NCBI RefSeq assembly: GCF_026162625.1
Contig: NZ_JAOTBD010000011.1
Span: 30,141 to 94,140 of the forward strand
Length of the DNA: 64,000 nt
Reading direction: 5' to 3'
DNA from: Paracoccus beibuensis
GTDB taxonomy: Bacteria; Pseudomonadota; Alphaproteobacteria; Rhodobacterales; Rhodobacteraceae
Shown: positions 1-64,000 of the stretch, piece after piece
How positions within the stretch are numbered: the stretch's first letter is position 1
Layout of the letters: the number at the start of each line of letters is the position of its first letter
Notes under the pieces: model-generated
Seen by the model: the letters and a program-made list of their open reading frames with translations, nothing else
Told to the model about the DNA's origin: nothing
Databases searched by the model: none
Program-made: the position numbers and the translations under genes

Positions 1-1
1 G

Positions 2-1405
2 GCCCGCGGGTCCCGGCTGGCCTCGCAGCTTCTGGCCTTCGGCCGTCGCCAGCCGCTGGCGCCCAAGGTCGTCAACCTGGGGCGGCTGATACCGGACCTG
101 GACGAGATGCTGCACCACGCCGTGGGCGAGGCCGTGCAGGTCGATACCGCCATCGCGGACGACTTGTGGAACACGCTGATCGACCGCGGCAACCTGGAAA
201 ACGCGCTTCTGAACCTGGCGATCAACGCCCGCGACGCGATGGAGGGGCACGGAAAGTTGTCCATCCGCGCCGACAACGCGCATCTGGAAGGTCTCCGGAT
301 CGGAGATTACCCCGAGGCTGTTTCAGGGCAGTATGTCATGCTGTCGGTGACCGATACCGGCAGCGGTATCCACCCCGAGATCCTCCACAAGGTGTTCGAT
401 CCGTTCTTCTCCACCAAGCCCGAGGGCAGGGGGTCGGGCCTAGGGCTTTCGATGGTCTACGGCTTCGTGCGCCAGTCGGGCGGCCATGTCGGGATCGACA
501 GCAAGGTCGGCGTCGGCACGACCATCACGCTCTATCTGCCGCGGGTCCAGCGTCCCGAGGACGAGATTGACAGCCGCGACTTCGGTCCCATCACCGGCGG
601 AACCGAGACCATCCTCGTGGCCGAAGACGACCAGGGCGTGCGTGAGACCGTCGTCGAGACGCTGCGCGACCTCGGCTACAACGTCCTTCAGGCCTCGGAT
701 GCGCAGGGTGCGCTGGCGATTCTGGAAAGCGGCGTCCATGTCGACCTTCTGTTCACCGATGTCGTCATGCCCGGACCGATGAAATCGACCGAGCTTGCGC
801 GGCTGGCCGAGGCTCGGATGCCCGACCTCAAGGTCCTGTTCACGTCTGGATATGCCGAAAATTCGATTGTGCATGCCGGTCGCCTGGACGAGGGGGTCGA
901 GCTTCTGAGCAAGCCCTATGGCCGCGAGGATCTGGCCCGCAAGATCCGCCACCAGTTCGCCAATTCGGCGCAGCGTCGTGCCTCGCCGCCGCAGTCGCCG
1001 CAGCCCGAGGCCGCCCCGGCGCCGGAACCGGCGACCAGCAGCGCCCCGGGCCTCTGCATCCTGGTCTGCGAGGATGACGTGCTGATCCGCATCTCGGTCG
1101 TCGACATGCTGAAGGATTTGGGCCACAACGTCCTGCAGGCGGGGCGGGCGACGACGGCGCTGGATCTGCTGTCCCGGCACAAGGTCGACCTGCTGCTGAC
1201 GGATGTGGGCCTTCCAGACATGCAGGGCGACGAGCTTGCGCGCCAGGCGCGGGACCGCAACCCGACGCTTCCCCTGATCTTCGCGACGGGCCATTCCGAG
1301 GTGCCGGGCTTCAAGCCTGACGGTCGCACGCGGCTTCTCTCGAAGCCCTTCGACGACATCGCCTTGGCGGCGGCCATCGAAGCGCTGGACGTGACGAGGG
1401 GCTGA
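2..1405 (+). CDS. Hybrid sensor histidine kinase, C-terminal part (cut by window edge)
   Basis: This is the 3' part of a hybrid sensor kinase; the frame is open from base 2, so the sensor/PAS region and phospho-accepting His lie outside the window. The ATPase domain shows the N box (NLAINARDAM, about fragment residue 70), the D box (VTDTGSGI, about 116), the F box (FDPFFST) and the G2 box (GRGSGLGLSM, about 142). Two receiver domains follow, at about residues 204-316 and 352-460. Their phospho-acceptor Asp residues sit in LLFTDVVMP and LLLTDVGLP, and their switch Lys residues in LLSKPYG and LLSKPFD. They are joined by a Pro/Ala/Gln linker. The signal sensed cannot be told. Two tandem receivers suggest a phosphorelay, by inference. 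Confidence 0.92.
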   Translation, partial: ARGSRLASQLLAFGRRQPLAPKVVNLGRLIPDLDEMLHHAVGEAVQVDTAIADDLWNTLIDRGNLENALLNLAINARDAMEGHGKLSIRADNAHLEGLRIGDYPEAVSGQYVMLSVTDTGSGIHPEILHKVFDPFFSTKPEGRGSGLGLSMVYGFVRQSGGHVGIDSKVGVGTTITLYLPRVQRPEDEIDSRDFGPITGGTETILVAEDDQGVRETVVETLRDLGYNVLQASDAQGALAILESGVHVDLLFTDVVMPGPMKSTELARLAEARMPDLKVLFTSGYAENSIVHAGRLDEGVELLSKPYGREDLARKIRHQFANSAQRRASPPQSPQPEAAPAPEPATSSAPGLCILVCEDDVLIRISVVDMLKDLGHNVLQAGRATTALDLLSRHKVDLLLTDVGLPDMQGDELARQARDRNPTLPLIFATGHSEVPGFKPDGRTRLLSKPFDDIALAAAIEALDVTRG

Positions 1406-1461
1406 CATGGGAACATCGCGGCGCCTCGACGGTTCCCCCTCCGGTCCGGAAGGAGGCTTGG

Positions 1462-1818
1462 ATGATCCCGCCCGAGAAACACGCGATGCTCGATGCCGCC
1501 TCGGCGGCTGCCTTGGCGCTGCTGCCGCCGCTGCTGACGCGGACGCGTCCGCATGTCCGGCGCAGGTTCCTGGCGGCCGGCGCCTTCGTTGCAGGCTACA
1601 GCCTGCTGACCCGCTATCGTCCCGACCAGGACCGGCCTATCGGCATGACGACGCACCGCGCCATCGATGCCGCGCAGGGCGCGGCCTTCTGCATCGCGGC
1701 CATGCGTGTCGGCGACCGGCGCCTGCGGCAGGGGATGCTGGGTTACGGGTTCTTTTCAGTGGCAGCGGCGGCGCTGACCGATGACAACGCCCGCGGCGCA
1801 GACTTCGATAAAGGCTGA
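1462..1818 (+). CDS. Small hypothetical membrane protein (118 aa)
   Basis: I do not recognise the family. The start is supported by a strong AAGGAGG ribosome-binding site eight bases upstream of the ATG. The protein has about four hydrophobic stretches (near residues 13-27, 40-53, 70-80 and 93-108) separated by Arg-rich turns, so it is probably a small polytopic inner-membrane protein. It ends six bases before the convergent DUF2585 gene and is separated from the kinase by only about 55 bases, so it may share the kinase transcript. Confidence 0.7.
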   Translation: MIPPEKHAMLDAASAAALALLPPLLTRTRPHVRRRFLAAGAFVAGYSLLTRYRPDQDRPIGMTTHRAIDAAQGAAFCIAAMRVGDRRLRQGMLGYGFFSVAAAALTDDNARGADFDKG

Positions 1819-1824
1819 TCCCGG

Positions 1825-2418
1825 CTAGCCGAGGCCCGGGATCGCCCGCAGGGTCGCGATGACGAAGCCATCGCCGATCCAGGCCGACAGCCACAGCTCG
1901 ACCGCCAAGGCGGCCAGCAGGACCGCCGGAACCGGCAGCAGCCGCGCCATCCCGGCACCCAGCAGCGCCGCCGCCGTGTCGGCCGAGGCGTTCAGCAGGC
2001 TGTCGCCGTGATAGGCCAGGGGGTCGCCTGCGTCATAGTTGAACATCAGGATGACCGGCGGCAGGTTCTCGGCCAGTTCCCACAGGGTGCTGCTGATGAC
2101 GACGGCCATCACCAGCGTCCACCCGGTCCAGCGCGGCCGCAGGCGCATCAGGACGACGGCCAGAACCGCCCCGAACACCACATGCAGCAGCGTATAGGGG
2201 TCGAGCATCACCTGAGAGTTCAGCCGCGGTTCCGAAGGAAGCGCCCAGATGCGCCCGCAGTCGCAGCCGACCGGCCGGTCCAGCCACAGGAAGAACCCGA
2301 TCTTTGCCAGCGTCGCCCCCAGAAGCGCGGCGATCGCCTGACCACGCGTGATCCCGCGCCGGGCGCGGGGCGGCGTCGTGGGTGCACCCGGCACGGTCGA
2401 GGAGGAGTCGCTGCTCAT
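1825..2418 (-). CDS. DUF2585 (UPF0314) family membrane protein
   Basis: A 197-aa protein resembling the alphaproteobacterial DUF2585/UPF0314 family, whose function is unknown. It has a short polar N-terminus and then about five hydrophobic segments, with conserved-looking polar motifs between them (DYTLLHVVFGA-like PYTLLHVVFG, SSTLWELAEN, and FNYDAGDPLAYHGDSLLN). The frame is open further upstream. I chose the Met followed by a Ser/Thr-rich leader because the upstream extension is Arg-rich and non-membrane, and because family members are about 200 residues long. It converges on the preceding small gene and is divergent from cysA. Confidence 0.8.
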   Translation of the reverse strand: MSSDSSSTVPGAPTTPPRARRGITRGQAIAALLGATLAKIGFFLWLDRPVGCDCGRIWALPSEPRLNSQVMLDPYTLLHVVFGAVLAVVLMRLRPRWTGWTLVMAVVISSTLWELAENLPPVILMFNYDAGDPLAYHGDSLLNASADTAAALLGAGMARLLPVPAVLLAALAVELWLSAWIGDGFVIATLRAIPGLG

Positions 2419-2681
2419 TGCGCGAAGATTAGGGCAGCGGATGCCGGTGGCAAGACCCGCCGTGCCGGGTGCGGCAGCGACGAAATAAGAACATGCGGTT
2501 CGCAGGGCAGCGACCTTGTGGAACAGCGTTCGCCGCCCTGTCCGTGTCGTTGACGGACGTCTGCGCAGCGCCGCCTTCCTTGGAACAGCGATCCCGCCCC
2601 GCATGGCCTCGGCGTCGCGATCGGGGCTTGCCGGGTGCGGGCGCGCTGGCTAGCTGACGGGGTGACAGAAGGGGGCGCGCC

Positions 2682-3773
2682 ATGTCGATCACGATCAGCG
2701 GAATGACCAAGCGGTTCGACAGGACCGAGGTGCTGCGCGGCATCGACCTCGACGTCGCCGACGGAGAGCTGATGGCCCTGCTGGGGCCGTCAGGGTCGGG
2801 CAAGACGACGCTTCTGAAGATCATCGCGGGTCTGGAATGGCCGGACGCGGGACAGTTGCAGGTGGCGGGGCAGGACTGGCTGCAGTTGGCCGCGCGCGAC
2901 CGCCGCATCGGGTTCGTCTTTCAGCACTACGCCCTGTTCCCGCACATGAGCGTGCGCGACAACATCGCCTTTGGACTTGACGTCCAGCCCCGGGGACAAC
3001 GGCCGTCCCGCGCACAGATCGCCGCCAAGGTCGATGAGCTGATGGCGTTCCTGCAGATCGACCAGCTGGCTGACCGCTATCCGGCGCAGTTGTCGGGCGG
3101 CCAGCGCCAGCGCGTGGCCCTGGGCCGGGCACTGGCGATCCAGCCGCGCGTGCTGCTGCTGGACGAACCTTTCGGTGCACTGGACGCCGCGATCCGCCGC
3201 GACCTGCGCCGCTGGCTGCGGGGCGTGCACGAGGCAACCGGATCGACCACGATCTTCGTGACGCACGACCAGGAGGAGGCGTTCGAGCTGGCCGACCGCG
3301 TCGTCGTCATGGGGCAAGGCCAGATCGAGCAGATCGGACATGCCGACGAGATCCACGACCACCCGGCCAGCCCCTTCGTCGCCCGCTTCATGGGCGCCAC
3401 GGTCGAGCTGCCGGTGACGCTGCTCGCCGGTCGTGCCAGCGGGCCGGGGCTGGACCTGACCGCCCTGCCGCGCCGCGCGCTGCCGGATGGTCCGGCGCAC
3501 ATCCTTGCCCGCCCCGCCGACATCCGCGCGGTTCCCGATGCCGGCGGCTGCTGGACGGTCGGCAGCCTAGGCAGCACCGGGGCCGAACTGCATCTGACCG
3601 CCTCCCGCCCCGACGGCACCGAGGTCGAGGTCCAGATGCCCCGCCGCGGTGCGCCTGCCCTGACCCGTGGCGCCACCGTCACCCTCGGCGTCGAAGCCGC
3701 CGCGGTATTCCCCTATAGCCGCCGCGACCATGCGGCCCACGTCCTGCCCTTGCGAAAGGAAATCGCCCGATGA
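2682..3773 (+). CDS. cysA: Sulfate/thiosulfate ABC transporter, ATP-binding protein
   Basis: ATPase that drives sulfate/thiosulfate import at the inner membrane. It has a Walker A motif GPSGSGKTT (about residue 36), a Q loop in FVFQHYALFPHM, the signature [15 protein letters not shown], Walker B VLLLDEPFGALD and the switch His in FVTHDQEEA. Residues from about 240 form a C-terminal regulatory TOBE-like domain; at 363 residues the length is usual for CysA. A purine-rich site (AGAAGGGGG) precedes the ATG. Its stop overlaps the start of the binding-protein gene (ATGA), beginning a four-gene operon of tightly coupled genes. The order, with the ATPase first, is less common than having it last. Confidence 0.93.
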   Translation: MSITISGMTKRFDRTEVLRGIDLDVADGELMALLGPSGSGKTTLLKIIAGLEWPDAGQLQVAGQDWLQLAARDRRIGFVFQHYALFPHMSVRDNIAFGLDVQPRGQRPSRAQIAAKVDELMAFLQIDQLADRYPAQLSGGQRQRVALGRALAIQPRVLLLDEPFGALDAAIRRDLRRWLRGVHEATGSTTIFVTHDQEEAFELADRVVVMGQGQIEQIGHADEIHDHPASPFVARFMGATVELPVTLLAGRASGPGLDLTALPRRALPDGPAHILARPADIRAVPDAGGCWTVGSLGSTGAELHLTASRPDGTEVEVQMPRRGAPALTRGATVTLGVEAAAVFPYSRRDHAAHVLPLRKEIAR

Positions 3774-4762
3774 AACTGCCCCTTCTGGCCGCCGCCGTTG
3801 GCCTGACACTGGCCGGTCCCGCCGCCGCGCAGGACAAGCTGTTGAACGTCAGCTATGACGTCGCCCGCGAGTTGTTCGAGGTGCTGAACCCGGCCTTTGC
3901 CGAACATTGGCAAGAAGAGACCGGCCGGACCATCACCATCGACATGTCGCATGGCGGGTCGTCCAAGCAGGCCCGCGCGATCCTGGAAGGGCTGCCGGCC
4001 GACGTGGTGACCTTCAACCAGGAAACCGATATCGACGTCCTGGCCGAGGGCGGCCTTCTGCCCGAGGACTGGCGCGACGCGTTCCCGAACGGCGCCTCGC
4101 CCTTCTATTCGCTGCCGGCCTTCCTGGTGCGCGAAGGCAATCCGAAGAACATCGACGATTGGGACGACCTGGCGCGCGAGGATGTGGCGCCCGTCTTCCC
4201 GAACCCCAAGACCAGCGGCAATGCCCGCTATACCTATCTGGCCGCCTATGCCTATGCGCTGGCCCAGAACGATGGCGATGAAGCGGCGGCGCAGGACTTC
4301 GTGCGCAAGATCTTTGCCGGTGTGCCGGTCTTTGACACGGGCGGGCGTGCTGCCACCCAGACCTTCGCCGAACGCGGCATCGGCGACGTGCTGGTCACCT
4401 TCGAAGCCGAGACCGGCCAGATCGCAGAACAATACTCCGCCGAGGGTTTCGAACGCGTGACACCGTCGATGAGCCTCTTTGCCGCCTTCCCGGTTGCCGT
4501 CGTGGCCGAGAATGCCGAGGATAACGGCACCACCGACGTCGCGCAGGCCTATCTGGATTGGCTCTATACCCCGGAGGCACAGCGCATTCTGGCCGAGCGT
4601 GATTATCGTGTGACCGACGAAGCGGTTGCCGCCGAATTCGCCGACGCACAGGCCCCGGTCGAACTGGTCACCGTGGACGAGGTCTTCGACGGTTGGGATG
4701 CCGTGACCGAAAACCACCTGGCCAGCGGCGGCATCCTGGACCAGGTCTTCGTGAACCGATGA
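3770..4762 (+). CDS. sbp: Sulfate/thiosulfate ABC transporter, periplasmic binding protein
   Basis: Periplasmic solute receptor of the sulfate transporter, 330 aa. The N-terminus is a typical signal peptide with a likely cleavage after PAAAQ (about residue 21). The mature part carries family motifs: LLNVSYDVARELF at its start, HGGSSKQARAILEGL, VTFNQETDIDVLAE and FPNPKTSGNARYTYL, whose Ser/Gly-rich loops bind the oxyanion. It overlaps cysA by 4 bases upstream and cysT by 4 bases downstream. Sbp and CysP (thiosulfate) cannot be separated reliably by eye. Confidence 0.92.
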   Translation: MKLPLLAAAVGLTLAGPAAAQDKLLNVSYDVARELFEVLNPAFAEHWQEETGRTITIDMSHGGSSKQARAILEGLPADVVTFNQETDIDVLAEGGLLPEDWRDAFPNGASPFYSLPAFLVREGNPKNIDDWDDLAREDVAPVFPNPKTSGNARYTYLAAYAYALAQNDGDEAAAQDFVRKIFAGVPVFDTGGRAATQTFAERGIGDVLVTFEAETGQIAEQYSAEGFERVTPSMSLFAAFPVAVVAENAEDNGTTDVAQAYLDWLYTPEAQRILAERDYRVTDEAVAAEFADAQAPVELVTVDEVFDGWDAVTENHLASGGILDQVFVNR

Positions 4763-5607
4763 TCGCGGCGGCCGCCCCCATCCGCGCCAAGCGCGTCCTG
4801 CCGGGCTTTACGCTCAGCCTGGGGACGACGCTGCTCTATCTGGTGCTGATCGTTCTGATCCCGATCGCGGCGCTGGTCCTGAAGGGGGCCGAGATCGGTC
4901 CCGCCGCCTTCTGGGCCATCGTCAGCAGCGACCGGGCGGTGGCGGCCTTTCGCATCACGCTGACTGCGGGGGCCATCGCCACCGCCTTCAACGCCGCTTA
5001 TGGCCTCTTGATGGCGTGGGTGCTGGTCCGGTACGACTTTCCCGCCAAGCGCCTGCTGGACGCGCTGATGGACATTCCCTTCGCGTTGCCGACAGCGGTG
5101 GCTGGACTGTCGCTGACGGCGCTGTTTTCCGCCAATGGTTGGTTCGGGTCCGTGCTGGACGCCGCCGGGCTGCAGGTCGTCTACACCATCTGGGGAATCG
5201 CGCTGGCGATGGCCTTCACCTCGATCCCCTTCGTGGTGCGCACGGTCCAGCCGGTGCTGGAGGATTTGGACAGCTCGCTGGAACAGGCGGCCGAGACGCT
5301 TGGCGCGCGCCCCTGGCAGATCTTTTCCCGCGTCGTCTTCCCGGCGATCCTGCCCGCCTGGCTGGCGGGCTGCACGACCGCCTTTGCCCGGTCGCTTGGC
5401 GAATTCGGGGCGATCGTCTTCATCGCCGGCAACCTGCCGTTCGAGACGGAAATTGCCGCGCTGCTGGCTTATATCCGGCTTGAGGAATACGACTATAACG
5501 GCGCTGCCGCCATTGCGCTGGTCCTGCTGGCTTTCGCGCTGGTGCTGCTGGTCGTTTCAAACATCCTGCAATCCTGGGCTGCCCGCCACCGCGAGGCCAC
5601 CAGATGA
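4759..5607 (+). CDS. cysT: Sulfate ABC transporter permease CysT
   Basis: Inner-membrane permease of the sulfate transporter, 282 aa with six or so hydrophobic spans. The ATPase-contacting EAA loop reads [20 protein letters not shown] and is followed by [16 protein letters not shown], characteristic of CysT/CysU. The start is the ATG overlapping the sbp stop (ATGA). An in-frame upstream ATG at 4693 lies within sbp and would add a non-hydrophobic Arg-rich tail, so I rejected it. The downstream end overlaps cysW by 4 bases. Confidence 0.92.
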
Positions 5608-6452
5608 GCGCGCAGCCCCTGATCGCCCCCGGCGCGACGCCACATCACGGCCGCCCCGCCCGCACCGGCGGCGCGCGCCTGCTGGTGGCGCTGGCCGTTG
5701 TCCTGACGCTGCTGGTCGTGGTGGCGCCGCTGACCTATATCTTCGTGCGCGCCTTTTCCGAAGGCTGGCAGGTTTATGCCGCCAACATCATGGACCCCGA
5801 CACGCTGCACGCCATCTGGCTGACCAGCCTGATCGCCGTGATCGTGGTGCCGCTGAACATCGGCTTCGGCATCGCCGCAGCCTGGGCCATCGCCAAGCAC
5901 CGCTTCCCCGGACGAGGCGTGCTGGTCACGATGATCGAGATCCCGTTTTCAATCTCTCCGATCATCGCCGGCATCTGCTATCTGCTGCTCTATGGCCGGC
6001 AGGGGCTGCTGGGCCCATGGCTGCGAGAGATGGACCTGCAGGTGGTCTTCGCATTGCCGGGCATCGTTCTGGTGACGATGTTCGTGACCGCCCCCTTTGT
6101 GGCGCGCGAGGTCCTGCCCCTGATGCAGGCGCAGGGCACCGACCAGGAACAGGCCGCCGTGACGCTTGGCGCGTCCGGCTGGCAGGTCTTCCGGCGGGTG
6201 ACGCTGCCCAACATCAAGTGGGCGCTGCTTTACGGCGCGGTCCTCTGCACCGCACGGGCGGTTGGCGAATTTGGCGGCGTGTCCGTCGTTTCCGGCAGCG
6301 TGCGCGGCCAGACGAACACGCTGCCCCTGCATGTGGAGCTGCTGTTCAACGACCTGAACACCGTCGGTGCCTTTGCCGCCGCATCCACCCTCACGCTGAT
6401 CGCGCTGGTCGCGCTGGCGCTGAAGACGGCGCTGGAATCGCGGCGCGGCTGA
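5604..6452 (+). CDS. cysW: Sulfate ABC transporter permease CysW
   Basis: Second permease half of the sulfate transporter, 282 aa. After a short polar N-terminus with positive charges it has about six membrane spans and an EAA loop, [20 protein letters not shown], followed by [17 protein letters not shown], typical of CysW. It pairs with CysT. Translation is coupled to cysT through an ATGA overlap. It is the last gene of the cys operon, with a 56-base gap before pxpA on the same strand; read-through is possible. Confidence 0.92.
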
Positions 6453-6508
6453 GGGCCTTGACGCCCCCTTCCGAACCCCTGATCCTGCCCCGGAAGAAGG
6501 GGGCGCAT

Positions 6509-7270
6509 GTGACCACGATCGACCTGAACAGCGACTTGGGCGAAGGCTACGGCGCCTGGCGGATGGGCGACGACGCGGCGATGCTGGGCATCGTCAGCTC
6601 GGCCAATATCGCCTGCGGATTTCACGCGGGCGATCCGGCGGGGCTGCTGGCGACGCTGCGCGAGGCGGCGCGGCGAGGCGTGGCGGTGGGGGCGCATGTC
6701 AGCTATCCCGACCGCGTGGGGTTTGGACGCCGGGCGATGGATGTCGCGCCGGGCGATCTGGAAGCCGATGTCATCTACCAGATCGGCGCCCTGCAGGGGC
6801 TGGCGCGGGCCGCGGGGACGCGGGTTGCCTACGTCAAGCCGCACGGCGCGCTTTACAACACCATCGCCCATGACGCGCGGCAGGCCGATGCGGTGATCGC
6901 GGCGATGCTGGCGGTCGACCCGTCGTTGGTGCTGATGGGGCTGGCGGGCGCCCCGATCCTGGACCGGGCCGCCGCCGCCGGACTGTCCGTCGTGGCCGAG
7001 GCGTTCGCGGACCGGGGCTACGCCGCCGACGGGACCCTGCTGGCGCGCGGCACCTCCGGAGCCGTCCTGACCGATCCCGACCAGATTGCCGAACGCATGG
7101 TCCGCCTGGCGCGCCAGGGCCAGATCGAGGCGCAGGACGGCACCCTGCTGTCCCTGCGCGCGGGCAGCATCTGCGTGCATGGCGACAGCCCCGGCGCCGT
7201 GGCAATGGCCGCCTGCATCCGAGAGGCCCTGATCGCCGGAGGGGTCGGGATCGCGGCGTTCGCACCATGA
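6509..7270 (+). CDS. pxpA: 5-oxoprolinase subunit A (LamB/YcsF family)
   Basis: A 253-aa member of the LamB/YcsF family. PxpA acts with PxpB and PxpC in ATP-dependent opening of 5-oxoproline (pyroglutamate) to glutamate. Recognisable blocks are [13 protein letters not shown] at the N-terminus, [39 protein letters not shown] and [11 protein letters not shown] near the end. I chose the GTG start at 6509 because AGAAGG lies eight bases upstream and the family begins with the DLNSDLGE block; the longer frame upstream is only the out-of-frame shadow of cysT/cysW. The stop overlaps the next gene by ATGA. Confidence 0.9.
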
Positions 7271-8811
7271 TCCGCTTCCTGCCCGTCGGCCCACGCTGCT
7301 TCCTGGCCGAGCTTGCGGACCTCGACGCTACCCTGGCGCTTTACGACGCGCTGCTGGCCGACCCGCTGCCGGGTGTGATCGACCTGGTGCCCGCGGCGCG
7401 CACGATCATGGTGCGCACTGCGCCGGGCATCGCGGCTGACGCGGCGCTTGCCCGTGCGATCCGCGGCCGCGCGGCTGCGCCCCCGCAGGCCAGCGACCGG
7501 ATCGCCGATGTGATCGAGCTGCCGGTCACCTATGACGGCGAGGATCTGGACGAGGTCGCGTGCCTGATGAACCTGACGGTGGCAGAGGTCATCAAGGCGC
7601 ACCAGGCCGCCATCTGGCAGGTTGCCTTCTGCGGCTTCGCGCCCGGCTTCGCCTACATGACCTGCGACGATGCCCGCTTCGATCTGCCCCGCCGGACCGA
7701 GCCGCGGACACGGATCCCGGCAGGCTCGGTCGCCCTGGCGGGTCGGTTCTGCGGCGTCTATCCGCAAGAGTCGCCCGGCGGCTGGCAGCTGATCGGCCGC
7801 ACCGATGCGGCGATGTGGGACCTGTCGCGCGAGCCACCCGCGTTGCTGCGGCCGGGGATGCGGGTCCGCTTCGTGCCGGGGCGGGTGGTCGTGCGGTCCG
7901 ACACCCCCGCGCCCACGGCCAAGGTGCAGGGGCTGCGGGTTCAGGAGACGGCGTTTCCGATCCTTGTGCAGGATCTGGGCCGCCCGGGGCAGGCAGGGCA
8001 GGGGGTCAGTGCGTCCGGCGCGCTGGACCGGGGCGCCTTGCGCCGCGCCAACCGCGCCGTCGGCAACCCTGCGGGCGCGCCGGCGCTGGAGGTTACCTCA
8101 GGCCCCGTGCGGCTTCTGGCGGAAGTCTCGATGACGCTGGCACTTTCCGGCGCGGCGCGGGCAACCTTCGGCGCCGCTGCGGTCGAGCCGGGCGGGGCCT
8201 TCGCGCTGGACGCCGGCGACCACCTGCAGATTGCCGCCGCGACGGCCGGGATGCGCAGCTATCTTGCGGTTCGCGGCGGGTTTCAGGTGCAGCGGACGCT
8301 CGGCTCTGCGGCGACCGACACGCTGGCGCATGTTGGCCCGTCCCCCTTGGTTGCGGGCGATGCGCTGGCGCTGGCGCACCAGGCCGCGATGGCAGTCAGC
8401 GATCCCGACCCGGCGCCGGACCTGCCGGCAATCGGCGACGTCGTGAACCTGCCAGTCACCCTCGGCCCCCGGACCGACTGGTTCGACGACAGCGCGGTCC
8501 AAAGTTTCCTGGCGCAGGAATGGCTGGTGACGCGGCATTCGTCCCGCGTGGGGATCCGGCTCTCGGGCGGCCCGATCCTGCGGCCGGACGCCGCCGAGCT
8601 TCCCTCGGAGGGCTGCGCGGCCGGTGCCATCCAGGTGCCGCATTCCGGCCAGCCGGTGCTGTTCCTGGCGGACCACCCGCTGACCGGCGGCTATCCCGTC
8701 ATCGCCACCCTGCAACCGGATACGCTGGACCTCGCGGGCCAGCTGCCGCCGGGCGCGCGCATCCGCTTCGATGCCGCCGCGCCCTTTGCGCCCATCGATC
8801 CGGAAGGCTGA
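7267..8811 (+). CDS. Fused 5-oxoprolinase subunits B and C (KipI-KipA / AHS1-AHS2)
   Basis: A 514-aa fusion. Residues 1 to about 215 are PxpB/KipI-like (allophanate-hydrolase subunit 1 fold), with [22 protein letters not shown] and [15 protein letters not shown]. After a linker, residues about 222-514 are PxpC/KipA-like (subunit 2 fold), with [46 protein letters not shown] and [14 protein letters not shown]. The same two folds in the same order form the carboxyltransferase domain of urea carboxylase. It is translationally coupled to pxpA, and one base separates its stop from the biotin carboxylase start. The product either completes a 5-oxoprolinase or serves as the carboxyltransferase of a biotin enzyme; the sequence does not decide. 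Confidence 0.88.
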
Positions 8812-8812
8812 C

Positions 8813-10573
8813 ATGACGATCTTCGACGACACGCCGCTTGGCCCCATGTCCCGCGTCCTGATCGCCAATCGGGGCGAAATCGCGCTGCGGATCATCCGCG
8901 CCTGCCGGGACGAAGGCATTGCCGCAATTGCCGTCTATGCCGATCCCGACCGCGATGCCCCGTTTGTGCGACTGGCCGACGAGGCGTTCCCGCTGGACGG
9001 CACCCGTCCGTCCGAGACCTACCTGAACACCGCGCGCATCCTGGAAGTTGCCCGCCTGTCGCATGCCGATGCGGTCCATCCGGGCTATGGCTTCCTGTCG
9101 GAAAGCGCCCGATTTGCGCGGGCTGTGCAGGATGCCGGCCTGACCTGGATCGGCCCCGATCCGGCCGCCATCGACGCGCTTGGCGACAAGATCCGCGCCC
9201 GCGAGTTTGCGCGGCAGGTGGGGGCACCGCTTGTCGCGGGCACCCCCGGACCCGTCGCCAGCGCGGCCGAGGCACTGGCGTTCGCGCGCGACCACGGCCT
9301 TCCCGTCGCCATCAAGGCGGCCTTCGGTGGCGGCGGTCGTGGGATGAAGGTTGCCTGGGATCTCGACGAGGTCGAGGAGCTGTTTGCAAGCGCCACGCGC
9401 GAAGCCGTGGCCGCCTTCGGACGCGGCGAATGCTATCTGGAGCAGTTCCTCGACCGCCCCCGGCATGTCGAGGTGCAGGTGCTGGCCGACCGCCATGGTA
9501 CGGTCAAGGTGCTGGGCACCCGCGACTGTTCCCTGCAGCGTCGCAACCAAAAACTGATCGAGGAAGCGCCCGCACCCTTCCTGACGCCCGATCAGCAGGA
9601 CCGCATCACCGGCGCCGCCCGCGACATCTGCGCCCGTGCGGCCTATAGCGGCGCCGGAACGGTCGAGTTCCTGATGTCGGAAAGCGGGACGATCTCTTTC
9701 CTCGAGGTGAACACGCGCCTGCAGGTCGAACATCCCGTGACCGAGGAGACCACCGGCATCGATATCGTGCGCGCCCAGATCAGCGTGGCGCGCGGGGCGC
9801 GGCTGGTCGATGACCGCATGCCCCAGCCGCGGGGCCACGCCATCGAGTTCCGCATCAATGCCGAGGATCCAGGCCGCGGCTTTCTGCCGACGCCGGGACC
9901 GGTCACGCTGTGGCAGCCGCCCGGCGGGATCGGCATCCGCCTCGACAGCGGCGTCGAGCAGGGGGATGCCGTGCCGCCGCAATTCGATTCGATGATGGCC
10001 AAGCTGATCGTCTGGGGACCGGACCGCCAGACGGCGCTGAACCGGGCGGCGCGTGCGCTGGCCGAGTTCAGGATCGACGGCGTCGCCTCGACGCTGCCGT
10101 TCCACCGGACAGTGCTGACCGCGCCAGAGTTTCGGGCCACGGACGGGTTCGCCGTTCATACGCGCTGGATCGAGACCGACTTCGCCGACCGCATGGCCAC
10201 GGCCGTCGCACCGGCGGCGCGGGTGACACCCGCCGACGATCCGCCGATGCTGCGCCTGGCCATCGAGATCGACGGACGGCGGCACATGCTGGCGCTGCCC
10301 CCCGGCCTTATGACAGCGGCACCCGCGAGAACGCAGCAGCAGGACCCGCCCAAGGCCGATCCTGAAATCGTTTCGGCCGTCGTGTCGGGGACGTTGTCGC
10401 TGTGGAAGGCCGCAGATGGCGCGCAGGTCGAGGCCGGCCAGGTCATCGCCGTGATCGAGGCGATGAAGATGGAAACCGCTGTCACCGCCCCGATGGCGGG
10501 CCGTCTGGCGCACCTTCAGCCGGAAGGCGCATCCGTTACAACCGGAAGCGGAGTTGCGCGCATCGAGACCTGA
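8813..10573 (+). CDS. Biotin carboxylase with C-terminal biotinyl (BCCP) domain
   Basis: A 586-aa protein. Residues about 12-455 are a biotin carboxylase: RVLIANRGEIALRIIRAC, the ATP-grasp glycine loop KAAFGGGGRGMKV, CYLEQFLDRPRHVEVQV, and the catalytic block EVNTRLQVEHPVTEETTGID. The last 75 or so residues are a lipoyl/biotinyl domain with the biotin-acceptor Lys in EAMKMETAV. This BC-BCCP architecture resembles the alpha subunit of acyl-CoA carboxylases and the non-CT parts of urea carboxylase. No acyl-CoA carboxyltransferase gene lies nearby; the only CT-like partner is the KipI-KipA fusion just upstream. The ATG at 8813 has GGAAGG before it; a second Met at 8849 is possible. The substrate is unknown. 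Confidence 0.88.
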   Translation: MTIFDDTPLGPMSRVLIANRGEIALRIIRACRDEGIAAIAVYADPDRDAPFVRLADEAFPLDGTRPSETYLNTARILEVARLSHADAVHPGYGFLSESARFARAVQDAGLTWIGPDPAAIDALGDKIRAREFARQVGAPLVAGTPGPVASAAEALAFARDHGLPVAIKAAFGGGGRGMKVAWDLDEVEELFASATREAVAAFGRGECYLEQFLDRPRHVEVQVLADRHGTVKVLGTRDCSLQRRNQKLIEEAPAPFLTPDQQDRITGAARDICARAAYSGAGTVEFLMSESGTISFLEVNTRLQVEHPVTEETTGIDIVRAQISVARGARLVDDRMPQPRGHAIEFRINAEDPGRGFLPTPGPVTLWQPPGGIGIRLDSGVEQGDAVPPQFDSMMAKLIVWGPDRQTALNRAARALAEFRIDGVASTLPFHRTVLTAPEFRATDGFAVHTRWIETDFADRMATAVAPAARVTPADDPPMLRLAIEIDGRRHMLALPPGLMTAAPARTQQQDPPKADPEIVSAVVSGTLSLWKAADGAQVEAGQVIAVIEAMKMETAVTAPMAGRLAHLQPEGASVTTGSGVARIET

Positions 10574-10657
10574 ACCGACGCAGGGCTATGGCGATAACCT
10601 GCCCTTGTTGCTAAGCTTCGGGCGTTCAGAGTTCACGCCCGCGTCAAGAGGTATCCG

Positions 10658-10873
10658 ATGACTCAAACCTCGGGGGGGACTCCACCCGGCGAATGTTTCC
10701 CTACCGTTCGCGTCCCGTTCACGATGAAAATGCTGCGCAACCTGATCGTCGTCTTCGAGGCCACGGCCGAGGACGACCCGCTGACCGTCGAACTGAGCAG
10801 AGATGGCGTGTGGGCCATCACGCCCGATGGCCAGCGGATCTTCGTGGGTCCGCGCCCTTCCGCAGACGCCTGA
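10658..10873 (+). CDS. Small hypothetical protein (71 aa)
   Basis: I do not recognise the family. The sequence is a compact single domain with a Thr/Gly-rich start and a C-terminal half (VTLEL-like LTVELSRDGVWAITPDG) that looks like a short beta hairpin. There is a moderate purine-rich site (CAAGAGGT) upstream of the ATG and no membrane segment. It sits alone between the biotin carboxylase (84 bases upstream) and treZ (about 97 bases downstream), so it could be the first gene of the trehalose operon or monocistronic. Confidence 0.5.
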   Translation: MTQTSGGTPPGECFPTVRVPFTMKMLRNLIVVFEATAEDDPLTVELSRDGVWAITPDGQRIFVGPRPSADA

Positions 10874-10970
10874 ACGCCCCCACCTGCGCCCGCGACAGCT
10901 TTTTGCGCGGCACGTGGAACGCGCCCGGCCCCGCCGTCATTGAACCTGCAGTTTGCAGGAGAGACCATCG

Positions 10971-12665
10971 ATGACGCACGGCTTCTGGGGCACCGTTCCG
11001 GGTGAGGGCGACAGCACCTTTCGGCTGTGGGCACCGCAGGCATCCGGAGTCGAACTGATCCTGAACGGCCAGCCCCAGCCCATGGAGCAAGCGGCAGAGG
11101 GCACCTGGACGCGTCTTGCGCCTGCGCGGCCGGGCGACACCTACATGTTCCGCATCGACGGGCAGGACATGCCCGACCCCGCCAGCCGCCTGCAGTCGGG
11201 CGGCGTCCACGGCCCCTCGGTCGTCACCGGTCGCGACATGTTCGACTGGAAGGCAGACTGGCAGGGCCGCCCCTGGCCCGAGGCGTCGATCTATGAGTTG
11301 CATGTCGGCTGCTTCACCCCGGACGGCACGTTCAGGGCGGCGGCGGAACGCATGTCCTATCTGGCGGATCTCGGCTTCACCGCCGTCGAGCTGATGCCCC
11401 TGGGCCAGTTTCCGGGCCAGCGGGGCTGGGGCTATGACGGGGTGCTGCCCTTTGCACCGCACCCGGCCTACGGGACGCCCGACGACCTGAAGGCCCTTGT
11501 CGATGCCGCGCACCACGCCGGGCTCATGGTCATCCTCGACCTCGTGATGAACCATTTCGGGCCGGACGGCGCCTGGCTGCACCATTCCTCGCCCGATTTC
11601 TTCAACGCCGACCGCCAGACCCCTTGGGGGGCGTCGATCGACTTTTCGCGCAACGCGGTACGGGACTACTGGATCTCGTGCGCGCGGCACTGGCTGGTGG
11701 ATTACCGCATGGACGGGCTGCGGCTGGATGCCGTGCACCAGATCTCGGGTCCGGGGGCGGACGGCTTCATGCGCGAACTGGCAGCGTCGGTGCACGACCT
11801 GTCGCCCCGCCGCCACCTGGTCACGGAAGACGAGCGCAACATTCCCGACTTGCGTGAAGACATGGGCTATGACGCCAGCTGGAACGACGACTTCCACCAT
11901 GCCGTTCATGTCGCGTTGACTGGCGAGTCCGACAGCTATTACGCCAACTTCGCCGTCGATCCGATCGCAGACCTGGCCCTGGCACTGTCGCGCGGGCACA
12001 TCGAGCAAGGCCAGCCCCGCGCCAGCGCAGAACGTCGCGGCGCACCTTCGGGGCACCTTCCGCCGACCGCCTTCGTCAACGCGACGCAGACGCATGATCA
12101 GGTCGGCAACCGCGCCCATGGCGACCGGCTGCTGACGCTGGCCGACCCTCAGGCCGTCGCGGTCATGCATGCGCTGCTGCTGGTGTCGCCTTATATCCCG
12201 ATGGTCTTCATGGGCGAAGAACGTGGCGAGTCGAACCCGTTCCAGTTCTTCGCCGACTTCACCGGCGATCTGGCCGAGGCTGTCCGCAAGGGGCGCGCGG
12301 CCGAATTCGCGGGCATCGCGGCGCTTGGCGATGCCGTTCCCGACCCGCTGTCGCCAAAGACCTTCCAGCGCTCGAAGCTGGGCTGGCGGGAAGACGCGCC
12401 GGCGCAGTCGTGGCTTGGCCTGACCCGCCGCGCCCTGGCGTTCCGCAACCGCCATGTCGTGCCGCTGCTGAAGAGCGGGCTTCTGTCGTCGGACGTGACG
12501 CGACCCAAGCCGCGGCTGATCCGCGCCACCTGGCGCTTCAACGACGGTGGGCTGGCGCTGTCGCTGGCCTTGGGCCAGCCGGACCCGCAACCCCTTCTGG
12601 ATCCCAACCTGCAATTCGGCCGCCCCGACGAGCCGTTTTCCCTGACCGTGAAGGCCCTTGCATGA
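10971..12665 (+). CDS. treZ: Malto-oligosyltrehalose trehalohydrolase
   Basis: GH13 enzyme (564 aa) that releases trehalose from maltooligosyl-trehalose made by TreY. An N-terminal carbohydrate-binding-like domain (TFRLWAPQASGVELIL) is followed by the barrel with YELHVGCFTPDGTF, VMPLGQF-like VELMPLGQFPG, LDLVMNHFGP, the nucleophile Asp in DGLRLDAVHQI and the acid Glu in LVTEDERN. The ATG at 10971 follows AGGAGA by eight bases; an in-frame Met six codons upstream has no comparable site. The stop overlaps the treY start (ATGA), so the two trehalose genes are translationally coupled. Confidence 0.93.
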   Translation: MTHGFWGTVPGEGDSTFRLWAPQASGVELILNGQPQPMEQAAEGTWTRLAPARPGDTYMFRIDGQDMPDPASRLQSGGVHGPSVVTGRDMFDWKADWQGRPWPEASIYELHVGCFTPDGTFRAAAERMSYLADLGFTAVELMPLGQFPGQRGWGYDGVLPFAPHPAYGTPDDLKALVDAAHHAGLMVILDLVMNHFGPDGAWLHHSSPDFFNADRQTPWGASIDFSRNAVRDYWISCARHWLVDYRMDGLRLDAVHQISGPGADGFMRELAASVHDLSPRRHLVTEDERNIPDLREDMGYDASWNDDFHHAVHVALTGESDSYYANFAVDPIADLALALSRGHIEQGQPRASAERRGAPSGHLPPTAFVNATQTHDQVGNRAHGDRLLTLADPQAVAVMHALLLVSPYIPMVFMGEERGESNPFQFFADFTGDLAEAVRKGRAAEFAGIAALGDAVPDPLSPKTFQRSKLGWREDAPAQSWLGLTRRALAFRNRHVVPLLKSGLLSSDVTRPKPRLIRATWRFNDGGLALSLALGQPDPQPLLDPNLQFGRPDEPFSLTVKALA

Positions 12666-14905
12666 GCATGCAGTTTCCGACCGCCACCTGTCGCATCCAG
12701 TTGCGGGAAGGGTTCGACTTTACCGAGGTGCAGCAGCGGCTGGACCAGCTGGTCAGCCTGGGCATCTCTCACCTCTACCTGTCGCCGATCTTCACGGCGA
12801 CGCCGGGATCCACCCACGGATATGACGTGACCGACCCCACAGAGGTAGATCCCGCGCTTGGCGGCCGCGAAGGCTTTGACCGACTGGCCGCGGCCGCGGC
12901 CGAACGTGGCCTGGGCATCATCCTGGACATTGTTCCGAACCACACGGCCTTCACGCCGCAGAACCCGTGGCTGGCCGACGTGCTGCGCCATGGTCATGCC
13001 AGCCGCTATGCACGGCATTTCGACATCGACTGGCACGCCGGGCCGCTGGTCCTGCCCTTCCTGGCCGAGCCGTTCCGCAAGATGCTGAAGGATGGCGCGT
13101 TCCGGGTCATGGGCGACGACTGGATGGTGGGCGACATGGCGATCCCCCTGGCACCGGGCAGTGCCACGACCGACGACCTGGACATGCTGCACCAGGCGCA
13201 GCACTGGCGGCTGGTCCATTATGAAAAGGAACGCGACAGCATCACCCATCGGCGCTTCTTCAACGTGACCGGCCTGATCGGCATGCGGGTCGAGGACGAG
13301 CGCGTCCTCGACGACACCCATGCGCTGATCCTCGACCTGGTGCGGTCGGGACAGGTGCACGGGCTGCGCGTGGATCACATTGACGGACTGGCCGACCCCG
13401 AGACCTATCTGCGCCGACTGGCCGACCGCCTGCCTGACACGCCGGTCTGGGTCGAGAAGATCCTCGTCGGCGACGAGGTCCTGCCGCAGAACTGGGCCAC
13501 CGTCGGCACGACCGGGTACGAGGCCGCGCGCCTGATCGCGCGGATGCTGACGCCCTCCGAAGGGATCGCGCGGCTGGATACGGTCTGGCGCGACGCGACG
13601 GGTGACCGATCGTCTTTCCGCGAGGTGCTGGCGCAATCGAAGCGCGAGGTCCTGGACCACGAGTTGGCGGCAGAGCGTATTCAGCTGGTGCAGCTGGCCA
13701 CCGCCGCGCTGGACGGCCGGGCCGAGGCCGAGGCGGGCCCCGAGACGCTGCGCGAGGCGGTGACCCGTCTTCTGGTGGCGATGCCGCGCTATCGCACCTA
13801 TGTGGAGGGCGGTGATGCCAGGCCCGAGGATCGGCAGCTGATTTCCAAGATCACCGACGAGGCTGCACAGGGTTTGCGGTCCGACGCCGTTCTCCGGCTG
13901 CTGGCAAAGATCTGGGCGGACCCTCAGTCGCGATCGGAACAGGCCTTGGTGACACGGCTTCAGCAGGTGACCGGCGCCCTTCTGGCCAAGTCGCAAGAAG
14001 ATACCGCAGGCTTCCGCTGGACCCGCTACCTTCCCGCCAACGAGGTGGGGGCCGAGCCTGACGAGCCCTGTATCTCGGCGCATGACGCGACCGCCATGCT
14101 GTCTCGGGGGCGTCCGTCCGACATGATCCTGACATCGTCGCACGACACCAAGCGGTCCGAGGATGCGCGGATGCGGATGGTGGCGATCAGCCATCTGCCC
14201 GAGGATTTCCAGGCGCTATGGCAGGCCGCCGGCGACCTTCCGCAGGCTGGGGCGGTCGATCCGCGCTGGCGCTGGTATGTCGCACAATGCGCCCTTGGCC
14301 TTTTCGGCGCCCCGGACGCTGCCGAGCGGCTTGGCGCGCATCTGCAGAAGGCCATGAGAGAAGCCAAGGAGACAAGCTTCTGGACACGCCCCGACACCGC
14401 GTCCGAGGAGGCCGCGGCATCCTTCGCCGCCGCCCTGCTGGAGCAGTGGTCGGACAAGCCGCAGGCGCTGTCGCGCCTGTTGGCGCGGGGCGACGCGCTG
14501 ATCTTGGCGCAGTTGCTGTTCAAGATGGTGATGCCGGGCTTTCCGGACATCTATCGTGCCACGGACGCGCTGTTCCTGGCGCTGACCGACCCGGACAACC
14601 GCCGGCCCGTCGATTGGGCGGCCCTGAAACGCCTGCACGAAGATCCGGAAATCCCCAACGAAAGCGCGCGCAAGGCGCACTGGACCTCGACGCTTCTGGC
14701 CCTGCGCAAGGAACAGCGGACGTTCCTTGCCGAGGCGACGGCGGAGGCCCGGATGGACGGGACGGGCATCGCGATCATCCGGCGTCACGGCGACCGGAAG
14801 CTGGTCTCCCGGCTGGAGATGCCGGGCACGCCTGCTGGCGACGGCGCACGCATGCTCGACTGGTCGGCGCCGGACGGATGCCGCGTCAGCCTGACCTTCG
14901 GTTAA
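12662..14905 (+). CDS. treY: Malto-oligosyltrehalose synthase
   Basis: GH13 intramolecular transglucosylase (747 aa) converting the reducing end of maltodextrins to a trehalosyl end. Family blocks present: YLSPIFTATPGSTHGYDV, ILDIVPNHTAF, HGLRVDHIDGLADPETYL with the nucleophile Asp, the Glu in PVWVEKIL, and MILTSSHDTKRSEDARMR with the transition-state Asp. The frame stays open upstream into treZ, but TreY begins with the PTATCRIQLREGF block, so the ATGA overlap start is preferred; a second Met two codons later is possible. With TreZ this is the OtsAB-independent trehalose route. Confidence 0.93.
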   Translation: MSMQFPTATCRIQLREGFDFTEVQQRLDQLVSLGISHLYLSPIFTATPGSTHGYDVTDPTEVDPALGGREGFDRLAAAAAERGLGIILDIVPNHTAFTPQNPWLADVLRHGHASRYARHFDIDWHAGPLVLPFLAEPFRKMLKDGAFRVMGDDWMVGDMAIPLAPGSATTDDLDMLHQAQHWRLVHYEKERDSITHRRFFNVTGLIGMRVEDERVLDDTHALILDLVRSGQVHGLRVDHIDGLADPETYLRRLADRLPDTPVWVEKILVGDEVLPQNWATVGTTGYEAARLIARMLTPSEGIARLDTVWRDATGDRSSFREVLAQSKREVLDHELAAERIQLVQLATAALDGRAEAEAGPETLREAVTRLLVAMPRYRTYVEGGDARPEDRQLISKITDEAAQGLRSDAVLRLLAKIWADPQSRSEQALVTRLQQVTGALLAKSQEDTAGFRWTRYLPANEVGAEPDEPCISAHDATAMLSRGRPSDMILTSSHDTKRSEDARMRMVAISHLPEDFQALWQAAGDLPQAGAVDPRWRWYVAQCALGLFGAPDAAERLGAHLQKAMREAKETSFWTRPDTASEEAAASFAAALLEQWSDKPQALSRLLARGDALILAQLLFKMVMPGFPDIYRATDALFLALTDPDNRRPVDWAALKRLHEDPEIPNESARKAHWTSTLLALRKEQRTFLAEATAEARMDGTGIAIIRRHGDRKLVSRLEMPGTPAGDGARMLDWSAPDGCRVSLTFG

Positions 14906-15007
14906 CTTTTGACGTCACAAGGAACAACAACCCGTCCGAGAGGTTCATCAACGGGCACGCGATCATCCGCCGCCCCAGATCAACCTTCAGCCCCCGAGGA
15001 TGTCGCC

Positions 15008-16181
15008 GTGCCCGCCAAGCATCACCACCCTGACAACCGCCCGATCATCCTCGACGACAGCCGGGAAAAGCACCCCAGGACGCCCCCGCTGGATCTTGCG
15101 ACGATCCTGCTGGCGGGCGGCAAGGGCACACGGCTGCACGAGCTGACAGCCACCGACAGCAAGCCGGCGGTGCATTTCGCGGGGGCGAACCGGATCATCG
15201 ACTTTGCGATGGCGAATGCGGTGCGGTCGGGCATCCGGCGCATGGTCGTGGCCACCCAGTATGCGCCCGAAACGCTGCACGACCACCTGCCCAAGCGCTG
15301 GTCGGGGCACCTGGACCGTGGTGGCCTGCAGTTGCGCGACGGTCAGGGCCGATACCTGGGAACCGCTGATGCGGTGCGGCAGAACTGGGCGGACATGCAG
15401 GAGATGGACGGCGACGAGGTGCTGGTCCTGGCCGCCGACCATGTCTACGACATGGACTACGGTGCGCTTCTGGCCGCGCACCAGGCACAGGGCGCGGGGG
15501 TCACCGTGGCGGTGGACGTGGTCCCACTGGCCGAGGCACGCGGCTTTGGCGTCATGCAGGCCAACGCGTCGGGGCGCATCCTGTCCTTCCTCGAAAAACC
15601 AAGCCAGCCGCCTGCAATCATCGGCCGGCCCGACCGTGCCATGGTGTCCATGGGGATCTACGTCTTCTCGAAGGCTTGGCTGCAGACTGCGCTGTTCGAC
15701 ATGCCGGTCGAGGCGCTTGATTTCGGCCACGACGTCATTCCCGCGGCCGTGGCGCAGGGGGTCGCGGCCGTCTGGCAGCTGCCCTCCGGTCCCTGCGGCG
15801 AAAGTTATTGGCGCGACGTGGGGACGCTGGATTCCCTTCGGCTGGCGCAGCTGGACTTTGCCATGGGGCAGCCCGCGCGCCTGCCGCGGGCCTGCCCGGC
15901 GACCGACTGGCACCTGGGCCGGGGCAGCATTGCTATGCCGGGCGCGATCGTTCCCACCTCGGCGCGGCTCTCCTGCACCATCGTCGCGGCAGGCGCGCGT
16001 GTCCCCGACGGCCTGACCACCGGAGAGGACGCCGACGAAGACGCCCGCTGGTTCACCCGCAGCCCTGGTGGTACCGTGCTGATCACGCAGCCCATGCTGG
16101 ACCGCCGTGCCGCCCATCGCCGCAGCCGGATTTCCCTTGCGCCGGCCCGAACGACGCTTTCCCTGAACAGACGAGGACTTC

Positions 16182-16189
<8 letters not shown>
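15008..16189 (+). CDS. glgC: Glucose-1-phosphate adenylyltransferase
   Basis: Makes ADP-glucose for glycogen synthesis. The nucleotide-binding start (ATILLAGGKGTRLHELT) and the following KPAVHFAGANRIIDFAM are the GlgC signature; AADHVYDMDYG holds the metal-binding Asp, and SYWRDVGTLDSL is conserved further on. The C-terminal beta-helix is present but ends in a basic tail. I chose the GTG start (393 aa) because CCCGAGGAT lies just upstream. A longer form from TTG at 14909, right after treY, would add 33 low-complexity residues. It overlaps glgX by 8 bases. No glgA or glgB is visible in the window. Confidence 0.9.
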
Positions 16190-18254
<2,065 letters not shown>

Positions 18255-18296
18255 GCGGTCCCGGTTCCGGGCGCGCCGAAAGAGATGGAGGACGAC

Positions 18297-18701
18297 ATGG
18301 ACAGGAATGAACGCATCAGGGCCCGCGCGCACGAGATCTGGGAAAGCGAGGGCTGCCCAGAGGGCCGCGAGTCCGAGCACTGGATGCGTGCCGAGGCCGA
18401 GATCAGCGACGAGGAAGTCGCCGAAGGCCCGCAGGGCGCGGTGACGCTCCGCGATGCCGGTGCCGACGTTGACGGGACAGAGGTTCCGGCCGAGGAAGCC
18501 GGCGTAACCTCGATCGACAATCCCGTAGAGACCGACGACCTGATCGCGGCGGAACGGTCGGACATGGCGTCGGGCGATCTTGATGCGACGCCTCCGGCCG
18601 AGGAACAGACGGCTGCCAAATCGGCTGCGCCCAGGAAGCGGGCCGCGGCGACGAAGCCCCGCGCAACCAAACCGCGGGCCAAGCGGACTCCTACCGAATA
18701 G
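18297..18701 (+). CDS. DUF2934 protein with basic Ala/Lys/Arg/Pro tail
   Basis: A 134-aa protein. The first 35 residues match the DUF2934 pattern (RIRARAHEIWESEGCPEG followed by SEHWMRAEAE), a short domain of unknown function common in alphaproteobacteria. The middle is acidic. The last 30 or so residues are a repetitive basic tail (KRAAATKPRATKPRAKRTP) like histone-H1-type or AlgP tails, suggesting contact with nucleic acid or polyphosphate; that is inference. I prefer the second Met (18297), five bases after GGAGG, over the Met at 18285. It follows glgX by about 40 bases and probably belongs to the same operon. Confidence 0.8.
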   Translation: MDRNERIRARAHEIWESEGCPEGRESEHWMRAEAEISDEEVAEGPQGAVTLRDAGADVDGTEVPAEEAGVTSIDNPVETDDLIAAERSDMASGDLDATPPAEEQTAAKSAAPRKRAAATKPRATKPRAKRTPTE

Positions 18702-18813
18702 GTCACGACGGTCCCGGGCCCCGATCGGGCGCCGGGGCCATTGGTTGCGCGGAACAAAGCGCGTGCTGCCATGTTGAACGCGCCACGGCATCGGCCGCAG
18801 AAGGGGCAGACCA

Positions 18814-19104
18814 ATGACAACCAACGACCCACGTCCATCCGACGGTGCAACCCACGAAACCCCGCAGGTCCATGGCAGCCATGGGCCGGTCGATCCGTCC
18901 AGCGGCGACCCTATCACACCTGGTCAGGCGCAGGTCGGCGAGGCGGGCATCGACCGCTCGGCCGGAGAGACCGGCGCGCCGAGCGACATGGACTATTATC
19001 GCACTACGCAGAAGACGGGGGCACGGCTGGCCCTTGGGACCATCGCCATCCCGGTCGTCCTGGTCATCGTGGTCGCCATCGCCATGATCCTGCTTCGGCC
19101 CTGA
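18814..19104 (+). CDS. Small single-span membrane protein (96 aa)
   Basis: I do not recognise the family. The first 65 residues are hydrophilic and rich in Gly, Pro, Ser and Thr. A single strongly hydrophobic segment (about residues 73-93, LALGTIAIPVVLVIVVAIAM) ends two residues before the C-terminus. This is a tail-anchor-like topology with most of the protein on one side of the membrane. The ATG follows AGAAGGGGCAGACC. A GC-rich inverted repeat (GGCCCC and GGGGCC arms near 18718-18740) lies between it and the DUF2934 gene. It converges on mtlK, 12 bases away. Confidence 0.65.
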   Translation: MTTNDPRPSDGATHETPQVHGSHGPVDPSSGDPITPGQAQVGEAGIDRSAGETGAPSDMDYYRTTQKTGARLALGTIAIPVVLVIVVAIAMILLRP

Positions 19105-19116
19105 CCGCGGCCGGCG

Positions 19117-20583
19117 TCAGCCGATATAGCGCGCCAGCATCGCACGGACGCCGTCCCGATGCAGGCTTGCCAGCGCGGCGGCAAAGGCAGTCACCAGCGT
19201 CGCGTTGTCGCCGAGGTCGCCGAAGACAGCGCGGTTGTCCAGGAACGCCTGAGGATTATCACGCGCGGCCTGGGCATGCGCTTTGAGGACAGCATGGCTG
19301 TCGTCGTTCGGCGCCATCGCCTCTCCGGCCTCGGTTGTGCCCTCGCAATAGCGGCACCAGAGTGCAAGCTCCAGCGCCAGCCCGTCGATCGGCGCGCCGG
19401 CCGCCAGACGGTCGCGCAGCGTCGGCAGGATGAACTTGGGCTGGCGGTTCGACCCGTCGAGGCACAGCCGCGGGATCGTGTCGCCGATCTGCGGGTTTGA
19501 AAAGCGAGACACGATCAGGCCCAGGTACTCGTCGTAGCTGACGCCGGGGATCGGCTGCAGCGTCGGAATGATCTCTCGCGTTTCCAGCGCCCGTAGCCAA
19601 GCGGCGATCTGGTCGTCAGCCATCGCGTCATGCACGAAGTGATGCCCCAGCAGTGCCGAGGCATAGGCGATGGCCGCATGCCCGCCGTTCAGGATGCGCA
19701 GCTTCATCAGCTCGTGACGGGTCACGTCCTCGACGAACTCGACGCCGACGGTTTCCATCGCGGGGCGGCCTTGGGGAAAGCGGTCCTCCAGCACCCATTG
19801 CCGGAACGGTTCGCAGACGACCGGGGCCGCGTCGCTGATCCCGAAGCGGTCACGCACCAGCGCGCGCTCGCGGTCCGAGGTCGCTGGCGTGATGCAGTCG
19901 ACCATGCCGCAGGGGAAGGCCACGTTGGCGGTGATCCAGTCGGCAAATGCCGGATCGGACAGCCGCGCCAGGCCGACTACCGTGCGGGCGCAGACATGGC
20001 CGTTTTCGGGCAGGTTGTCGCAGGACAGGACCGTGACGGGCGGCACGCCCGCGGCCCGCCGCGCCCGCAGCGCCGCAAGGATCATCCCGAAGACGCTACG
20101 CGGATCGTCCGGATGTTCGGCGTCATGGACCATATCGGGATGCGTGGCATCGAAGTCGTCCGTCTTGGCGTCGACATAGTATCCGCCCTCGGTGATGGTC
20201 AGCGAGACGATGCGGATCGCCGGATCGGCCATGGCCGCGATCGTTGCGGCCGGATCCACGTCCACGAAGTCGATCATGGACCCCAACACCCGCGCCGACA
20301 GGCCCTCGGGGTCAAGTTCGACCAGCGTCGTCAGCCAGTCTTGCGCCCGCAGGCGGTCACGCATCGCCGCATCGCCCGGGCGCACGCCGGCGCCGACCAG
20401 CGCCCAGTCATGGCCTTGGCCCGACTGGAACAGCCGGTCGAGATACCAGGCCAGGTGCGCGCGGTGAAAGTTGCCGACGCCCACATGCAGTATGCCGCGG
20501 GTCAGCGCGGCGCGGTCATAGCCGGGGCGGGCGACCTCGTCGGACAGATGGGGCAGGGCGGCTTGCGTCAGGGGGGTGGCCAT
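19117..20583 (-). CDS. mtlK: Mannitol/polyol 2-dehydrogenase
   Basis: Long-chain polyol dehydrogenase (488 aa) that oxidises D-mannitol to D-fructose, and often D-arabinitol or sorbitol, with NAD. Recognised by VGVGNFHRAHLAWYLDRLF near the N-terminus, the central VVGLARLSDPAFADW and CMVDCITPAT-like GMVDCITPATS, and the catalytic block KLRILNGGHAAIAYASALLG, where the Lys acts as general acid/base. It is the last gene of the minus-strand polyol operon, 75 bases after smoK. The short-chain sorbitol dehydrogenase SmoS, often found between these two genes, is absent. Confidence 0.9.
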   Translation of the reverse strand: MATPLTQAALPHLSDEVARPGYDRAALTRGILHVGVGNFHRAHLAWYLDRLFQSGQGHDWALVGAGVRPGDAAMRDRLRAQDWLTTLVELDPEGLSARVLGSMIDFVDVDPAATIAAMADPAIRIVSLTITEGGYYVDAKTDDFDATHPDMVHDAEHPDDPRSVFGMILAALRARRAAGVPPVTVLSCDNLPENGHVCARTVVGLARLSDPAFADWITANVAFPCGMVDCITPATSDRERALVRDRFGISDAAPVVCEPFRQWVLEDRFPQGRPAMETVGVEFVEDVTRHELMKLRILNGGHAAIAYASALLGHHFVHDAMADDQIAAWLRALETREIIPTLQPIPGVSYDEYLGLIVSRFSNPQIGDTIPRLCLDGSNRQPKFILPTLRDRLAAGAPIDGLALELALWCRYCEGTTEAGEAMAPNDDSHAVLKAHAQAARDNPQAFLDNRAVFGDLGDNATLVTAFAAALASLHRDGVRAMLARYIG

Positions 20584-20658
20584 GGCCGGACCTCTTGTCA
20601 GGGCGCCACCGGCGCGTGTCTGGCGCGGGGCAGGGTCTATCGGGCAGCGGTGGACGGA

Positions 20659-21663
<1,005 letters not shown>

Positions 21664-21673
21664 GGTCGTCCCC

Positions 21674-22498
21674 TTATTTCACCGCGCCGAAGGTCAGGCC
21701 GCGGACAAGTTGTTTCTGGCTGAACCAGCCCAGGATCAGGATCGGCGCGATGGCCAGGACGGACGCCGCCGACAGCTTGGCCCAGAACAGCCCCTGCGGG
21801 CTTGAGAAGCTGGCGATGAAGGCGGACAGCGGCGCCGCGTTGGTTGTCGTCAGCTGGATCGTCCAGAACGCCTCGTTCCAGGCCAGGATGACGTTCAAGA
21901 GCAGCGTCGAGGCGATGCCCGGGATCGCCATCGGCGTCAGGACATGGATGATCTCGTCCCGCAGGGTCGCGCCGTCCATGCGCGCGGCCTCCAGGATCTC
22001 GCCGGGGATCTCTCGGAAGTAGGTATAGAGCATCCAGACCACGATCGGCAGGTTGATCAGCATCAGCATGACCGTCAGGCCGATCCGCGTGTCCATCAGG
22101 CCGGTGCGCAGGAAGATCAGGTAGATCGGCACCAGCACCGCCACGGCGGGCATCATCTTTGTGGACAGCATCCACATCAGAATGTCCTTGGTCCGCTTGG
22201 TGGGCGAGAACGCCATCGCCCAGGCCGCGGGGATCGCCACGACCAGCGCCAGCAACGTGGAGCCGATCGACAGGATCACCGAGTTGGTGAAGGGCTTCCA
22301 ATAGTCGTTCTGGGTCTGGACGGCGCGAAAGCTTTCCAGCGTGAAGGACGGGATCAGGTCAAAGCCTGCAATGGCCTCCTGTTCCGATTTCAGGCTGGTG
22401 ATGATCGTGTAGAGGATCGGGAAGAAGATCAGCAGGGCGACGATCCAGGCGGCGACGGTATAGCCGACCTTGGCGCGGGATGAGACGGCGCGGGCCAT
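21674..22498 (-). CDS. smoG: Polyol ABC transporter permease (SmoG type)
   Basis: CUT1-family permease of 274 aa with six predicted spans. It starts with a cytoplasmic basic leader and [18 protein letters not shown]. The EAA loop reads [19 protein letters not shown], and the C-terminus ends near the membrane. Ten bases separate it from smoF upstream and ten from smoK downstream, so it is clearly part of one transcript. It pairs with SmoF to form the channel. Confidence 0.88.
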
Positions 22499-22508
22499 GT
22501 GATGCTCC

Positions 22509-23378
22509 TCAATCCAGGTTCTTGCCGACGGCGCGCATCAGGAAGATGGCGACCAGGTTGGCCAGGATCACCGCGATGATCCCCCCGGCGGCGGCACCGC
22601 CGATGTCGAAGTTCAGCCGTGCGGCGCGATAGATCAGGTAGGTCAGGTTGGTCGAGGCATTTCCTGGACCGCCGTTGGTCGTCACCAGGATCTCGGCATA
22701 GATGCCCAGAAGGAAGATCGTCTGGATCAGGATCACCACGGTGATGGCGCGGGCCATGTGCGGCAGCGTCAGGTGGATGAAGCGCGACAACGCGCCGGCG
22801 CCGTCCATCTCGGCCGCTTCCATCTGTTCGCCGTCCAGCGATTGCAGCGCGGTCAGCAGGATCAGCGTGGCGAAGGGCAGCCATTGCCAGGCCACGATGA
22901 TGATGATCGAGGTCAGCGGGAACTGCGCGAACCAGTCCACCGGCTGCGCGCCGAAGAACTTCGCGATGTCGGCGAAGACGCCATAGGAGGGGTGCATGAT
23001 CATGTTCTTCCAGATCAGCGCCGCGACCGGCGGCATGACGAAGAACGGCGAGATGATCAGGATCCGGACGATCCCCTGTCCCCAGATCGGCTTGTCGATC
23101 AGCAGCGCGATGGCGATGCCGCCCACGACCGTGATGACCAGGACGCCCAGCACCAGCACCAGCGTATTGCGGATCGCGTCGAAGAAAGCCGGATCCGTAT
23201 AGAAATAGCGATAGTTGAACCAGCCCGCCCAGCTTGTGCCCGCCGGGTTCAGCAGGTTGTAGTTCAGGAACGAATAATACAGCGTCATCCCCAGCGGGAC
23301 GATCATCCAGATCAGCAGCAGGATGATTGCGGGTGCGCGCATCAGGCGCGCAAGACTTGCGGTCTGGCGGGTGGCCAT
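22509..23378 (-). CDS. smoF: Polyol ABC transporter permease (SmoF type)
   Basis: CUT1-family permease of 289 aa. The first span (PAIILLLIWMIVPLGMTLYY) and the conserved block LNPAGTSWAGWFNYRYF are typical of SmoF/MalF-like subunits. The EAA loop is MEAAEMDGAGALSRFIHLTL. It follows smoE by about 60 bases and is the partner of SmoG. Its N-terminal part faces the periplasmic binding protein SmoE (family knowledge). Confidence 0.88.
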   Translation of the reverse strand: MATRQTASLARLMRAPAIILLLIWMIVPLGMTLYYSFLNYNLLNPAGTSWAGWFNYRYFYTDPAFFDAIRNTLVLVLGVLVITVVGGIAIALLIDKPIWGQGIVRILIISPFFVMPPVAALIWKNMIMHPSYGVFADIAKFFGAQPVDWFAQFPLTSIIIIVAWQWLPFATLILLTALQSLDGEQMEAAEMDGAGALSRFIHLTLPHMARAITVVILIQTIFLLGIYAEILVTTNGGPGNASTNLTYLIYRAARLNFDIGGAAAGGIIAVILANLVAIFLMRAVGKNLD

Positions 23379-23437
23379 GGCTTGCGTCCTTGCGATGGGG
23401 AGGTGCGCCGCCCCGAACCGGGACGGCGCGGAACCGC

Positions 23438-24763
23438 TTACTTAGGATAGCCCGCCCGGGCCATTTCGCGTGCCGTCGCGGATTGCGCTGCGGCCAGCGC
23501 ATCATCCGCCGACGTCTGACCCGCCAGCGCGGCCGAGAAGGTCTGCCCGACCATCGTGCCGATGCCCTGGAATTCGGGGATCGCGACGAATTGGCCGCCA
23601 GTGTACGGGATGTCCTGGACCGAGGCCTTCTGCGTATCGGCCGAATTGATCGCTTCCAGCGTCATCGCGGCAAAGGGCGCGGCCTCCTGGTATTCGGGGT
23701 TCTCGTAGAGCGAGGTCCGCGTGCCCGGAGGTGCGGCGCGCCAGCCTTCGGCCTCGGCCACCATGTTGGTGTATTCCTTGCTGGTCGCCCATGCCACGAA
23801 GGTCTTGGCGGCGTCCTGCTTCTGGCTGGAGGCCGGGATCGCCAGGTTCCAGGCCCAGAGCCAGTTGCCGTGGTTGTCGACGCCTTCCTTGTTGGGGAAC
23901 TGCGCAAAACCCACGCTGTCGGCGACAGTTGAGTCCTCGGGGTCGGTCACGAAGCTGGCGGCGACGGTGGCGTCGATCCACATGCCGCACTTGCCCTGCT
24001 GGAACAGCGACAGGTTCTCGTTGAAGCCGTTGGACGACGCGCCCGGAGGCCCGTATTCGTTCATCAGCGTCAGGTAGTCGGTCAGCGTTTCCTGCCATTC
24101 GGGGCTGTCGAACTGGGGCGCCCAATCGGCGTCGAACCAGCGCGCGCCATAGCTGTTGGCCATGGCGGTCAGGAACGCCATGTTTTCACCCCAGCCCGGC
24201 TTGCCGCGCAGGCAGATGCCATAGACCTCGTTGTCCTTGTCGGTCATCGCCTCGGCGGCGGTCTTGATATCGGTCCAGGTCGGGTTGTCGGGAATGGTGA
24301 CGCCTGCGGCCTCGGCCAGGTCGGTGCGGTACATCACCATCGCCGATTCGGCATAGAACGGCGCGGCATAGAGCGTGCCGTCCACCGACAGCGCCTCGCG
24401 GACAGCGGGGACAAGGTCATCGACGTCGTATTCCGCGGGCAGGTCGTCCAGCGGGGTCAGCCAGTCCTGGCGCGCCCAGATCGGAACCTCGTAGGTGCCG
24501 ATGGTCAGGACGTCGTACTGACCGCCATTCGTGGCGATGTCGGTCGTCACGCGCTCGCGCAGGATGTTCTCCTCGAGCGTGACCCATTCCAGCGTGATGT
24601 CCGGGTTCTTTTCGGTGAAATCCTGAGTCAGCGACTGCATGCGGATCATGTCGCCGTTGTTCACGGTGGCGATCGTCAGCGTCACGGGGTCCTGCGCGGC
24701 AGCCGCGCCGCCCACTGCGCACAGGGCCGTAGCGCCCAGAAGGGCGCGGAAAGTCGAGTTCAT
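23438..24763 (-). CDS. smoE: Polyol ABC transporter, periplasmic binding protein
   Basis: Family 1 extracellular solute-binding protein of 441 aa. The signal peptide (MNSTFRALLGATALCAVG, then an Ala-rich cleavage site about residue 24) is followed by VTLTIATVNNGDMIRMQSL. Later blocks, GQYDVLTIGTYEVPIWA, YAAPFYAESAMVMYRTDL and FQQGKCGMWIDATVAAS, match sorbitol/mannitol-binding proteins. I chose the Met at 24763 because GGGAGGACACC lies directly upstream; the 20-residue upstream extension would spoil the signal peptide. It is the first gene of the transporter block, 129 bases from the regulator gene. Confidence 0.9.
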   Translation of the reverse strand: MNSTFRALLGATALCAVGGAAAAQDPVTLTIATVNNGDMIRMQSLTQDFTEKNPDITLEWVTLEENILRERVTTDIATNGGQYDVLTIGTYEVPIWARQDWLTPLDDLPAEYDVDDLVPAVREALSVDGTLYAAPFYAESAMVMYRTDLAEAAGVTIPDNPTWTDIKTAAEAMTDKDNEVYGICLRGKPGWGENMAFLTAMANSYGARWFDADWAPQFDSPEWQETLTDYLTLMNEYGPPGASSNGFNENLSLFQQGKCGMWIDATVAASFVTDPEDSTVADSVGFAQFPNKEGVDNHGNWLWAWNLAIPASSQKQDAAKTFVAWATSKEYTNMVAEAEGWRAAPPGTRTSLYENPEYQEAAPFAAMTLEAINSADTQKASVQDIPYTGGQFVAIPEFQGIGTMVGQTFSAALAGQTSADDALAAAQSATAREMARAGYPK

Positions 24764-24783
24764 GGTGTCCTCCCTTGCCGGTT

Positions 24784-24795
24784 GGGCAATTGCCC
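24784..24795. promoter_or_regulatory. 12-bp perfect palindrome upstream of smoE
   Basis: GGGCAATTGCCC is a perfect inverted repeat 21 bases upstream of the smoE start codon, in the only sizeable gap inside the polyol operon (24764-24892). A nearby inverted pair TGACA/TGTCA occurs at 24818-24836. Either could be an operator for an internal smoE promoter. No experimental or comparative support is available here. Confidence 0.35.
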
Positions 24796-24892
24796 CTCCG
24801 ATGGGCATATATTCGCCTGACATTGCAAGTCTGTCAACATCCCCGGAACCCCCTTTGCCATTCGCACCAAATGAACGGCGAAAGCGGGAGTT

Positions 24893-25849
24893 TCAGCTCA
24901 GCAGACGCTCGGCCATGGCTTCGGAGGTGATCAGGCCGTTGATCAGCCGTCCCGCCAATGCTGCGCGAATCGCCGGCAGCTTGGCAAGGCCCGAGGCGAC
25001 CGCGACCATCGGCCGTTCCGAGGAATGGGGCAGGGGGGCGGATGCGACGCGGCGGTTGAAGGCACAATCGATGATGTGGCCGTGTTGGTCATAGACCCAG
25101 CTGGTGATCTCGCCCACGGCGCCGGCCCCGGACAGTTCGTCCATCTCGGCGCGGGACAGGAAGCCGTCGACATGCAGGGGCGCGGTCAGGTCCATCTGGC
25201 CGATGCCGACCAGCGACAGGTCGGCCCGCGCGCAGAGGTCAATGGTGTTCCGCGCGGCCTGCTGCTGCTGCATCGCGGACAGCTCTTGCGTGCTGCTTGC
25301 CAGGACGGGCAGGGGATAAGGGAAATGCGGCGCGCCGATCCGCTCGGCCAGGCGGATCGTGGCGTTGTAGGGCGTGGCCGAGCCGTCGGCCATCATGTTG
25401 CCAAGCCGGGACACGACGACGTGCTGCGGGCAGGACATGATCGGCAGCTGCTCGACCATGGCGCGAAGGTTGCGGCCGGTGCCCAGGCTGACGATCCTGC
25501 GCTCGGGCGATTTCAACACGCGCTCCAGCTCGGCCGCGGCGGCGATGGCGATTCCGGTCAGAAGATCCGGCGCCTCGGGGTCCGAGGGCGCAACCTCGCA
25601 GATGCCGAGGTCGAAACGGTCGCGCAGCGCGGCCGCCAGGTCCATGCAGCGGCCGATGGGATGATCCAGCCGGACCTTGACCAGGCGTTCGGACAGGGCC
25701 ATCGCGACCAGGCGCTGCGCCGTCTGGCGACTGACGCCCATCTTGCGCGCGATCTCGTCCTGCGTGTTGCCCGCGACGTAATAGAGCCACCCGGCGCGGG
25801 CGGCATCGTCCAGCCGCGTCGATTCCGGGGTGAAGCGATTCTGGCTCAT
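24893..25849 (-). CDS. smoC: SorC/DeoR-type sugar-binding transcriptional regulator
   Basis: A 318-aa regulator of the SorC family. The N-terminal HTH (about residues 28-50, TQDEIARKMGVSRQTAQRL) is followed by a sugar-phosphate-sensing domain with the loops SLGTGRNLRAMVEQLP, LVGIGQMD and GEITSWVYDQHGHIID. Regulators of this kind bind phosphorylated sugars or polyols and control the adjacent uptake operon; SmoC is the known relative. Its ATG overlaps the stop of the HAD gene (4 bases), so it is co-translated with it, and the operon it probably controls starts downstream. Whether it represses or activates cannot be read from the sequence. Confidence 0.85.
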   Translation of the reverse strand: MSQNRFTPESTRLDDAARAGWLYYVAGNTQDEIARKMGVSRQTAQRLVAMALSERLVKVRLDHPIGRCMDLAAALRDRFDLGICEVAPSDPEAPDLLTGIAIAAAAELERVLKSPERRIVSLGTGRNLRAMVEQLPIMSCPQHVVVSRLGNMMADGSATPYNATIRLAERIGAPHFPYPLPVLASSTQELSAMQQQQAARNTIDLCARADLSLVGIGQMDLTAPLHVDGFLSRAEMDELSGAGAVGEITSWVYDQHGHIIDCAFNRRVASAPLPHSSERPMVAVASGLAKLPAIRAALAGRLINGLITSEAMAERLLS

Positions 25850-26505
25850 GCCGGGGCCCCCTCGACCGAGGCCAGAAGGCCTAGGAAGTCGCGCCAGTCG
25901 GCAAAGCTGCGGGCGCCGTCGGGGGCGGGCTGGCCCGCCAGATGGGCGCCGCCGGCATAGTGCAGCGCGCGCATCCCTGCGGCGCGAGCGGCCTGCAATC
26001 CGGGTACACTGTCCTCGATAACCAGCGCGTGAGCGGGGTCACAGCCCATCCGGTCGGCGGCCAGCAGAAACAGGTCGGGCGCGGGCTTGCCACGTGCCAC
26101 CTGACTGGCCGTGAAGACATGCGGGCCAAACCGTTCGGTCAGCCCCAGCAGCTGCAGGGTCCGGGCCACGCGCGGCGCGCTGGACGAGGTCGCCACGCAG
26201 ACCGGCCGGGTCAGCGCCGTCAGCACCTCTCCGATGCGGGGCGTCGGCGTCAGGTCCACAGCGAAGCGCTCCAGCAGGCGGGCACGATAGGTCGCCTCGA
26301 ACCCCTCGGGCAGGGCGCGGGCGAAGCGGTCGCGGATGCTGGCGGCGACGGTGGGGAAGCTGCGGCCCAGGAAATCGCGCCGGACGTCGTCCAGCGTAAT
26401 GACGATCCCAAGCTGCGCCAGCTGGTCGATCAGCACCTCGGCCGACAGGATCTCACTGTCGGCGATCACGCCGTCGCAGTCAAAGATGATCAGGTCGATC
26501 CGCAT
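25846..26505 (-). CDS. HAD-superfamily phosphatase (beta-phosphoglucomutase-like)
   Basis: A 219-aa HAD subfamily IA hydrolase: motif I IIFDCDGVIADSE (nucleophile and acid Asp), motif II VATSSSAPR, motif III Lys in ARGKPAPD and motif IV VIEDSVPGLQAARAAGM. The cap domain lies at about residues 20-85. Enzymes of this type dephosphorylate small sugar phosphates. Sitting first in the polyol operon, it may hydrolyse a polyol or sugar phosphate such as the regulator's ligand; this is inference. The start is 76 bases from the cluster of TGTTCAACA-like half-sites. Confidence 0.85.
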   Translation of the reverse strand: MRIDLIIFDCDGVIADSEILSAEVLIDQLAQLGIVITLDDVRRDFLGRSFPTVAASIRDRFARALPEGFEATYRARLLERFAVDLTPTPRIGEVLTALTRPVCVATSSSAPRVARTLQLLGLTERFGPHVFTASQVARGKPAPDLFLLAADRMGCDPAHALVIEDSVPGLQAARAAGMRALHYAGGAHLAGQPAPDGARSFADWRDFLGLLASVEGAPA

Positions 26506-26580
26506 TCGTCAGGCCCCTTCAAGACCGGCAGGCATAATCCCGAATCGCGCTGCGGGGAATAGCCGAGGCGCGGGACGGGG

Positions 26581-26644
26581 TGTTCAACAGACTTGCGATT
26601 TGTTGAACATGGCCATATTCAACAGTTGACCTGACTGTTGAACA
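26581..26644. promoter_or_regulatory. Four alternating TGTTCAACA-type half-sites (putative operator)
   Basis: Four related sites lie in 64 bases between the divergent HAD and nucleotidyltransferase genes: TGTTCAACA at 26581-26589, its exact reverse complement TGTTGAACA at 26601-26609, ATTCAACAGT at 26617-26626 and ACTGTTGAACA at 26634-26644. They form two inverted repeats in series, and the last one runs into the ATG at 26644. This is a strong operator pattern. The likeliest binder is the SorC-type regulator encoded in the leftward operon, by inference from position. A second candidate is a regulator outside the window. Confidence 0.6.
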
Positions 26645-27660
26645 TGACCATGCCGACACGCCATTCCGCCCTTGCCCACGCCGCCTACCACGACCTGCTG
26701 CGGTCCCTGCGGGACGAGGGGCTACGCGACCTGCGAGGCACGCCGACGCTGGTGCGCCGCAATGGCCGCGGCTACTGGTACGACAGCTTCCGCGTCGGAA
26801 CCGAGGTTCGCAAGCATTATCTGGGCGAGGACAGCCCGGACCTTGCCAGCCGCATGCACGCCCTGCGCGACGACCGCGCCCCGGCCGAGCAGCGCCGGCG
26901 CGACCGGGCGCGGCTTGTCCGCCTGTTGCGGGCCGAGGGGTTCCTGGGCCTCGACCCGACCAGCGGCAGCCTGATGGCGGCGCTGGCGGCGTCCGGCGTC
27001 TTCCGCCTTGGCGGAACGGTGGTCGGCACCCACGCCTTTCGCCTCTACGAGGGTGAACTGAACCTGCGCCTGTCGCTGGAGCAGACAGCCCAGACCGACG
27101 ACCTGGATATCGCCAGCTTTGAACGGCTGTCGCTGGCGCTGGAGGACGCCGCCGCGCCGCCGGTCCAGCAGGTCTTGGCAGATTTCGACTTTGCCCCCGC
27201 CCCCAGTCTGCAACCGGGACGGACGTGGCGATGGCGGCAGACGGCCGGCAATGCGCTGGTCGAGTTCCTGACCCCCTCTTTCGGAGAAGAGGGCCTGCGC
27301 GACCTGCCGGCGCTTGGCGTTCAGGCGCAGGCGCTGCACCATCTGAACTACCTGATCGCCGATCCGATTCCCGCCGCGATCCCCTATCGCAGCGGCGTCT
27401 TGGTCCAGGTCCCGCGCCCCGAGCGCTACGCGGTCCACAAGCTGATCGTGGCCGACCGTCGCCGGGCCGAGGATCGGATGAAGTCGGCCAAGGATCGTGC
27501 GCAGGCCGCCTACCTGATCGAGGCCCTGTCCCAGGACCGCCCGGACGACCTAGCCGAGGCGCTGGACGACGCCCGCGCCCGTGGCCCGCGCTGGCGGGAC
27601 CGCATCGACGCCAGCCTGGCCCGGATGCCGGACACCGCCGCCCTGCTGGCCGCGCTTTAG
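26644..27660 (+). CDS. GSU2403-family nucleotidyltransferase-fold protein
   Basis: A 338-aa protein resembling the GSU2403 family (NTP_transf_8, a nucleotidyltransferase-like fold of unknown role, sometimes near toxin-antitoxin genes). Features: an N-terminal helical region with RRNGRGYWYDSFRVG and KHYLGEDSP, a glycine-containing segment FRLGGTVVGTHAFRLYEGEL at the expected active-site strand, TDDLDIASFE with the acidic DxD-like residues, and RPERYAVHKLIVADRRR. No partner gene follows. The ATG at 26644 is chosen; TTG at 26638 and ATG at 26650 are alternatives, and none has a clear ribosome-binding site. The start lies inside the last operator half-site, implying repression at the start codon. 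Confidence 0.8.
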   Translation: MTMPTRHSALAHAAYHDLLRSLRDEGLRDLRGTPTLVRRNGRGYWYDSFRVGTEVRKHYLGEDSPDLASRMHALRDDRAPAEQRRRDRARLVRLLRAEGFLGLDPTSGSLMAALAASGVFRLGGTVVGTHAFRLYEGELNLRLSLEQTAQTDDLDIASFERLSLALEDAAAPPVQQVLADFDFAPAPSLQPGRTWRWRQTAGNALVEFLTPSFGEEGLRDLPALGVQAQALHHLNYLIADPIPAAIPYRSGVLVQVPRPERYAVHKLIVADRRRAEDRMKSAKDRAQAAYLIEALSQDRPDDLAEALDDARARGPRWRDRIDASLARMPDTAALLAAL

Positions 27661-28050
27661 TTCCTTCGTCAGTTGCCGCGAGATTGCGCCAGTCAGCGGG
27701 CAAGGGCGGTGAAAAACACTTCAAGCTGCGACAACCACCCTAGAGGGCGGCTGCGCTGCACGGCCGTCCGGATTGATCGGCGGCGAGAATGCTCCGGCAC
27801 GACTGCGCCGAATTGGCGGGCGGCAATGTCTTGAACGTTGAAATCCACAGGCTGCCAGCCGCGGCGGGCAATCGGTGGCAAAACAGGTCGAACCTGACCG
27901 GGCGGAGCATTTCGGCCGCCAACGTGCCCGCAGCTGCGACAACACCTGGGTCTGTTCCGGCTGGGGCAGGTGACGCCGACGGGCAGACGCGCTATGACGC
28001 CTCGCAGTCAAGGCGACGGAGTCGCTTGGGGAACGAAAGCAGGGTGGCAT
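27661..28050. other. 390-base non-coding gap with an imperfect long inverted repeat
   Basis: I find no convincing gene here. Short frames on both strands lack ribosome-binding sites. Nine-base arms AATGCTCCG (27788-27796) and CGGAGCATT (27903-27911) are perfect inverted copies, and the similarity extends outwards to GGCGGC/GCCGCC with a few mismatches, enclosing about 106 bases. This may be the remains of a small mobile element or a structured leader of the nucleoside hydrolase gene. Confidence 0.4.
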
Positions 28051-28998
28051 ATGGGCAAGCAAAAGGTCATCTTCGACACCGATCCGGGCGTGGACGACGC
28101 GCTGGCGCTGCTCTACCTGCTGCGGCACCCGGAGATCGACCTGCTGGGTGTCACCACCGTCTTCGGCAATGCCCCCGTCACCCTGACGACGCGGAATGCG
28201 CGCTTCCTGCTGCGATCCTGGGGCCAGCCGGTCCCCGTCCATCCCGGTGCGGCTGCGGCGCTGACGCCGGACATGCCGCAGGACGACTTCCCCGTCCATA
28301 TCCACGGCCGCAACGGCCTTGGCGATCATCCCGTGCCCGACCAGCCGACGGACGAGCCCGAAACGGCCAGCCAGTTCCTTGTCGATACGATTCGCGCGCA
28401 TCCGGGCCAGATTCGCGTGCTGGCCGTGGGCCGGATGACGAACCTTGCCCGCGCGCTGCAGATCGCGCCGGACATCGCGGACCTGGTGCGCGACGTGGTG
28501 ATCATGGGTGGGGCCTTTCGCGTCCCTGGCAACATCACGCCGGCGGCCGAGGCTAATATCTGGGGCGATCCGCTGGCCGCCGACATCGTGTTCGGCGCCG
28601 ACTGGCGCGTCACCGCGATCCCGCTGGACCTGACGACGCGGACCTTCATGACGCGGCCGATGCTGGCCCGGCTGGCGCAAGAGGGCGGTCCCGACATGCA
28701 ACTGGTTGCCGACCTGTCCCAGGGCTATGTCGGGTTCTACAAGCGATCCGGTTATGACGGGATGCTGGTTCATGATTGCTGCGCATCGGTGTTCCTGACC
28801 GACCCTGACCTGTTCACCCTGACCGAGGGCGAGGTCCGCGTCCCTTGGGAAGGCATCGCGCTTGGCACCACGATGATGAATCCCACCGACCGCCAGGGGC
28901 CGCTGGATGCCTGGGCGGACCGGCCGCGCCAGGCGGCGGCGCTGGACGGGCAGGCCGAGGCGATCCTGGCCCGCATCGCGCAGATCTGCACCGCCTGA
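28051..28998 (+). CDS. Nucleoside hydrolase
   Basis: Inosine/uridine-preferring nucleoside hydrolase family enzyme (315 aa) that cleaves ribonucleosides to base and ribose. It begins with the calcium-binding signature IFDTDPGVDDALALLYLL. Also seen are GVTTVFGNAPVTLTTRNA, HGRNGLGD, the conserved VVIMGGAFRVPGNITPAAEANIW (split here into VVIMGGAF and GNITPAAEANIW) and a C-terminal LVHDCCASVF. In the last, the usual catalytic His-Asp is kept but the next residue is Cys rather than Pro/Ala. The start is the ATG right before GKQKVIFDTD, with GCAGGGTGG upstream; upstream in-frame Mets lie in non-conserved sequence. Confidence 0.9.
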   Translation: MGKQKVIFDTDPGVDDALALLYLLRHPEIDLLGVTTVFGNAPVTLTTRNARFLLRSWGQPVPVHPGAAAALTPDMPQDDFPVHIHGRNGLGDHPVPDQPTDEPETASQFLVDTIRAHPGQIRVLAVGRMTNLARALQIAPDIADLVRDVVIMGGAFRVPGNITPAAEANIWGDPLAADIVFGADWRVTAIPLDLTTRTFMTRPMLARLAQEGGPDMQLVADLSQGYVGFYKRSGYDGMLVHDCCASVFLTDPDLFTLTEGEVRVPWEGIALGTTMMNPTDRQGPLDAWADRPRQAAALDGQAEAILARIAQICTA

Positions 28999-29076
28999 AC
29001 CCAGGGACGAACGGCCGGCTTTGCGCAGCCCGCGTCAAGCTGACCACATGTCGGCATGACCCTGAGCGGGGCAGGC

Positions 29077-30009
29077 ATGGAGGACAGGCTGGACGTCGCG
29101 ATCATCGGCGCGGGCATCACCGGGATCACCTGTGCGCATGACCTGCAGGCGGCAGAGCTTCGCGTGCGGTTGTTCGACAAGCGGCGCGGCGTCGGCGGGC
29201 GGCTGGCGGCGCGCTGGACCGACGGCGGTCTGCGCTTCGATCACGGCGCGACACCTGCAGCCCCGCCACCCCGATTTCCGGACCCCGCTGGGGGATCTGC
29301 GCGGCGAGGGCCAGATGGCGGAGTGGGACGAGACTGCGGGCGCGCCGATCGGTGCACCGTCGATGTCGCAGCTGCCGCGCGCGCTGTCGCGTGACCTCGA
29401 TGTGGTGCAGGGCGCGCGGGTGACGAACCTCGTGCCGGACGGGGGCGGCTGGCGGCTGCGGATCGATGTCGGGGATCACCTGGCGGCGCGGTTGATCGTC
29501 GCAATTCCCGCCCCGCAGGCCCGGGATCTGCCGGGCGCGAACAATGCCTTTGCCGCGCCGCTTGCGCAGGTGCATAATCAGGCCAACGTCACCGTGATGG
29601 TCGGACTGGACACCTCCGCGCCACGCCCCCTTCGTGACGCGGGACGGGCAGGGGCCTTTGGCCTGAGTTGCGCAGGACGGCGCGAGGCCGGCCGCGGCGG
29701 GCCGCCGCTGACGACATGGGTCGTGCAGGTCGACCCGGACTGGAGCATGGCGAACATCGCCCTGCCCTTCGACGGACTAGCCGACAGGTCGCGCCGCTGC
29801 TGCAGGCGCTTGGCGCGGAACCGCACCACCTCCGCCACAAGGAGGCGCACCGCTGGCTTTATGCGCGCACTGACCGGCCCCTGGACCAGCCGTTCCTGGC
29901 CCACGATGCCGCAGGTCCGTCGGTGGGCGGCGACTGGACCCTTGATCACACGACCGAGGATGACGGGGCCAGCGGCCGCGCCATGGCCGCGCACCTGCTG
30001 GCGGGCTGA
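29077..30009 (+). pseudogene. Renalase-like FAD-dependent oxidoreductase, frameshifted
   Basis: The remains of an amine-oxidase/renalase-like flavoprotein spread over three frames. Frame one gives DVAIIGAGITGITCAHDLQA (FAD-binding) and KRRGVGGRLAARWTDGG up to about 29250. Frame two continues with QPRHPDFRTPLGDLRGEGQ, VIVAIPAPQARDL-like LIVAIPAPQARDL and TTWVVQVDPDWSMANIAL up to about 29775. Frame three ends with EAHRWLYARTDRPL and the flavoprotein C-terminal GGDWTL block, then ASGRAMAAHLLAG. Two frameshifts (near 29253 and 29775) make a full-length product impossible. Sequencing error is the alternative explanation, but the next gene is also broken. Confidence 0.8.
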
Positions 30010-30013
30010 GGCG

Positions 30014-31343
30014 ATGGCCGATGACCACCGCCCGCGTGAGGGGCGGATGCTGTGGATCGGCGGGCTGACCTCGGGGATCGGCGGGCGGGCGCTGGCGCAG
30101 GGGCGCGGCAGATCGTCAGCGGACAGCGGCCGCGAGCGCAGGACCTGCTGCTGACGTCGGCCAACGCGGCGCGACTGACGGCGCAACTGAAGCAACTGAA
30201 GCAACTGAAGCAACTGGCGCAGATGCGGGGGCCGCGATGAAGCTGGGACACCTGATTTCGATGGACGCCGGCGATTTCCTGCCGCAGAGCGGGCGCAGAT
30301 CCTGGCCCGGCTGTATGCCGATGCCGACCCGATGCCGCCCAAGCAGTTGCAGCGGGTGCTTGACTCGGCCTGGGGCGACGGCTGGCCGCGGCAATTCAGC
30401 CGGTTCCAGGGTCGCCCCATCGCGGCCGCCTCGATTGGGCAGGTGCACCAAGCGCAGACCAGTGACGGACGCGATCTGGCGACCAAGGGCCAATATCCGG
30501 GCGTCAGGGCCAGCACCGACAGCGACATCGCTAACCTGCGCCTTTTGTTTCGCGTACCGGGCGCCGTCCCGCAGGGGATCGACCTGCCCGCCCTGATGGC
30601 CGAGGCTCGCCAGCAGTTGCATGCCGAAGCGGATTATACGCAAGAGGCCGCGCAGATGCGCCGCTTCGGCCAGCTTCTGGTGGACAGGCCTGACTCCCGG
30701 CTGCCCGCCCCAGACGACCAGTTCTGCACACGCGACACGCTGGCGATGGACTTCATCGACAGTCGCCCTATCGAGACGCTCGTGGACGCGCCGCAGGCGC
30801 TGGTGACGGCGTCGGCACCGATCGGGTGCGGCTTGTCATGGACGAGCTGTTCGCCCTCAACCTGATGCAGACCCATCCTTCCGCTGGCAGCCTGACAGCG
30901 GGCGCATCGTTCTGCTGGATTCCGGCGCGTCGCGCGGCTTCTCGGACGCCGTCGCACTGCGCTAACTGGCGCTGCTGCGGGCGGCGCTGGCGGATGATGG
31001 GGCCGCGATCCCGCGGGCGACCATCGACATCGGCTATCTCCGCGACGACACGGATGCAGATCACCAAGCGCTGCTGCAGGTGATGGATATGGCCTTTCAG
31101 CCGCGGCGCCGGAGCGGCGTCTGCGACGTCGCCTCGATCGACATTCCGCAGCGCGTCGCGGAAAAGGCGATGCAGATCGCCCGCAGCCGCCAGCGGGCCG
31201 AGATGCCGCCGCCCAAGATCCTGTTCCTGCACCGCAAGTTCGGCGGACTCTACCTGCTGCTGGCGCGGATCGGGGCGGGCGTAGACCTGGACGCCCTGAT
31301 CGACCCCGACCGGCTGCAGGCCCAGCTGGCGGCGCGGCGCTAG
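30014..31343 (+). pseudogene. ABC1/AarF/UbiB-family kinase-like gene, multiply frameshifted
   Basis: Pieces in all three frames resemble an AarF/UbiB protein: GLTSGIGGRALAQG, then ARQIVSGQRPRAQDLLLTS, then AMKLGHLISMDAGDFLP (the family KxGQ motif with Gln changed to His). AAASIGQVHQAQTSDGRDLA, EADYTQEAAQMRRFGQ and LAMDFIDSRPIETLVD follow, then VLLDSGASRGFSDAVALR with an in-frame stop at about 30963, and finally LFLHRKFGGLYLLLARIGA. At least four frameshifts and one stop show that it is inactive. In intact relatives it supports ubiquinone biosynthesis. It directly follows the decayed oxidoreductase, so the two probably decayed together. Confidence 0.85.
30184..30216 (+). repeat. Short tandem repeat, 9-bp unit CAACTGAAG
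   Basis: Three exact copies of CAACTGAAG (30184-30210) are followed by a partial copy (CAACTG). In frame this encodes Gln-Leu-Lys repeats inside the decayed UbiB-like gene. It is probably replication slippage in a gene no longer under selection. Confidence 0.85.
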
Positions 31344-31606
31344 TCGCCCATCTCGTGCAGGCGGTCGGCGACAAGGCGGCGGATCATCAGGAATTCCTCG
31401 GCCATGGCGATGCCGGGACCGTTTTCCTCGACGGGGACGGCGCCGGGGTCCTCTTGGCCGTCGCGCATGGTCTCGCGCTGGCTCAGCCAGTCGATCAGCG
31501 GCGTACGGGCGGCGGGGTCAAGCGCCGCGACCAGCTTGGCCAGCAGGCGGCGGTGCGCGTCAACCCGCGCCTCCAGCGTTTCGATATAAGCGTGATCGTT
31601 GGGCAT
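31340..31606 (-). CDS. Small hypothetical protein (88 aa)
   Basis: I do not recognise the family. The sequence is mostly helical and charged: an N-terminal helix (AYIETLEARVDAHRRLLAKL), an acidic middle (DGQEDPGAVPVEENGP) and a C-terminal helix ending in DRLHEMGD. A good ribosome-binding site (GAGGAGG) lies directly upstream. It is 17 bases downstream of the ligD stop on the same strand, so it may be co-transcribed with ku-ligD. Its stop overlaps the end of the UbiB-like pseudogene by four bases. Confidence 0.65.
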   Translation of the reverse strand: MPNDHAYIETLEARVDAHRRLLAKLVAALDPAARTPLIDWLSQRETMRDGQEDPGAVPVEENGPGIAMAEEFLMIRRLVADRLHEMGD

Positions 31607-31623
31607 CGTGGCCTCCTCGTTTC

Positions 31624-34044
31624 TCAGGCGTCTTTCAGGGCGCGGTCCAGCGCGGCGATGACCTTCTGCGTCAGCCCCTGCGCCGGTGGCGGCGTGACCC
31701 CGGCCCAGCCCCGCTTGCAGGCGTCGCGCAGGCTGAAGGGGGCGGGACGACGCAGGCGCGACAGCTCGTCCCAGGTGACGGGGCAGGCGACGGGCGCACC
31801 GGGGCGGGCACGGACCGAAAACGGCGCGACCGAGGTCGAGCCGCGCTCGTTTCTCAGCCAGTCGATGAAGATCCGGTCCTTGCGGCGGGCCTTGGACATC
31901 TCGGCGGTGAATCGGTCGGGTTCAGACTGCGCGGCCAGTGTCGCGACGCCGCGGGCGAACAGCTTGACGGCTTCCCAGCCCACGCTGCGCCGCAGCGGCA
32001 CGACCAGGTGGACGCCCTTTCCGCCCGACAGCATCGCCCAGCAGTCCAGCCCCAGATCGGCCAGCCGGTCCCGCAGGTCCATGGCGCCGCGGCGGGTGAC
32101 GGCAAACCCCAGGTCCTCGTCAGGGTCCAGGTCGAAGACCAGCCGGTCGGGCCGGTCCAGCTTGTCGCGGCGGGCGCCCCAGATGTGAAATTCGACCGTC
32201 CCCATCTGCACCGCGGCCACAAGCCCGGCAGCATCCGTTCCATAGGCATAGGGGTGGGGGTCGCCGTCGCTTTCGGCGATTTCGGTCGTCTTCAGCGCAT
32301 CGGGAAAGCCCTTGCCGGGGTGCTTCTGGAAGAACCGTGGCCCGTCCAGCCCATCGGGCAGGCGCACAAGCGACATCGGGCGGTCCGCAATCTCCGGCAG
32401 CATCAGCGGCGCGATGTCGCGGTAATAGCGGGCCAGGTCCGCCTTCGTCACCTTCGCATCGGGAAAGACAACCCTGTCGCCGCTGCTCAGCGCAATGCCG
32501 GCGATGTCCTCACGGTCGCTGCTGGTCATGGGCTCCTCCACCTGGACGTGATCGGCGGGCTTGTCGTCGCGCAGGCCCAGGAAGACCGCGTGGCGCAGCC
32601 GGCCTTCTCCGGTCGTCTCGGCATAGTCGACTTCGGCCACCAGTTGCGGTTCGATCCAGGTGACACCGCGCGTCCCGGACCTCGGCGCCTCGACCGGCGG
32701 CTTCGTGCGCTTCAACGGGGCCATCCGGGCCGCCAGATCGGTCATCGCGTCCTGATCGTAGCCGGTCCCGACCTTGCCCATGTAGGCCAGCGTTCCGCCC
32801 TTTCGCGCCGCCACCGCAAGCGAGGCGAAGGGCCGCGCGCGGCTGGAGCTGGCCTGCCAGCCGACGATCACGAATTCGGCCCGTCGGCGGCACTTGATCT
32901 TCAGCCAGTCGCGCCCCCGCCCGCCGCGATAGGGCGCGTCGCGGCGCTTGGCGATCACGCCTTCGCCGCCCGCTTCGCAGACCAGGGCGAAGGCCTCGTC
33001 GGGCTCGGCGTCGATCACCGGCGACAGGTCCAGCGCGCCCATCGGCGGCAGGGGGGCGAACAGCGTCTCGAGCGCGCGACGGCGGTCGGTCAGCGGCCGC
33101 TTGCGCAGGTCGGTTCCGTCAAGCTGCAGCAGGTCGAACGCGACGAAGCCGAAGGGTCCGCCGGCGCCGATGGCGTTCTGCAGCGCGCCGAAGCCCTGCA
33201 GGCCCGCGCCGGCCACGATCTCTCCGTCCAGCAGCGCCGAGTTGCAGTCGATGTCGTCGAAAGCCGGCACGATACCGGCAAAGCGGTCGGTCCAGTCATG
33301 TCCGTTGCGCGTCCAGACCCGCGTGCCGCCCTTGCCAAGGGCCACCTGCGCGCGATAGCCGTCCAGCTTCAGTTCGTGCCAATGGCTGCCGTTGTCGGCC
33401 AGATCGTCCGTCAGCGTGGCCAGCTGCACGGGAACCGGGCGGGGACGTTTGCCGCTGCGGTCGCCTTGGACGGTGGGCTTGTCGGCGGCAATGGCGGCAA
33501 AGTTGCGCCCAGTGGCGATGCTGCTGCGATACGTCTCGACCGGGTCGGCGCGGTGCGCGGCATCGTCGTCGGACTTGATCAGCAGCCAGTTCTCGCGCTT
33601 GGCGTCGCCCGACTTGCGGCCCTGCATGCGGACCAGGTTCCAGTCGCCGGTCATCCGCCGGCCATGCAGGCGAAATCGCAGATGGCCTTTGGACAGCCCC
33701 CGCCCTGCCGGCTCCAGCGGCTGCCACCAGCCCAGATCCCACAGCATGACCGTGCCCGCGCCGTATTGACCCTCGGGGATTCGCCCCTCGAAACGCAGGT
33801 AGGAGAGCGGGTGATCCTCGGTCCGCACGGCCAGCCGCTTATCGGCCGGGTCCAGCGACGGCCCCCGCGTGATCGCCCAGCTGAGCAGCACGCCCTGCCA
33901 TTCCAGCCTCAGGTCCCAGTGCAGCCGCGTCGCGTCGTGGTTCTGGATCGAATAGCGCAGGCCAAGGCCTGACGGTTGCCCCTCGTCCACCGGCTCGGGC
34001 GTGGCCGCAAAGTCGCGGCGGGCGCGATAACGGTCGAGGCTCAT
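31624..34044 (-). CDS. ligD: ATP-dependent DNA ligase D (end-joining), three domains
   Basis: LigD of 806 aa for Ku-dependent non-homologous end joining. Domain order is phosphoesterase, ligase, polymerase. Residues about 25-150 form the 3'-phosphoesterase domain (NHDATRLHWDLRLEW and RIPEGQYGAGTV). About 210-510 is the ligase with the adenylated Lys in ELKLDGYRAQ and the motifs GEIVAGAG and EGVIAKRR. About 525-800 is the primase/polymerase domain with DLDPDEDLGF (metal-binding Asp), MLSGGKGVHLVVPL and SVRARPGAPV. The start was set at MSLDRYRARRDF, because the longer frame enters the ku gene. Only one base separates its start codon from the ku stop. Confidence 0.93.
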   Translation of the reverse strand: MSLDRYRARRDFAATPEPVDEGQPSGLGLRYSIQNHDATRLHWDLRLEWQGVLLSWAITRGPSLDPADKRLAVRTEDHPLSYLRFEGRIPEGQYGAGTVMLWDLGWWQPLEPAGRGLSKGHLRFRLHGRRMTGDWNLVRMQGRKSGDAKRENWLLIKSDDDAAHRADPVETYRSSIATGRNFAAIAADKPTVQGDRSGKRPRPVPVQLATLTDDLADNGSHWHELKLDGYRAQVALGKGGTRVWTRNGHDWTDRFAGIVPAFDDIDCNSALLDGEIVAGAGLQGFGALQNAIGAGGPFGFVAFDLLQLDGTDLRKRPLTDRRRALETLFAPLPPMGALDLSPVIDAEPDEAFALVCEAGGEGVIAKRRDAPYRGGRGRDWLKIKCRRRAEFVIVGWQASSSRARPFASLAVAARKGGTLAYMGKVGTGYDQDAMTDLAARMAPLKRTKPPVEAPRSGTRGVTWIEPQLVAEVDYAETTGEGRLRHAVFLGLRDDKPADHVQVEEPMTSSDREDIAGIALSSGDRVVFPDAKVTKADLARYYRDIAPLMLPEIADRPMSLVRLPDGLDGPRFFQKHPGKGFPDALKTTEIAESDGDPHPYAYGTDAAGLVAAVQMGTVEFHIWGARRDKLDRPDRLVFDLDPDEDLGFAVTRRGAMDLRDRLADLGLDCWAMLSGGKGVHLVVPLRRSVGWEAVKLFARGVATLAAQSEPDRFTAEMSKARRKDRIFIDWLRNERGSTSVAPFSVRARPGAPVACPVTWDELSRLRRPAPFSLRDACKRGWAGVTPPPAQGLTQKVIAALDRALKDA

Positions 34045-34045
34045 G

Positions 34046-34909
34046 TCACGCCGACTTCGGCTTGGGCTTGGCGCGCGGCTTCGTCGCCCGCGCGGGTGCC
34101 TTGGCAGACTTGCCGCCATCCTTCTTCAGGCTTTCCTTCAGGGCCGACATCAAGTCGACGACATTTTCCCCCTGTGGACGGCTCTCGGCCTTGTCGCCGG
34201 TCTTCGCGCGCGGCGTCTTGCGGTTCTTGCGCTTGGCTTCGATCAGATCGCGCAGCGCCTTGTCATAATTGTCGCGGAAGGCGTCTGCCTTGAACGGCGC
34301 GCTCTTGCGGCGGATCAGCTGGGTCGCGACCTCCAGCAGGTCCTCGTCGCTGGTCTGGTCCTCGATCGAGGAAAAGAGCGGGTCCGCCTTGCGCACCTCG
34401 TCCTCGTAACGCAGCGTTTCCAGCAAAAGGCCGTCGCCGCAGGGGCGGATGGCGCACAGGTATTCGCGCCCGCGCATCGTCAACTGGCCAAGCGCGGTCT
34501 TGCCCTCGGCCCGCAGGGCGTCGCGAACGACGCGATAGGCGTCCTCGGCCAGCTCATCCGTGGGGACGACGTAATAGGGCTTTTCGTAATACAGCGGCGG
34601 GATCTCGCACTGGTCCACGAACTGCACCAGCTCCAGCGTCTTCTTGGTCTCGAGCTTGATCGAGGCGATCTCGTCGGGGTCCAGCAGCAGGTAGTCGCCA
34701 TCGCCGACCTCGTATCCCTTCATGATGTCGTCGCTTTTCACCGGACCGACGCCGGAGACCGACTTCTCGTAGCGGACGGGTTTTCCCGATGGCCCGTGGA
34801 TCTGCCGGAACGAGATCCGCGCGCCTGAACTGGTGGCGGCGTGCAGCTCGACGGGGATGGCGACAAGGGACAGGCGCAGCTGCCCCTTCCAGACGGCGCG
34901 TGATGCCAT
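34046..34909 (-). CDS. ku: Ku DNA end-binding protein
   Basis: Bacterial Ku homodimer subunit (287 aa) that binds double-strand ends and recruits LigD. The core begins ASRAVWKGQLRLSLVAIPVEL and includes GYEVGDGDYLLLDPDEI and YYEKPYYVVPTDE, both hallmarks of the family. The C-terminal tail from about residue 255 is Lys/Ala/Pro-rich, the usual DNA/LigD-contacting extension. The Met at 34909 follows GGAGGTCAGCC; the upstream in-frame Met is not supported. It is the first gene of a ku-ligD operon. Confidence 0.93.
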   Translation of the reverse strand: MASRAVWKGQLRLSLVAIPVELHAATSSGARISFRQIHGPSGKPVRYEKSVSGVGPVKSDDIMKGYEVGDGDYLLLDPDEIASIKLETKKTLELVQFVDQCEIPPLYYEKPYYVVPTDELAEDAYRVVRDALRAEGKTALGQLTMRGREYLCAIRPCGDGLLLETLRYEDEVRKADPLFSSIEDQTSDEDLLEVATQLIRRKSAPFKADAFRDNYDKALRDLIEAKRKNRKTPRAKTGDKAESRPQGENVVDLMSALKESLKKDGGKSAKAPARATKPRAKPKPKSA

Positions 34910-35032
34910 GGCTGACCTCCGATCTGACAGCGAACGCCGATGGGGGCGGATGGGTTCACGCTGTCGCATCGGTCATGGAACATCACCGCATCGCAGGTGT
35001 TCCCTGCCGCACGCAAGGATGGAAGCTGAGAC

Positions 35033-35644
35033 ATGTGGGACTGGATCGAATCGAATAGCGGCCTTGTTCAGGCGGCGATGTCCGCGGTGACGGCGCTGGT
35101 CTGGATGATCTACCTGCACATCATCGTCTCCGGCCTGCGACGTCAGCGCCGGACCGAAATCCTGATCCATCTGGGCGGCGCGCGCGACATGTCGGGACGC
35201 ATCCTGGTCAGCAACCTGGGATTCGAGCCGATCTATGTGCTGGAAATCATGCTCACGGTCTGGACCGAACAGGGCGAGCGCATGTCATCGGTCGCCGACC
35301 GGACCGAGATCGCGCGCGAACAGCACAAGACCCCGCGGGAAGCGACGCTGCAGGGCCCGCTGAAGTCAGGGGACTCCGTTGATATCGGCAGCGTCCTCAA
35401 CCTCGTGGAGCGCGCGAGGCACAGCAGCTTCGACGACCTGGACGCCAACGACATCAGCAAGATCGAGATCACGGTGGCGGCAGTGACCGCCGCCGACAGT
35501 GCCATCGCGGCGGCCTCGCGGGTCTTCAGGATAGCTGGCCGCGGCGACGACATGCAGATCTGCCCCACATCGCTGGAAACCCAGCAGGTCAGGTCGCGCT
35601 ATCGTCGCCGCAAGATTCAGTCGAAGCTGAAATCGATGCTCTAG
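35033..35644 (+). CDS. Hypothetical single-span membrane protein (203 aa)
   Basis: I do not recognise the family. A short N-terminal segment (WIESNSGLVQAAMSAVTALV) leads into one hydrophobic span (about residues 14-36), then a basic turn (GLRRQRRTE) and a globular cytoplasmic domain. That domain has a beta-rich pattern (RILVSNLGFEPIYVLEIMLTV) and a very basic C-terminus (RSRYRRRKIQSKLKS). The ATG follows GGAAGCTGAGAC. It is divergent from ku and convergent with ugd, six bases away. Confidence 0.7.
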   Translation: MWDWIESNSGLVQAAMSAVTALVWMIYLHIIVSGLRRQRRTEILIHLGGARDMSGRILVSNLGFEPIYVLEIMLTVWTEQGERMSSVADRTEIAREQHKTPREATLQGPLKSGDSVDIGSVLNLVERARHSSFDDLDANDISKIEITVAAVTAADSAIAAASRVFRIAGRGDDMQICPTSLETQQVRSRYRRRKIQSKLKSML

Positions 35645-35650
35645 GACGCC

Positions 35651-36826
35651 TCAGTCGGCGCCGAATAGGTCGCGCGTGTAGACCCGCGACGCCACGTCCT
35701 GAAGGTCGGGGGTCAGGCGGTTCGCCACGACGATCTGCGCCCTGCGCTTGAATTCGCCAAGGTCGGTGAGCACGTCGGAGCCGAAGAACTGTCTGTCGGT
35801 CATCGCAGGTTCATAGATGATGATCTCGACGCCCTTGGCCTTCAGCCGCTTCATGATGCCCTGCACCGCGCTTTGCCGGAAGTTGTCCGAGCCGGACTTC
35901 ATGACCAGCCGATAGATGCCGACCACCTTGGGCTGGTGCGACAGGATGTGGTCCGCGATCACGTCCTTGCGGGTGCGGTTCGCCTCGACCACGGCGGCGA
36001 TCAGGTTCTGTGGCACGTTGCTATAGTTCGCCAGCAGCTGCTTGCTGTCCTTGGGAAGGCAATAGCCGCCATAGCCGAAGGACGGATTGTTGTAGTGCGT
36101 CCCGATCCGCGGATCGAGGCCTACGCCGTCGATGATCTGCCGGCTGTCGAGGCCATGCGTCAGGGCATAGCTGTCCAGTTCGTTGAAATAGGCGACGCGC
36201 AGGGCAAGGTAGGTATTGGCGAACAGCTTGATCGCCTCGGCCTCGGTCGGGCCGGTCAGCAGGACGGGCACGTTGTCGTCCAGCGCAGCCTCTGCCAGCA
36301 GGCCGGCGAAGGCGCGGCCGCGGGGGCTGTCCTCGCCCACGACGATGCGGGACGGGTGCAGGTTGTCGTGCAGGGCGCGGCCTTCACGCAGGAATTCCGG
36401 GCTGAAGATCACCTGTTCGGTGCCAAGACGCGCCGAGACGTCCTTGACGAAGCCGACCGGCACCGTCGACTTGACGACGATCGTCGCCTGCGGCGCCAGC
36501 CGCATCACGTCGCGGATGACGGCCTCGACGCTGGAGGTGTCGAAGCGGTTCGTGACCGGGTCGTAATTCGTAGGTGTCGCGACGATCACGAACTCGGCAT
36601 CGTCATAGGCCGTGGCCGGGTCGGTGGTGGCCGTCAGGTCCAGCGTTTGCGTGGCCAGGTGCCGGGCCATCTCGTCGTCGACGATGGGGCAGCGACGGTT
36701 GTTCAGCATCGCCACACGTTCCTCGTCCACGTCGAGCGCACGCACCCTGTTGCGTGCCGCCAGCAGAACCGCGTTCGACAGGCCGACATAACCGATTCCG
36801 GCCACGGCGATGTTCTTTCCCGACAT
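35651..36826 (-). CDS. ugd: UDP-glucose 6-dehydrogenase
   Basis: NAD-dependent four-electron oxidation of UDP-glucose to UDP-glucuronate, a precursor of capsule or exopolysaccharide. It is 391 aa. The Rossmann start is [17 protein letters not shown], followed by [19 protein letters not shown] and VKSTVPVGF. The catalytic Lys region is [20 protein letters not shown], and the catalytic Cys lies in [16 protein letters not shown]. The C-terminal third is the sugar-nucleotide domain. It is of the short type found in polysaccharide clusters, but no glycosyltransferases are nearby. Confidence 0.92.
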
Positions 36827-36906
36827 TCAGGTGCATCCCTTCCATTTGGTCAGCCGCACCTTAGCGTGCGGCAGCGGCATGACAACCGCTGCCGTTCCGC
36901 TGGGTT

Positions 36907-39060
36907 TCAGTCTTGTGACAGTGCCTTGGCCTCTGCCCTTCGCGCATGCAGCAGAGGCTCGGTATAGCCGGAAGGCTGCGCTGCGCCTGACAGAACAAGG
37001 TCGCGCGCGGCAAGGAAGGCCGGACCGTCGAATCGCGGCGCCATGGGGCGATAGGCCGGGTCGCCGGCGTTCTGGCCGTCGACCTTGACCGCCATACGGC
37101 GCAGGGCGTCCTCGACCTGGTCGCGACTGACGACGCCGTGTTCCAGCCAGTTGGCCAGATACTGTGCGCTGATCCGGCAAGTGGCGCGGTCTTCCATCAG
37201 CTGGACATCGTCGATGTCCGGCACCTTGGAACAGCCGATCCCCTGGTCGACCCACCGCACCACATAGCCGAGGATCCCCTGCGCGCTGTTGTCCAGTTCG
37301 CGCAGGACCTCATCCTGCGGCATCGGGCCATCGGCCAGTGCCGGCGTCAGCAGCAGATCCAGGTCGGGCCGGGGCTGTCCTTCCAGTTCGGCCTGTCGGG
37401 CGGCCACGTCGACCTGGTGGTAATGCAGCGCATGCAGCACCGCCGCCGTGGGCGAGGGGACCCACGCCGTCGAGGCACCCGCCTGCGGATGCGCGATCTT
37501 CGCCTCCAGCATCTCGGCCATGGCGTCGGGCTTGGCCCACATGCCCTTGCCGATCTGTGCGCGGCCCCGCATTCCGGCGGCCAGCCCGATCAGGACGTTG
37601 CGATCCTCGTAGGCCCTGAGCCACGTCGCCCCCTTCATGCCCGCCCGGCCGACGAAGGGACCTGCCTGCATCGAGGTGTGGATCTCGTCCCCGGTGCGGT
37701 CAAGGAATCCGGTGTTGATGAACACGATCCGGTGGCGGAGCGCGTGGATGCAGGCGGCCAGATTGGCGCTGGTGCGGCGCTCCTCGTCCATCAGGCCCAG
37801 CTTGACGGTGTTGGGCGCAAGGCCCAGCACGCGTTCCACATGGGTGAAGACGCGGTCGGCGAAGGCTGCTTCGTCAGGCCCGTGCATCTTCGGCTTGACG
37901 ACATAGATCGCGCCCGCGCGGCTGTTGCCCAGCCCCGCTGTCCGGTTCAGATCGTGGAGGGCAGCGGCGACCGTGACCATCGCGTCCATCAGGCCTTCGG
38001 GCGTCGGCTGGCCGTTTCTGCGAACGACATCCGTGGTCATCAGGTGGCCGACATTGCGCACCAGCAGCAGCGCCCGCCCCGGCAAGGTCAGCGTGCTGCC
38101 ATCGGGCCGCTTGATCCGCCGGTCGTCCGCCAGACGCCGGGTCATCGTCCGGCCGCCCTTGTCGAAGCTTTCCGCAAGGTCGCCCTTCATCAGCCCCAGC
38201 CAGTTGCGATAGACCGCGATCTTGTCCGCCGCATCGACGGCCGCCACGCTGTCCTCGCAATCCTGGATGGCGGTCAGCGCCGCCTCGAGCACGACGTCGC
38301 GCAGGCCGCTGGCGGATGCCGCGCCGATGGGGTGGTCGCGGTCGATCAGCAGCTCGACATGCAGGCCGTGGTGGCGCAGCACATAGGCGGTCGCGGCACC
38401 GTCGCTGCGGGTACCGACGAAGCCGTCGGGCTTGGCCAGGCGCACCGGCTGGCCTGCGATGGTCGCGACCAGTCCTTCGGCGTCGGCCGCATATTCGGCA
38501 ACACCGCCATGACTGCCCGCCAGCAGCGGAAAGGTCTGGTCCAGGAACTCGGTCGCGCGGGCCACAACGGCATCGCGCCGCACCGAATCGAAGCCGCCGG
38601 TCGGCACCGGCCCCACCACGTCGGACCCGTACATTGCGTCGTAAAGCGATCCCCAGCGGGCGTTGGCCGCGTTCAGCGCGAACCGGGCGTTGCTGACCGG
38701 CACGACCAGCTGCGGGCCGGCTGTCGCGGCGATCTCGGGGTCGACGTCGCCGTTGTCGATCCTGAACGGTGCAGGCTCGGGAACCAGATAGCCGATCTCG
38801 GTCAGGAAGGCGCGATAGGCCGCGCCATCCCACGCCTGATTGCCCCGCGCCTTGTGCCACGCATCGATCTGCGACTGAAGCTGGGCGCGCCTCTCCAGCA
38901 GGGCGCGGTTTTCATTGGCGAACTGGTCCACGAGGTCGGCATAACCGCTCCAGAACCGCTCCGCCGCGACGCCGGTTCCCGCAAGCACCTGATCTTCAAC
39001 GAAGAGGGCGAAGTCAGAGGCGACCTCCAGCCCGTGACGGTTCGTGATGCTGCGGTCCAT
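36907..39060 (-). CDS. glcB: Malate synthase G
   Basis: Condenses glyoxylate and acetyl-CoA to malate; at 717 aa it is the monomeric G isoform. It begins HGLEVASDFALFVEDQVL and carries NARWGSLYDAMYGSD, YRNWLGLMKGDLAESFDKGG and YVVKPKMHGPDEAAFADRVF (split as YVVKPKMHGP). Also present are FINTGFLDRTGDEIHTSM, the catalytic Asp region near MWAKPD, and the C-terminal WVDQGIGCSKVPDIDDVQLM. It is divergent from gbcAB across a 311-base gap containing repeated GGGAA motifs. Glyoxylate made elsewhere in the cell would be its substrate. Confidence 0.93.
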   Translation of the reverse strand: MDRSITNRHGLEVASDFALFVEDQVLAGTGVAAERFWSGYADLVDQFANENRALLERRAQLQSQIDAWHKARGNQAWDGAAYRAFLTEIGYLVPEPAPFRIDNGDVDPEIAATAGPQLVVPVSNARFALNAANARWGSLYDAMYGSDVVGPVPTGGFDSVRRDAVVARATEFLDQTFPLLAGSHGGVAEYAADAEGLVATIAGQPVRLAKPDGFVGTRSDGAATAYVLRHHGLHVELLIDRDHPIGAASASGLRDVVLEAALTAIQDCEDSVAAVDAADKIAVYRNWLGLMKGDLAESFDKGGRTMTRRLADDRRIKRPDGSTLTLPGRALLLVRNVGHLMTTDVVRRNGQPTPEGLMDAMVTVAAALHDLNRTAGLGNSRAGAIYVVKPKMHGPDEAAFADRVFTHVERVLGLAPNTVKLGLMDEERRTSANLAACIHALRHRIVFINTGFLDRTGDEIHTSMQAGPFVGRAGMKGATWLRAYEDRNVLIGLAAGMRGRAQIGKGMWAKPDAMAEMLEAKIAHPQAGASTAWVPSPTAAVLHALHYHQVDVAARQAELEGQPRPDLDLLLTPALADGPMPQDEVLRELDNSAQGILGYVVRWVDQGIGCSKVPDIDDVQLMEDRATCRISAQYLANWLEHGVVSRDQVEDALRRMAVKVDGQNAGDPAYRPMAPRFDGPAFLAARDLVLSGAAQPSGYTEPLLHARRAEAKALSQD

Positions 39061-39371
39061 TCGAATCCTCCTTCAGGGCGCGGGTCGCGCCATCATCAGG
39101 CCTAACTCAGACCAAAGTCGGTGCCAAGAGATGAATGGAAGGGTTTTCCACTAAATCCGAAAAACTGTTTCTACGGGCGAAGGGGCGTTGCGGGAACCGC
39201 GTTTCCCATCTCTTTTGCTGTTGGGGAAACGCTACTTTCCGCCTAAGGGAACAGCTTTCATGCAAGCATGTCTGTTTCCGCCGTCCGAGTGTCGCAAATC
39301 TGCCAAGATGACGCGCCTGCGTCGCTAATTTCAGTCCCGAAGCCCCTGCCACGCAAGCCAAAGCGACCGCC
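39061..39371. promoter_or_regulatory. Divergent glcB/gbcA promoter region with GGGAAAC half-sites
   Basis: A 311-base gap without a gene. GTTTCCC (39201-39207) and GGGAAAC (39224-39230) form a perfect inverted repeat spaced by 16 bases. Related motifs GGGAACC (39192-39198) and GGGAACA (39246-39252) lie on either side. The AT-richer stretch at 39130-39180 could hold promoter elements. The pattern suggests one or more regulator-binding sites serving both genes; the regulator is not identifiable. Confidence 0.45.
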
Positions 39372-40616
39372 ATGACACATGTCTCGCACCAAACCCCCTC
39401 CACCGCAGAGTTGATCGCAGCCCGCAAGCCCGATCATTCGTTGCCCCGCGACCTGTACTGCGGAGAGCAGGCCTATCGCGACGATCTGGAACAGATCTGG
39501 TACCGCGAGTGGCTGTTCGTCGGCCCGTCCTGCGAACTGCCCAAGACCGGCAGCTACGTGACGCTGCAGGTCGGCGACTATCCCGTCATCGTGACGCGCG
39601 GCACCGACAAACGCATCCGCGCCTTCCACAACGTCTGCCGTCATCGCGGCCAGCGCCTGTGCGCCAAGTCGAACGGCACGAACCCCAAGCTGGTCTGCCC
39701 GTATCACCAGTGGACCTACGACCTCGACGGCAAGCTGCTGTTCGCACGCGACATGGGCGAGACCTTCGACCCGTCGAAATACAGCCTCAAGCCCGTTCAC
39801 TGCATCGACCTGGGCGGGATGATCTTCATCTGCTTGGCCAAGGTGCCTCCGGCCATCAACGACCTGGCCGCGAACTTGACCCGCTATGTCGCCCCCTCGG
39901 CCCTGGCCGATGCCAAGGTCGCCTTCACCTCGACCATCGTGGAAAAGGGCAACTGGAAGCTGGTGATGGAGAATAACCGCGAGTGCTATCACTGCGGCGG
40001 CTCTCATCCCTCGCTCTGCCGGACCTATTCGGACGATCCGCTGATGACGGTGATGGAGGGTCCGAACGCCGCCAGTCCCGAGATCCTGGAGCACTGGGCG
40101 CGCTGCGATGCCGCCGACCTGCCCGCCCGCTTCGTGAACGCCCCCGACATGCAGTGGCGCATGGCCCGCGTGCCGCTGATGGATGCGCAGGAAAGCTTCA
40201 CCATGTCGGGCAAGGTGGCCGTGTCGCGCCGCATGGGCACGATGCCCTGGAACGACGCCGGCAGCCTGATGTTCTATCACTTCCCGTCCAGCTGGAACCA
40301 TTTCCTGCCGGATCATGCCATCGTCTTCCGCATCCTGCCGATCAGCCCGACCGAGACGCAGGTCACCACGCACTGGCTGGTCCACAAGGACGCGGTCGAG
40401 GGGCAGGACTACGACCTGGAGACCCTGACCCGCGTCTGGCTGAACACCAACGACGAGGACCGCCAGGTCGTCGAGGAGAACCAGCGCGGCATCCTGTCGC
40501 CCGCCTACGAGCCCGGCCCCTATTCGCCGCGCCAGGAAGCCGGCGTCATCCACCTGATCGACTGGTATTGCGGGCTGATGGCCTCGCGCCTGAACATGCA
40601 GCAAGCGGCCGAGTAA
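39372..40616 (+). CDS. gbcA: Glycine betaine monooxygenase, Rieske oxygenase subunit
   Basis: Rieske-type oxygenase (414 aa) that demethylates glycine betaine to dimethylglycine together with GbcB. The Rieske centre ligands are in NVCRHRGQRLCA and LVCPYHQWTYDLDG. The mononuclear iron site is in NWKLVMENNRECYHCGG followed by SHPSLC. Blocks such as WLFVGPSCELPKTGSYVTLQ and HFPSSWNHFLPDHAIVFR match the GbcA group rather than benzoate or phenylpropionate oxygenases. It is seven bases upstream of gbcB. Stachydrine or carnitine oxygenases are the main alternatives. Confidence 0.87.
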   Translation: MTHVSHQTPSTAELIAARKPDHSLPRDLYCGEQAYRDDLEQIWYREWLFVGPSCELPKTGSYVTLQVGDYPVIVTRGTDKRIRAFHNVCRHRGQRLCAKSNGTNPKLVCPYHQWTYDLDGKLLFARDMGETFDPSKYSLKPVHCIDLGGMIFICLAKVPPAINDLAANLTRYVAPSALADAKVAFTSTIVEKGNWKLVMENNRECYHCGGSHPSLCRTYSDDPLMTVMEGPNAASPEILEHWARCDAADLPARFVNAPDMQWRMARVPLMDAQESFTMSGKVAVSRRMGTMPWNDAGSLMFYHFPSSWNHFLPDHAIVFRILPISPTETQVTTHWLVHKDAVEGQDYDLETLTRVWLNTNDEDRQVVEENQRGILSPAYEPGPYSPRQEAGVIHLIDWYCGLMASRLNMQQAAE

Positions 40617-40623
40617 GAGACCG

Positions 40624-41700
40624 ATGAAGAAACCCCGCCTGAACTGGGCCGCCGAGCCGTGGTCCGACGACGAGCCGCTGGAATGCGTCATGATCGTCCC
40701 CGAAACTCGCGACACGGCGACCTTCACCTTCCGCGCACCTTCTGGCGCCTGGTTCGACTATCAGCCGGGGCAATTCATCACACTGGACTTGCCGGTCCCG
40801 GGCGGCAACATCCAGCGGACCTACACGATCAGCTCATCCCCCTCGCGGCCGCTGTCGATCACGGTGACCGTCAAGGCGCAGTCGACCTCGATCGGGACTC
40901 GCTGGATGCTGGACCACCTGCAGCCGGGCATGCGCATCAAGGCCTATGGCCCGGCGGGGATCTTCAGCTTCCACCGCCACCAGGCGAAGAAGTACCTGTT
41001 CATCTCGGCCGGGTCGGGGATCACGCCGATGATGTCGATGACGACCTGGGCGTGGGACCAAGCGCAGGAAACCGACATTGTCTTCGTCCACGCCGCCCGG
41101 CGCCCGTCCGAGATCATCTTCCGCGACCTTCTGGAACATTACGCCGTCCGCGCGCCCGGCCTGCAGTTGCGCCTGACGGTCGAGGAACCCGAACCCTATC
41201 GCGTCTGGCACGGCTATCAGGGTCGCCTGAACAGCCTGATGCTAGGCCTGATGGCGCATGACTATCTGGAACGCGAGATCTTCTGCTGCGGTCCCGAGCC
41301 GTTCATGCATGCCGTCCGAGAAATGCTGATCTCTATGGGCTACGACATGGAACATTATCACCAGGAAAGCTTCGGCGCCCCGATCGCGACGGAAGCCGAA
41401 GCCCCGGTGCTGGACAACGTCGCTCCGGACGATGATGCCCGCGCCCAAGTGATCTTCACCGAAAGCGGCGTGACTGCCGCCTGCACCGAAACCGACACCG
41501 TCCTTGCCGTCGCCAAGCGGGCAGGTCTGAACATCCCGTCGGGCTGCACCTTCGGCCTTTGCGGCACCTGCCGGATCCGCAAGGTGTCAGGCGAGGTTCA
41601 CATGGTCCATAATGGCGGCATCAGCGACGAGGACATCGAAGAAGGATGGATCCTGGCCTGCTGTTCCAACCCCTTGGGCAAGATCGAGGTCGAGGTCTGA
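40624..41700 (+). CDS. gbcB: Glycine betaine monooxygenase, reductase subunit
   Basis: Electron-transfer partner of GbcA, 358 aa. It has an FAD-binding domain (RTYTISSSPSRPLSITV), an NAD(P)-binding domain (YLFISAGSGITPMMSMT and FCCGPEPFMHAV) and a C-terminal plant-type 2Fe-2S ferredoxin domain. The cluster Cys residues are in SGCTFGLCGTCRIRK and in ILACCSNPLG. This flavodoxin-reductase/ferredoxin order is that of GbcB. The start has a weak AAGAGACCG site, and the gene is co-transcribed with gbcA. Dimethylglycine-converting genes are not in the window. Confidence 0.87.
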   Translation: MKKPRLNWAAEPWSDDEPLECVMIVPETRDTATFTFRAPSGAWFDYQPGQFITLDLPVPGGNIQRTYTISSSPSRPLSITVTVKAQSTSIGTRWMLDHLQPGMRIKAYGPAGIFSFHRHQAKKYLFISAGSGITPMMSMTTWAWDQAQETDIVFVHAARRPSEIIFRDLLEHYAVRAPGLQLRLTVEEPEPYRVWHGYQGRLNSLMLGLMAHDYLEREIFCCGPEPFMHAVREMLISMGYDMEHYHQESFGAPIATEAEAPVLDNVAPDDDARAQVIFTESGVTAACTETDTVLAVAKRAGLNIPSGCTFGLCGTCRIRKVSGEVHMVHNGGISDEDIEEGWILACCSNPLGKIEVEV

Positions 41701-41753
41701 TCGCTATGCCGAGTCGATGCAATGGCAGCCGCCGTCGGCCTGCCATTCTGGTG

Positions 41754-42356
41754 TCACGCGACGGCGTCCCAGGCCGCGACCATGCGGGCGGCCTTGGCGG
41801 CGACGATCTCGGCACTGTCGCCGGGTGCATAAAGCGCCGAGCCGATGCCAAAGCCGACTGCGCCCGCCTTGCGCCACGCCTCCATGTTCTCGGCGGATAC
41901 GCCGCCGACGGCCCAGCATTCCGTACCCTTCGGCAGGACCGCCCGCATCGCGCGCAGCCCCGCCGGGCCGATCAGCTCTCCGGGGAACAGCTTCAGGCCG
42001 GTGGCGCCGGCACCAAGCGCCACGAAGCACTCTGACGGTGTCATGACGCCGGGATAGCTCTCCATGCCGGCGTCGCGCGTGGCGCGGATCACCTCGGGGG
42101 CGCAGTTTGGCGACAACACCATGCGACCGCCGGCCTCGGCCACGGCCGCGACATCCGCGACCGTCAGGACGGTGCCGGCACCGATGACGGCGCGGTCCCC
42201 GAAGTCGCGGGCAAGAATGCGGATGCTGTCCAGTGGGTCCGGAGAGTTCAGTGGCACCTCGTGCCGCGTGATGCCTGCGTCGATCAGGGCAGAGGCGACG
42301 TCAGGTGCCTCGGCTGGCGTCAGGCCGCGAAGGATGGCGATCAGGGGGCGGGACAT
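41754..42356 (-). CDS. dgoA: 2-dehydro-3-deoxy-6-phosphogalactonate aldolase
   Basis: Class I aldolase of 200 aa that splits KDPGal to pyruvate and glyceraldehyde 3-phosphate in the De Ley-Doudoroff galactose pathway. Family blocks: IAILRGLTPAEAPDVASAL, a conserved Glu in RHEVPLNSPDPLDSI, VIGAGTVLTVADVAAV, MVLSPNCAPEVI, and the Schiff-base Lys in TGLKLFPGELIGPAGL, then VGGVSAENMEAW. The start sits at MSRPLIAIL; the longer frame upstream is inside dgoK. It follows dgoK by ten bases. Confidence 0.9.
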   Translation of the reverse strand: MSRPLIAILRGLTPAEAPDVASALIDAGITRHEVPLNSPDPLDSIRILARDFGDRAVIGAGTVLTVADVAAVAEAGGRMVLSPNCAPEVIRATRDAGMESYPGVMTPSECFVALGAGATGLKLFPGELIGPAGLRAMRAVLPKGTECWAVGGVSAENMEAWRKAGAVGFGIGSALYAPGDSAEIVAAKAARMVAAWDAVA

Positions 42357-42366
42357 GGGCAAACCT

Positions 42367-43251
42367 TCAGCTGGTGGCCAGGAACTGGCGATGGGCGGCG
42401 GCCAGGCCCGCCAGCGTGGCGTCCTCGACCGCCATCCTTGCAGCCGGCACGCCCTGCGCGCCCAGGGCTTCGGCATAAAGCGCGGACAGGGAAGGGGCGC
42501 CGATGACGGTCACGTCGCAGCCCAGCCACCACGGCTTTGCGGCAGCAAGTTCCCATCCGATGAGGGTGCCTGACAGCCGCGCACGCGCCTCGATGGGGTC
42601 GAGGTCCCCCAGCAGCGCCTCGGCCCGCAGCTGAAAGAGGCCGCCGAAGCCGCGTTCCGGCCGCGCCATCGCGTCCGACACCGCCGCTAGGAATACCTGC
42701 GGGTTGCTGCCTTCGGTGGCGACCGTGTGGCGCAGCACCGACTGTCCGGCAATCAAGCCAAACAGCTCGCCCGTCATCAGGCTCTTGAAATTGCAAATCT
42801 CTCCGGCCGAGACGCGGACCCATTTGGTATGCGTGCCGGGCAGGCAGACGATGCCGTCGAACTCGGGCGACAGGGACAGAAGGCCCGCGACCTGAGTTTC
42901 TTCGCCGCGCATGACGTCGGCGGGACCGGCTTGGCTGACGCCGGCGACGATGCGGACCGGGCGGCCGCCGGGATCGCCGGGAACAGGGACCAGGTGCGGT
43001 ATGGCGGGGCAGGGGACCGCGACATAGGGTGCCTCGATCCAGCCTTGGCGGGCGCCGACCATGCCGCTGGCGATGACCGGAACGGCGGGCCAGCCTGCGG
43101 TTCCATCGGCCAGCACCGGCGCAAATTCGTCAGGCCGCAACCCGCCCATGCCGCGGTCAAGGACGCGTGCCTCGACCGCATTTCGTCCAGACATCGCCCA
43201 GAGGCGCAGGTTCGTCGTACCCCAATCGGCAGCGATCCAGTCAATCGTCAA
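42367..43251 (-). CDS. dgoK: 2-dehydro-3-deoxygalactonokinase
   Basis: Phosphorylates 2-keto-3-deoxygalactonate ahead of DgoA. It is 294 aa with the ASKHA-type start DWIAADWGTTNLRLWAMSG, then IASGMVGARQGWIEAPYVAVP, RGEETQVAGLL and the substrate block IVCLPGTHTKWVRV. I chose the TTG start at 43251 (TTG-ACG-ATT-GAC) because AAGGGAG lies directly upstream and the conserved domain begins three residues later; the frame extends upstream only as non-conserved sequence. No galactose or galactonate dehydratase gene is nearby. Confidence 0.88.
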   Translation of the reverse strand: MTIDWIAADWGTTNLRLWAMSGRNAVEARVLDRGMGGLRPDEFAPVLADGTAGWPAVPVIASGMVGARQGWIEAPYVAVPCPAIPHLVPVPGDPGGRPVRIVAGVSQAGPADVMRGEETQVAGLLSLSPEFDGIVCLPGTHTKWVRVSAGEICNFKSLMTGELFGLIAGQSVLRHTVATEGSNPQVFLAAVSDAMARPERGFGGLFQLRAEALLGDLDPIEARARLSGTLIGWELAAAKPWWLGCDVTVIGAPSLSALYAEALGAQGVPAARMAVEDATLAGLAAAHRQFLATS

Positions 43252-43313
43252 CGGCGTCTCCCTTTTCGGGAACCGGTTTGCTGGATTGCCGACTGCAAGG
43301 CAAGCCCCCAGGA

Positions 43314-44087
43314 TCACCGATTCCGGGCCTCGGCGCGGGCCAGCTTCGGCTCGATCCGACTGAATGCCGCGGCCAGTTCCGTGGTGAACTGGCCCGGCGC
43401 AAACCGTCGAACGCCCGAATGCGCGGCGCAGAGCCAGCGCAGGTCGGCAGCCTCGGTCGCCAGCCCCCGCAGCCAAGTCCTGAATTCGGCCAGAGCGGCG
43501 GGGTGCTGCTGGAGGGCCTGGGGCAGCGAGGGGTGCAGGAACAGCCGCGGTTTCCGCACGAAGCGGCGCAGAAGCGACGGCACCGGCATCAGGTTGATCG
43601 TGTCGTCGACATGCAGGCTGCGGCTGGCCGGGTGCCAGGCCAGCAGCGACCCCGCATGCACCCGCTCGTTCGTGCTGACATAGTCGATGCCGCGCGGCAG
43701 GGTCAGGACCAGATCGCGCGAGAACATGTCGGCCACCTCGGGGCTTTCGACCGGCTCGGACCGCCAGTCGAGATCCGGGTGCTGGCGCCGATGACGATAG
43801 GACCCAAACAGCGCGGCTTGCGGAAAGTCCCGGGCCGTGGCGGCGCAATGCAAGGTGTGGAATGGGTGCAGGTTCAAAACGGCCGCCACCGCGCGTCCCT
43901 GGTCGGTCAGGGCCATCACGCGGTCGCGGATCTCTCCGCGCAGGGGATAGCTGTCCAGCATGACGAACTGCCCCGAGGTCAGCCTGACCAGCGACGCCTG
44001 GGTGCCGACGTTCAGGACCCCGCCGATCCGCAAGTCGCCGCGGATCGACCAGAAGCCGTGGCCCAGGTCATGGATCGCCTCGGTCAC
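43314..44087 (-). CDS. Metallo-beta-lactamase-fold-like protein, divergent metal site
   Basis: A 257-aa protein with the layout of an MBL-fold hydrolase. A beta-rich start (LGHGFWSIRGDLRIGGVLNV) precedes a strand ending in MLDSYPLRGEIRDRVMAL. The segment AVLNLHPFHTLHCAATARDF occupies the place of the HxHxDH metal motif but reads HPFHTLH. Later come LAWHPASRSLHVDDTINL and LCAAHSGVRRFAPGQF, where further ligands are expected. Family assignment is by fold pattern only. It lies two bases downstream of the disulfide oxidoreductase stop, so the two are probably co-expressed. Confidence 0.55.
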   Translation of the reverse strand: MTEAIHDLGHGFWSIRGDLRIGGVLNVGTQASLVRLTSGQFVMLDSYPLRGEIRDRVMALTDQGRAVAAVLNLHPFHTLHCAATARDFPQAALFGSYRHRRQHPDLDWRSEPVESPEVADMFSRDLVLTLPRGIDYVSTNERVHAGSLLAWHPASRSLHVDDTINLMPVPSLLRRFVRKPRLFLHPSLPQALQQHPAALAEFRTWLRGLATEAADLRWLCAAHSGVRRFAPGQFTTELAAAFSRIEPKLARAEARNR

Positions 44088-44089
44088 CC

Positions 44090-45511
44090 TCAGCCCCCTG
44101 GCAGATTCCCCGAGTCGCGCGACTCGGGGACGGGCTGACTGGTCTTGCGGCAGATCTCGCGCAGCGCGGTTTTCATCCCTTCCTCCAAGGTCGGGTGGTA
44201 GAAGGGCCTGGCGAGGACCTGCGGCGCGGTCGCGCCGGTCTCGATGGTCCAGGCCAGAAGATGCGACAGATGTTCGGCCCCCGGGCAGCAGAGGTCGGCG
44301 CCGGTCAGCCGCCCGTCACCGTCGGCGTAAACCGACATCACGCCCTCGGCCCTGGCTTCGGTGCGGGCGCGGCCCTGGTTGCCATAGTCGGACCGGCCAC
44401 AGATGGTGCCATCCCCAGGGGCGGCGCCGATGCTCGCCACAGGCGGGTCGGTGAAGGTCAGCGTGAAGGGCGTGTTGCGGTCCTGCGGCGCAACGTCGGG
44501 ATAAGTCGCAGCGTTCCGACCCGCGATGGCACCCTCGGTCGAGGCCTCGTGCAGCAGGGGCGCATCCGCATCGGCGTCCCCGGCCATGAAGACCGCAGCA
44601 TCGCCGCACTGCATCGTCCGGCGGTCGAAGACCGGGGTTCCGCGGTCGTCCAGCTCAAGACTCGAGGCCTTCAGGTTCAGCTGCTTCAGGTTCGGCGGCC
44701 GTCCCGTCGCCACAAGAACGTGGCTGAACACCGCCCGGCCCGGATCGTCGCCGGTCCAGTCGATGCGGATGCCGTCCTCGACCGCCTCGGCCGAGGTGTC
44801 GCAGCCAAGCCTCAGCGTCAGGTCGCGCGACACGGCATCCTTCAGCGCCGCATGGACCGCATCGCAGCGGGCCTTGGCCAGCCTCGTCTCCTTGTCAAAG
44901 AGCGTCACCTTGACGCCGAGCCGACCCATGGCCTGCGCCATCTCCAACCCGATCGGGCCGCCGCCGATCACGGCCAGACGCTGGGGCAGGTCGGGCAGCT
45001 CGAACAGCGTCTCGGTGGTCAGGACCCGCGGACCCAGGCCCCTGAACGGCGGGGGGATAGTGGCGAGCGATCCCGTGGCGATGACCACGGACCGGGCGGA
45101 AATCCTGCGGCCATCCTCCAGCACCAGCTGCCCCGGCCCGTCAAACCGGGCGCGACCGGTGACGGCGGTGCCCTCGGGCAGGTCGTCGAAGCTCTCTTTC
45201 GTGAAGGCGACGAACTGGTCCCGTTCCTCCCTTACGCGGGCCATCACGGCGGGGCCGTCGATGGCGACGCTGGCGGGAACCACCCCGAAGACCGGCGCAC
45301 GACGCACCGCATGTGCCGCATGGGCGGCCGCAATCAGCAGCTTGGAGGGCATGCAGCCCGTGTTGGCACACAGCGTGCCTCGAAACTCGGGATCGATCAA
45401 CAGAGTGCGGGCGCCTGCCTTGCGGGCGGCACGTTCGACCGCGATACCGGCGGTTCCGGCGCCGATGACTGCGACGTCGCAGTGAAGGTTGCGATGCTCC
45501 CCCATCACCAC
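44090..45511 (-). CDS. Dihydrolipoamide-dehydrogenase-like FAD disulfide oxidoreductase
   Basis: A 473-aa pyridine nucleotide-disulfide oxidoreductase. The FAD motif is VIGAGTAGIAVERAARKAG, the redox disulfide CANTGCMPSK, the NAD(P) motif VIGGGPIGLEMAQAMGRLG and the second FAD contact VFMAGDADADAPLLHEAS. The C-terminal interface His is in RPFYHPTLEEGMKTAL. The protein resembles free-standing Lpd- or mercuric-reductase-like enzymes, not the E3 of an identified 2-oxoacid dehydrogenase; no E1/E2 gene is nearby, so the substrate is unknown. The N-terminal Met is not certain (MVMGEH; the second Met is two codons on). A partner role with the downstream MBL-like protein is inference. Confidence 0.82.
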   Translation of the reverse strand: MVMGEHRNLHCDVAVIGAGTAGIAVERAARKAGARTLLIDPEFRGTLCANTGCMPSKLLIAAAHAAHAVRRAPVFGVVPASVAIDGPAVMARVREERDQFVAFTKESFDDLPEGTAVTGRARFDGPGQLVLEDGRRISARSVVIATGSLATIPPPFRGLGPRVLTTETLFELPDLPQRLAVIGGGPIGLEMAQAMGRLGVKVTLFDKETRLAKARCDAVHAALKDAVSRDLTLRLGCDTSAEAVEDGIRIDWTGDDPGRAVFSHVLVATGRPPNLKQLNLKASSLELDDRGTPVFDRRTMQCGDAAVFMAGDADADAPLLHEASTEGAIAGRNAATYPDVAPQDRNTPFTLTFTDPPVASIGAAPGDGTICGRSDYGNQGRARTEARAEGVMSVYADGDGRLTGADLCCPGAEHLSHLLAWTIETGATAPQVLARPFYHPTLEEGMKTALREICRKTSQPVPESRDSGNLPGG

Positions 45512-45662
45512 AGGCCGTTCGGATGGGCAGGGCAGGGGGTCATGGGCGCTCCGATCGACTGCATCTGAATCTTCAACCGATGCATCGGGCGGACGTTCCG
45601 GTGGGGCTGTTCACGGAAGCGTGAGCCTGCCAAAGCTGACGGAGGAAAGCCGCGTCAGCAGG

Positions 45663-46280
45663 TCAGAGATAGTTTCGCGCCACGGCGATCGCCACGGCCT
45701 GCGTCCGGCTTCTTGCCCCCAGCTTGGCGCAGGCTTTCAGGGCGCGCTGCTTGACCGTGGATTCGGCAATGCCCAACTGCGTCGCCGTTTCCAGCTGACC
45801 GTGGCCATCGCGGAAGCAGCGCAGCACGTCCAGTTCGGCCGGCGTCAGCGCCGCTCGGTTCAGGACAAGGTCGGTCCACAGATTGAACCGCGCGACGCAG
45901 GTTGCGATCTCGTCATCGCTAAACTCCCGATCCGGATGCGACAGCGTCAGGAAGGACCGCTTGCCCGCCACCTTGCGAGAGATGGCCACCCCGTGGTTCA
46001 GCTTGAACCGTCGGGCTGCCTGCATGACGCCGCGCAGGTCCGGAATGCGCACCTCGGACCAGCGGGCTGCGCCGTCATGGGTCATGGTCCACATCGCGAT
46101 CGGGTCGCCGAAGAAGTAGTTGCGCTCCTCATAGATGGCGCGCCAGGCATCGGGATAGGCGTTGAACAGGTGTTCCGGTCCCCGGAACGTCAGATTGAAT
46201 CCCATGATCCACCCGGTCGGGGCCAAGGCGTGCATCTGCGCAATCTCGTTGTCAAAGTTCGGGATCAGGTCGTGCAGCAT
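45663..46280 (-). CDS. luxR: LuxR-family quorum-sensing regulator
   Basis: A 205-aa regulator. The N-terminal two thirds match an autoinducer-binding domain (GWIMGFNLTFRGPEHL, then the conserved Trp/Tyr/Asp-Pro region WRAIYEERNYFFGDPIAMW and LNHGVAISR). The C-terminal HTH is LTPAELDVLRCFRDGHGQLE followed by LGIAESTVKQRALKACAKLG and RTQAVAIAVARNYL. I chose the Met at 46280, preceded by GAGGG. A longer frame with a hydrophobic N-terminus is less likely because family members start close to this point. It is shorter than TraR (about 234 aa) at the N-terminus. It is divergent from the luxI operon. Confidence 0.88.
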   Translation of the reverse strand: MLHDLIPNFDNEIAQMHALAPTGWIMGFNLTFRGPEHLFNAYPDAWRAIYEERNYFFGDPIAMWTMTHDGAARWSEVRIPDLRGVMQAARRFKLNHGVAISRKVAGKRSFLTLSHPDREFSDDEIATCVARFNLWTDLVLNRAALTPAELDVLRCFRDGHGQLETATQLGIAESTVKQRALKACAKLGARSRTQAVAIAVARNYL

Positions 46281-46310
46281 GAAAGCCCTCTGGACGGCAT
46301 GGCCGGACCG

Positions 46311-46328
46311 TATGTCTTTTCGGACATA
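46311..46328. promoter_or_regulatory. 18-bp inverted repeat in luxR/luxI intergenic region
   Basis: TATGTC and GACATA are perfect inverted arms separated by six bases (TTTTCG), 31 bases upstream of luxR and about 86 bases upstream of the small gene that precedes luxI. Its size and position suit a lux-box-type binding site for the LuxR protein. A second inverted pair, GTTAA/TTAAC, lies at 46386-46401 right before the small gene. Confidence 0.5.
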
Positions 46329-46413
46329 ATGAAAAGGCAGGTTCACCCGATTTTCCGCGACAAGCGGGGGCAGGAGGCCCATCCCGTTAATACCTTTTAA
46401 CAGGAGAACGACG

Positions 46414-46617
46414 ATGGGAATAAGAGAACCGAAACTGGCCACGGCTGAATTCAGCCGCGACATGGTCGAGACCATGCTCACCTATTTCGACGCTTATGCG
46501 GACGAGGGTGTGCTGAAGGTCGAGGTTACCTCGTGGGGCCTCTGGCTGCCCAACAAGACAACCGGCGGCCGCCAGTTCCTGGGCCTTGCCAAGCTTCCGG
46601 ACGGGGTGCGGCAATGA
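46414..46617 (+). CDS. Small protein encoded between luxR and luxI (67 aa)
   Basis: I do not recognise the family. The start is clear: CAGGAGAACGACG then ATG. The sequence has an N-terminal amphipathic helix (FSRDMVETMLTYFDAYADEG), a short strand (LKVEVTSWGLWLP) and a basic end; there is no signal or membrane segment. Its stop overlaps the luxI start (ATGA), so luxI translation depends on ribosomes finishing this gene. Candidates are a dedicated regulator or chaperone of the synthase or LuxR, or a leader gene that sets luxI expression. Confidence 0.75.
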   Translation: MGIREPKLATAEFSRDMVETMLTYFDAYADEGVLKVEVTSWGLWLPNKTTGGRQFLGLAKLPDGVRQ

Positions 46618-47246
46618 GGGACGAAATCACGGTCACGACCGCAAGCGACCTGAAGGTCGAGGTCATCAACCTGCCCCGCGACATGTCGCGCTTCGATCTG
46701 GTCGCCAGCTTCCTCAGGCTGCGCAAGCAGATCTTCGTGGACCGGATGGCGTGGCCCCTGCACCACGCCGACGGGATCGAGTTCGAGCAGTACGACACCT
46801 TCGACACCGCCTACGTGATCGCCCACCAGGACGGTCGCGCGCTTGGCGGGGCGCGCCTCAAGCGGACGGATCGGTCGTTCGGGGGGGGCAAGGTCGTCTA
46901 CTCGTACATGATTCGCGATGCGCATCTGGGGCTGCTGCCGGGCATGCCCACGAACCTCTGCCACGAGGAGCCGCCCGTCGATGCCCAGGCTTGGGAACTG
47001 ACGCGCTTCGCATCGCTGCCGATCCCCGGCCTGGCCGAAAGGATCCTCGACGTGTCGAACGACTACCTGCACAGGGTTGGCGCCACGGACTGTCTGTTCC
47101 TGGGACCGCCCGCCTTCCTGCGGATGGCCACCCGGCTTGGCTGGACGCCGCGTCCGATGGGCGACCTGGTGTCGAACGACGACGGCAAGTTCCTGGCCTT
47201 TGCCTGCGCCGTGCGCGAGCCGGTGCACGGCAGCGTCGCACACTAG
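46614..47246 (+). CDS. luxI: Acyl-homoserine-lactone synthase
   Basis: Makes an N-acyl-homoserine lactone from SAM and an acyl donor; 210 aa. The conserved family residues are visible: Arg/Phe/Trp in LRLRKQIFVDRMAWPL, Asp residues in EFEQYDTFDTAYVIA, Arg in ALGGARLKRTD, and Glu/Arg in WELTRFASLPI. The ATG overlaps the previous stop; an upstream in-frame Met at 46533 lies inside the small gene and precedes non-conserved sequence. The acyl chain length cannot be judged. It is divergent from the luxR-type regulator. Confidence 0.9.
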   Translation: MRDEITVTTASDLKVEVINLPRDMSRFDLVASFLRLRKQIFVDRMAWPLHHADGIEFEQYDTFDTAYVIAHQDGRALGGARLKRTDRSFGGGKVVYSYMIRDAHLGLLPGMPTNLCHEEPPVDAQAWELTRFASLPIPGLAERILDVSNDYLHRVGATDCLFLGPPAFLRMATRLGWTPRPMGDLVSNDDGKFLAFACAVREPVHGSVAH

Positions 47247-47250
47247 GGCG

Positions 47251-48765
47251 TCAGCAGCCGGAAGCCCGGCCGGGAGTCATCCCCGGCCGGGGCTCGGTCC
47301 GCCGCAGCGAACCCGCGCCAAGCCGCGCGCGGATGGCGCGCGACAGCGCGTCGATGCCGACCGTGATCAGCCCGGTCGCGGCAAGGATGACGACTGCGCG
47401 GTCGATGCGCAGCGCGACGATGGCGTCGTCCAGGTAGAATCCCAGGGTCGCGATGCCCAGGATGCCCATGATCGCGGATTCGCGGATGATGATCTCCCAC
47501 CGGTAGAGACACAGGGCGACGAAGCTGCCGAACAGCCTCGGCACGATCTCCCACCCCCAGAGGGTCAGGCCCTTCGGCGCATCGGGTCGCAGCGTCAGGC
47601 CCTCGGCCTGCCGGCCCAGCAGGTGGCCGATGATCGCGCCGTTGTGCAGGCCGAGGGCCAGGATCGCGGGCAGCATCGACGGTCCCCAGACCTGCAGGAA
47701 CAGGTAGGCCAGCATGTATTCGGGAAACGACCGCAGCACGACCAGCAGCAGGTGCCCCGCCGCCGCGCCGATGCGGCCGGTCACGCGCGGCACGATCAGC
47801 GCCTGTCCGACGAAAGCCACCAGTCCCGCGACGATCAGCGCCAGCTGCGCCACGACCAGCGTCGCCGCCAGCCCCGGCAGGATCGCGCCCTGCAGCAGGT
47901 CCCACAGCCACGGTCCCAGTTCCCCCAAGTTCCCTTGGCGCAGCGGGGCCGGCACGATGTCCTCCGACAGGAACCGCCACAGCGCGCCGCTGCCCATCGG
48001 CGGCGCCGTCACCTGCGACAGCATCACCCCCGCCGCAACCAGCCAGGCCGGCAGCAGTCGCGGCCGCATCCAGACGCGGACGCTGGCGATCAGCGCGATA
48101 TAGATGGCCATGACGGCCCCCGCCGCGCCATATTCGCCCTGCTTGAAGAAGCTGTCCAACTGGAAGCCAAGCGTCGGAAGTCCGACGAATCCCAGCACCG
48201 CCGACGACCTCAGCCCGCATTCCAGGCGATAGAGCGCGTAGCTGACCATCTGCGGCCGCGCCAATGGCACCCGGGCCCACAGGAACCGCGTCAGCGGGTC
48301 GACCCTTGGCCCCAGCCAGTCGGCGGGACGGCGGTCGGCCTCGTCCAGGATCTCGGACAGGACTTTGGCAAAGATGCCGCAATACGGCAGAGCGATTGCC
48401 AGAAGCCCGGTCCAGACGCCGATCCCGAAGACCTGCATCAGCATCAGCGCCCAGAAGAGCTCGTGGACCGAGCGCAGCGCGATGGCAGGGATGCGAACCA
48501 CGCGCAGGCGATAGAAGGGCGCCAGGCACAGCCCCGCCAGCCCGCCGATGGCAACGCCCGCGATGGCGAAGGCGACGGTCAGGGCGACGGCGCGGGCGAT
48601 CTGCTCGATGGCATTGAATTCGGGCGACAGGAAGCCCCCCGCCATGCGGGACAGGGTTGCCCACGGATCATGTCCCGCCGTCGTCAGGTCCGCAAAGGGC
48701 AGGCAGAGCGCCGCGACAAACAGGAAGGCCGCGACGACGCCGGTCCGCGACAGCTCAACGCGCAT
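47251..48765 (-). CDS. phnE: Phosphonate-type ABC transporter permease, double-length (PhnE-PhnE fusion)
   Basis: A 504-aa permease, about twice the usual PhnE length of about 260. Each half has the PhnE features. The first half carries RSVHELFWALMLMQVFGIGV and RLECGLRSSAVLGFVGLPTL. The second repeats the plan with RSFPEYMLAYLFLQVWGPSM and YRWEIIIRESAIMGILGIAT, the latter being the EAA-like loop. It therefore probably supplies both permease halves in one chain. It overlaps phnC by 11 bases. The start is MRVELSRTG; the upstream frame is inside phnC. The substrate (phosphonate, phosphite or phosphate ester) is unknown. Confidence 0.88.
   Translation of the reverse strand: MRVELSRTGVVAAFLFVAALCLPFADLTTAGHDPWATLSRMAGGFLSPEFNAIEQIARAVALTVAFAIAGVAIGGLAGLCLAPFYRLRVVRIPAIALRSVHELFWALMLMQVFGIGVWTGLLAIALPYCGIFAKVLSEILDEADRRPADWLGPRVDPLTRFLWARVPLARPQMVSYALYRLECGLRSSAVLGFVGLPTLGFQLDSFFKQGEYGAAGAVMAIYIALIASVRVWMRPRLLPAWLVAAGVMLSQVTAPPMGSGALWRFLSEDIVPAPLRQGNLGELGPWLWDLLQGAILPGLAATLVVAQLALIVAGLVAFVGQALIVPRVTGRIGAAAGHLLLVVLRSFPEYMLAYLFLQVWGPSMLPAILALGLHNGAIIGHLLGRQAEGLTLRPDAPKGLTLWGWEIVPRLFGSFVALCLYRWEIIIRESAIMGILGIATLGFYLDDAIVALRIDRAVVILAATGLITVGIDALSRAIRARLGAGSLRRTEPRPGMTPGRASGC
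47265..47291. terminator. GC-rich hairpin at the luxI/phnE convergent junction
   Basis: Two copies of the self-palindrome CCCGGCCGGG (47265-47274 and 47282-47291) are separated by seven bases and can form a 10-bp stem. It lies just after luxI and inside the last codons of the convergent permease gene. There is no T-run, so intrinsic termination is unproven; it may slow or end transcription from either side. Confidence 0.45.
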
Positions 48766-49411
48766 AAAGCGCCTCGAGCCGCGCGGCGTCCAGGTCGGCC
48801 ACCGGCAGGTCGAAGAGTAACGCGCCTTGGCGCAGGCCGACCACCCGCGTCGCGAAGGCGCGCGCAATGCCCACATCATGCAGCGCCAGGACGGCACTCG
48901 GGAAGGCATCGCGGATCGTTGCCGCCAGCGCATCCGCCTGCCGGGGGTCGACCGCAGACAGCGGCTCGTCCCCCAGGATCAGGTCGCCGCCGCGATGCAG
49001 GGCGCGCGCCAGCGCGACGCGCTGCTTCTGGCCGCCGGACAGGCCCTCGACCGCGCGATCGGCCTCGGGGGCCAAGCCCACGCGCGACAGGTCCGACAGC
49101 GCGGCGTCACGGTCGGCCCGCGCGGGCCGGATCAGCGTCCGCAGGTTGCGCCACGCCCCGTGGTCGTCCAGCCGACCCATCAGGACGTTGCGCAGCGCCG
49201 ACAGCTGCGGCACCAGTGCCGCGTCCTGCGGGACCAGCGCCACGCGCAGATCCCGCACCGCCGCCGCATGAAGCGCCGCCAACAGCGTCGACTTGCCGGA
49301 CCCGCTGCGCCCCAGCAGCGCCACGCGTTCGCCGGGGGCGACGTTCAGCCGGACGTCGCGCAGGACCGGCGCGCCGCCATAGCCAAGATCGGCGCCGTGC
49401 AGCAACAGCAT
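48755..49411 (-). CDS. phnC: Phosphonate-type ABC transporter, ATP-binding protein
   Basis: ATPase of 218 aa for the PhnD/PhnE transporter. It has Walker A GRSGSGKSTLL, the Q loop ALVPQDAALVPQL followed by LRNVLMGRL, which is typical of PhnC, the signature LSGGQKQRVALARAL, Walker B LILGDEPLSAVD and the switch His in LALHDVGIA. The protein is shorter than usual PhnC (about 250-280 aa), with little after the switch region. Its start codon is four bases after the phnD stop. Confidence 0.88.
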   Translation of the reverse strand: MLLLHGADLGYGGAPVLRDVRLNVAPGERVALLGRSGSGKSTLLAALHAAAVRDLRVALVPQDAALVPQLSALRNVLMGRLDDHGAWRNLRTLIRPARADRDAALSDLSRVGLAPEADRAVEGLSGGQKQRVALARALHRGGDLILGDEPLSAVDPRQADALAATIRDAFPSAVLALHDVGIARAFATRVVGLRQGALLFDLPVADLDAARLEALYAR

Positions 49412-49414
49412 GAG

Positions 49415-50278
49415 TTACTCCAGCAGGTCCAGCTCTCGGCCGACTTCCTCAATTGCGACATAATCCTGATTATCAGCCGGGATGAACGCATTGCGCGGGA
49501 AGGCCGCCAGCAGCTCGGGATCGTCCATCCCGACCAGCGCCGCCTGGACCTTGTCGGCAAAACCCTCGCCCCAGCGCTCGTCCACGTCGCCGCGGATCGT
49601 CCAGTTGTAGTCGGGATAAGGCGGCGTCTGCCAGATGATCTTGGCGGTCTCGACCTCTGGCGCGCCGTCGGCGACGGCCTGGTCATAGACCGCAAAGTTC
49701 AGCGCGCCGACCTGCCAGGCGCCCGACGCGACCAGCCGGAGCGTCTGGCTGTGATCGCCCGAGAATCCGACGCGGCCGAAGAACTCGTCCGGCGCCTCGC
49801 CGGTGTTCTGGCGGATCGCGTATTCCGGCATCAGCCGGCCCGAGGTGGAGGTCTTGGCCCCGAAGGTGAAGGACATGCCGCGGGCTTCCTCGGGAAACTT
49901 CTCGGATCGCGTGAGGCCGGTGTCTTCATGGGCGATGAAATAGCTGACGAACTTGGTATCCTCGTCACCTTGCGCGATGGCGCGGGCGCCCGGAACCAAT
50001 AGCCGAGCCTGGACACCCGACAGTCCGCCGAACCAGGCCAGCTGGACCTGGTCGTTGCGGAAGGCCGTGACGGCGGCGGGATAGGACTTGACCGCCACGA
50101 ATTCGACCGGGACGTCCAGCTCCTCGGACAGGTACTCGGCCACGGCACCGAAGCGTTCGGCCAGCCGGGTCTCGTCCTCGTCGGGAATGGCCGAGAAATA
50201 GAGCGTGTCCTGGGCGGCGGCCGCGCCCGACAGGGTCAGGCAGGCCGCAAGCAGCGGGGCAAAAAGACGCGGGGTCAT
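49415..50278 (-). CDS. phnD: Phosphonate-type ABC transporter, periplasmic binding protein
   Basis: Binding protein of 287 aa. It has a signal peptide MTPRLFAPLLAACLTLSG with an Ala-rich cleavage site about residue 22, then LYFSAIPDEDETRLAERFGA, and the PhnD motifs VQLAWFGGLSGVQA and FGAKTSTSGRLMPEY that hold the phosphorus-oxyanion ligands. It is the first gene of a phnD-phnC-phnE operon. No C-P lyase, phosphonatase or phosphite dehydrogenase gene is in the window. The upstream frame extension is Arg/Pro-rich, so the signal-peptide Met is preferred. Confidence 0.88.
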   Translation of the reverse strand: MTPRLFAPLLAACLTLSGAAAAQDTLYFSAIPDEDETRLAERFGAVAEYLSEELDVPVEFVAVKSYPAAVTAFRNDQVQLAWFGGLSGVQARLLVPGARAIAQGDEDTKFVSYFIAHEDTGLTRSEKFPEEARGMSFTFGAKTSTSGRLMPEYAIRQNTGEAPDEFFGRVGFSGDHSQTLRLVASGAWQVGALNFAVYDQAVADGAPEVETAKIIWQTPPYPDYNWTIRGDVDERWGEGFADKVQAALVGMDDPELLAAFPRNAFIPADNQDYVAIEEVGRELDLLE

Positions 50279-50469
50279 CAGGGGCACCTTGGTTAATCGT
50301 GGTCGGACTTGGGCGAAACGGCGGGCCGGGCCTCGCACCGTGATCAAGCCCCCGACATGCGGCGCGCCCTCCGGCCCGAGCGCACCCGGCGCACCGGCTT
50401 GCGCGGCCCTTCTAGCGCGGGCCCTGCCCCTGGCGCAAGCCGCCGGATCTTGACTTGGCTCGTGCGCCG

Positions 50470-51455
50470 GACGTTTCGACAAGTCCAGCTGGGACTACCA
50501 GATCGGCGGCGACGGCTATGCGCTGACCGACCCGACGCTGCAGGACCCCGTTGCGTCCGGCAGTTGCTGCGCCAGCATATCGATGTCTACACGCCCGAAT
50601 TCGTCGAGAAACGTCACCGGCACCTCGCGCGACAAGTTCCTGACCATCTGCGAGATGATCGGCGAATGCAGCGCGCCGGACAAGGTGATGACATCGATGT
50701 ACGCGCTTGGCTGGCCCCAGCATTCCAGGCGTGCCCAGAACATCCGCGGCATGGCGATGCTGCAGCTGATCCCGGGCAAGTTCGAGATGCCCGGCGGCGG
50801 GATGAACGCGTTGCGCGGCCACTCCAACATTCAGGGCCTGACCGATGTGGGACTGATGTCGAACCTGATCCCGAATACCTGAACATCCCGACGGAGAAGG
50901 AGTCGACTGGCAGACCTACCTGTCGATGCGGACCTTCACGCCGCTGTGGCCGGGCCAGACCAGCTATCGGCAGAGCTATCCCAAGTTCATGGTTAGCTTC
51001 ATGAAGGCCATGGGGGGCGACGCCGCCACGGTCGGGAACAACTGCGCCTATGATTGCCTGCCCAACCTGGATGTCCCCGCCTATGACACCCTGCGCATGT
51101 TCGAGCTGATGGACCACGGCCGGGTGAACCTCTACTTCTTCCAGGGCTTCAATCAGATGCTGTCGACTGCCAACCGGGAAAGGATCACGCGGTCACTGTC
51201 CAAGCTGAAGATGCTGGGGGTGATGGACCCGCTGTCCTCTGAAGCCTCGCACGTCTGGCAGAATAACGGCATCCACGATGACGTGGATCCGTCGGCCATC
51301 CAGACCGAGGTGCTGGAGTTGCCAACGACCTGCTTCGCCGAGGAAGAGGGCGCCCTGGTCAGGTCGGGCCATTGGCTGCAATGGCACTGGCCGGGCGCGT
51401 CGCCGCCGGGCGAGGCCAAGCACGACACCCGGATCATGGCGCAGATATTCCTGCG
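50470..51455 (+). pseudogene. fdnG: Formate dehydrogenase-N alpha subunit, internal fragment
   Basis: The remnant of a selenocysteine formate dehydrogenase catalytic subunit. It begins inside the gene with FDKSSWDYQIGGDGYAL and continues with RQLLRQHIDVYTPEFVE (another frame), DKFLTICEMIGECSAPDKVM and MNALRGHSNIQGLTDVGLMS. After a frameshift near 50880 it goes on with KFMVSFMKAMGGDAA, ALVRSGHWLQWHWPGASPPG and IMAQIFLR. The N-terminal third, including the twin-Arg signal, 4Fe-4S ligands and the UGA selenocysteine codon, is missing, as is the C-terminus. At about 51455 the frame runs straight into a selA fragment. Confidence 0.88.
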
Positions 51456-52269
51456 GATGCCAGACATCATGGTCCGCACAGGAACGAAGCTGGTCGAGGT
51501 GGAGACGAAGAATCGCACCCACCTGCGCGATTTACCAGGATGCGCTGTTGGACCGGACGGGCCTGATCCTCAAGGTCCACCAGGTCGAACTACCGGATCG
51601 ATGGCTCCTCGGCCCAGCCCCGCAACTGTCCCCGGCGGCGCCTGACGCGGGCGTCGTGCCGCTGAACAACCTCGGTGTTGGGACGGTGGTCGATCTGTCA
51701 CGCTGGGGCCTGCGCCGCGAGCCCACCGTGGCAGAGGGCGGTGACCTTGCCACCTTTTCGGGCGACAAGCTGCTGGGCGGGCCCCAGGCGGGATTCATCG
51801 TTGGCCACCGCGACCTGATTGCTCAGATCAACAGGAACCCGCTGAAGCAAGCCCTGCGGCTGGACAAGATCCGCATCGCGGCGCTGCAGGCGACGCTGCG
51901 GCTCTGTCGCGATCCGGACCGGCTGGCGAACCGGCTGGCCGTGCTGCAGATGCTGGCACGGCCGCAGCCGGACATAGCGGCGCAGGCCAAGCGCCGAAGG
52001 TCGCCGCGTTTGCGCCCGTCGGCGCAAGGCGCAACCTTGCGACTGCGCCAGCCAGCCGGTCGGGCGCGCTGCCGACGGCCACGATCCCGTCGGCCGGGTT
52101 GCGGCTGACGGGACGGAGCGGCGATGCACCCGACCGGCTGGCGGCCCTGCTGTGCGCCCTGCCCCGTCCCGTGGGCGGCCAAATCCGTGATGGCGCGCTG
52201 ATCCTGGACCTGCGCTGCCTTCACGCCGACGCCGACGCCGACCTGCCGGGGGCGCTGGCGGACCTTTGA
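51456..52269 (+). pseudogene. selA: Selenocysteine synthase, 3' fragment
   Basis: Starts abruptly at RMPDIMVRTGTKLVEV, corresponding to the middle of SelA (about residue 175 of 460 in the E. coli protein), fused in frame to fdnG. After THLRD a frameshift leads to [35 protein letters not shown] and the PLP-Lys motif [19 protein letters not shown], then [20 protein letters not shown]. Another frame holds the C-terminal [15 protein letters not shown] block. The N-terminal 40% is deleted. Its stop touches the selB start (TTGA). Confidence 0.88.
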
Positions 52270-54145
52270 TCGTCGGAACGGCGGGAAATCTCGACCATGG
52301 CAAGACCGCCCTGATGAAGGCCCTGACCGGCACCGATGCCGACCATCTGGCCGAGGAAAAGCCGCGCGGCATCACGATCGACCTTGGCTTCGCCTATGCT
52401 GATCTGGAAGGTGGCGTCGTCACCGGCTTTGTGGACGTTCCGGGACACGAGCGGCTGATCCACACCACGCTGGCCGGCGCAGCGGGCACCGACCTGGCCC
52501 TGCTGGTGGTGGCTTGCGACGACGGCGTGATGCCGCAAACGGCCGAGCATCTGGCGATCCTGAACCTGCTGGGCCTGTCCCGCAGGCTGGCTGCCTTGAT
52601 CAAGGCGGTCCTTGCGGATGATCGCCGGCGGCAGGAGGTGACCGGCCAGATCAGCGCACTGCTGCGCGACAGTTGCCTTGCGGCAGCGCCGATCAGTCCT
52701 ATCTCGACCGTGACCGGAGAGGGGCTGGACACGCTCCGCGCGGCCGTTGTGGAAGCCGAGCGCCTCGCTGAGGCCCGCGCGGCCGAGGGTCCGTTCCAGT
52801 CAACCGCAGCTTCACGCTGCAAGGGGCGGGCACGGTGGTGCCCGGCACCGTTCTCTCGGGCCGCGTGGCCTTTGACGAACAAACCACCGTCCCGCCTAGC
52901 CGCCCGCGTTCGCGGCATCCATGCCCAGAATCGCGCGGCGACCGAGGTGTTGGCGGGCCAGCGCTGCGCCCTGAACCTTGCCGGAGAGGCAATCGCAAAG
53001 GACGCCGTTCGCCGGGGCGACGTGGTTCTGTCGCCCGCGCTCCACGCGCTGACCGACAGGATCGACACGACGCTGATCGTTCTGGGGACCGAGCCGAAGC
53101 CCATTGGCACCTCGTTTCCGGCCCGCCTGCACAGTCACGCGACCGAGGTCGGGGCGCGCATCGTTCCACTGGCCGACCCCATCGCGCCCAGAAAGGCGGG
53201 GCCGGTGCAGATCGTCGCGGATCGGCCGGTCGCGGCAGCAATCGACGACGGTTTCATCCTGCGCAACATGTCGGCCAGCCGGACCATCGGCGGCGGGGCC
53301 TTCCTGAACCTGTGTCCCGCGGCGCACACGCGGCGCACGTCCGAACGGCTGGCCTTGATCGGCGCCGGATCCCGCCGAAGCTCTGGCGGGAATGCTGCTG
53401 ATCGCGCCCGTGGACCTGCAGCGTCACCTGCGACCGTGGCCTGACCCCCGAGCCAGGCGCAGGCCGCGCTGGATCGGGCGGGCGGGACTGCTGTCGGTGG
53501 GCTGGACCTCTCGGTGGACGATCTGCAGGCGTTGATCGCGGCCTGCAGGGCCAGTTGGCGCAGTGCCACGCAGATAACCCGGACCCGCCGGGTTTGGGCC
53601 GCCAGCGCCTGCGCCTGTCGTTGTTGCCGCGCCTCTCCAAGGACGCGCATCCGGCTTTCCTGCGACGGGCCGCCGACGCGGGAGAGATCGTGATGGACAG
53701 CGCCCTCCTGCGCCTGCCCGGCCACGAGGTCCGCCTGACACCAGATGACGAGGCGCTGTGGGACCGGATCCACCCGGCCCTTCTGGGCGAGATGTGCTTT
53801 CGCCCGCCCCGCGTCCGCCACTTTGCCGCCGAGCACGGCATCGACGAACGCAAGGTCCGCCGTGTCCTGAAGCTGACGCAGAGGCTGGGGCGGACGGACC
53901 AGATCGCGCAGGACCAATTCTTCGCGCGCGAGGTGACGGCGCGGATGGTCGCGATCCTGCGCGACGTCGCCGCAGAGTCCTCCGATGGCTGGTTCACCGC
54001 CGCCGCCTTCCGCGACCGCGTCCAGGACGGCCGCAAGGTCGCCGTCGAGATCTCGGACGTCTTCGACCGCCACGGCGTTACCCTGCGACGCGGCGACCTG
54101 CGGCGGCTGACCCGCACCGGCTGGATCTTTTCGGCTAGAGCGTGA
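52266..54145 (+). pseudogene. selB: Selenocysteine-specific elongation factor, frameshifted
   Basis: GTPase-translation factor that delivers Sec-tRNA to UGA codons. The start (TTG) gives [20 protein letters not shown], the G1 loop with Asn in place of the usual His, then [14 protein letters not shown] and [19 protein letters not shown]. Around 52797-52895 the frame slips out and back ([13 protein letters not shown] is in another frame). It is lost again near 53370, and the winged-helix C-terminus (RLSLLPRLSKDAHPAFLRRA, ALLGEMCFRPPRVRHFAAEH) is in a third frame. No full-length product is possible. It overlaps the end of putR by 11 bases. Confidence 0.88.
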
Positions 54146-54617
54146 GGCCGCCCTGCTCGATCACCGCCTCCATCGCGACATAGCTGGAGGTGGCGTTCAC
54201 ATGCGGCAGAGACGAGATCTTCTCGGCCATGATGCGGCGATAGTCGGTCATGTCGCGAGAGCGGACCTTCAGAAGATAGTCGAAGCCGCCGGCGATCATG
54301 TAGCATTCCTCGACCTCGGGGATGAGGCGGACGGCGGCGTTGAACGCCTCGAGCGCCTTCTGGCGCGTGTCCGTCATCCGTACCTCCACATAGGTGACAT
54401 GGGTCAGGCCAAGCCGCACCGGCGACAGGGTCGCGCGATAGCCGGTGATCAGCCCCGCATCCTCCAGCTGCCTGATCCGCAGCGCCACGGGCGTCTTGGA
54501 CAGGCCTACCTTGCGCGCAAGCTCGGTCACCGGGATGCGGGCGTTGGCGGTCAGTTCGGCCAGGATGCGCCGGTTGGTCGGGTCCAGAAGTTCGTTCACC
54601 GCATTTTCGTCCGTCAA
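54135..54617 (-). CDS. putR: Lrp/AsnC-family regulator of proline utilisation
   Basis: A 160-aa Lrp-type regulator. The N-terminal HTH is LDPTNRRILAELTANARIPV followed by LARKVGLSKTPVALRIRQLE. The C-terminal RAM domain has TYVEVRMTDTRQKALEAFNA and ECYMIAGGFDYLLKVRSRDM, with the conserved Gly-Phe-Asp-Tyr ligand loop. It is divergent from putA with under 100 bases between, the usual place for PutR, which activates putA in response to proline. No ATG is available: TTG at 54617 or GTG at 54599 are the candidate starts, neither with a strong ribosome-binding site. Confidence 0.85.
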   Translation of the reverse strand: MTDENAVNELLDPTNRRILAELTANARIPVTELARKVGLSKTPVALRIRQLEDAGLITGYRATLSPVRLGLTHVTYVEVRMTDTRQKALEAFNAAVRLIPEVEECYMIAGGFDYLLKVRSRDMTDYRRIMAEKISSLPHVNATSSYVAMEAVIEQGGLTL

Positions 54618-54711
54618 AATGGTCTGTTCGGCTGTAGTTTGCCCCGAAGATGGGCACAACGTCCAGATGCGACGCTGTATCTTGCGGCGAACATCCAAAG
54701 GGGACCGCCGA

Positions 54712-57700
54712 ATGTACGATCTCGACCCGACCGATCTAGGACTGGACGCCAAGTTCCAGCCAGAAGGCCCCCTGCTGGATCGCCTGATCCGCGAGGCTGC
54801 CCTGTCCGACCAGACGCGCGCCCGCATCAGCGCCCGTGCAGCCACGCTGATCCGGCGCATCCGTGCCGAATCGAAGCCCACCATGATGGAGCTGATGTTG
54901 GCGGAATACGGCCTTTCGACGCGCGAGGGCGTGGCCCTGATGTGCCTGGCCGAGGCGATGCTGCGCGTGCCCGACCGCGCCACGATGGATGCCCTGATCG
55001 AGGACAAGATCGCGCCGTCCGATTGGGGCAAGCACCTGGGCGAAAGCTCCTCCAGCATGGTCAACGCCTCGACCTGGGCGCTGATGCTGACGGGCCGCGT
55101 TCTGGAGGATGCGCAACCGGGCCTTGCCGGCACCCTGCGCGGCGCGATTCGCCGCCTTGGGGAACCCGTGATCCGCACGGCCGTCACCCGCGCCATGCGC
55201 GAGATGGGCCGTCAGTTCGTCCTGGGCCAGACCATCGAAGCCGCGCTGGAGCGGGCCAAGGGGCAGGAAGCCAAGGGCTATTCCTACAGCTACGACATGC
55301 TGGGCGAGGCGGCGATGACCGCCCGCGATGCTGGCCGCTATGCCGCCGAATACCGCAAGGCCATCGCCGCCATCGCCGGGTCCTGCACGAAGGGCTCGGT
55401 CCGCAAGAACCCCGGCATCTCGATCAAGCTCTCGGCGCTGCATCCGCGCTACGAGGTCGCGAACGAGGCCCGCGTCATGGCCGAACTGGTGCCGGTGGTG
55501 CTGGAACTGGCGCAGCAGGCGCGCGCCGCCAACATGGGCCTGAACATCGACGCCGAGGAGCAGGACCGCCTGGCCCTGTCGCTGAAGGTGATCGAGGCCG
55601 TGCTGTCCGGCCCGTCGCTGGCCGGCTGGGACGGCTTCGGCGTCGTGGTGCAGGCCTATGGCAAGCGCGCCGGTGCGGCCATTGACCGCCTTCATGCGCT
55701 GGCCACGCGGCTGGACCGCCGCATCATGGTGCGCCTGGTCAAGGGCGCCTATTGGGACACAGAGATGAAGCGCGCCCAGGTCGAAGGCCTGCCGGGCTTC
55801 CCGCTCTATACCTCGAAGACGGCGACGGATGTCAGCTACCTGTCGCTGGCGACCAGGCTGTTGCGCATGTCGGACCGGATCTATCCGCAGTTCGCCACGC
55901 ACAACGCACATTCGGTGGCTGCGGTGCTGGAACTGGCCGGCAACCTGGGCGCCGCCGAGGGCACGTTCGAGTTCCAGCGCCTGCACGGCATGGGCGAGCG
56001 TCTGCATGACATCGTCCTGCGCGACCACGGCACTGCCTGCCGCATCTATGCCCCGGTCGGCGCGCACCGGGACCTGCTGGCCTACCTGGTCCGCCGCCTG
56101 CTGGAAAACGGCGCGAACTCCAGCTTCGTGAACCAGATCGTCGACGACGCCGTCTCGCCCGAGGAGATCGCCCGCGATCCGTTCGATGCCCTTGCCACTG
56201 CGCGGGTGCCCGAGGCGCTGCTGGCGCCCGACGCCATCTATGGCGACGGCCGCGTTAACGCCCGTGGCTTCGACCAGACGGCCGAGGATGAGCTGGCCCG
56301 CATCTTCGCCGCCCGCGACGTTGCCATTGCGAATGCCGGTCCAGCCACAACAGCCGAGGCGACCGGAGCCGCCGTCCCGGTCCTGAACCCCGCCACGGGC
56401 GATGTGCTGGCCCAGATTACCGAAGCCGACGAGGGGACCGTCGCCCGCGCGATCGACGCCGCTTGCACCTGGGACGCGCCCGCCGCCACCCGCGCTGGCG
56501 TTTTGCGCCGCGCTGCCGACCTCTACGAGGCCGAGTTCGGTCCTATCTTCGGCCTCGTGGCGCGCGAAGCCGGCAAGACGCTGAACGACGCCGTGGCCGA
56601 GTTGCGCGAGGCCGTCGACTTTCTGCGCTATTACGCGCAGCAGGGCGAAAGTCGGAGCGAGGCTCCGCGCGGCATCATCGCCGCGATCAGCCCCTGGAAC
56701 TTCCCGCTGGCGATCTTCACCGGCCAGATCGCGGCCGCGCTCATGGCGGGGAACGGCGTCCTGGCCAAGCCGGCCGAACAAACGCCGCTGATCGCCGCGC
56801 TGGCCGTGCGTCTGCTGCACCAGGCGGGCGTGCCGGCGACAGCGCTGCAGCTGCTGCCGGGCGACGGGGCGACCGTCGGTGCGGCGCTGACCCGCGCTGT
56901 GCGCATCGACGGCGTGGTCTTCACCGGCGGCACGGACACGGCGCGGCTGATTGCCACCAGCATGGCCAAGCACATGCGCCCCGGCACGCCGCTGGTCGCC
57001 GAAACCGGCGGCCTGAACGCGATGATCGTGGACAGCACCGCCCTGCCCGAACAGGCGGTGCGCGACATCGTCGCCTCCAGCTTCCGGTCGGCGGGTCAGC
57101 GCTGCTCGGCGCTGCGCTGCCTCTATGTGCAGGAAGACGTCGCGCCGCACGTGATCCGCATGATCCAAGGCGCGATGGACGAACTGACCGTCGGCGACCC
57201 CTGGAACCTGGCGACCGACGTCGGCCCTGTCATCGACGCCGAGGCGCAGTCCGGCATCATGGCCTATCTGGCAGACGGCAAACGCCGCATCCTGCACCAG
57301 GTGCCTGTGCCGTCGCAGGGCCGTTTCGTCCCGCCGACCCTGATGAAGGTGTCCGGCATCGAGGAGATGGACCAAGAGGTTTTCGGCCCCGTCCTGCATG
57401 TCGCCACCTACAAGTCGCGCGACCTGGACAAGGTCGTGGCGGCGATCAACGGCCGGGGCTATGGCCTGACCTTCGGCCTGCACACCCGGATCGACAGCCG
57501 CGTGCAGGAGGTGACCGAGGCGATCAACGTCGGCAACATCTATGTCAACCGCAACCAGGTCGGCGCGACCGTGGGCAGCCAGCCCTTCGGTGGCGAGGGC
57601 CTGTCGGGCACCGGCCCCAAGGCGGGCGGTCCGCTTTACCTGCCGCGCTTCTTCGCACCCGCCACGCCCAAGGCCGGCGCGCCCTGGCGAACGGCCGACA

Positions 57701-58134
57701 GCCATGACCGGCTGGCCGGCGAACTGGCCTCGCCCCCGCCGGCCCCCGCGCCCGAGGAGACGCTGATGCCCGGACCGACCGGCGAACTGAACCGCCTGCA
57801 GACGCTGGCGCGCGGTCCTGTGCTGTGCCTCGGCCCCGGTCCAGAGGCGACGGCCGCCCAGGTGCAGGCCGTCACCCGTGGCGGCGGTCAAGCCGTCGCC
57901 GCAAGCGGAACGATCGATCCGCAGTGGCTCGAGTCGCTGCCGAACCTTGCGGGCGTCCTCTGGTGGGGCGACGACGAGATCGGTCGCGCCCTGGCGCAGG
58001 CGCTGTCGCGCCGATCGGGCCCGCTGGTGGCGCTGATCACCGCGATGCCGGATCGCGCCCATCTTTGCCACGAGCGGCACCTCTGCGTCGACACAACCGC
58101 CGCCGGCGGCAACGCGGCACTTCTGGCCGGCTGA
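54712..58134 (+). CDS. putA: Bifunctional proline dehydrogenase / P5C dehydrogenase
   Basis: Oxidises proline to glutamate in two steps; 1140 aa. It lacks the N-terminal ribbon-helix-helix DNA-binding domain of enteric PutA. The proline dehydrogenase barrel (about residues 85-520) has GKHLGESSSSMVNASTWALM, SIKLSALHPRYE, RLVKGAYWDTEMKRAQ and FATHNAHSVAAVLELA. The aldehyde dehydrogenase domain (about residues 560-1000) has ISPWNFPLAIFTGQIAAAL, the catalytic Glu in VAETGGLNAMIVDS, the catalytic Cys in FRSAGQRCSALRCL and EVFGPVLHV. A C-terminal region of about 140 residues is typical of long PutA. The start follows AAAGGGGACCGCCGA; expression is probably under the divergent putR. Confidence 0.93.
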   Translation: MYDLDPTDLGLDAKFQPEGPLLDRLIREAALSDQTRARISARAATLIRRIRAESKPTMMELMLAEYGLSTREGVALMCLAEAMLRVPDRATMDALIEDKIAPSDWGKHLGESSSSMVNASTWALMLTGRVLEDAQPGLAGTLRGAIRRLGEPVIRTAVTRAMREMGRQFVLGQTIEAALERAKGQEAKGYSYSYDMLGEAAMTARDAGRYAAEYRKAIAAIAGSCTKGSVRKNPGISIKLSALHPRYEVANEARVMAELVPVVLELAQQARAANMGLNIDAEEQDRLALSLKVIEAVLSGPSLAGWDGFGVVVQAYGKRAGAAIDRLHALATRLDRRIMVRLVKGAYWDTEMKRAQVEGLPGFPLYTSKTATDVSYLSLATRLLRMSDRIYPQFATHNAHSVAAVLELAGNLGAAEGTFEFQRLHGMGERLHDIVLRDHGTACRIYAPVGAHRDLLAYLVRRLLENGANSSFVNQIVDDAVSPEEIARDPFDALATARVPEALLAPDAIYGDGRVNARGFDQTAEDELARIFAARDVAIANAGPATTAEATGAAVPVLNPATGDVLAQITEADEGTVARAIDAACTWDAPAATRAGVLRRAADLYEAEFGPIFGLVAREAGKTLNDAVAELREAVDFLRYYAQQGESRSEAPRGIIAAISPWNFPLAIFTGQIAAALMAGNGVLAKPAEQTPLIAALAVRLLHQAGVPATALQLLPGDGATVGAALTRAVRIDGVVFTGGTDTARLIATSMAKHMRPGTPLVAETGGLNAMIVDSTALPEQAVRDIVASSFRSAGQRCSALRCLYVQEDVAPHVIRMIQGAMDELTVGDPWNLATDVGPVIDAEAQSGIMAYLADGKRRILHQVPVPSQGRFVPPTLMKVSGIEEMDQEVFGPVLHVATYKSRDLDKVVAAINGRGYGLTFGLHTRIDSRVQEVTEAINVGNIYVNRNQVGATVGSQPFGGEGLSGTGPKAGGPLYLPRFFAPATPKAGAPWRTADSHDRLAGELASPPPAPAPEETLMPGPTGELNRLQTLARGPVLCLGPGPEATAAQVQAVTRGGGQAVAASGTIDPQWLESLPNLAGVLWWGDDEIGRALAQALSRRSGPLVALITAMPDRAHLCHERHLCVDTTAAGGNAALLAG

Positions 58135-58160
58135 CCCGCCGCCCCATTCAGACAACAGGC

Positions 58161-58185
58161 GTCCGGTCGATCGAACGGTCCGGAC
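58161..58185. terminator. Inverted repeat 3' of putA
   Basis: GTCCGG (58161-58166) and CCGGAC (58180-58185) are perfect inverted arms 27 bases after the putA stop, with a TCGATCGA palindrome between them. It could end putA transcription or mark the edge of the adjacent insertion-sequence remnant. No T-run follows. Confidence 0.3.
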
Positions 58186-58272
58186 ACTGGTATATTCCTC
58201 AAAGGATGCGTCGTCGGAACCGGACGCGCACAACGTGTTGCTGGACCAAGCAAAGATGGGACCCATGTCTTC

Positions 58273-59307
58273 TTAACCTTCTTGGCTGACGAATTACATG
58301 ACGGTTATCGACCGGTCTGCGGCCCATGTTGCGATAGCCGAGATGTGGCCGTTCTGGGTTGCAGTGGATGAGCCGGGCCTCGAGCTCGGCCTGCAGGGTC
58401 TCGATGCTGTCGTGGAACGTCTCGTGCATCTTGATGCGGAAGAAATCTTCCAGGGTGGTGCCGTTCAATCGCTCGACGGAACCGTTGGTTTTCGGCATCC
58501 GGACTTTTGTGCGACGATGCTCGATGCCGTTGAGGTCGAGGTGGAGCTCGTAGGGGTGGTTCTCGGCCCCGCAGAATTCCCGGCCGTTGTCGGTCGGCAC
58601 GGCTTGCACCGGCAGGCCCAGGTCGGCGCAGAAGGGCAGCATGTCATCGTGCAGGACAGCCGCCGCCGGGTGCTTGGAGACGTGCGAGACAAGCGAAGGC
58701 ACAGGAGCCGCAGGTGGCGGCCACCGCATGCAGGTAGACCTTTCCTACGCCCTTCAGGTTGCCGGCAAGGAAGGTCTCGGCTGACAAGAGTTCGCCCGGC
58801 GCGTCACCACATGCCGCTCGCGGAAGCAGGGGTTCGATTTCTCCGGAAAGGCAGCCCGCTCGGGCGTGATGTCGATGGCGCGGCCGGCATCGGCCTCCTC
58901 CAGAGCCAGCCAGCGCTCGATCCTGGTGCCCAGGCCGTTGTCGTTGAGCAGCTTCTGATTGGTGACGGCAGACCGCGTGCCTTCAAGCGAGAGGATCGCC
59001 TCCAGCCGGTTGCAGCCATGGGCCGGGTGCTCGAGGGCCAGCGCCTTGATCCGCTCCCACGACCTCCGGGGCGGTCGCCTGCGAGTGGGACGTGTGGATC
59101 GGCGGCAGGTCTTTCAGGCCCTCGAAGCCCCGGGTCTGAAAACGCCGCTCCCATTCATGAAAGCCGGTGCGGTCCATCCCCCGCCGGCCGCACGCTTCCG
59201 CCACATCGCCAACTCGCGCGCAAGTTCCAGCACGCTCATGCGCTGCAGCGCCACCTTGCCGACAGCATCGTGCGGCGGAGACTTCCCGGTCTTCGATGAT
59301 CCATCAT
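58273..59307 (-). pseudogene. IS481-family transposase, frameshifted
   Basis: Pieces in several frames match an IS481-type DDE transposase: KVALQRMSVLELARELA, then CGRRGMDRTGFHEWERRFQT and RGFEGLKDLPPIH in another frame. The catalytic part has AVPTDNGREFCGAENHPYEL, RTKVRMPKTNGSVERLNGT and NPERPHLGYRNMGRRPVD. An extra base after RRPVD puts the natural end (VSQEG, stop at 58273) out of frame, and a frameshift lies close to the start (Met at 59307, preceded by GGGAGGAATT). Part of the middle is also poorly conserved. The terminal inverted repeats could not be defined. Confidence 0.82.
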
Positions 59308-59340
59308 GGGGAATTCCTCCCTTCCCGAAATGGCACGGAA

Positions 59341-60076
59341 AGAAGGTTGAGAGGACACGCAGTTCATGTGGTGTCTGGGACTTGGGCTCCAAAGCTACCT
59401 CCTGCGGCGCTACGACGTCGAAGCCACATGCGACGGCAAGACCGACCCGTTTGACGTCCTGCATGGTGGCGCAGATCCAAGCGGCTGGTGGCAAGCTCCA
59501 GACACCGGCGGCGCATCGTCAGTGGGGCCGCAAAAATGGCCCTGCCAGAAAGGCAGGGCCAGTCACAGGGAAGGAACAATCACAACCATAGCGCGAATTG
59601 ATGATGCCTGCCACCCGACACCTTGCCTTGCTTCGGTGACCCCCGAAGACCGCATCGGGGAAATCGTCCGGAAATGCGCGCGCGGACCAGCATATGTTGA
59701 AGACCCGACTGAGACCTTCAGACCGTATCTTCCGACCGAAGTAATAGTCTTCTTGCACTCGACAAGTGCGATCTCACGATGTGATCCGAATCACAACTCG
59801 AGGTTACTCAGTCTAGCTTCATGAAACCTTGTAACTTCGCCGTTCCGGCGCTGCCTTTGACTGCCGGCGCCTCGGTCAATGGGTAAGAGTGGTGCGCCTT
59901 GCGATCGAGTTCCACCTTGTCATCCCCGCTAGCGACGTTCCCAACCCCGGACTTGCAGACGACCCCTGTCATCGCCGGCGAGATCTATGTTCCGACTTCC
60001 GCCGAAGAATTCGACGAGGAAAGGGTCTCCTACTGATGCGGCTTCGGAAGCGGCGGCATCTGAGCTCTGTCGCGCC
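59341..60076. other. 736-base region without an identifiable gene, between IS remnants
   Basis: No gene could be supported. The minus strand of 59360-59500 (VKRVGLAVACGFDVVAPQEV) looks protein-like but has no recognised relative. An intrinsic-terminator-like hairpin for minus-strand transcription lies at 59531-59561. A GCACT/AGTGC inverted pair lies at 59755-59769. The plus frame ending at 60036 (GEIYVPTSAEEFDEERVSY, then stop) looks like the C-terminus of a lost gene but is closed by a stop 48 codons upstream. Base composition at 59560-59830 is noticeably less GC-rich than the rest. Confidence 0.5.
59531..59561 (-). terminator. Rho-independent terminator (minus strand) without an intact upstream gene
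   Basis: Read on the minus strand, a perfect 10-bp stem (TGGCCCTGCC / GGCAGGGCCA, loop of five bases) is followed directly by TTTTT. This is a textbook intrinsic terminator. No intact gene lies upstream on that strand, so it belongs to a lost gene, a small RNA or an IS remnant. Confidence 0.7.
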
Positions 60077-60369
60077 TCATTTGCCGGTCCACGGCTTGAG
60101 CATCAGTGACAAAAATCGTTGGCGACGACCAGCTCTCCGATCTTGGCGCGCAGTGACCGACCCGTTTCCTCATCCACCTCCGCAGGCTTTCGGCTGCCCC
60201 GCGCGAAGATATCCGCAGCGCCGTCCAGAAGCGATTTCTTCCACAGGTGGATCATCGTCGGATCCACGCCATATCCGGCCGCCAGCTCCGACACCGTGCG
60301 CGCGCCCTCAACGGCCTCCAGCGCCACACGGGCCTTGAAGCCCGCGTGATGATTTCTGCGCTTCCGCAT
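60077..60369 (-). pseudogene. IS3-family transposase OrfA with a one-base frameshift
   Basis: OrfA of an IS3-group element (HTH protein). MRKRRNHHAGFKARVALEAV and RTVSELAAGYGVDPTMIHLW form the HTH; the C-terminus has TGRSLRAKIGELVVANDF. A T-run (five Ts near 60113) lacks one base relative to the expected reading, so the frame ends prematurely at FCH. In the alternate frame the usual ending LKPWTGK and stop follow at 60077. GAGGAGATCC precedes the Met. No OrfB of the same element follows; it was lost. Confidence 0.8.
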
Positions 60370-60453
60370 TCCGGATCTCCTCGTCTTTGGAGATCAGCAA
60401 ACGTCAGATCGTAGCCTCCGTCACTGTCCGATTTGCGGGAAGGAGCTCAGACT

Positions 60454-61308
60454 TCACGTCGCGACGGCGGCAACCAGAGCGTCATGATCCGCCAGCCTCC
60501 CCGCCAGGATCGCCTGCTTCCATTGCCGCAGGTCGTCCCCCTCCCCCTGGGCTGCCGACCCAAAGGTCCTGAACGGCTGCCAACTCTTGTCGATTCGAGT
60601 GGCGACCATTCCGCCAGCCGCCTCGACAAGCACCAGACCCGAAGCGACATCCCAGATATTCGGCGTGTCAATGCGGCAGGCCTCCAGCAGTCCGGCAGCG
60701 ACGAAGGCAAGCTCGATGGCTGCTGAACCCGTCTTTCGACCATCACGGGAACCAGTTGTTGCCGGGATCTGCGGTAGGCCCACCAGGCGCCGCCGTACCG
60801 CCGGGTTTGCAGCAAGCTCAACTTCCTCCCCATCGAACCGCAGATGACCGCCCTTGCATGCGTGATAGACACCGGGCCGCAGGGCATGGCTGGTCGAGCA
60901 CCAGGTGGCGCCTGCGATGGGCCTGCCCTTGTAGACGACGCCAATGGCCGCGGCGAAGAGGGGAAACCCGTTGACGAAGTTGGTGGTCCCGTCGATCGGA
61001 TCGACCGCCCAGACAAAGTCGTGGTTCCTGCCCGGCCGGTCGTCATACTCTTCGCCGATGATGTCATGCTCCGGAAAATGTTCGTTCAGGCGCATGCGGA
61101 CGATCTTCTCGACGCGTTGGTCGACCTCGGACACCGGATCGCGCAGGGCGTCCTGTCCCGCCTCCGAAGTCTTGTAACGCACTGTCAGCAACGTGCCCAA
61201 GGCGCCCTGGATCTCGGCCGCGGCAAGTCGCGCCAGTTCGACGGCCAGTTGCTCGATCTCCGCAAGAGTTGCGGGATCAACGGGTGGATCGACGTTGGGG
61301 TCTGTCAT
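60454..61308 (-). CDS. Inositol-monophosphatase-family phosphatase
   Basis: Mg-dependent, Li-sensitive phosphatase family (284 aa). Motifs: DPVSEVDQRVEKIVRMRL, metal-binding Glu residues in IIGEEYDD, the signature WAVDPIDGTTNFVNGFPLFA and the last ligand in CRIDTPNIWDVASGLVLVEA. Family members hydrolyse inositol phosphate, 3'-phosphoadenosine 5'-phosphate or fructose bisphosphate. It lies six bases after the lipid-kinase-like gene and is probably co-transcribed with it; together they suggest phosphoinositide or phosphatidate metabolism, by inference. It is intact although surrounded by IS remnants. Confidence 0.88.
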   Translation of the reverse strand: MTDPNVDPPVDPATLAEIEQLAVELARLAAAEIQGALGTLLTVRYKTSEAGQDALRDPVSEVDQRVEKIVRMRLNEHFPEHDIIGEEYDDRPGRNHDFVWAVDPIDGTTNFVNGFPLFAAAIGVVYKGRPIAGATWCSTSHALRPGVYHACKGGHLRFDGEEVELAANPAVRRRLVGLPQIPATTGSRDGRKTGSAAIELAFVAAGLLEACRIDTPNIWDVASGLVLVEAAGGMVATRIDKSWQPFRTFGSAAQGEGDDLRQWKQAILAGRLADHDALVAAVAT

Positions 61309-61314
61309 CTTCAG

Positions 61315-62196
61315 TCACCTCTTCTTCGGGGCTGCAGCAGGCAGAAGAACGTGGCGGGGATCGTCATCGATCCTAAGTTCGATCCGCTGCCCGCCGACCT
61401 CTTCGACGTGATCGTCGATTCTGAGCAGGATCTGTCGATCCACCTCGAATGACACGTTACGGCCCGACAGGACCTGCACCGGAGGCGCTGCCTCGTCCGG
61501 TGCGTTCAGCCATTCCAGCATGTCCAGCCGCCGCTCCTTCCCCAGCAGAACAACCGAGAACCGGCCGTCATATGCGCCGACCGCTGGTGCCAATGGAAGG
61601 CGGGGGCCAGAATGGCTCATCGTCAGCGCCTCGGCCATCAGCCAGCGCCCCCTGATCCGCTGGCCATCGACCACCATCTCGGCGGACACGGGGTCGATAT
61701 CGGCCAGTGCCGTGGCGAGGCCGCGGCGACCATTGAGGATCTTTTCACGTCTGCTGATCGGTGTCGGCTTCTTGTGGTCGATCGATGTGGCAAGGGCACC
61801 GAAGCCCGCGCCTTCGAGGATGATCCGCTCACCCGAAGACGTGCGGATCCGGCCAACATGGAAGGGGCGCTGTTCCGCTGCCTCCGGCCAGCCGCCAGAA
61901 AGCAGTGAGTGGCGCCCGAACCCCAGGCTGGTGGCGACGTTGTTCGAGCCCCCCAACGGGATGATGCCGAATGGACGGCTGCGGTCTGGCATTTGCGCGA
62001 CGAGCTTGCACACCGTGCCGTCACCCCCAGCCACGACCACGACGTCGAAGTCTTTGGCCAGGCACTCTGGGAACGCACGGCTGGCGGAGGAACAATAGTC
62101 GGCTTGGATGCCTTCCGCCTCCAGCTCTGCGAGAAGTTCTTTTCTCGAGTGATCGCCGGAACCCGCGGCGGGATTGTGGAACAACAGTGCGCGCAT
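61315..62196 (-). CDS. Diacylglycerol/lipid kinase-family protein
   Basis: A DAGK-catalytic-domain protein (293 aa) that phosphorylates a lipid such as diacylglycerol. The nucleotide site is VVVVAGGDGTVCKLVAQMP with GGDGT at about residues 58-62, and GIIPLGGSNNVATSLGFGRH is the second conserved loop. The start RALLFHNPAAGSGDHSRKEL is the usual N-terminal strand with a phosphate-binding Pro-Ala-Ala-Gly loop. The C-terminal two thirds form the beta-sandwich with VLLGKERRLDMLEWL. It starts 63 bases from the right end of the IS3 orfB remnant, so its promoter may have been replaced by IS-derived sequence. Confidence 0.88.
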   Translation of the reverse strand: MRALLFHNPAAGSGDHSRKELLAELEAEGIQADYCSSASRAFPECLAKDFDVVVVAGGDGTVCKLVAQMPDRSRPFGIIPLGGSNNVATSLGFGRHSLLSGGWPEAAEQRPFHVGRIRTSSGERIILEGAGFGALATSIDHKKPTPISRREKILNGRRGLATALADIDPVSAEMVVDGQRIRGRWLMAEALTMSHSGPRLPLAPAVGAYDGRFSVVLLGKERRLDMLEWLNAPDEAAPPVQVLSGRNVSFEVDRQILLRIDDHVEEVGGQRIELRIDDDPRHVLLPAAAPKKR

Positions 62197-62258
62197 CTGG
62201 GTCAGGCTTCCTTGCGATCTATTCCTGCATCAACTTACGCCTGCGACTTCGGTTGCAC

Positions 62259-62880
62259 TGAACCGCGCCGGGTTCGCCGGAGGCTGATTTCAGCTCGTGA
62301 CGCGGCCATGTTTGCAGTTTCCAGAACGGCCTTGAAGTTTGCCTCGGCTTCTGCTGACGGGATGTTCCCGATCGTCTCGAGCAGGCGGCGGTTGTCGACC
62401 CGCCAGCCGACGATCCGCCGGGCATAGGCGTCGATGACGAACACCACATAAACGAACCCCTCCAGGTGGCGACATGGGTAAAGTCGCTGACCCAAAGCAT
62501 GTTCGAAGCGGACACGTGGAACTGCCTCTTCATCTTGTCCGATGGGCATGGAGCCTTCTTGTCGGGCGCCGTTGTTCTGTGCGGCTTGCCGCGGATAATG
62601 CATTGAACATCCAAACCCTTCACGATCCTGGCGACTGTGCACGGGGCGACAGCGAAGCCATCCCGAACCAGCTGTCGCCAGACCTTCCGCTCGCCCCGAC
62701 CTTCCGGACACCATAGCCACGCCAGTTCTCCGCGAAGACGCGCTCGATCTCGGGCCGCAGGACCGTATCACGCCTGGCGCGGTCGGGTGTCTCGACGAGT
62801 TGCACGGGGTCTGTTGGCTTTGGCCACCGGGGAGATGGCCAGCCGCACTGTCGATCTTCGCCCTCGAACCCGCAAGGCGC
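62259..62880 (-). pseudogene. IS3-family transposase OrfB with internal deletion
   Basis: The remains of a DDE transposase. The N-terminal part (RARRDTVLRPEIERVFAEN, then YGVRKV, CIIRGKPHRTTAPDKKAPCP) leads to WVSDFTHVATW and VYVVFVIDAYARRIVGWRVD, which carry the first catalytic Asp residue. From WRVD the sequence jumps straight to NRRLLETIGNIPSAEAEANF, which belongs to the C-terminus. About 100 residues, including the second Asp and the Glu of the active site, are missing. Frameshifts also lie around 62480-62640. The right terminal repeat TGAACCGCGCCGG is at 62259-62271. The OrfA-like remnant at 60.1-60.4 kb has a different leader, so it probably belongs to another element. Confidence 0.78.
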
Positions 62881-63029
62881 GGGCCGGATCACACATGGTC
62901 GATATCCGGAAGGTCGCGGACGGGCTCTACAAAATCTGCCATTCTTTCTCGAAGCCCGGCCCCCGCGTCGGCCAGAAAATCGAACTCGAAGGCACGCCTT
63001 GGTCCGTCGCCCTGCACCCTCGCGGCCTC

Positions 63030-63885
63030 CAATCAAGGGAGGCTGTAGCCCGCAGCTGGGAGGTATCCGTTGAATCCGAAACCGACGAGGGCGCGGCCAC
63101 GATCATCGACTTCATGCCGGTGCGCATCGACAGGCAGATCTCGGACGTGGTCAGGATCGTCGCTGGCCGCCGCGGGCGAATGGAGTTGAGCCTACGCTTC
63201 GACTACGGGCGCATCATCCCGTGGTCAGCGAGGCCGAGGCCGAGGACGGCGTGCGCCCGCGCCGGACCCCATGCGGTGCGGCTCATGGCACCGGTTGCCG
63301 TCCACGACCCGGACCAGACGCTGGTGGCTGCTTTCACGATCAGCGAAGGCCAGCAGGTCCCCTTCTCTCTCGCCTATTCGGAGTCGCACCTTCCCATTCC
63401 GCAAAGCTGCCAGCCGTTCGCGGCCTTGGTCGAGACCGAGCGCTTCTGGCCGGACTGGGCTGGCCGCTGCCATTACGATGGCCCGTGGAAGGACGCGGTG
63501 ATGCGGTCGCTGGTCACGGTCAAGGTGCTGACCTGTCGTCCGTCCGGCGGCATCGTCGCCGCACCGACCACCTCGTGGCCGGAACATCCGGGCGGCGCGC
63601 GGAACTGGGACTATCGCTTCTGCTGGCTCCGCGATGCGTCGTTCTCGCTCGTGTCGCTTCTGAACGCCGGTTATCGCAAGGAAGCCGAGAACTGGTGCAA
63701 CTGGCTTTTGCGCGCGGTCGCAGGCGCGGCCTCTCAGGTGCAGCCGCTTTACGGCATCGGGGCCGAGCATCGCAACGACGAGGTGATCCTGGACTGGCTG
63801 CCGGGCTTTGCACAGTCGCGTCCGGTGCGGATCGGCAATGCAGCCTACAAGCAGTTGCAGATCGACCTGTTCGGATGCGTGAGGC
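63030..63885 (+). pseudogene. GH15 glucoamylase/trehalase-like gene, truncated at both ends
   Basis: A piece of a glycoside hydrolase family 15 protein. Preserved blocks: TDEGAATIIDFMPVRID, LSLRFDYGRIIPW, QVPFSLAYSESHLPIP, the family signature GGARNWDYRFCWLRDASFSL and DWLPGFAQSRPVRIGNAAYK. The N-terminus is lost before about 63030, where sequence next to the IS3 remnant begins. The C-terminus stops at QLQIDLFG, where the IS5-family end begins. Both catalytic Glu regions of the intact enzyme would lie at least partly outside. A short region around 63220-63270 is out of frame with the family pattern, indicating two compensating frameshifts. Confidence 0.82.
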
Positions 63886-64000
63886 TTTGTTGCACAAAGT
63901 CTTAAGGGGGATTCAGCTGGCGAATCTGGCGTGGTAGCCGTGCTGCATGAGCAGACCCACGCCGCCGAGCTACAAGACCAAGAACTGGCCAGCGTATAAC
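63883..64000 (+). mobile_element. Left end of an IS5-family insertion sequence (runs off the window)
   Basis: GGCTTTGTTGCACAAAG at 63883-63899 is the terminal repeat typical of IS5-group elements. It interrupts the GH15 gene and is followed by a short leader and the first 18 codons of a transposase. The other end lies outside, so target-site duplication cannot be checked. Confidence 0.82.
63947..64000 (+). CDS. IS5-family transposase, N-terminal part
   Basis: The first 18 codons (MSRPTPPSYKTKNWPAYN) match the common start of IS5-group DDE transposases. The rest lies beyond the window, so it is not known whether the element is intact. Confidence 0.78.
   Translation, partial: MSRPTPPSYKTKNWPAYN

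Follow-up and report, generated by a model that had tools for sequence, protein, structure and literature searches.

Has a Paracoccus bacterium whose formate dehydrogenase and selenocysteine (Sec) genes lie broken side by side lost the ability to make selenoproteins, and if so, how far has the loss gone? The original prediction, made from the letters of the DNA, was that the locus is a decayed Sec locus in which fdnG is joined to selA by a deletion and selenoprotein synthesis is lost. The window, i.e., the whole stretch of 64,000 nucleotides that was analyzed (G000:C2:30141-94140), contains no ambiguous bases and comes from Paracoccus beibuensis, a species represented by one draft genome (G000; 3.94 Mb, 99 contigs, 99.99% complete), and the evidence is that of sequence alone. 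We compared the locus with G094, its intact syntenic reference, and with G091, G005 and G074, and surveyed 125 Paracoccus genomes across the genus. In a putA tree of seven genomes, G000 and G094 are sisters (support 1.0). The locus comprises the following features.

47254 to 50347, reverse strand: phnE, phnC and phnD, ABC transporter genes forming one flank, with orthologues in G094, G091, G005 and G074
50471 to 50475: scar of deletion 1, where 1056 bp of the G094 locus are gone by comparison with G094
50475 to 51455, forward strand: fdnG pseudogene fragment with 4 frame-changing indels
51455 to 51458: scar of deletion 2, with 4274 bp gone and an in-frame fdnG-selA join
51458 to 52263, forward strand: selA 3' pseudogene with 6 frame-changing indels
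52266 to 54138, forward strand: selB pseudogene with 7 frame-changing indels, His to Asn in G1 and a start codon changed from ATG to TTG
54135 to 54657, reverse strand: Lrp/AsnC-type regulator, part of the other flank, with its domains in the last part of the open reading frame 54135-55196
54712 to 58134, forward strand: putA, flank and control

Pfam domains support phnD and phnC, while phnE is named by its position, as its 560-aa reading frame has no Pfam match. A protein with an autoinducer synthase domain (PF00765, 44.8 bits) is encoded next to the phn genes, at 46533-47246 on the forward strand.

In G094, phnE-phnC-phnD are followed by a divergent fdnG (with an in-frame UGA and SECIS_3), fdnH, fdnI, fdhE, selA, selB, the Lrp-type regulator and putA, where the genes from fdnG to selB are named by NCBIfam profiles. 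The window aligns to this order in three blocks, i.e., 47240-50471 (86.0% identity), 50475-51455 (89.6%, within fdnG) and 51458-58134 (82.6%), and the gene order comparison that the original prediction had proposed thus shows two clean gaps. The first deletion removed the start, UGA codon and SECIS of fdnG; the second took the fdnG 3' end, fdnH, fdnI, fdhE and the selA 5' end, which are the genes, in the order, that had been inferred as lost. As had also been predicted, the fdnG fragment lacks its UGA region and is fused in frame to SelA near 51455: the open reading frame 50926-51645 is chimeric, with Pfam matches to Molybdopterin oxidoreductase as well as to SelA. The separate first deletion had not been foreseen. 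No Rfam match occurs in the window, whereas SECIS_3 was found in all four relatives compared. The block order in the alignments of G091, G005 and G074 is that of the window, with around 1.1 kb extra between selB and the regulator in G074. The region 50475-54138 is confirmed, as far as DNA comparison can do so, as a pseudogene remnant of fdnGHI-fdhE-selA-selB.

Small lesions follow the same boundaries. Relative to G094, the relics carry 17 frame-changing indels, while phnC, phnE and putA, our controls for indels and dN/dS, carry none; phnD was left out of these controls because the length of its 5' part varies among the relatives. In selB, where at least three frame changes were originally noted, seven indels are counted. 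A like comparison of G091, G005 and G074 found selA and selB free of frame changes, and one such change in fdnG, that of G005.

The substitutions point in the same direction. Lineage dN/dS was estimated from triplets with three outgroups and 300 bootstraps over codons. On the G000 lineage it is 0.47 (0.28-0.81) for fdnG, 0.39 (0.24-0.65) for selA and 0.30 (0.22-0.43) for selB, against 0.09 (up to 0.30), 0.12 (0.06-0.22) and 0.16 (0.11-0.23), respectively, on the sister lineage, while the flanks (phnC, phnE and putA) show 0.13 (0.10-0.17) and 0.12 on the two lineages. Changes unique to G000 at codon positions 1, 2 and 3 number 21, 19 and 19 in fdnG, 13, 19 and 22 in selA and 49, 33 and 50 in selB, compared to 35, 34 and 125 in the flanks. 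The ratio of nonsynonymous to synonymous changes is 155:90 in the relics, compared with 65:129 for the flanks (Fisher p 6e-10) and 53:83 for fdnG, selA and selB in the sister lineage (p 6e-6). Residues identical in the four relatives are changed in G000 at 39 of 273 sites in fdnG, 27 of 198 in selA and 58 of 451 in selB (12.9%), against 2.5-3.7% in the flank proteins (phnD, phnC, phnE and putA). Taken as a set, the relics are evolving under relaxed constraint by these measures, a pattern less clear for single genes given their wide dN/dS ranges. They look to have been free of constraint over a considerable share of the branch that leads from the sister split to G000, the crude fractions being 0.41 for fdnG, 0.30 for selA and 0.17 for selB. 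The bootstrap ranges of the three genes overlap, and therefore no order of decay among them is established.

Beyond the window, the genome holds a decayed tRNA-Sec gene (selC) on another contig (C13:3252-3341), which the original prediction had not described. It is a full-length match of 46.9 bits, 0.1 bit below the Rfam cut-off, and keeps the UCA anticodon. Its alignment with the selC of G094 extends around 340 bp downstream, through a small convergent gene common to both, so it is the orthologue. It differs from G094 selC by 11 substitutions and two lost bases, whereas G094 selC differs from those of G111 and G101 by one and two substitutions. Compared with 37 other selC genes (30 of the best-scoring and seven near relatives, out of 96), the relic has changes in 10 of 68 otherwise invariant columns (0 to 2 in 12 control selC) and four of 30 failing base pairs (0 or 1 in the 37). 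ARAGORN finds a tRNA-Sec at the loci of three relatives but not at this one, and we infer that the RNA of the relic does not work. Other tRNA-Sec profile matches, at C30 and C99 (a 49.5-bit match among these candidates), were rejected as ARAGORN assigns them to tRNA-Ser.

A second Sec system elsewhere in the genome was also considered and rejected, as no other SelA, SelB or good tRNA-Sec was found. A genome-wide search with the SelA profile matches only in the window, in three pieces, with no intact selA; the SelB profile returns the window pieces and other translational GTPases, none of them above the SelB cut-off. The best SelB-profile matches outside the window are two of equal score, one of which (L014) scores as EF-Tu. 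A search for fdnG gives six matches in G000, the listed ones being the two window pieces. The whole-genome search for selC, selD and further SelA or SelB that had been suggested thus returned a decayed selC, an intact selD and no second SelA or SelB.

Relatives, whole-genome searches and substitution patterns therefore agree with the predicted loss. The locus is very probably a Sec operon remnant shaped by two large deletions and 17 indels, in a Paracoccus host that is likely to be without any Sec decoding. With the Sec genes broken and the tRNA-Sec gene damaged, this bacterium likely makes no selenoproteins; Sec would no longer be inserted, and formate oxidation by the FdnG enzyme would be gone. 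In the course of events that we propose, this lineage would no longer have been under selection for the Sec-containing formate dehydrogenase, an initial lesion would have left the remaining operon useless, free decay would then have followed, and the tRNA-Sec gene on its other contig would have decayed along with the operon.

It is very improbable that the damage is instead an assembly or sequencing artefact, i.e., that a normal locus was misjoined at 51455 and read with base errors. The genome is a draft in 99 contigs, and the single length change in the fdnG of G005 shows that such doubts can have grounds. Yet, the segments that a false join would have displaced are absent elsewhere in a 99.99% complete genome: a search of all of G000 with the G094 stretch recovers only the surviving part of fdnG and two short weak matches (125 and 40 bp). 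Moreover, base errors would have had to spare phnC, phnE and putA alongside, in a window free of ambiguous bases. The substitutions are relaxed in the relics only, and assembly does not create substitutions. Finally, selC has decayed as well, on a separate contig.

Some parts of the machinery do speak against full decay. Besides the UCA anticodon of selC, the GTPase part of SelB is still largely open (392 codons), and a SelA motif survives at about 51761, with a lysine that we take to be the PLP lysine. The original prediction was right about this motif, but its conclusion from it that the decay is recent is not supported, given 17 frame changes, two large deletions and an even spread of changes in fdnG. 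The open SelB frame might suggest that the truncated GTPase part, or the fdnG-selA chimera, is maintained as a new functional protein. For the first 170 codons of selB taken by themselves, constraint is not clearly weaker (dN/dS 0.32, 0.18-0.53) than in the sister (0.20, 0.11-0.38). We hold such reuse to be even less probable than an artefact, as the codon-position spread is even in fdnG and nearly so in selA and selB, conserved SelB residues have changed several-fold more often than those of the flank proteins, and the G1 His, present in all four relatives, is replaced by the Asn originally noted. Least probable of all is that the locus arrived already broken from another bacterium: the selC relic and its G094 counterpart share only the immediate downstream gene, but the locus has the phn genes on one side and lrp-putA on the other, just as it does in the four relatives, its identity to the sister resembles that of the flanks, and the putA tree unites G000 with G094.

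Returning to the loss of Sec decoding, the intact selD of G000 (417 bits, open frame) needs an explanation. The genome also encodes an intact selenouridine synthase gene (mnmH; above the cut-off, open frame), so the selenouridine gene set of selD and mnmH is present. The genus supports a link between the two. Among 125 Paracoccus genomes, surveyed with stricter filters, a tRNA-Sec match of at least 65 bits occurs in 96 (65-85 bits), and the 29 without one comprise G000, G016, 25 genomes without the Sec gene set, and G083 and G041. The latter two were rejected as losses because they have SelA and a UGA-type fdnG; in G083 the selB match reaches roughly base 52 of the contig, and the G041 assembly consists of about 620 contigs. 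None of the 25 Sec-less genomes holds a UGA-type fdnG. SelA gives no match, or a weak one below 45 bits (G018, G075 and G090), in 18 of them, and in the other seven (G103, G106, G112, G114, G115, G117 and G121) DNA matches are absent or weak. In these 25 genomes, mnmH is above the cut-off in 18, selD is above it in the same 18, and both are missing in the same seven (G097, G063, G049, G061, G121, G046 and G043, with G061 and G063 among the less complete genomes). The nominal chance of this match is 2e-6, which is not a true probability because the Sec-less genomes are related. Since selD follows mnmH in Sec-less genomes, it is no evidence of Sec use, and we rejected it as a sign thereof. Most likely, selD would have been kept in G000 since its product, selenophosphate, still serves MnmH in the synthesis of 2-selenouridine in tRNA.

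In three of the 18 Sec-less genomes that have mnmH, selD scores around 280 bits and lies in a longer frame, of 729-758 aa (G114:C13, G115:C21 and G117:C1); it is perhaps a fused, separately acquired selD. Full-length fdnG genes without an in-frame stop, presumably of the Cys type, occur at G063:C10:595999-599049, G077:C4:1211512-1214559 and G070:C2:189746-192793; G077 and G070 hold a UGA-type fdnG besides, while G063, one of the 25, has no SelA, selD or mnmH match. Two full SelA matches and two selD in G048 (C1 and C2), and two tRNA-Sec matches of different length in G123 (C16 and C17), indicate that some Paracoccus may have two Sec gene sets.

Sec decoding looks to have been lost a second time in G016, independently of G000 and more recently. 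At the G016 locus (L187; G016:C11:43500-63000), selA retains about 411 of its 457 codons and then runs into selB near codon 56, owing to a deletion of around 0.3 kb that also took the G1 region of SelB; selB has one more frame change, and in fdhE a stretch of 537 bp has given way to 48 bp. The surroundings of the locus yielded no tRNA-Sec, and the best match in the genome, with an E of 1.9e-8, is comparable to tRNA-Ser cross-matches. Its fdnG, however, is full length and keeps the UGA and SECIS_3 (81.8 bits), with a dN/dS in two parts of 0.11 and 0.10 against 0.13 and 0.10 in the intact sister G091; selA and selB (0.24 and 0.33) are slightly above those of G091 (0.22 and 0.26). With fdnG intact and evolving much as in G091, the loss looks young, and we infer that fdnG translation now ends at the UGA. 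On the putA tree, G016 groups with G091 and G005 (0.996), in which selA and selB have no frame changes, so the losses in G016 and G000 are separate. The original prediction had seen in G000 a snapshot of selenoprotein synthesis being lost; the loss stands, but G000 is already past that stage, and G016 is nearer to it. In G005 (L057), one length change splits fdnG into two frames, with low dN/dS and with selA, selB and selC that look intact; this may be either a sequencing error or an early step of loss.

Intact fdnGHI-fdhE-selAB loci of Paracoccus (G094 and relatives) share genes, order and flanks with G000, which differs by its two deletions, 17 frame changes and decayed selC. They resemble the fdoGHI-selABC clusters of Alphaproteobacteria in the part of PMC8124441 consulted. 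In the sections of Romero et al. 2005 (PMC1273633) drawn on here, some Yersinia pestis strains lost Sec decoding by a selB frameshift, a very recent loss with the UGA-containing gene present, although a later paper (PMC1780047, in excerpt) has the frame possibly restored in translation. As far as these excerpts go, that case resembles G000 in its mostly Sec-decoding relatives (genus or species), its selB pseudogene and the selD still there. It is unlike G000 in keeping selA, selC, selD and a UGA-containing formate dehydrogenase gene, as the selA, selB, selC and fdnG of G000 have all decayed; G016 is closer to it. The same sections of Romero et al. attribute the presence of SelD in organisms without Sec to selenouridine. 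With the selenouridine-only bacteria described there and in the consulted part of Peng et al. 2016 (PMC5029168), which have selD and mnmH (ybbB) and no Sec genes, G000 shares an intact selD and mnmH and the lack of working Sec genes, but its discarded Sec genes are still legible. Loss of Sec and other selenium traits is treated broadly by Zhang et al. 2006 and Peng et al. 2016, in the portions seen; the main texts of both leave Paracoccus unmentioned. Pseudogenes of tRNA-Sec are discussed for animals in the excerpt of PMC5330540. No report of Sec loss in Paracoccus was found in the literature on selC, selenocysteine and formate dehydrogenase, as represented by partial texts and thin coverage of subscription journals; that literature includes a paper on selC nested in selB. 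The kind of event is thus already known, while the Paracoccus case and the series within the genus appear to be new within the literature searched.

Tentatively, and with more doubt than confidence, the wider pattern may be that Paracoccus loses Sec repeatedly and by differing routes. All stages would then be found in one genus, i.e., intact loci, broken machinery with a perfect selenoenzyme gene (G016), decay of everything (G000) and complete absence (25 of 125), and selD would be tied strictly to selenouridine. In G000, decay would perhaps have begun with the enzyme and reached SelB at the end, opposite to the order in G016. Loss of Sec is mostly judged from the presence or absence of genes, whereas the DNA of G000 reveals which genes went, how they went and what kept selD. 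A genus with species at differing stages could test the cost of losing a Sec enzyme, and could show the fate of a gene whose in-frame UGA is no longer decoded.
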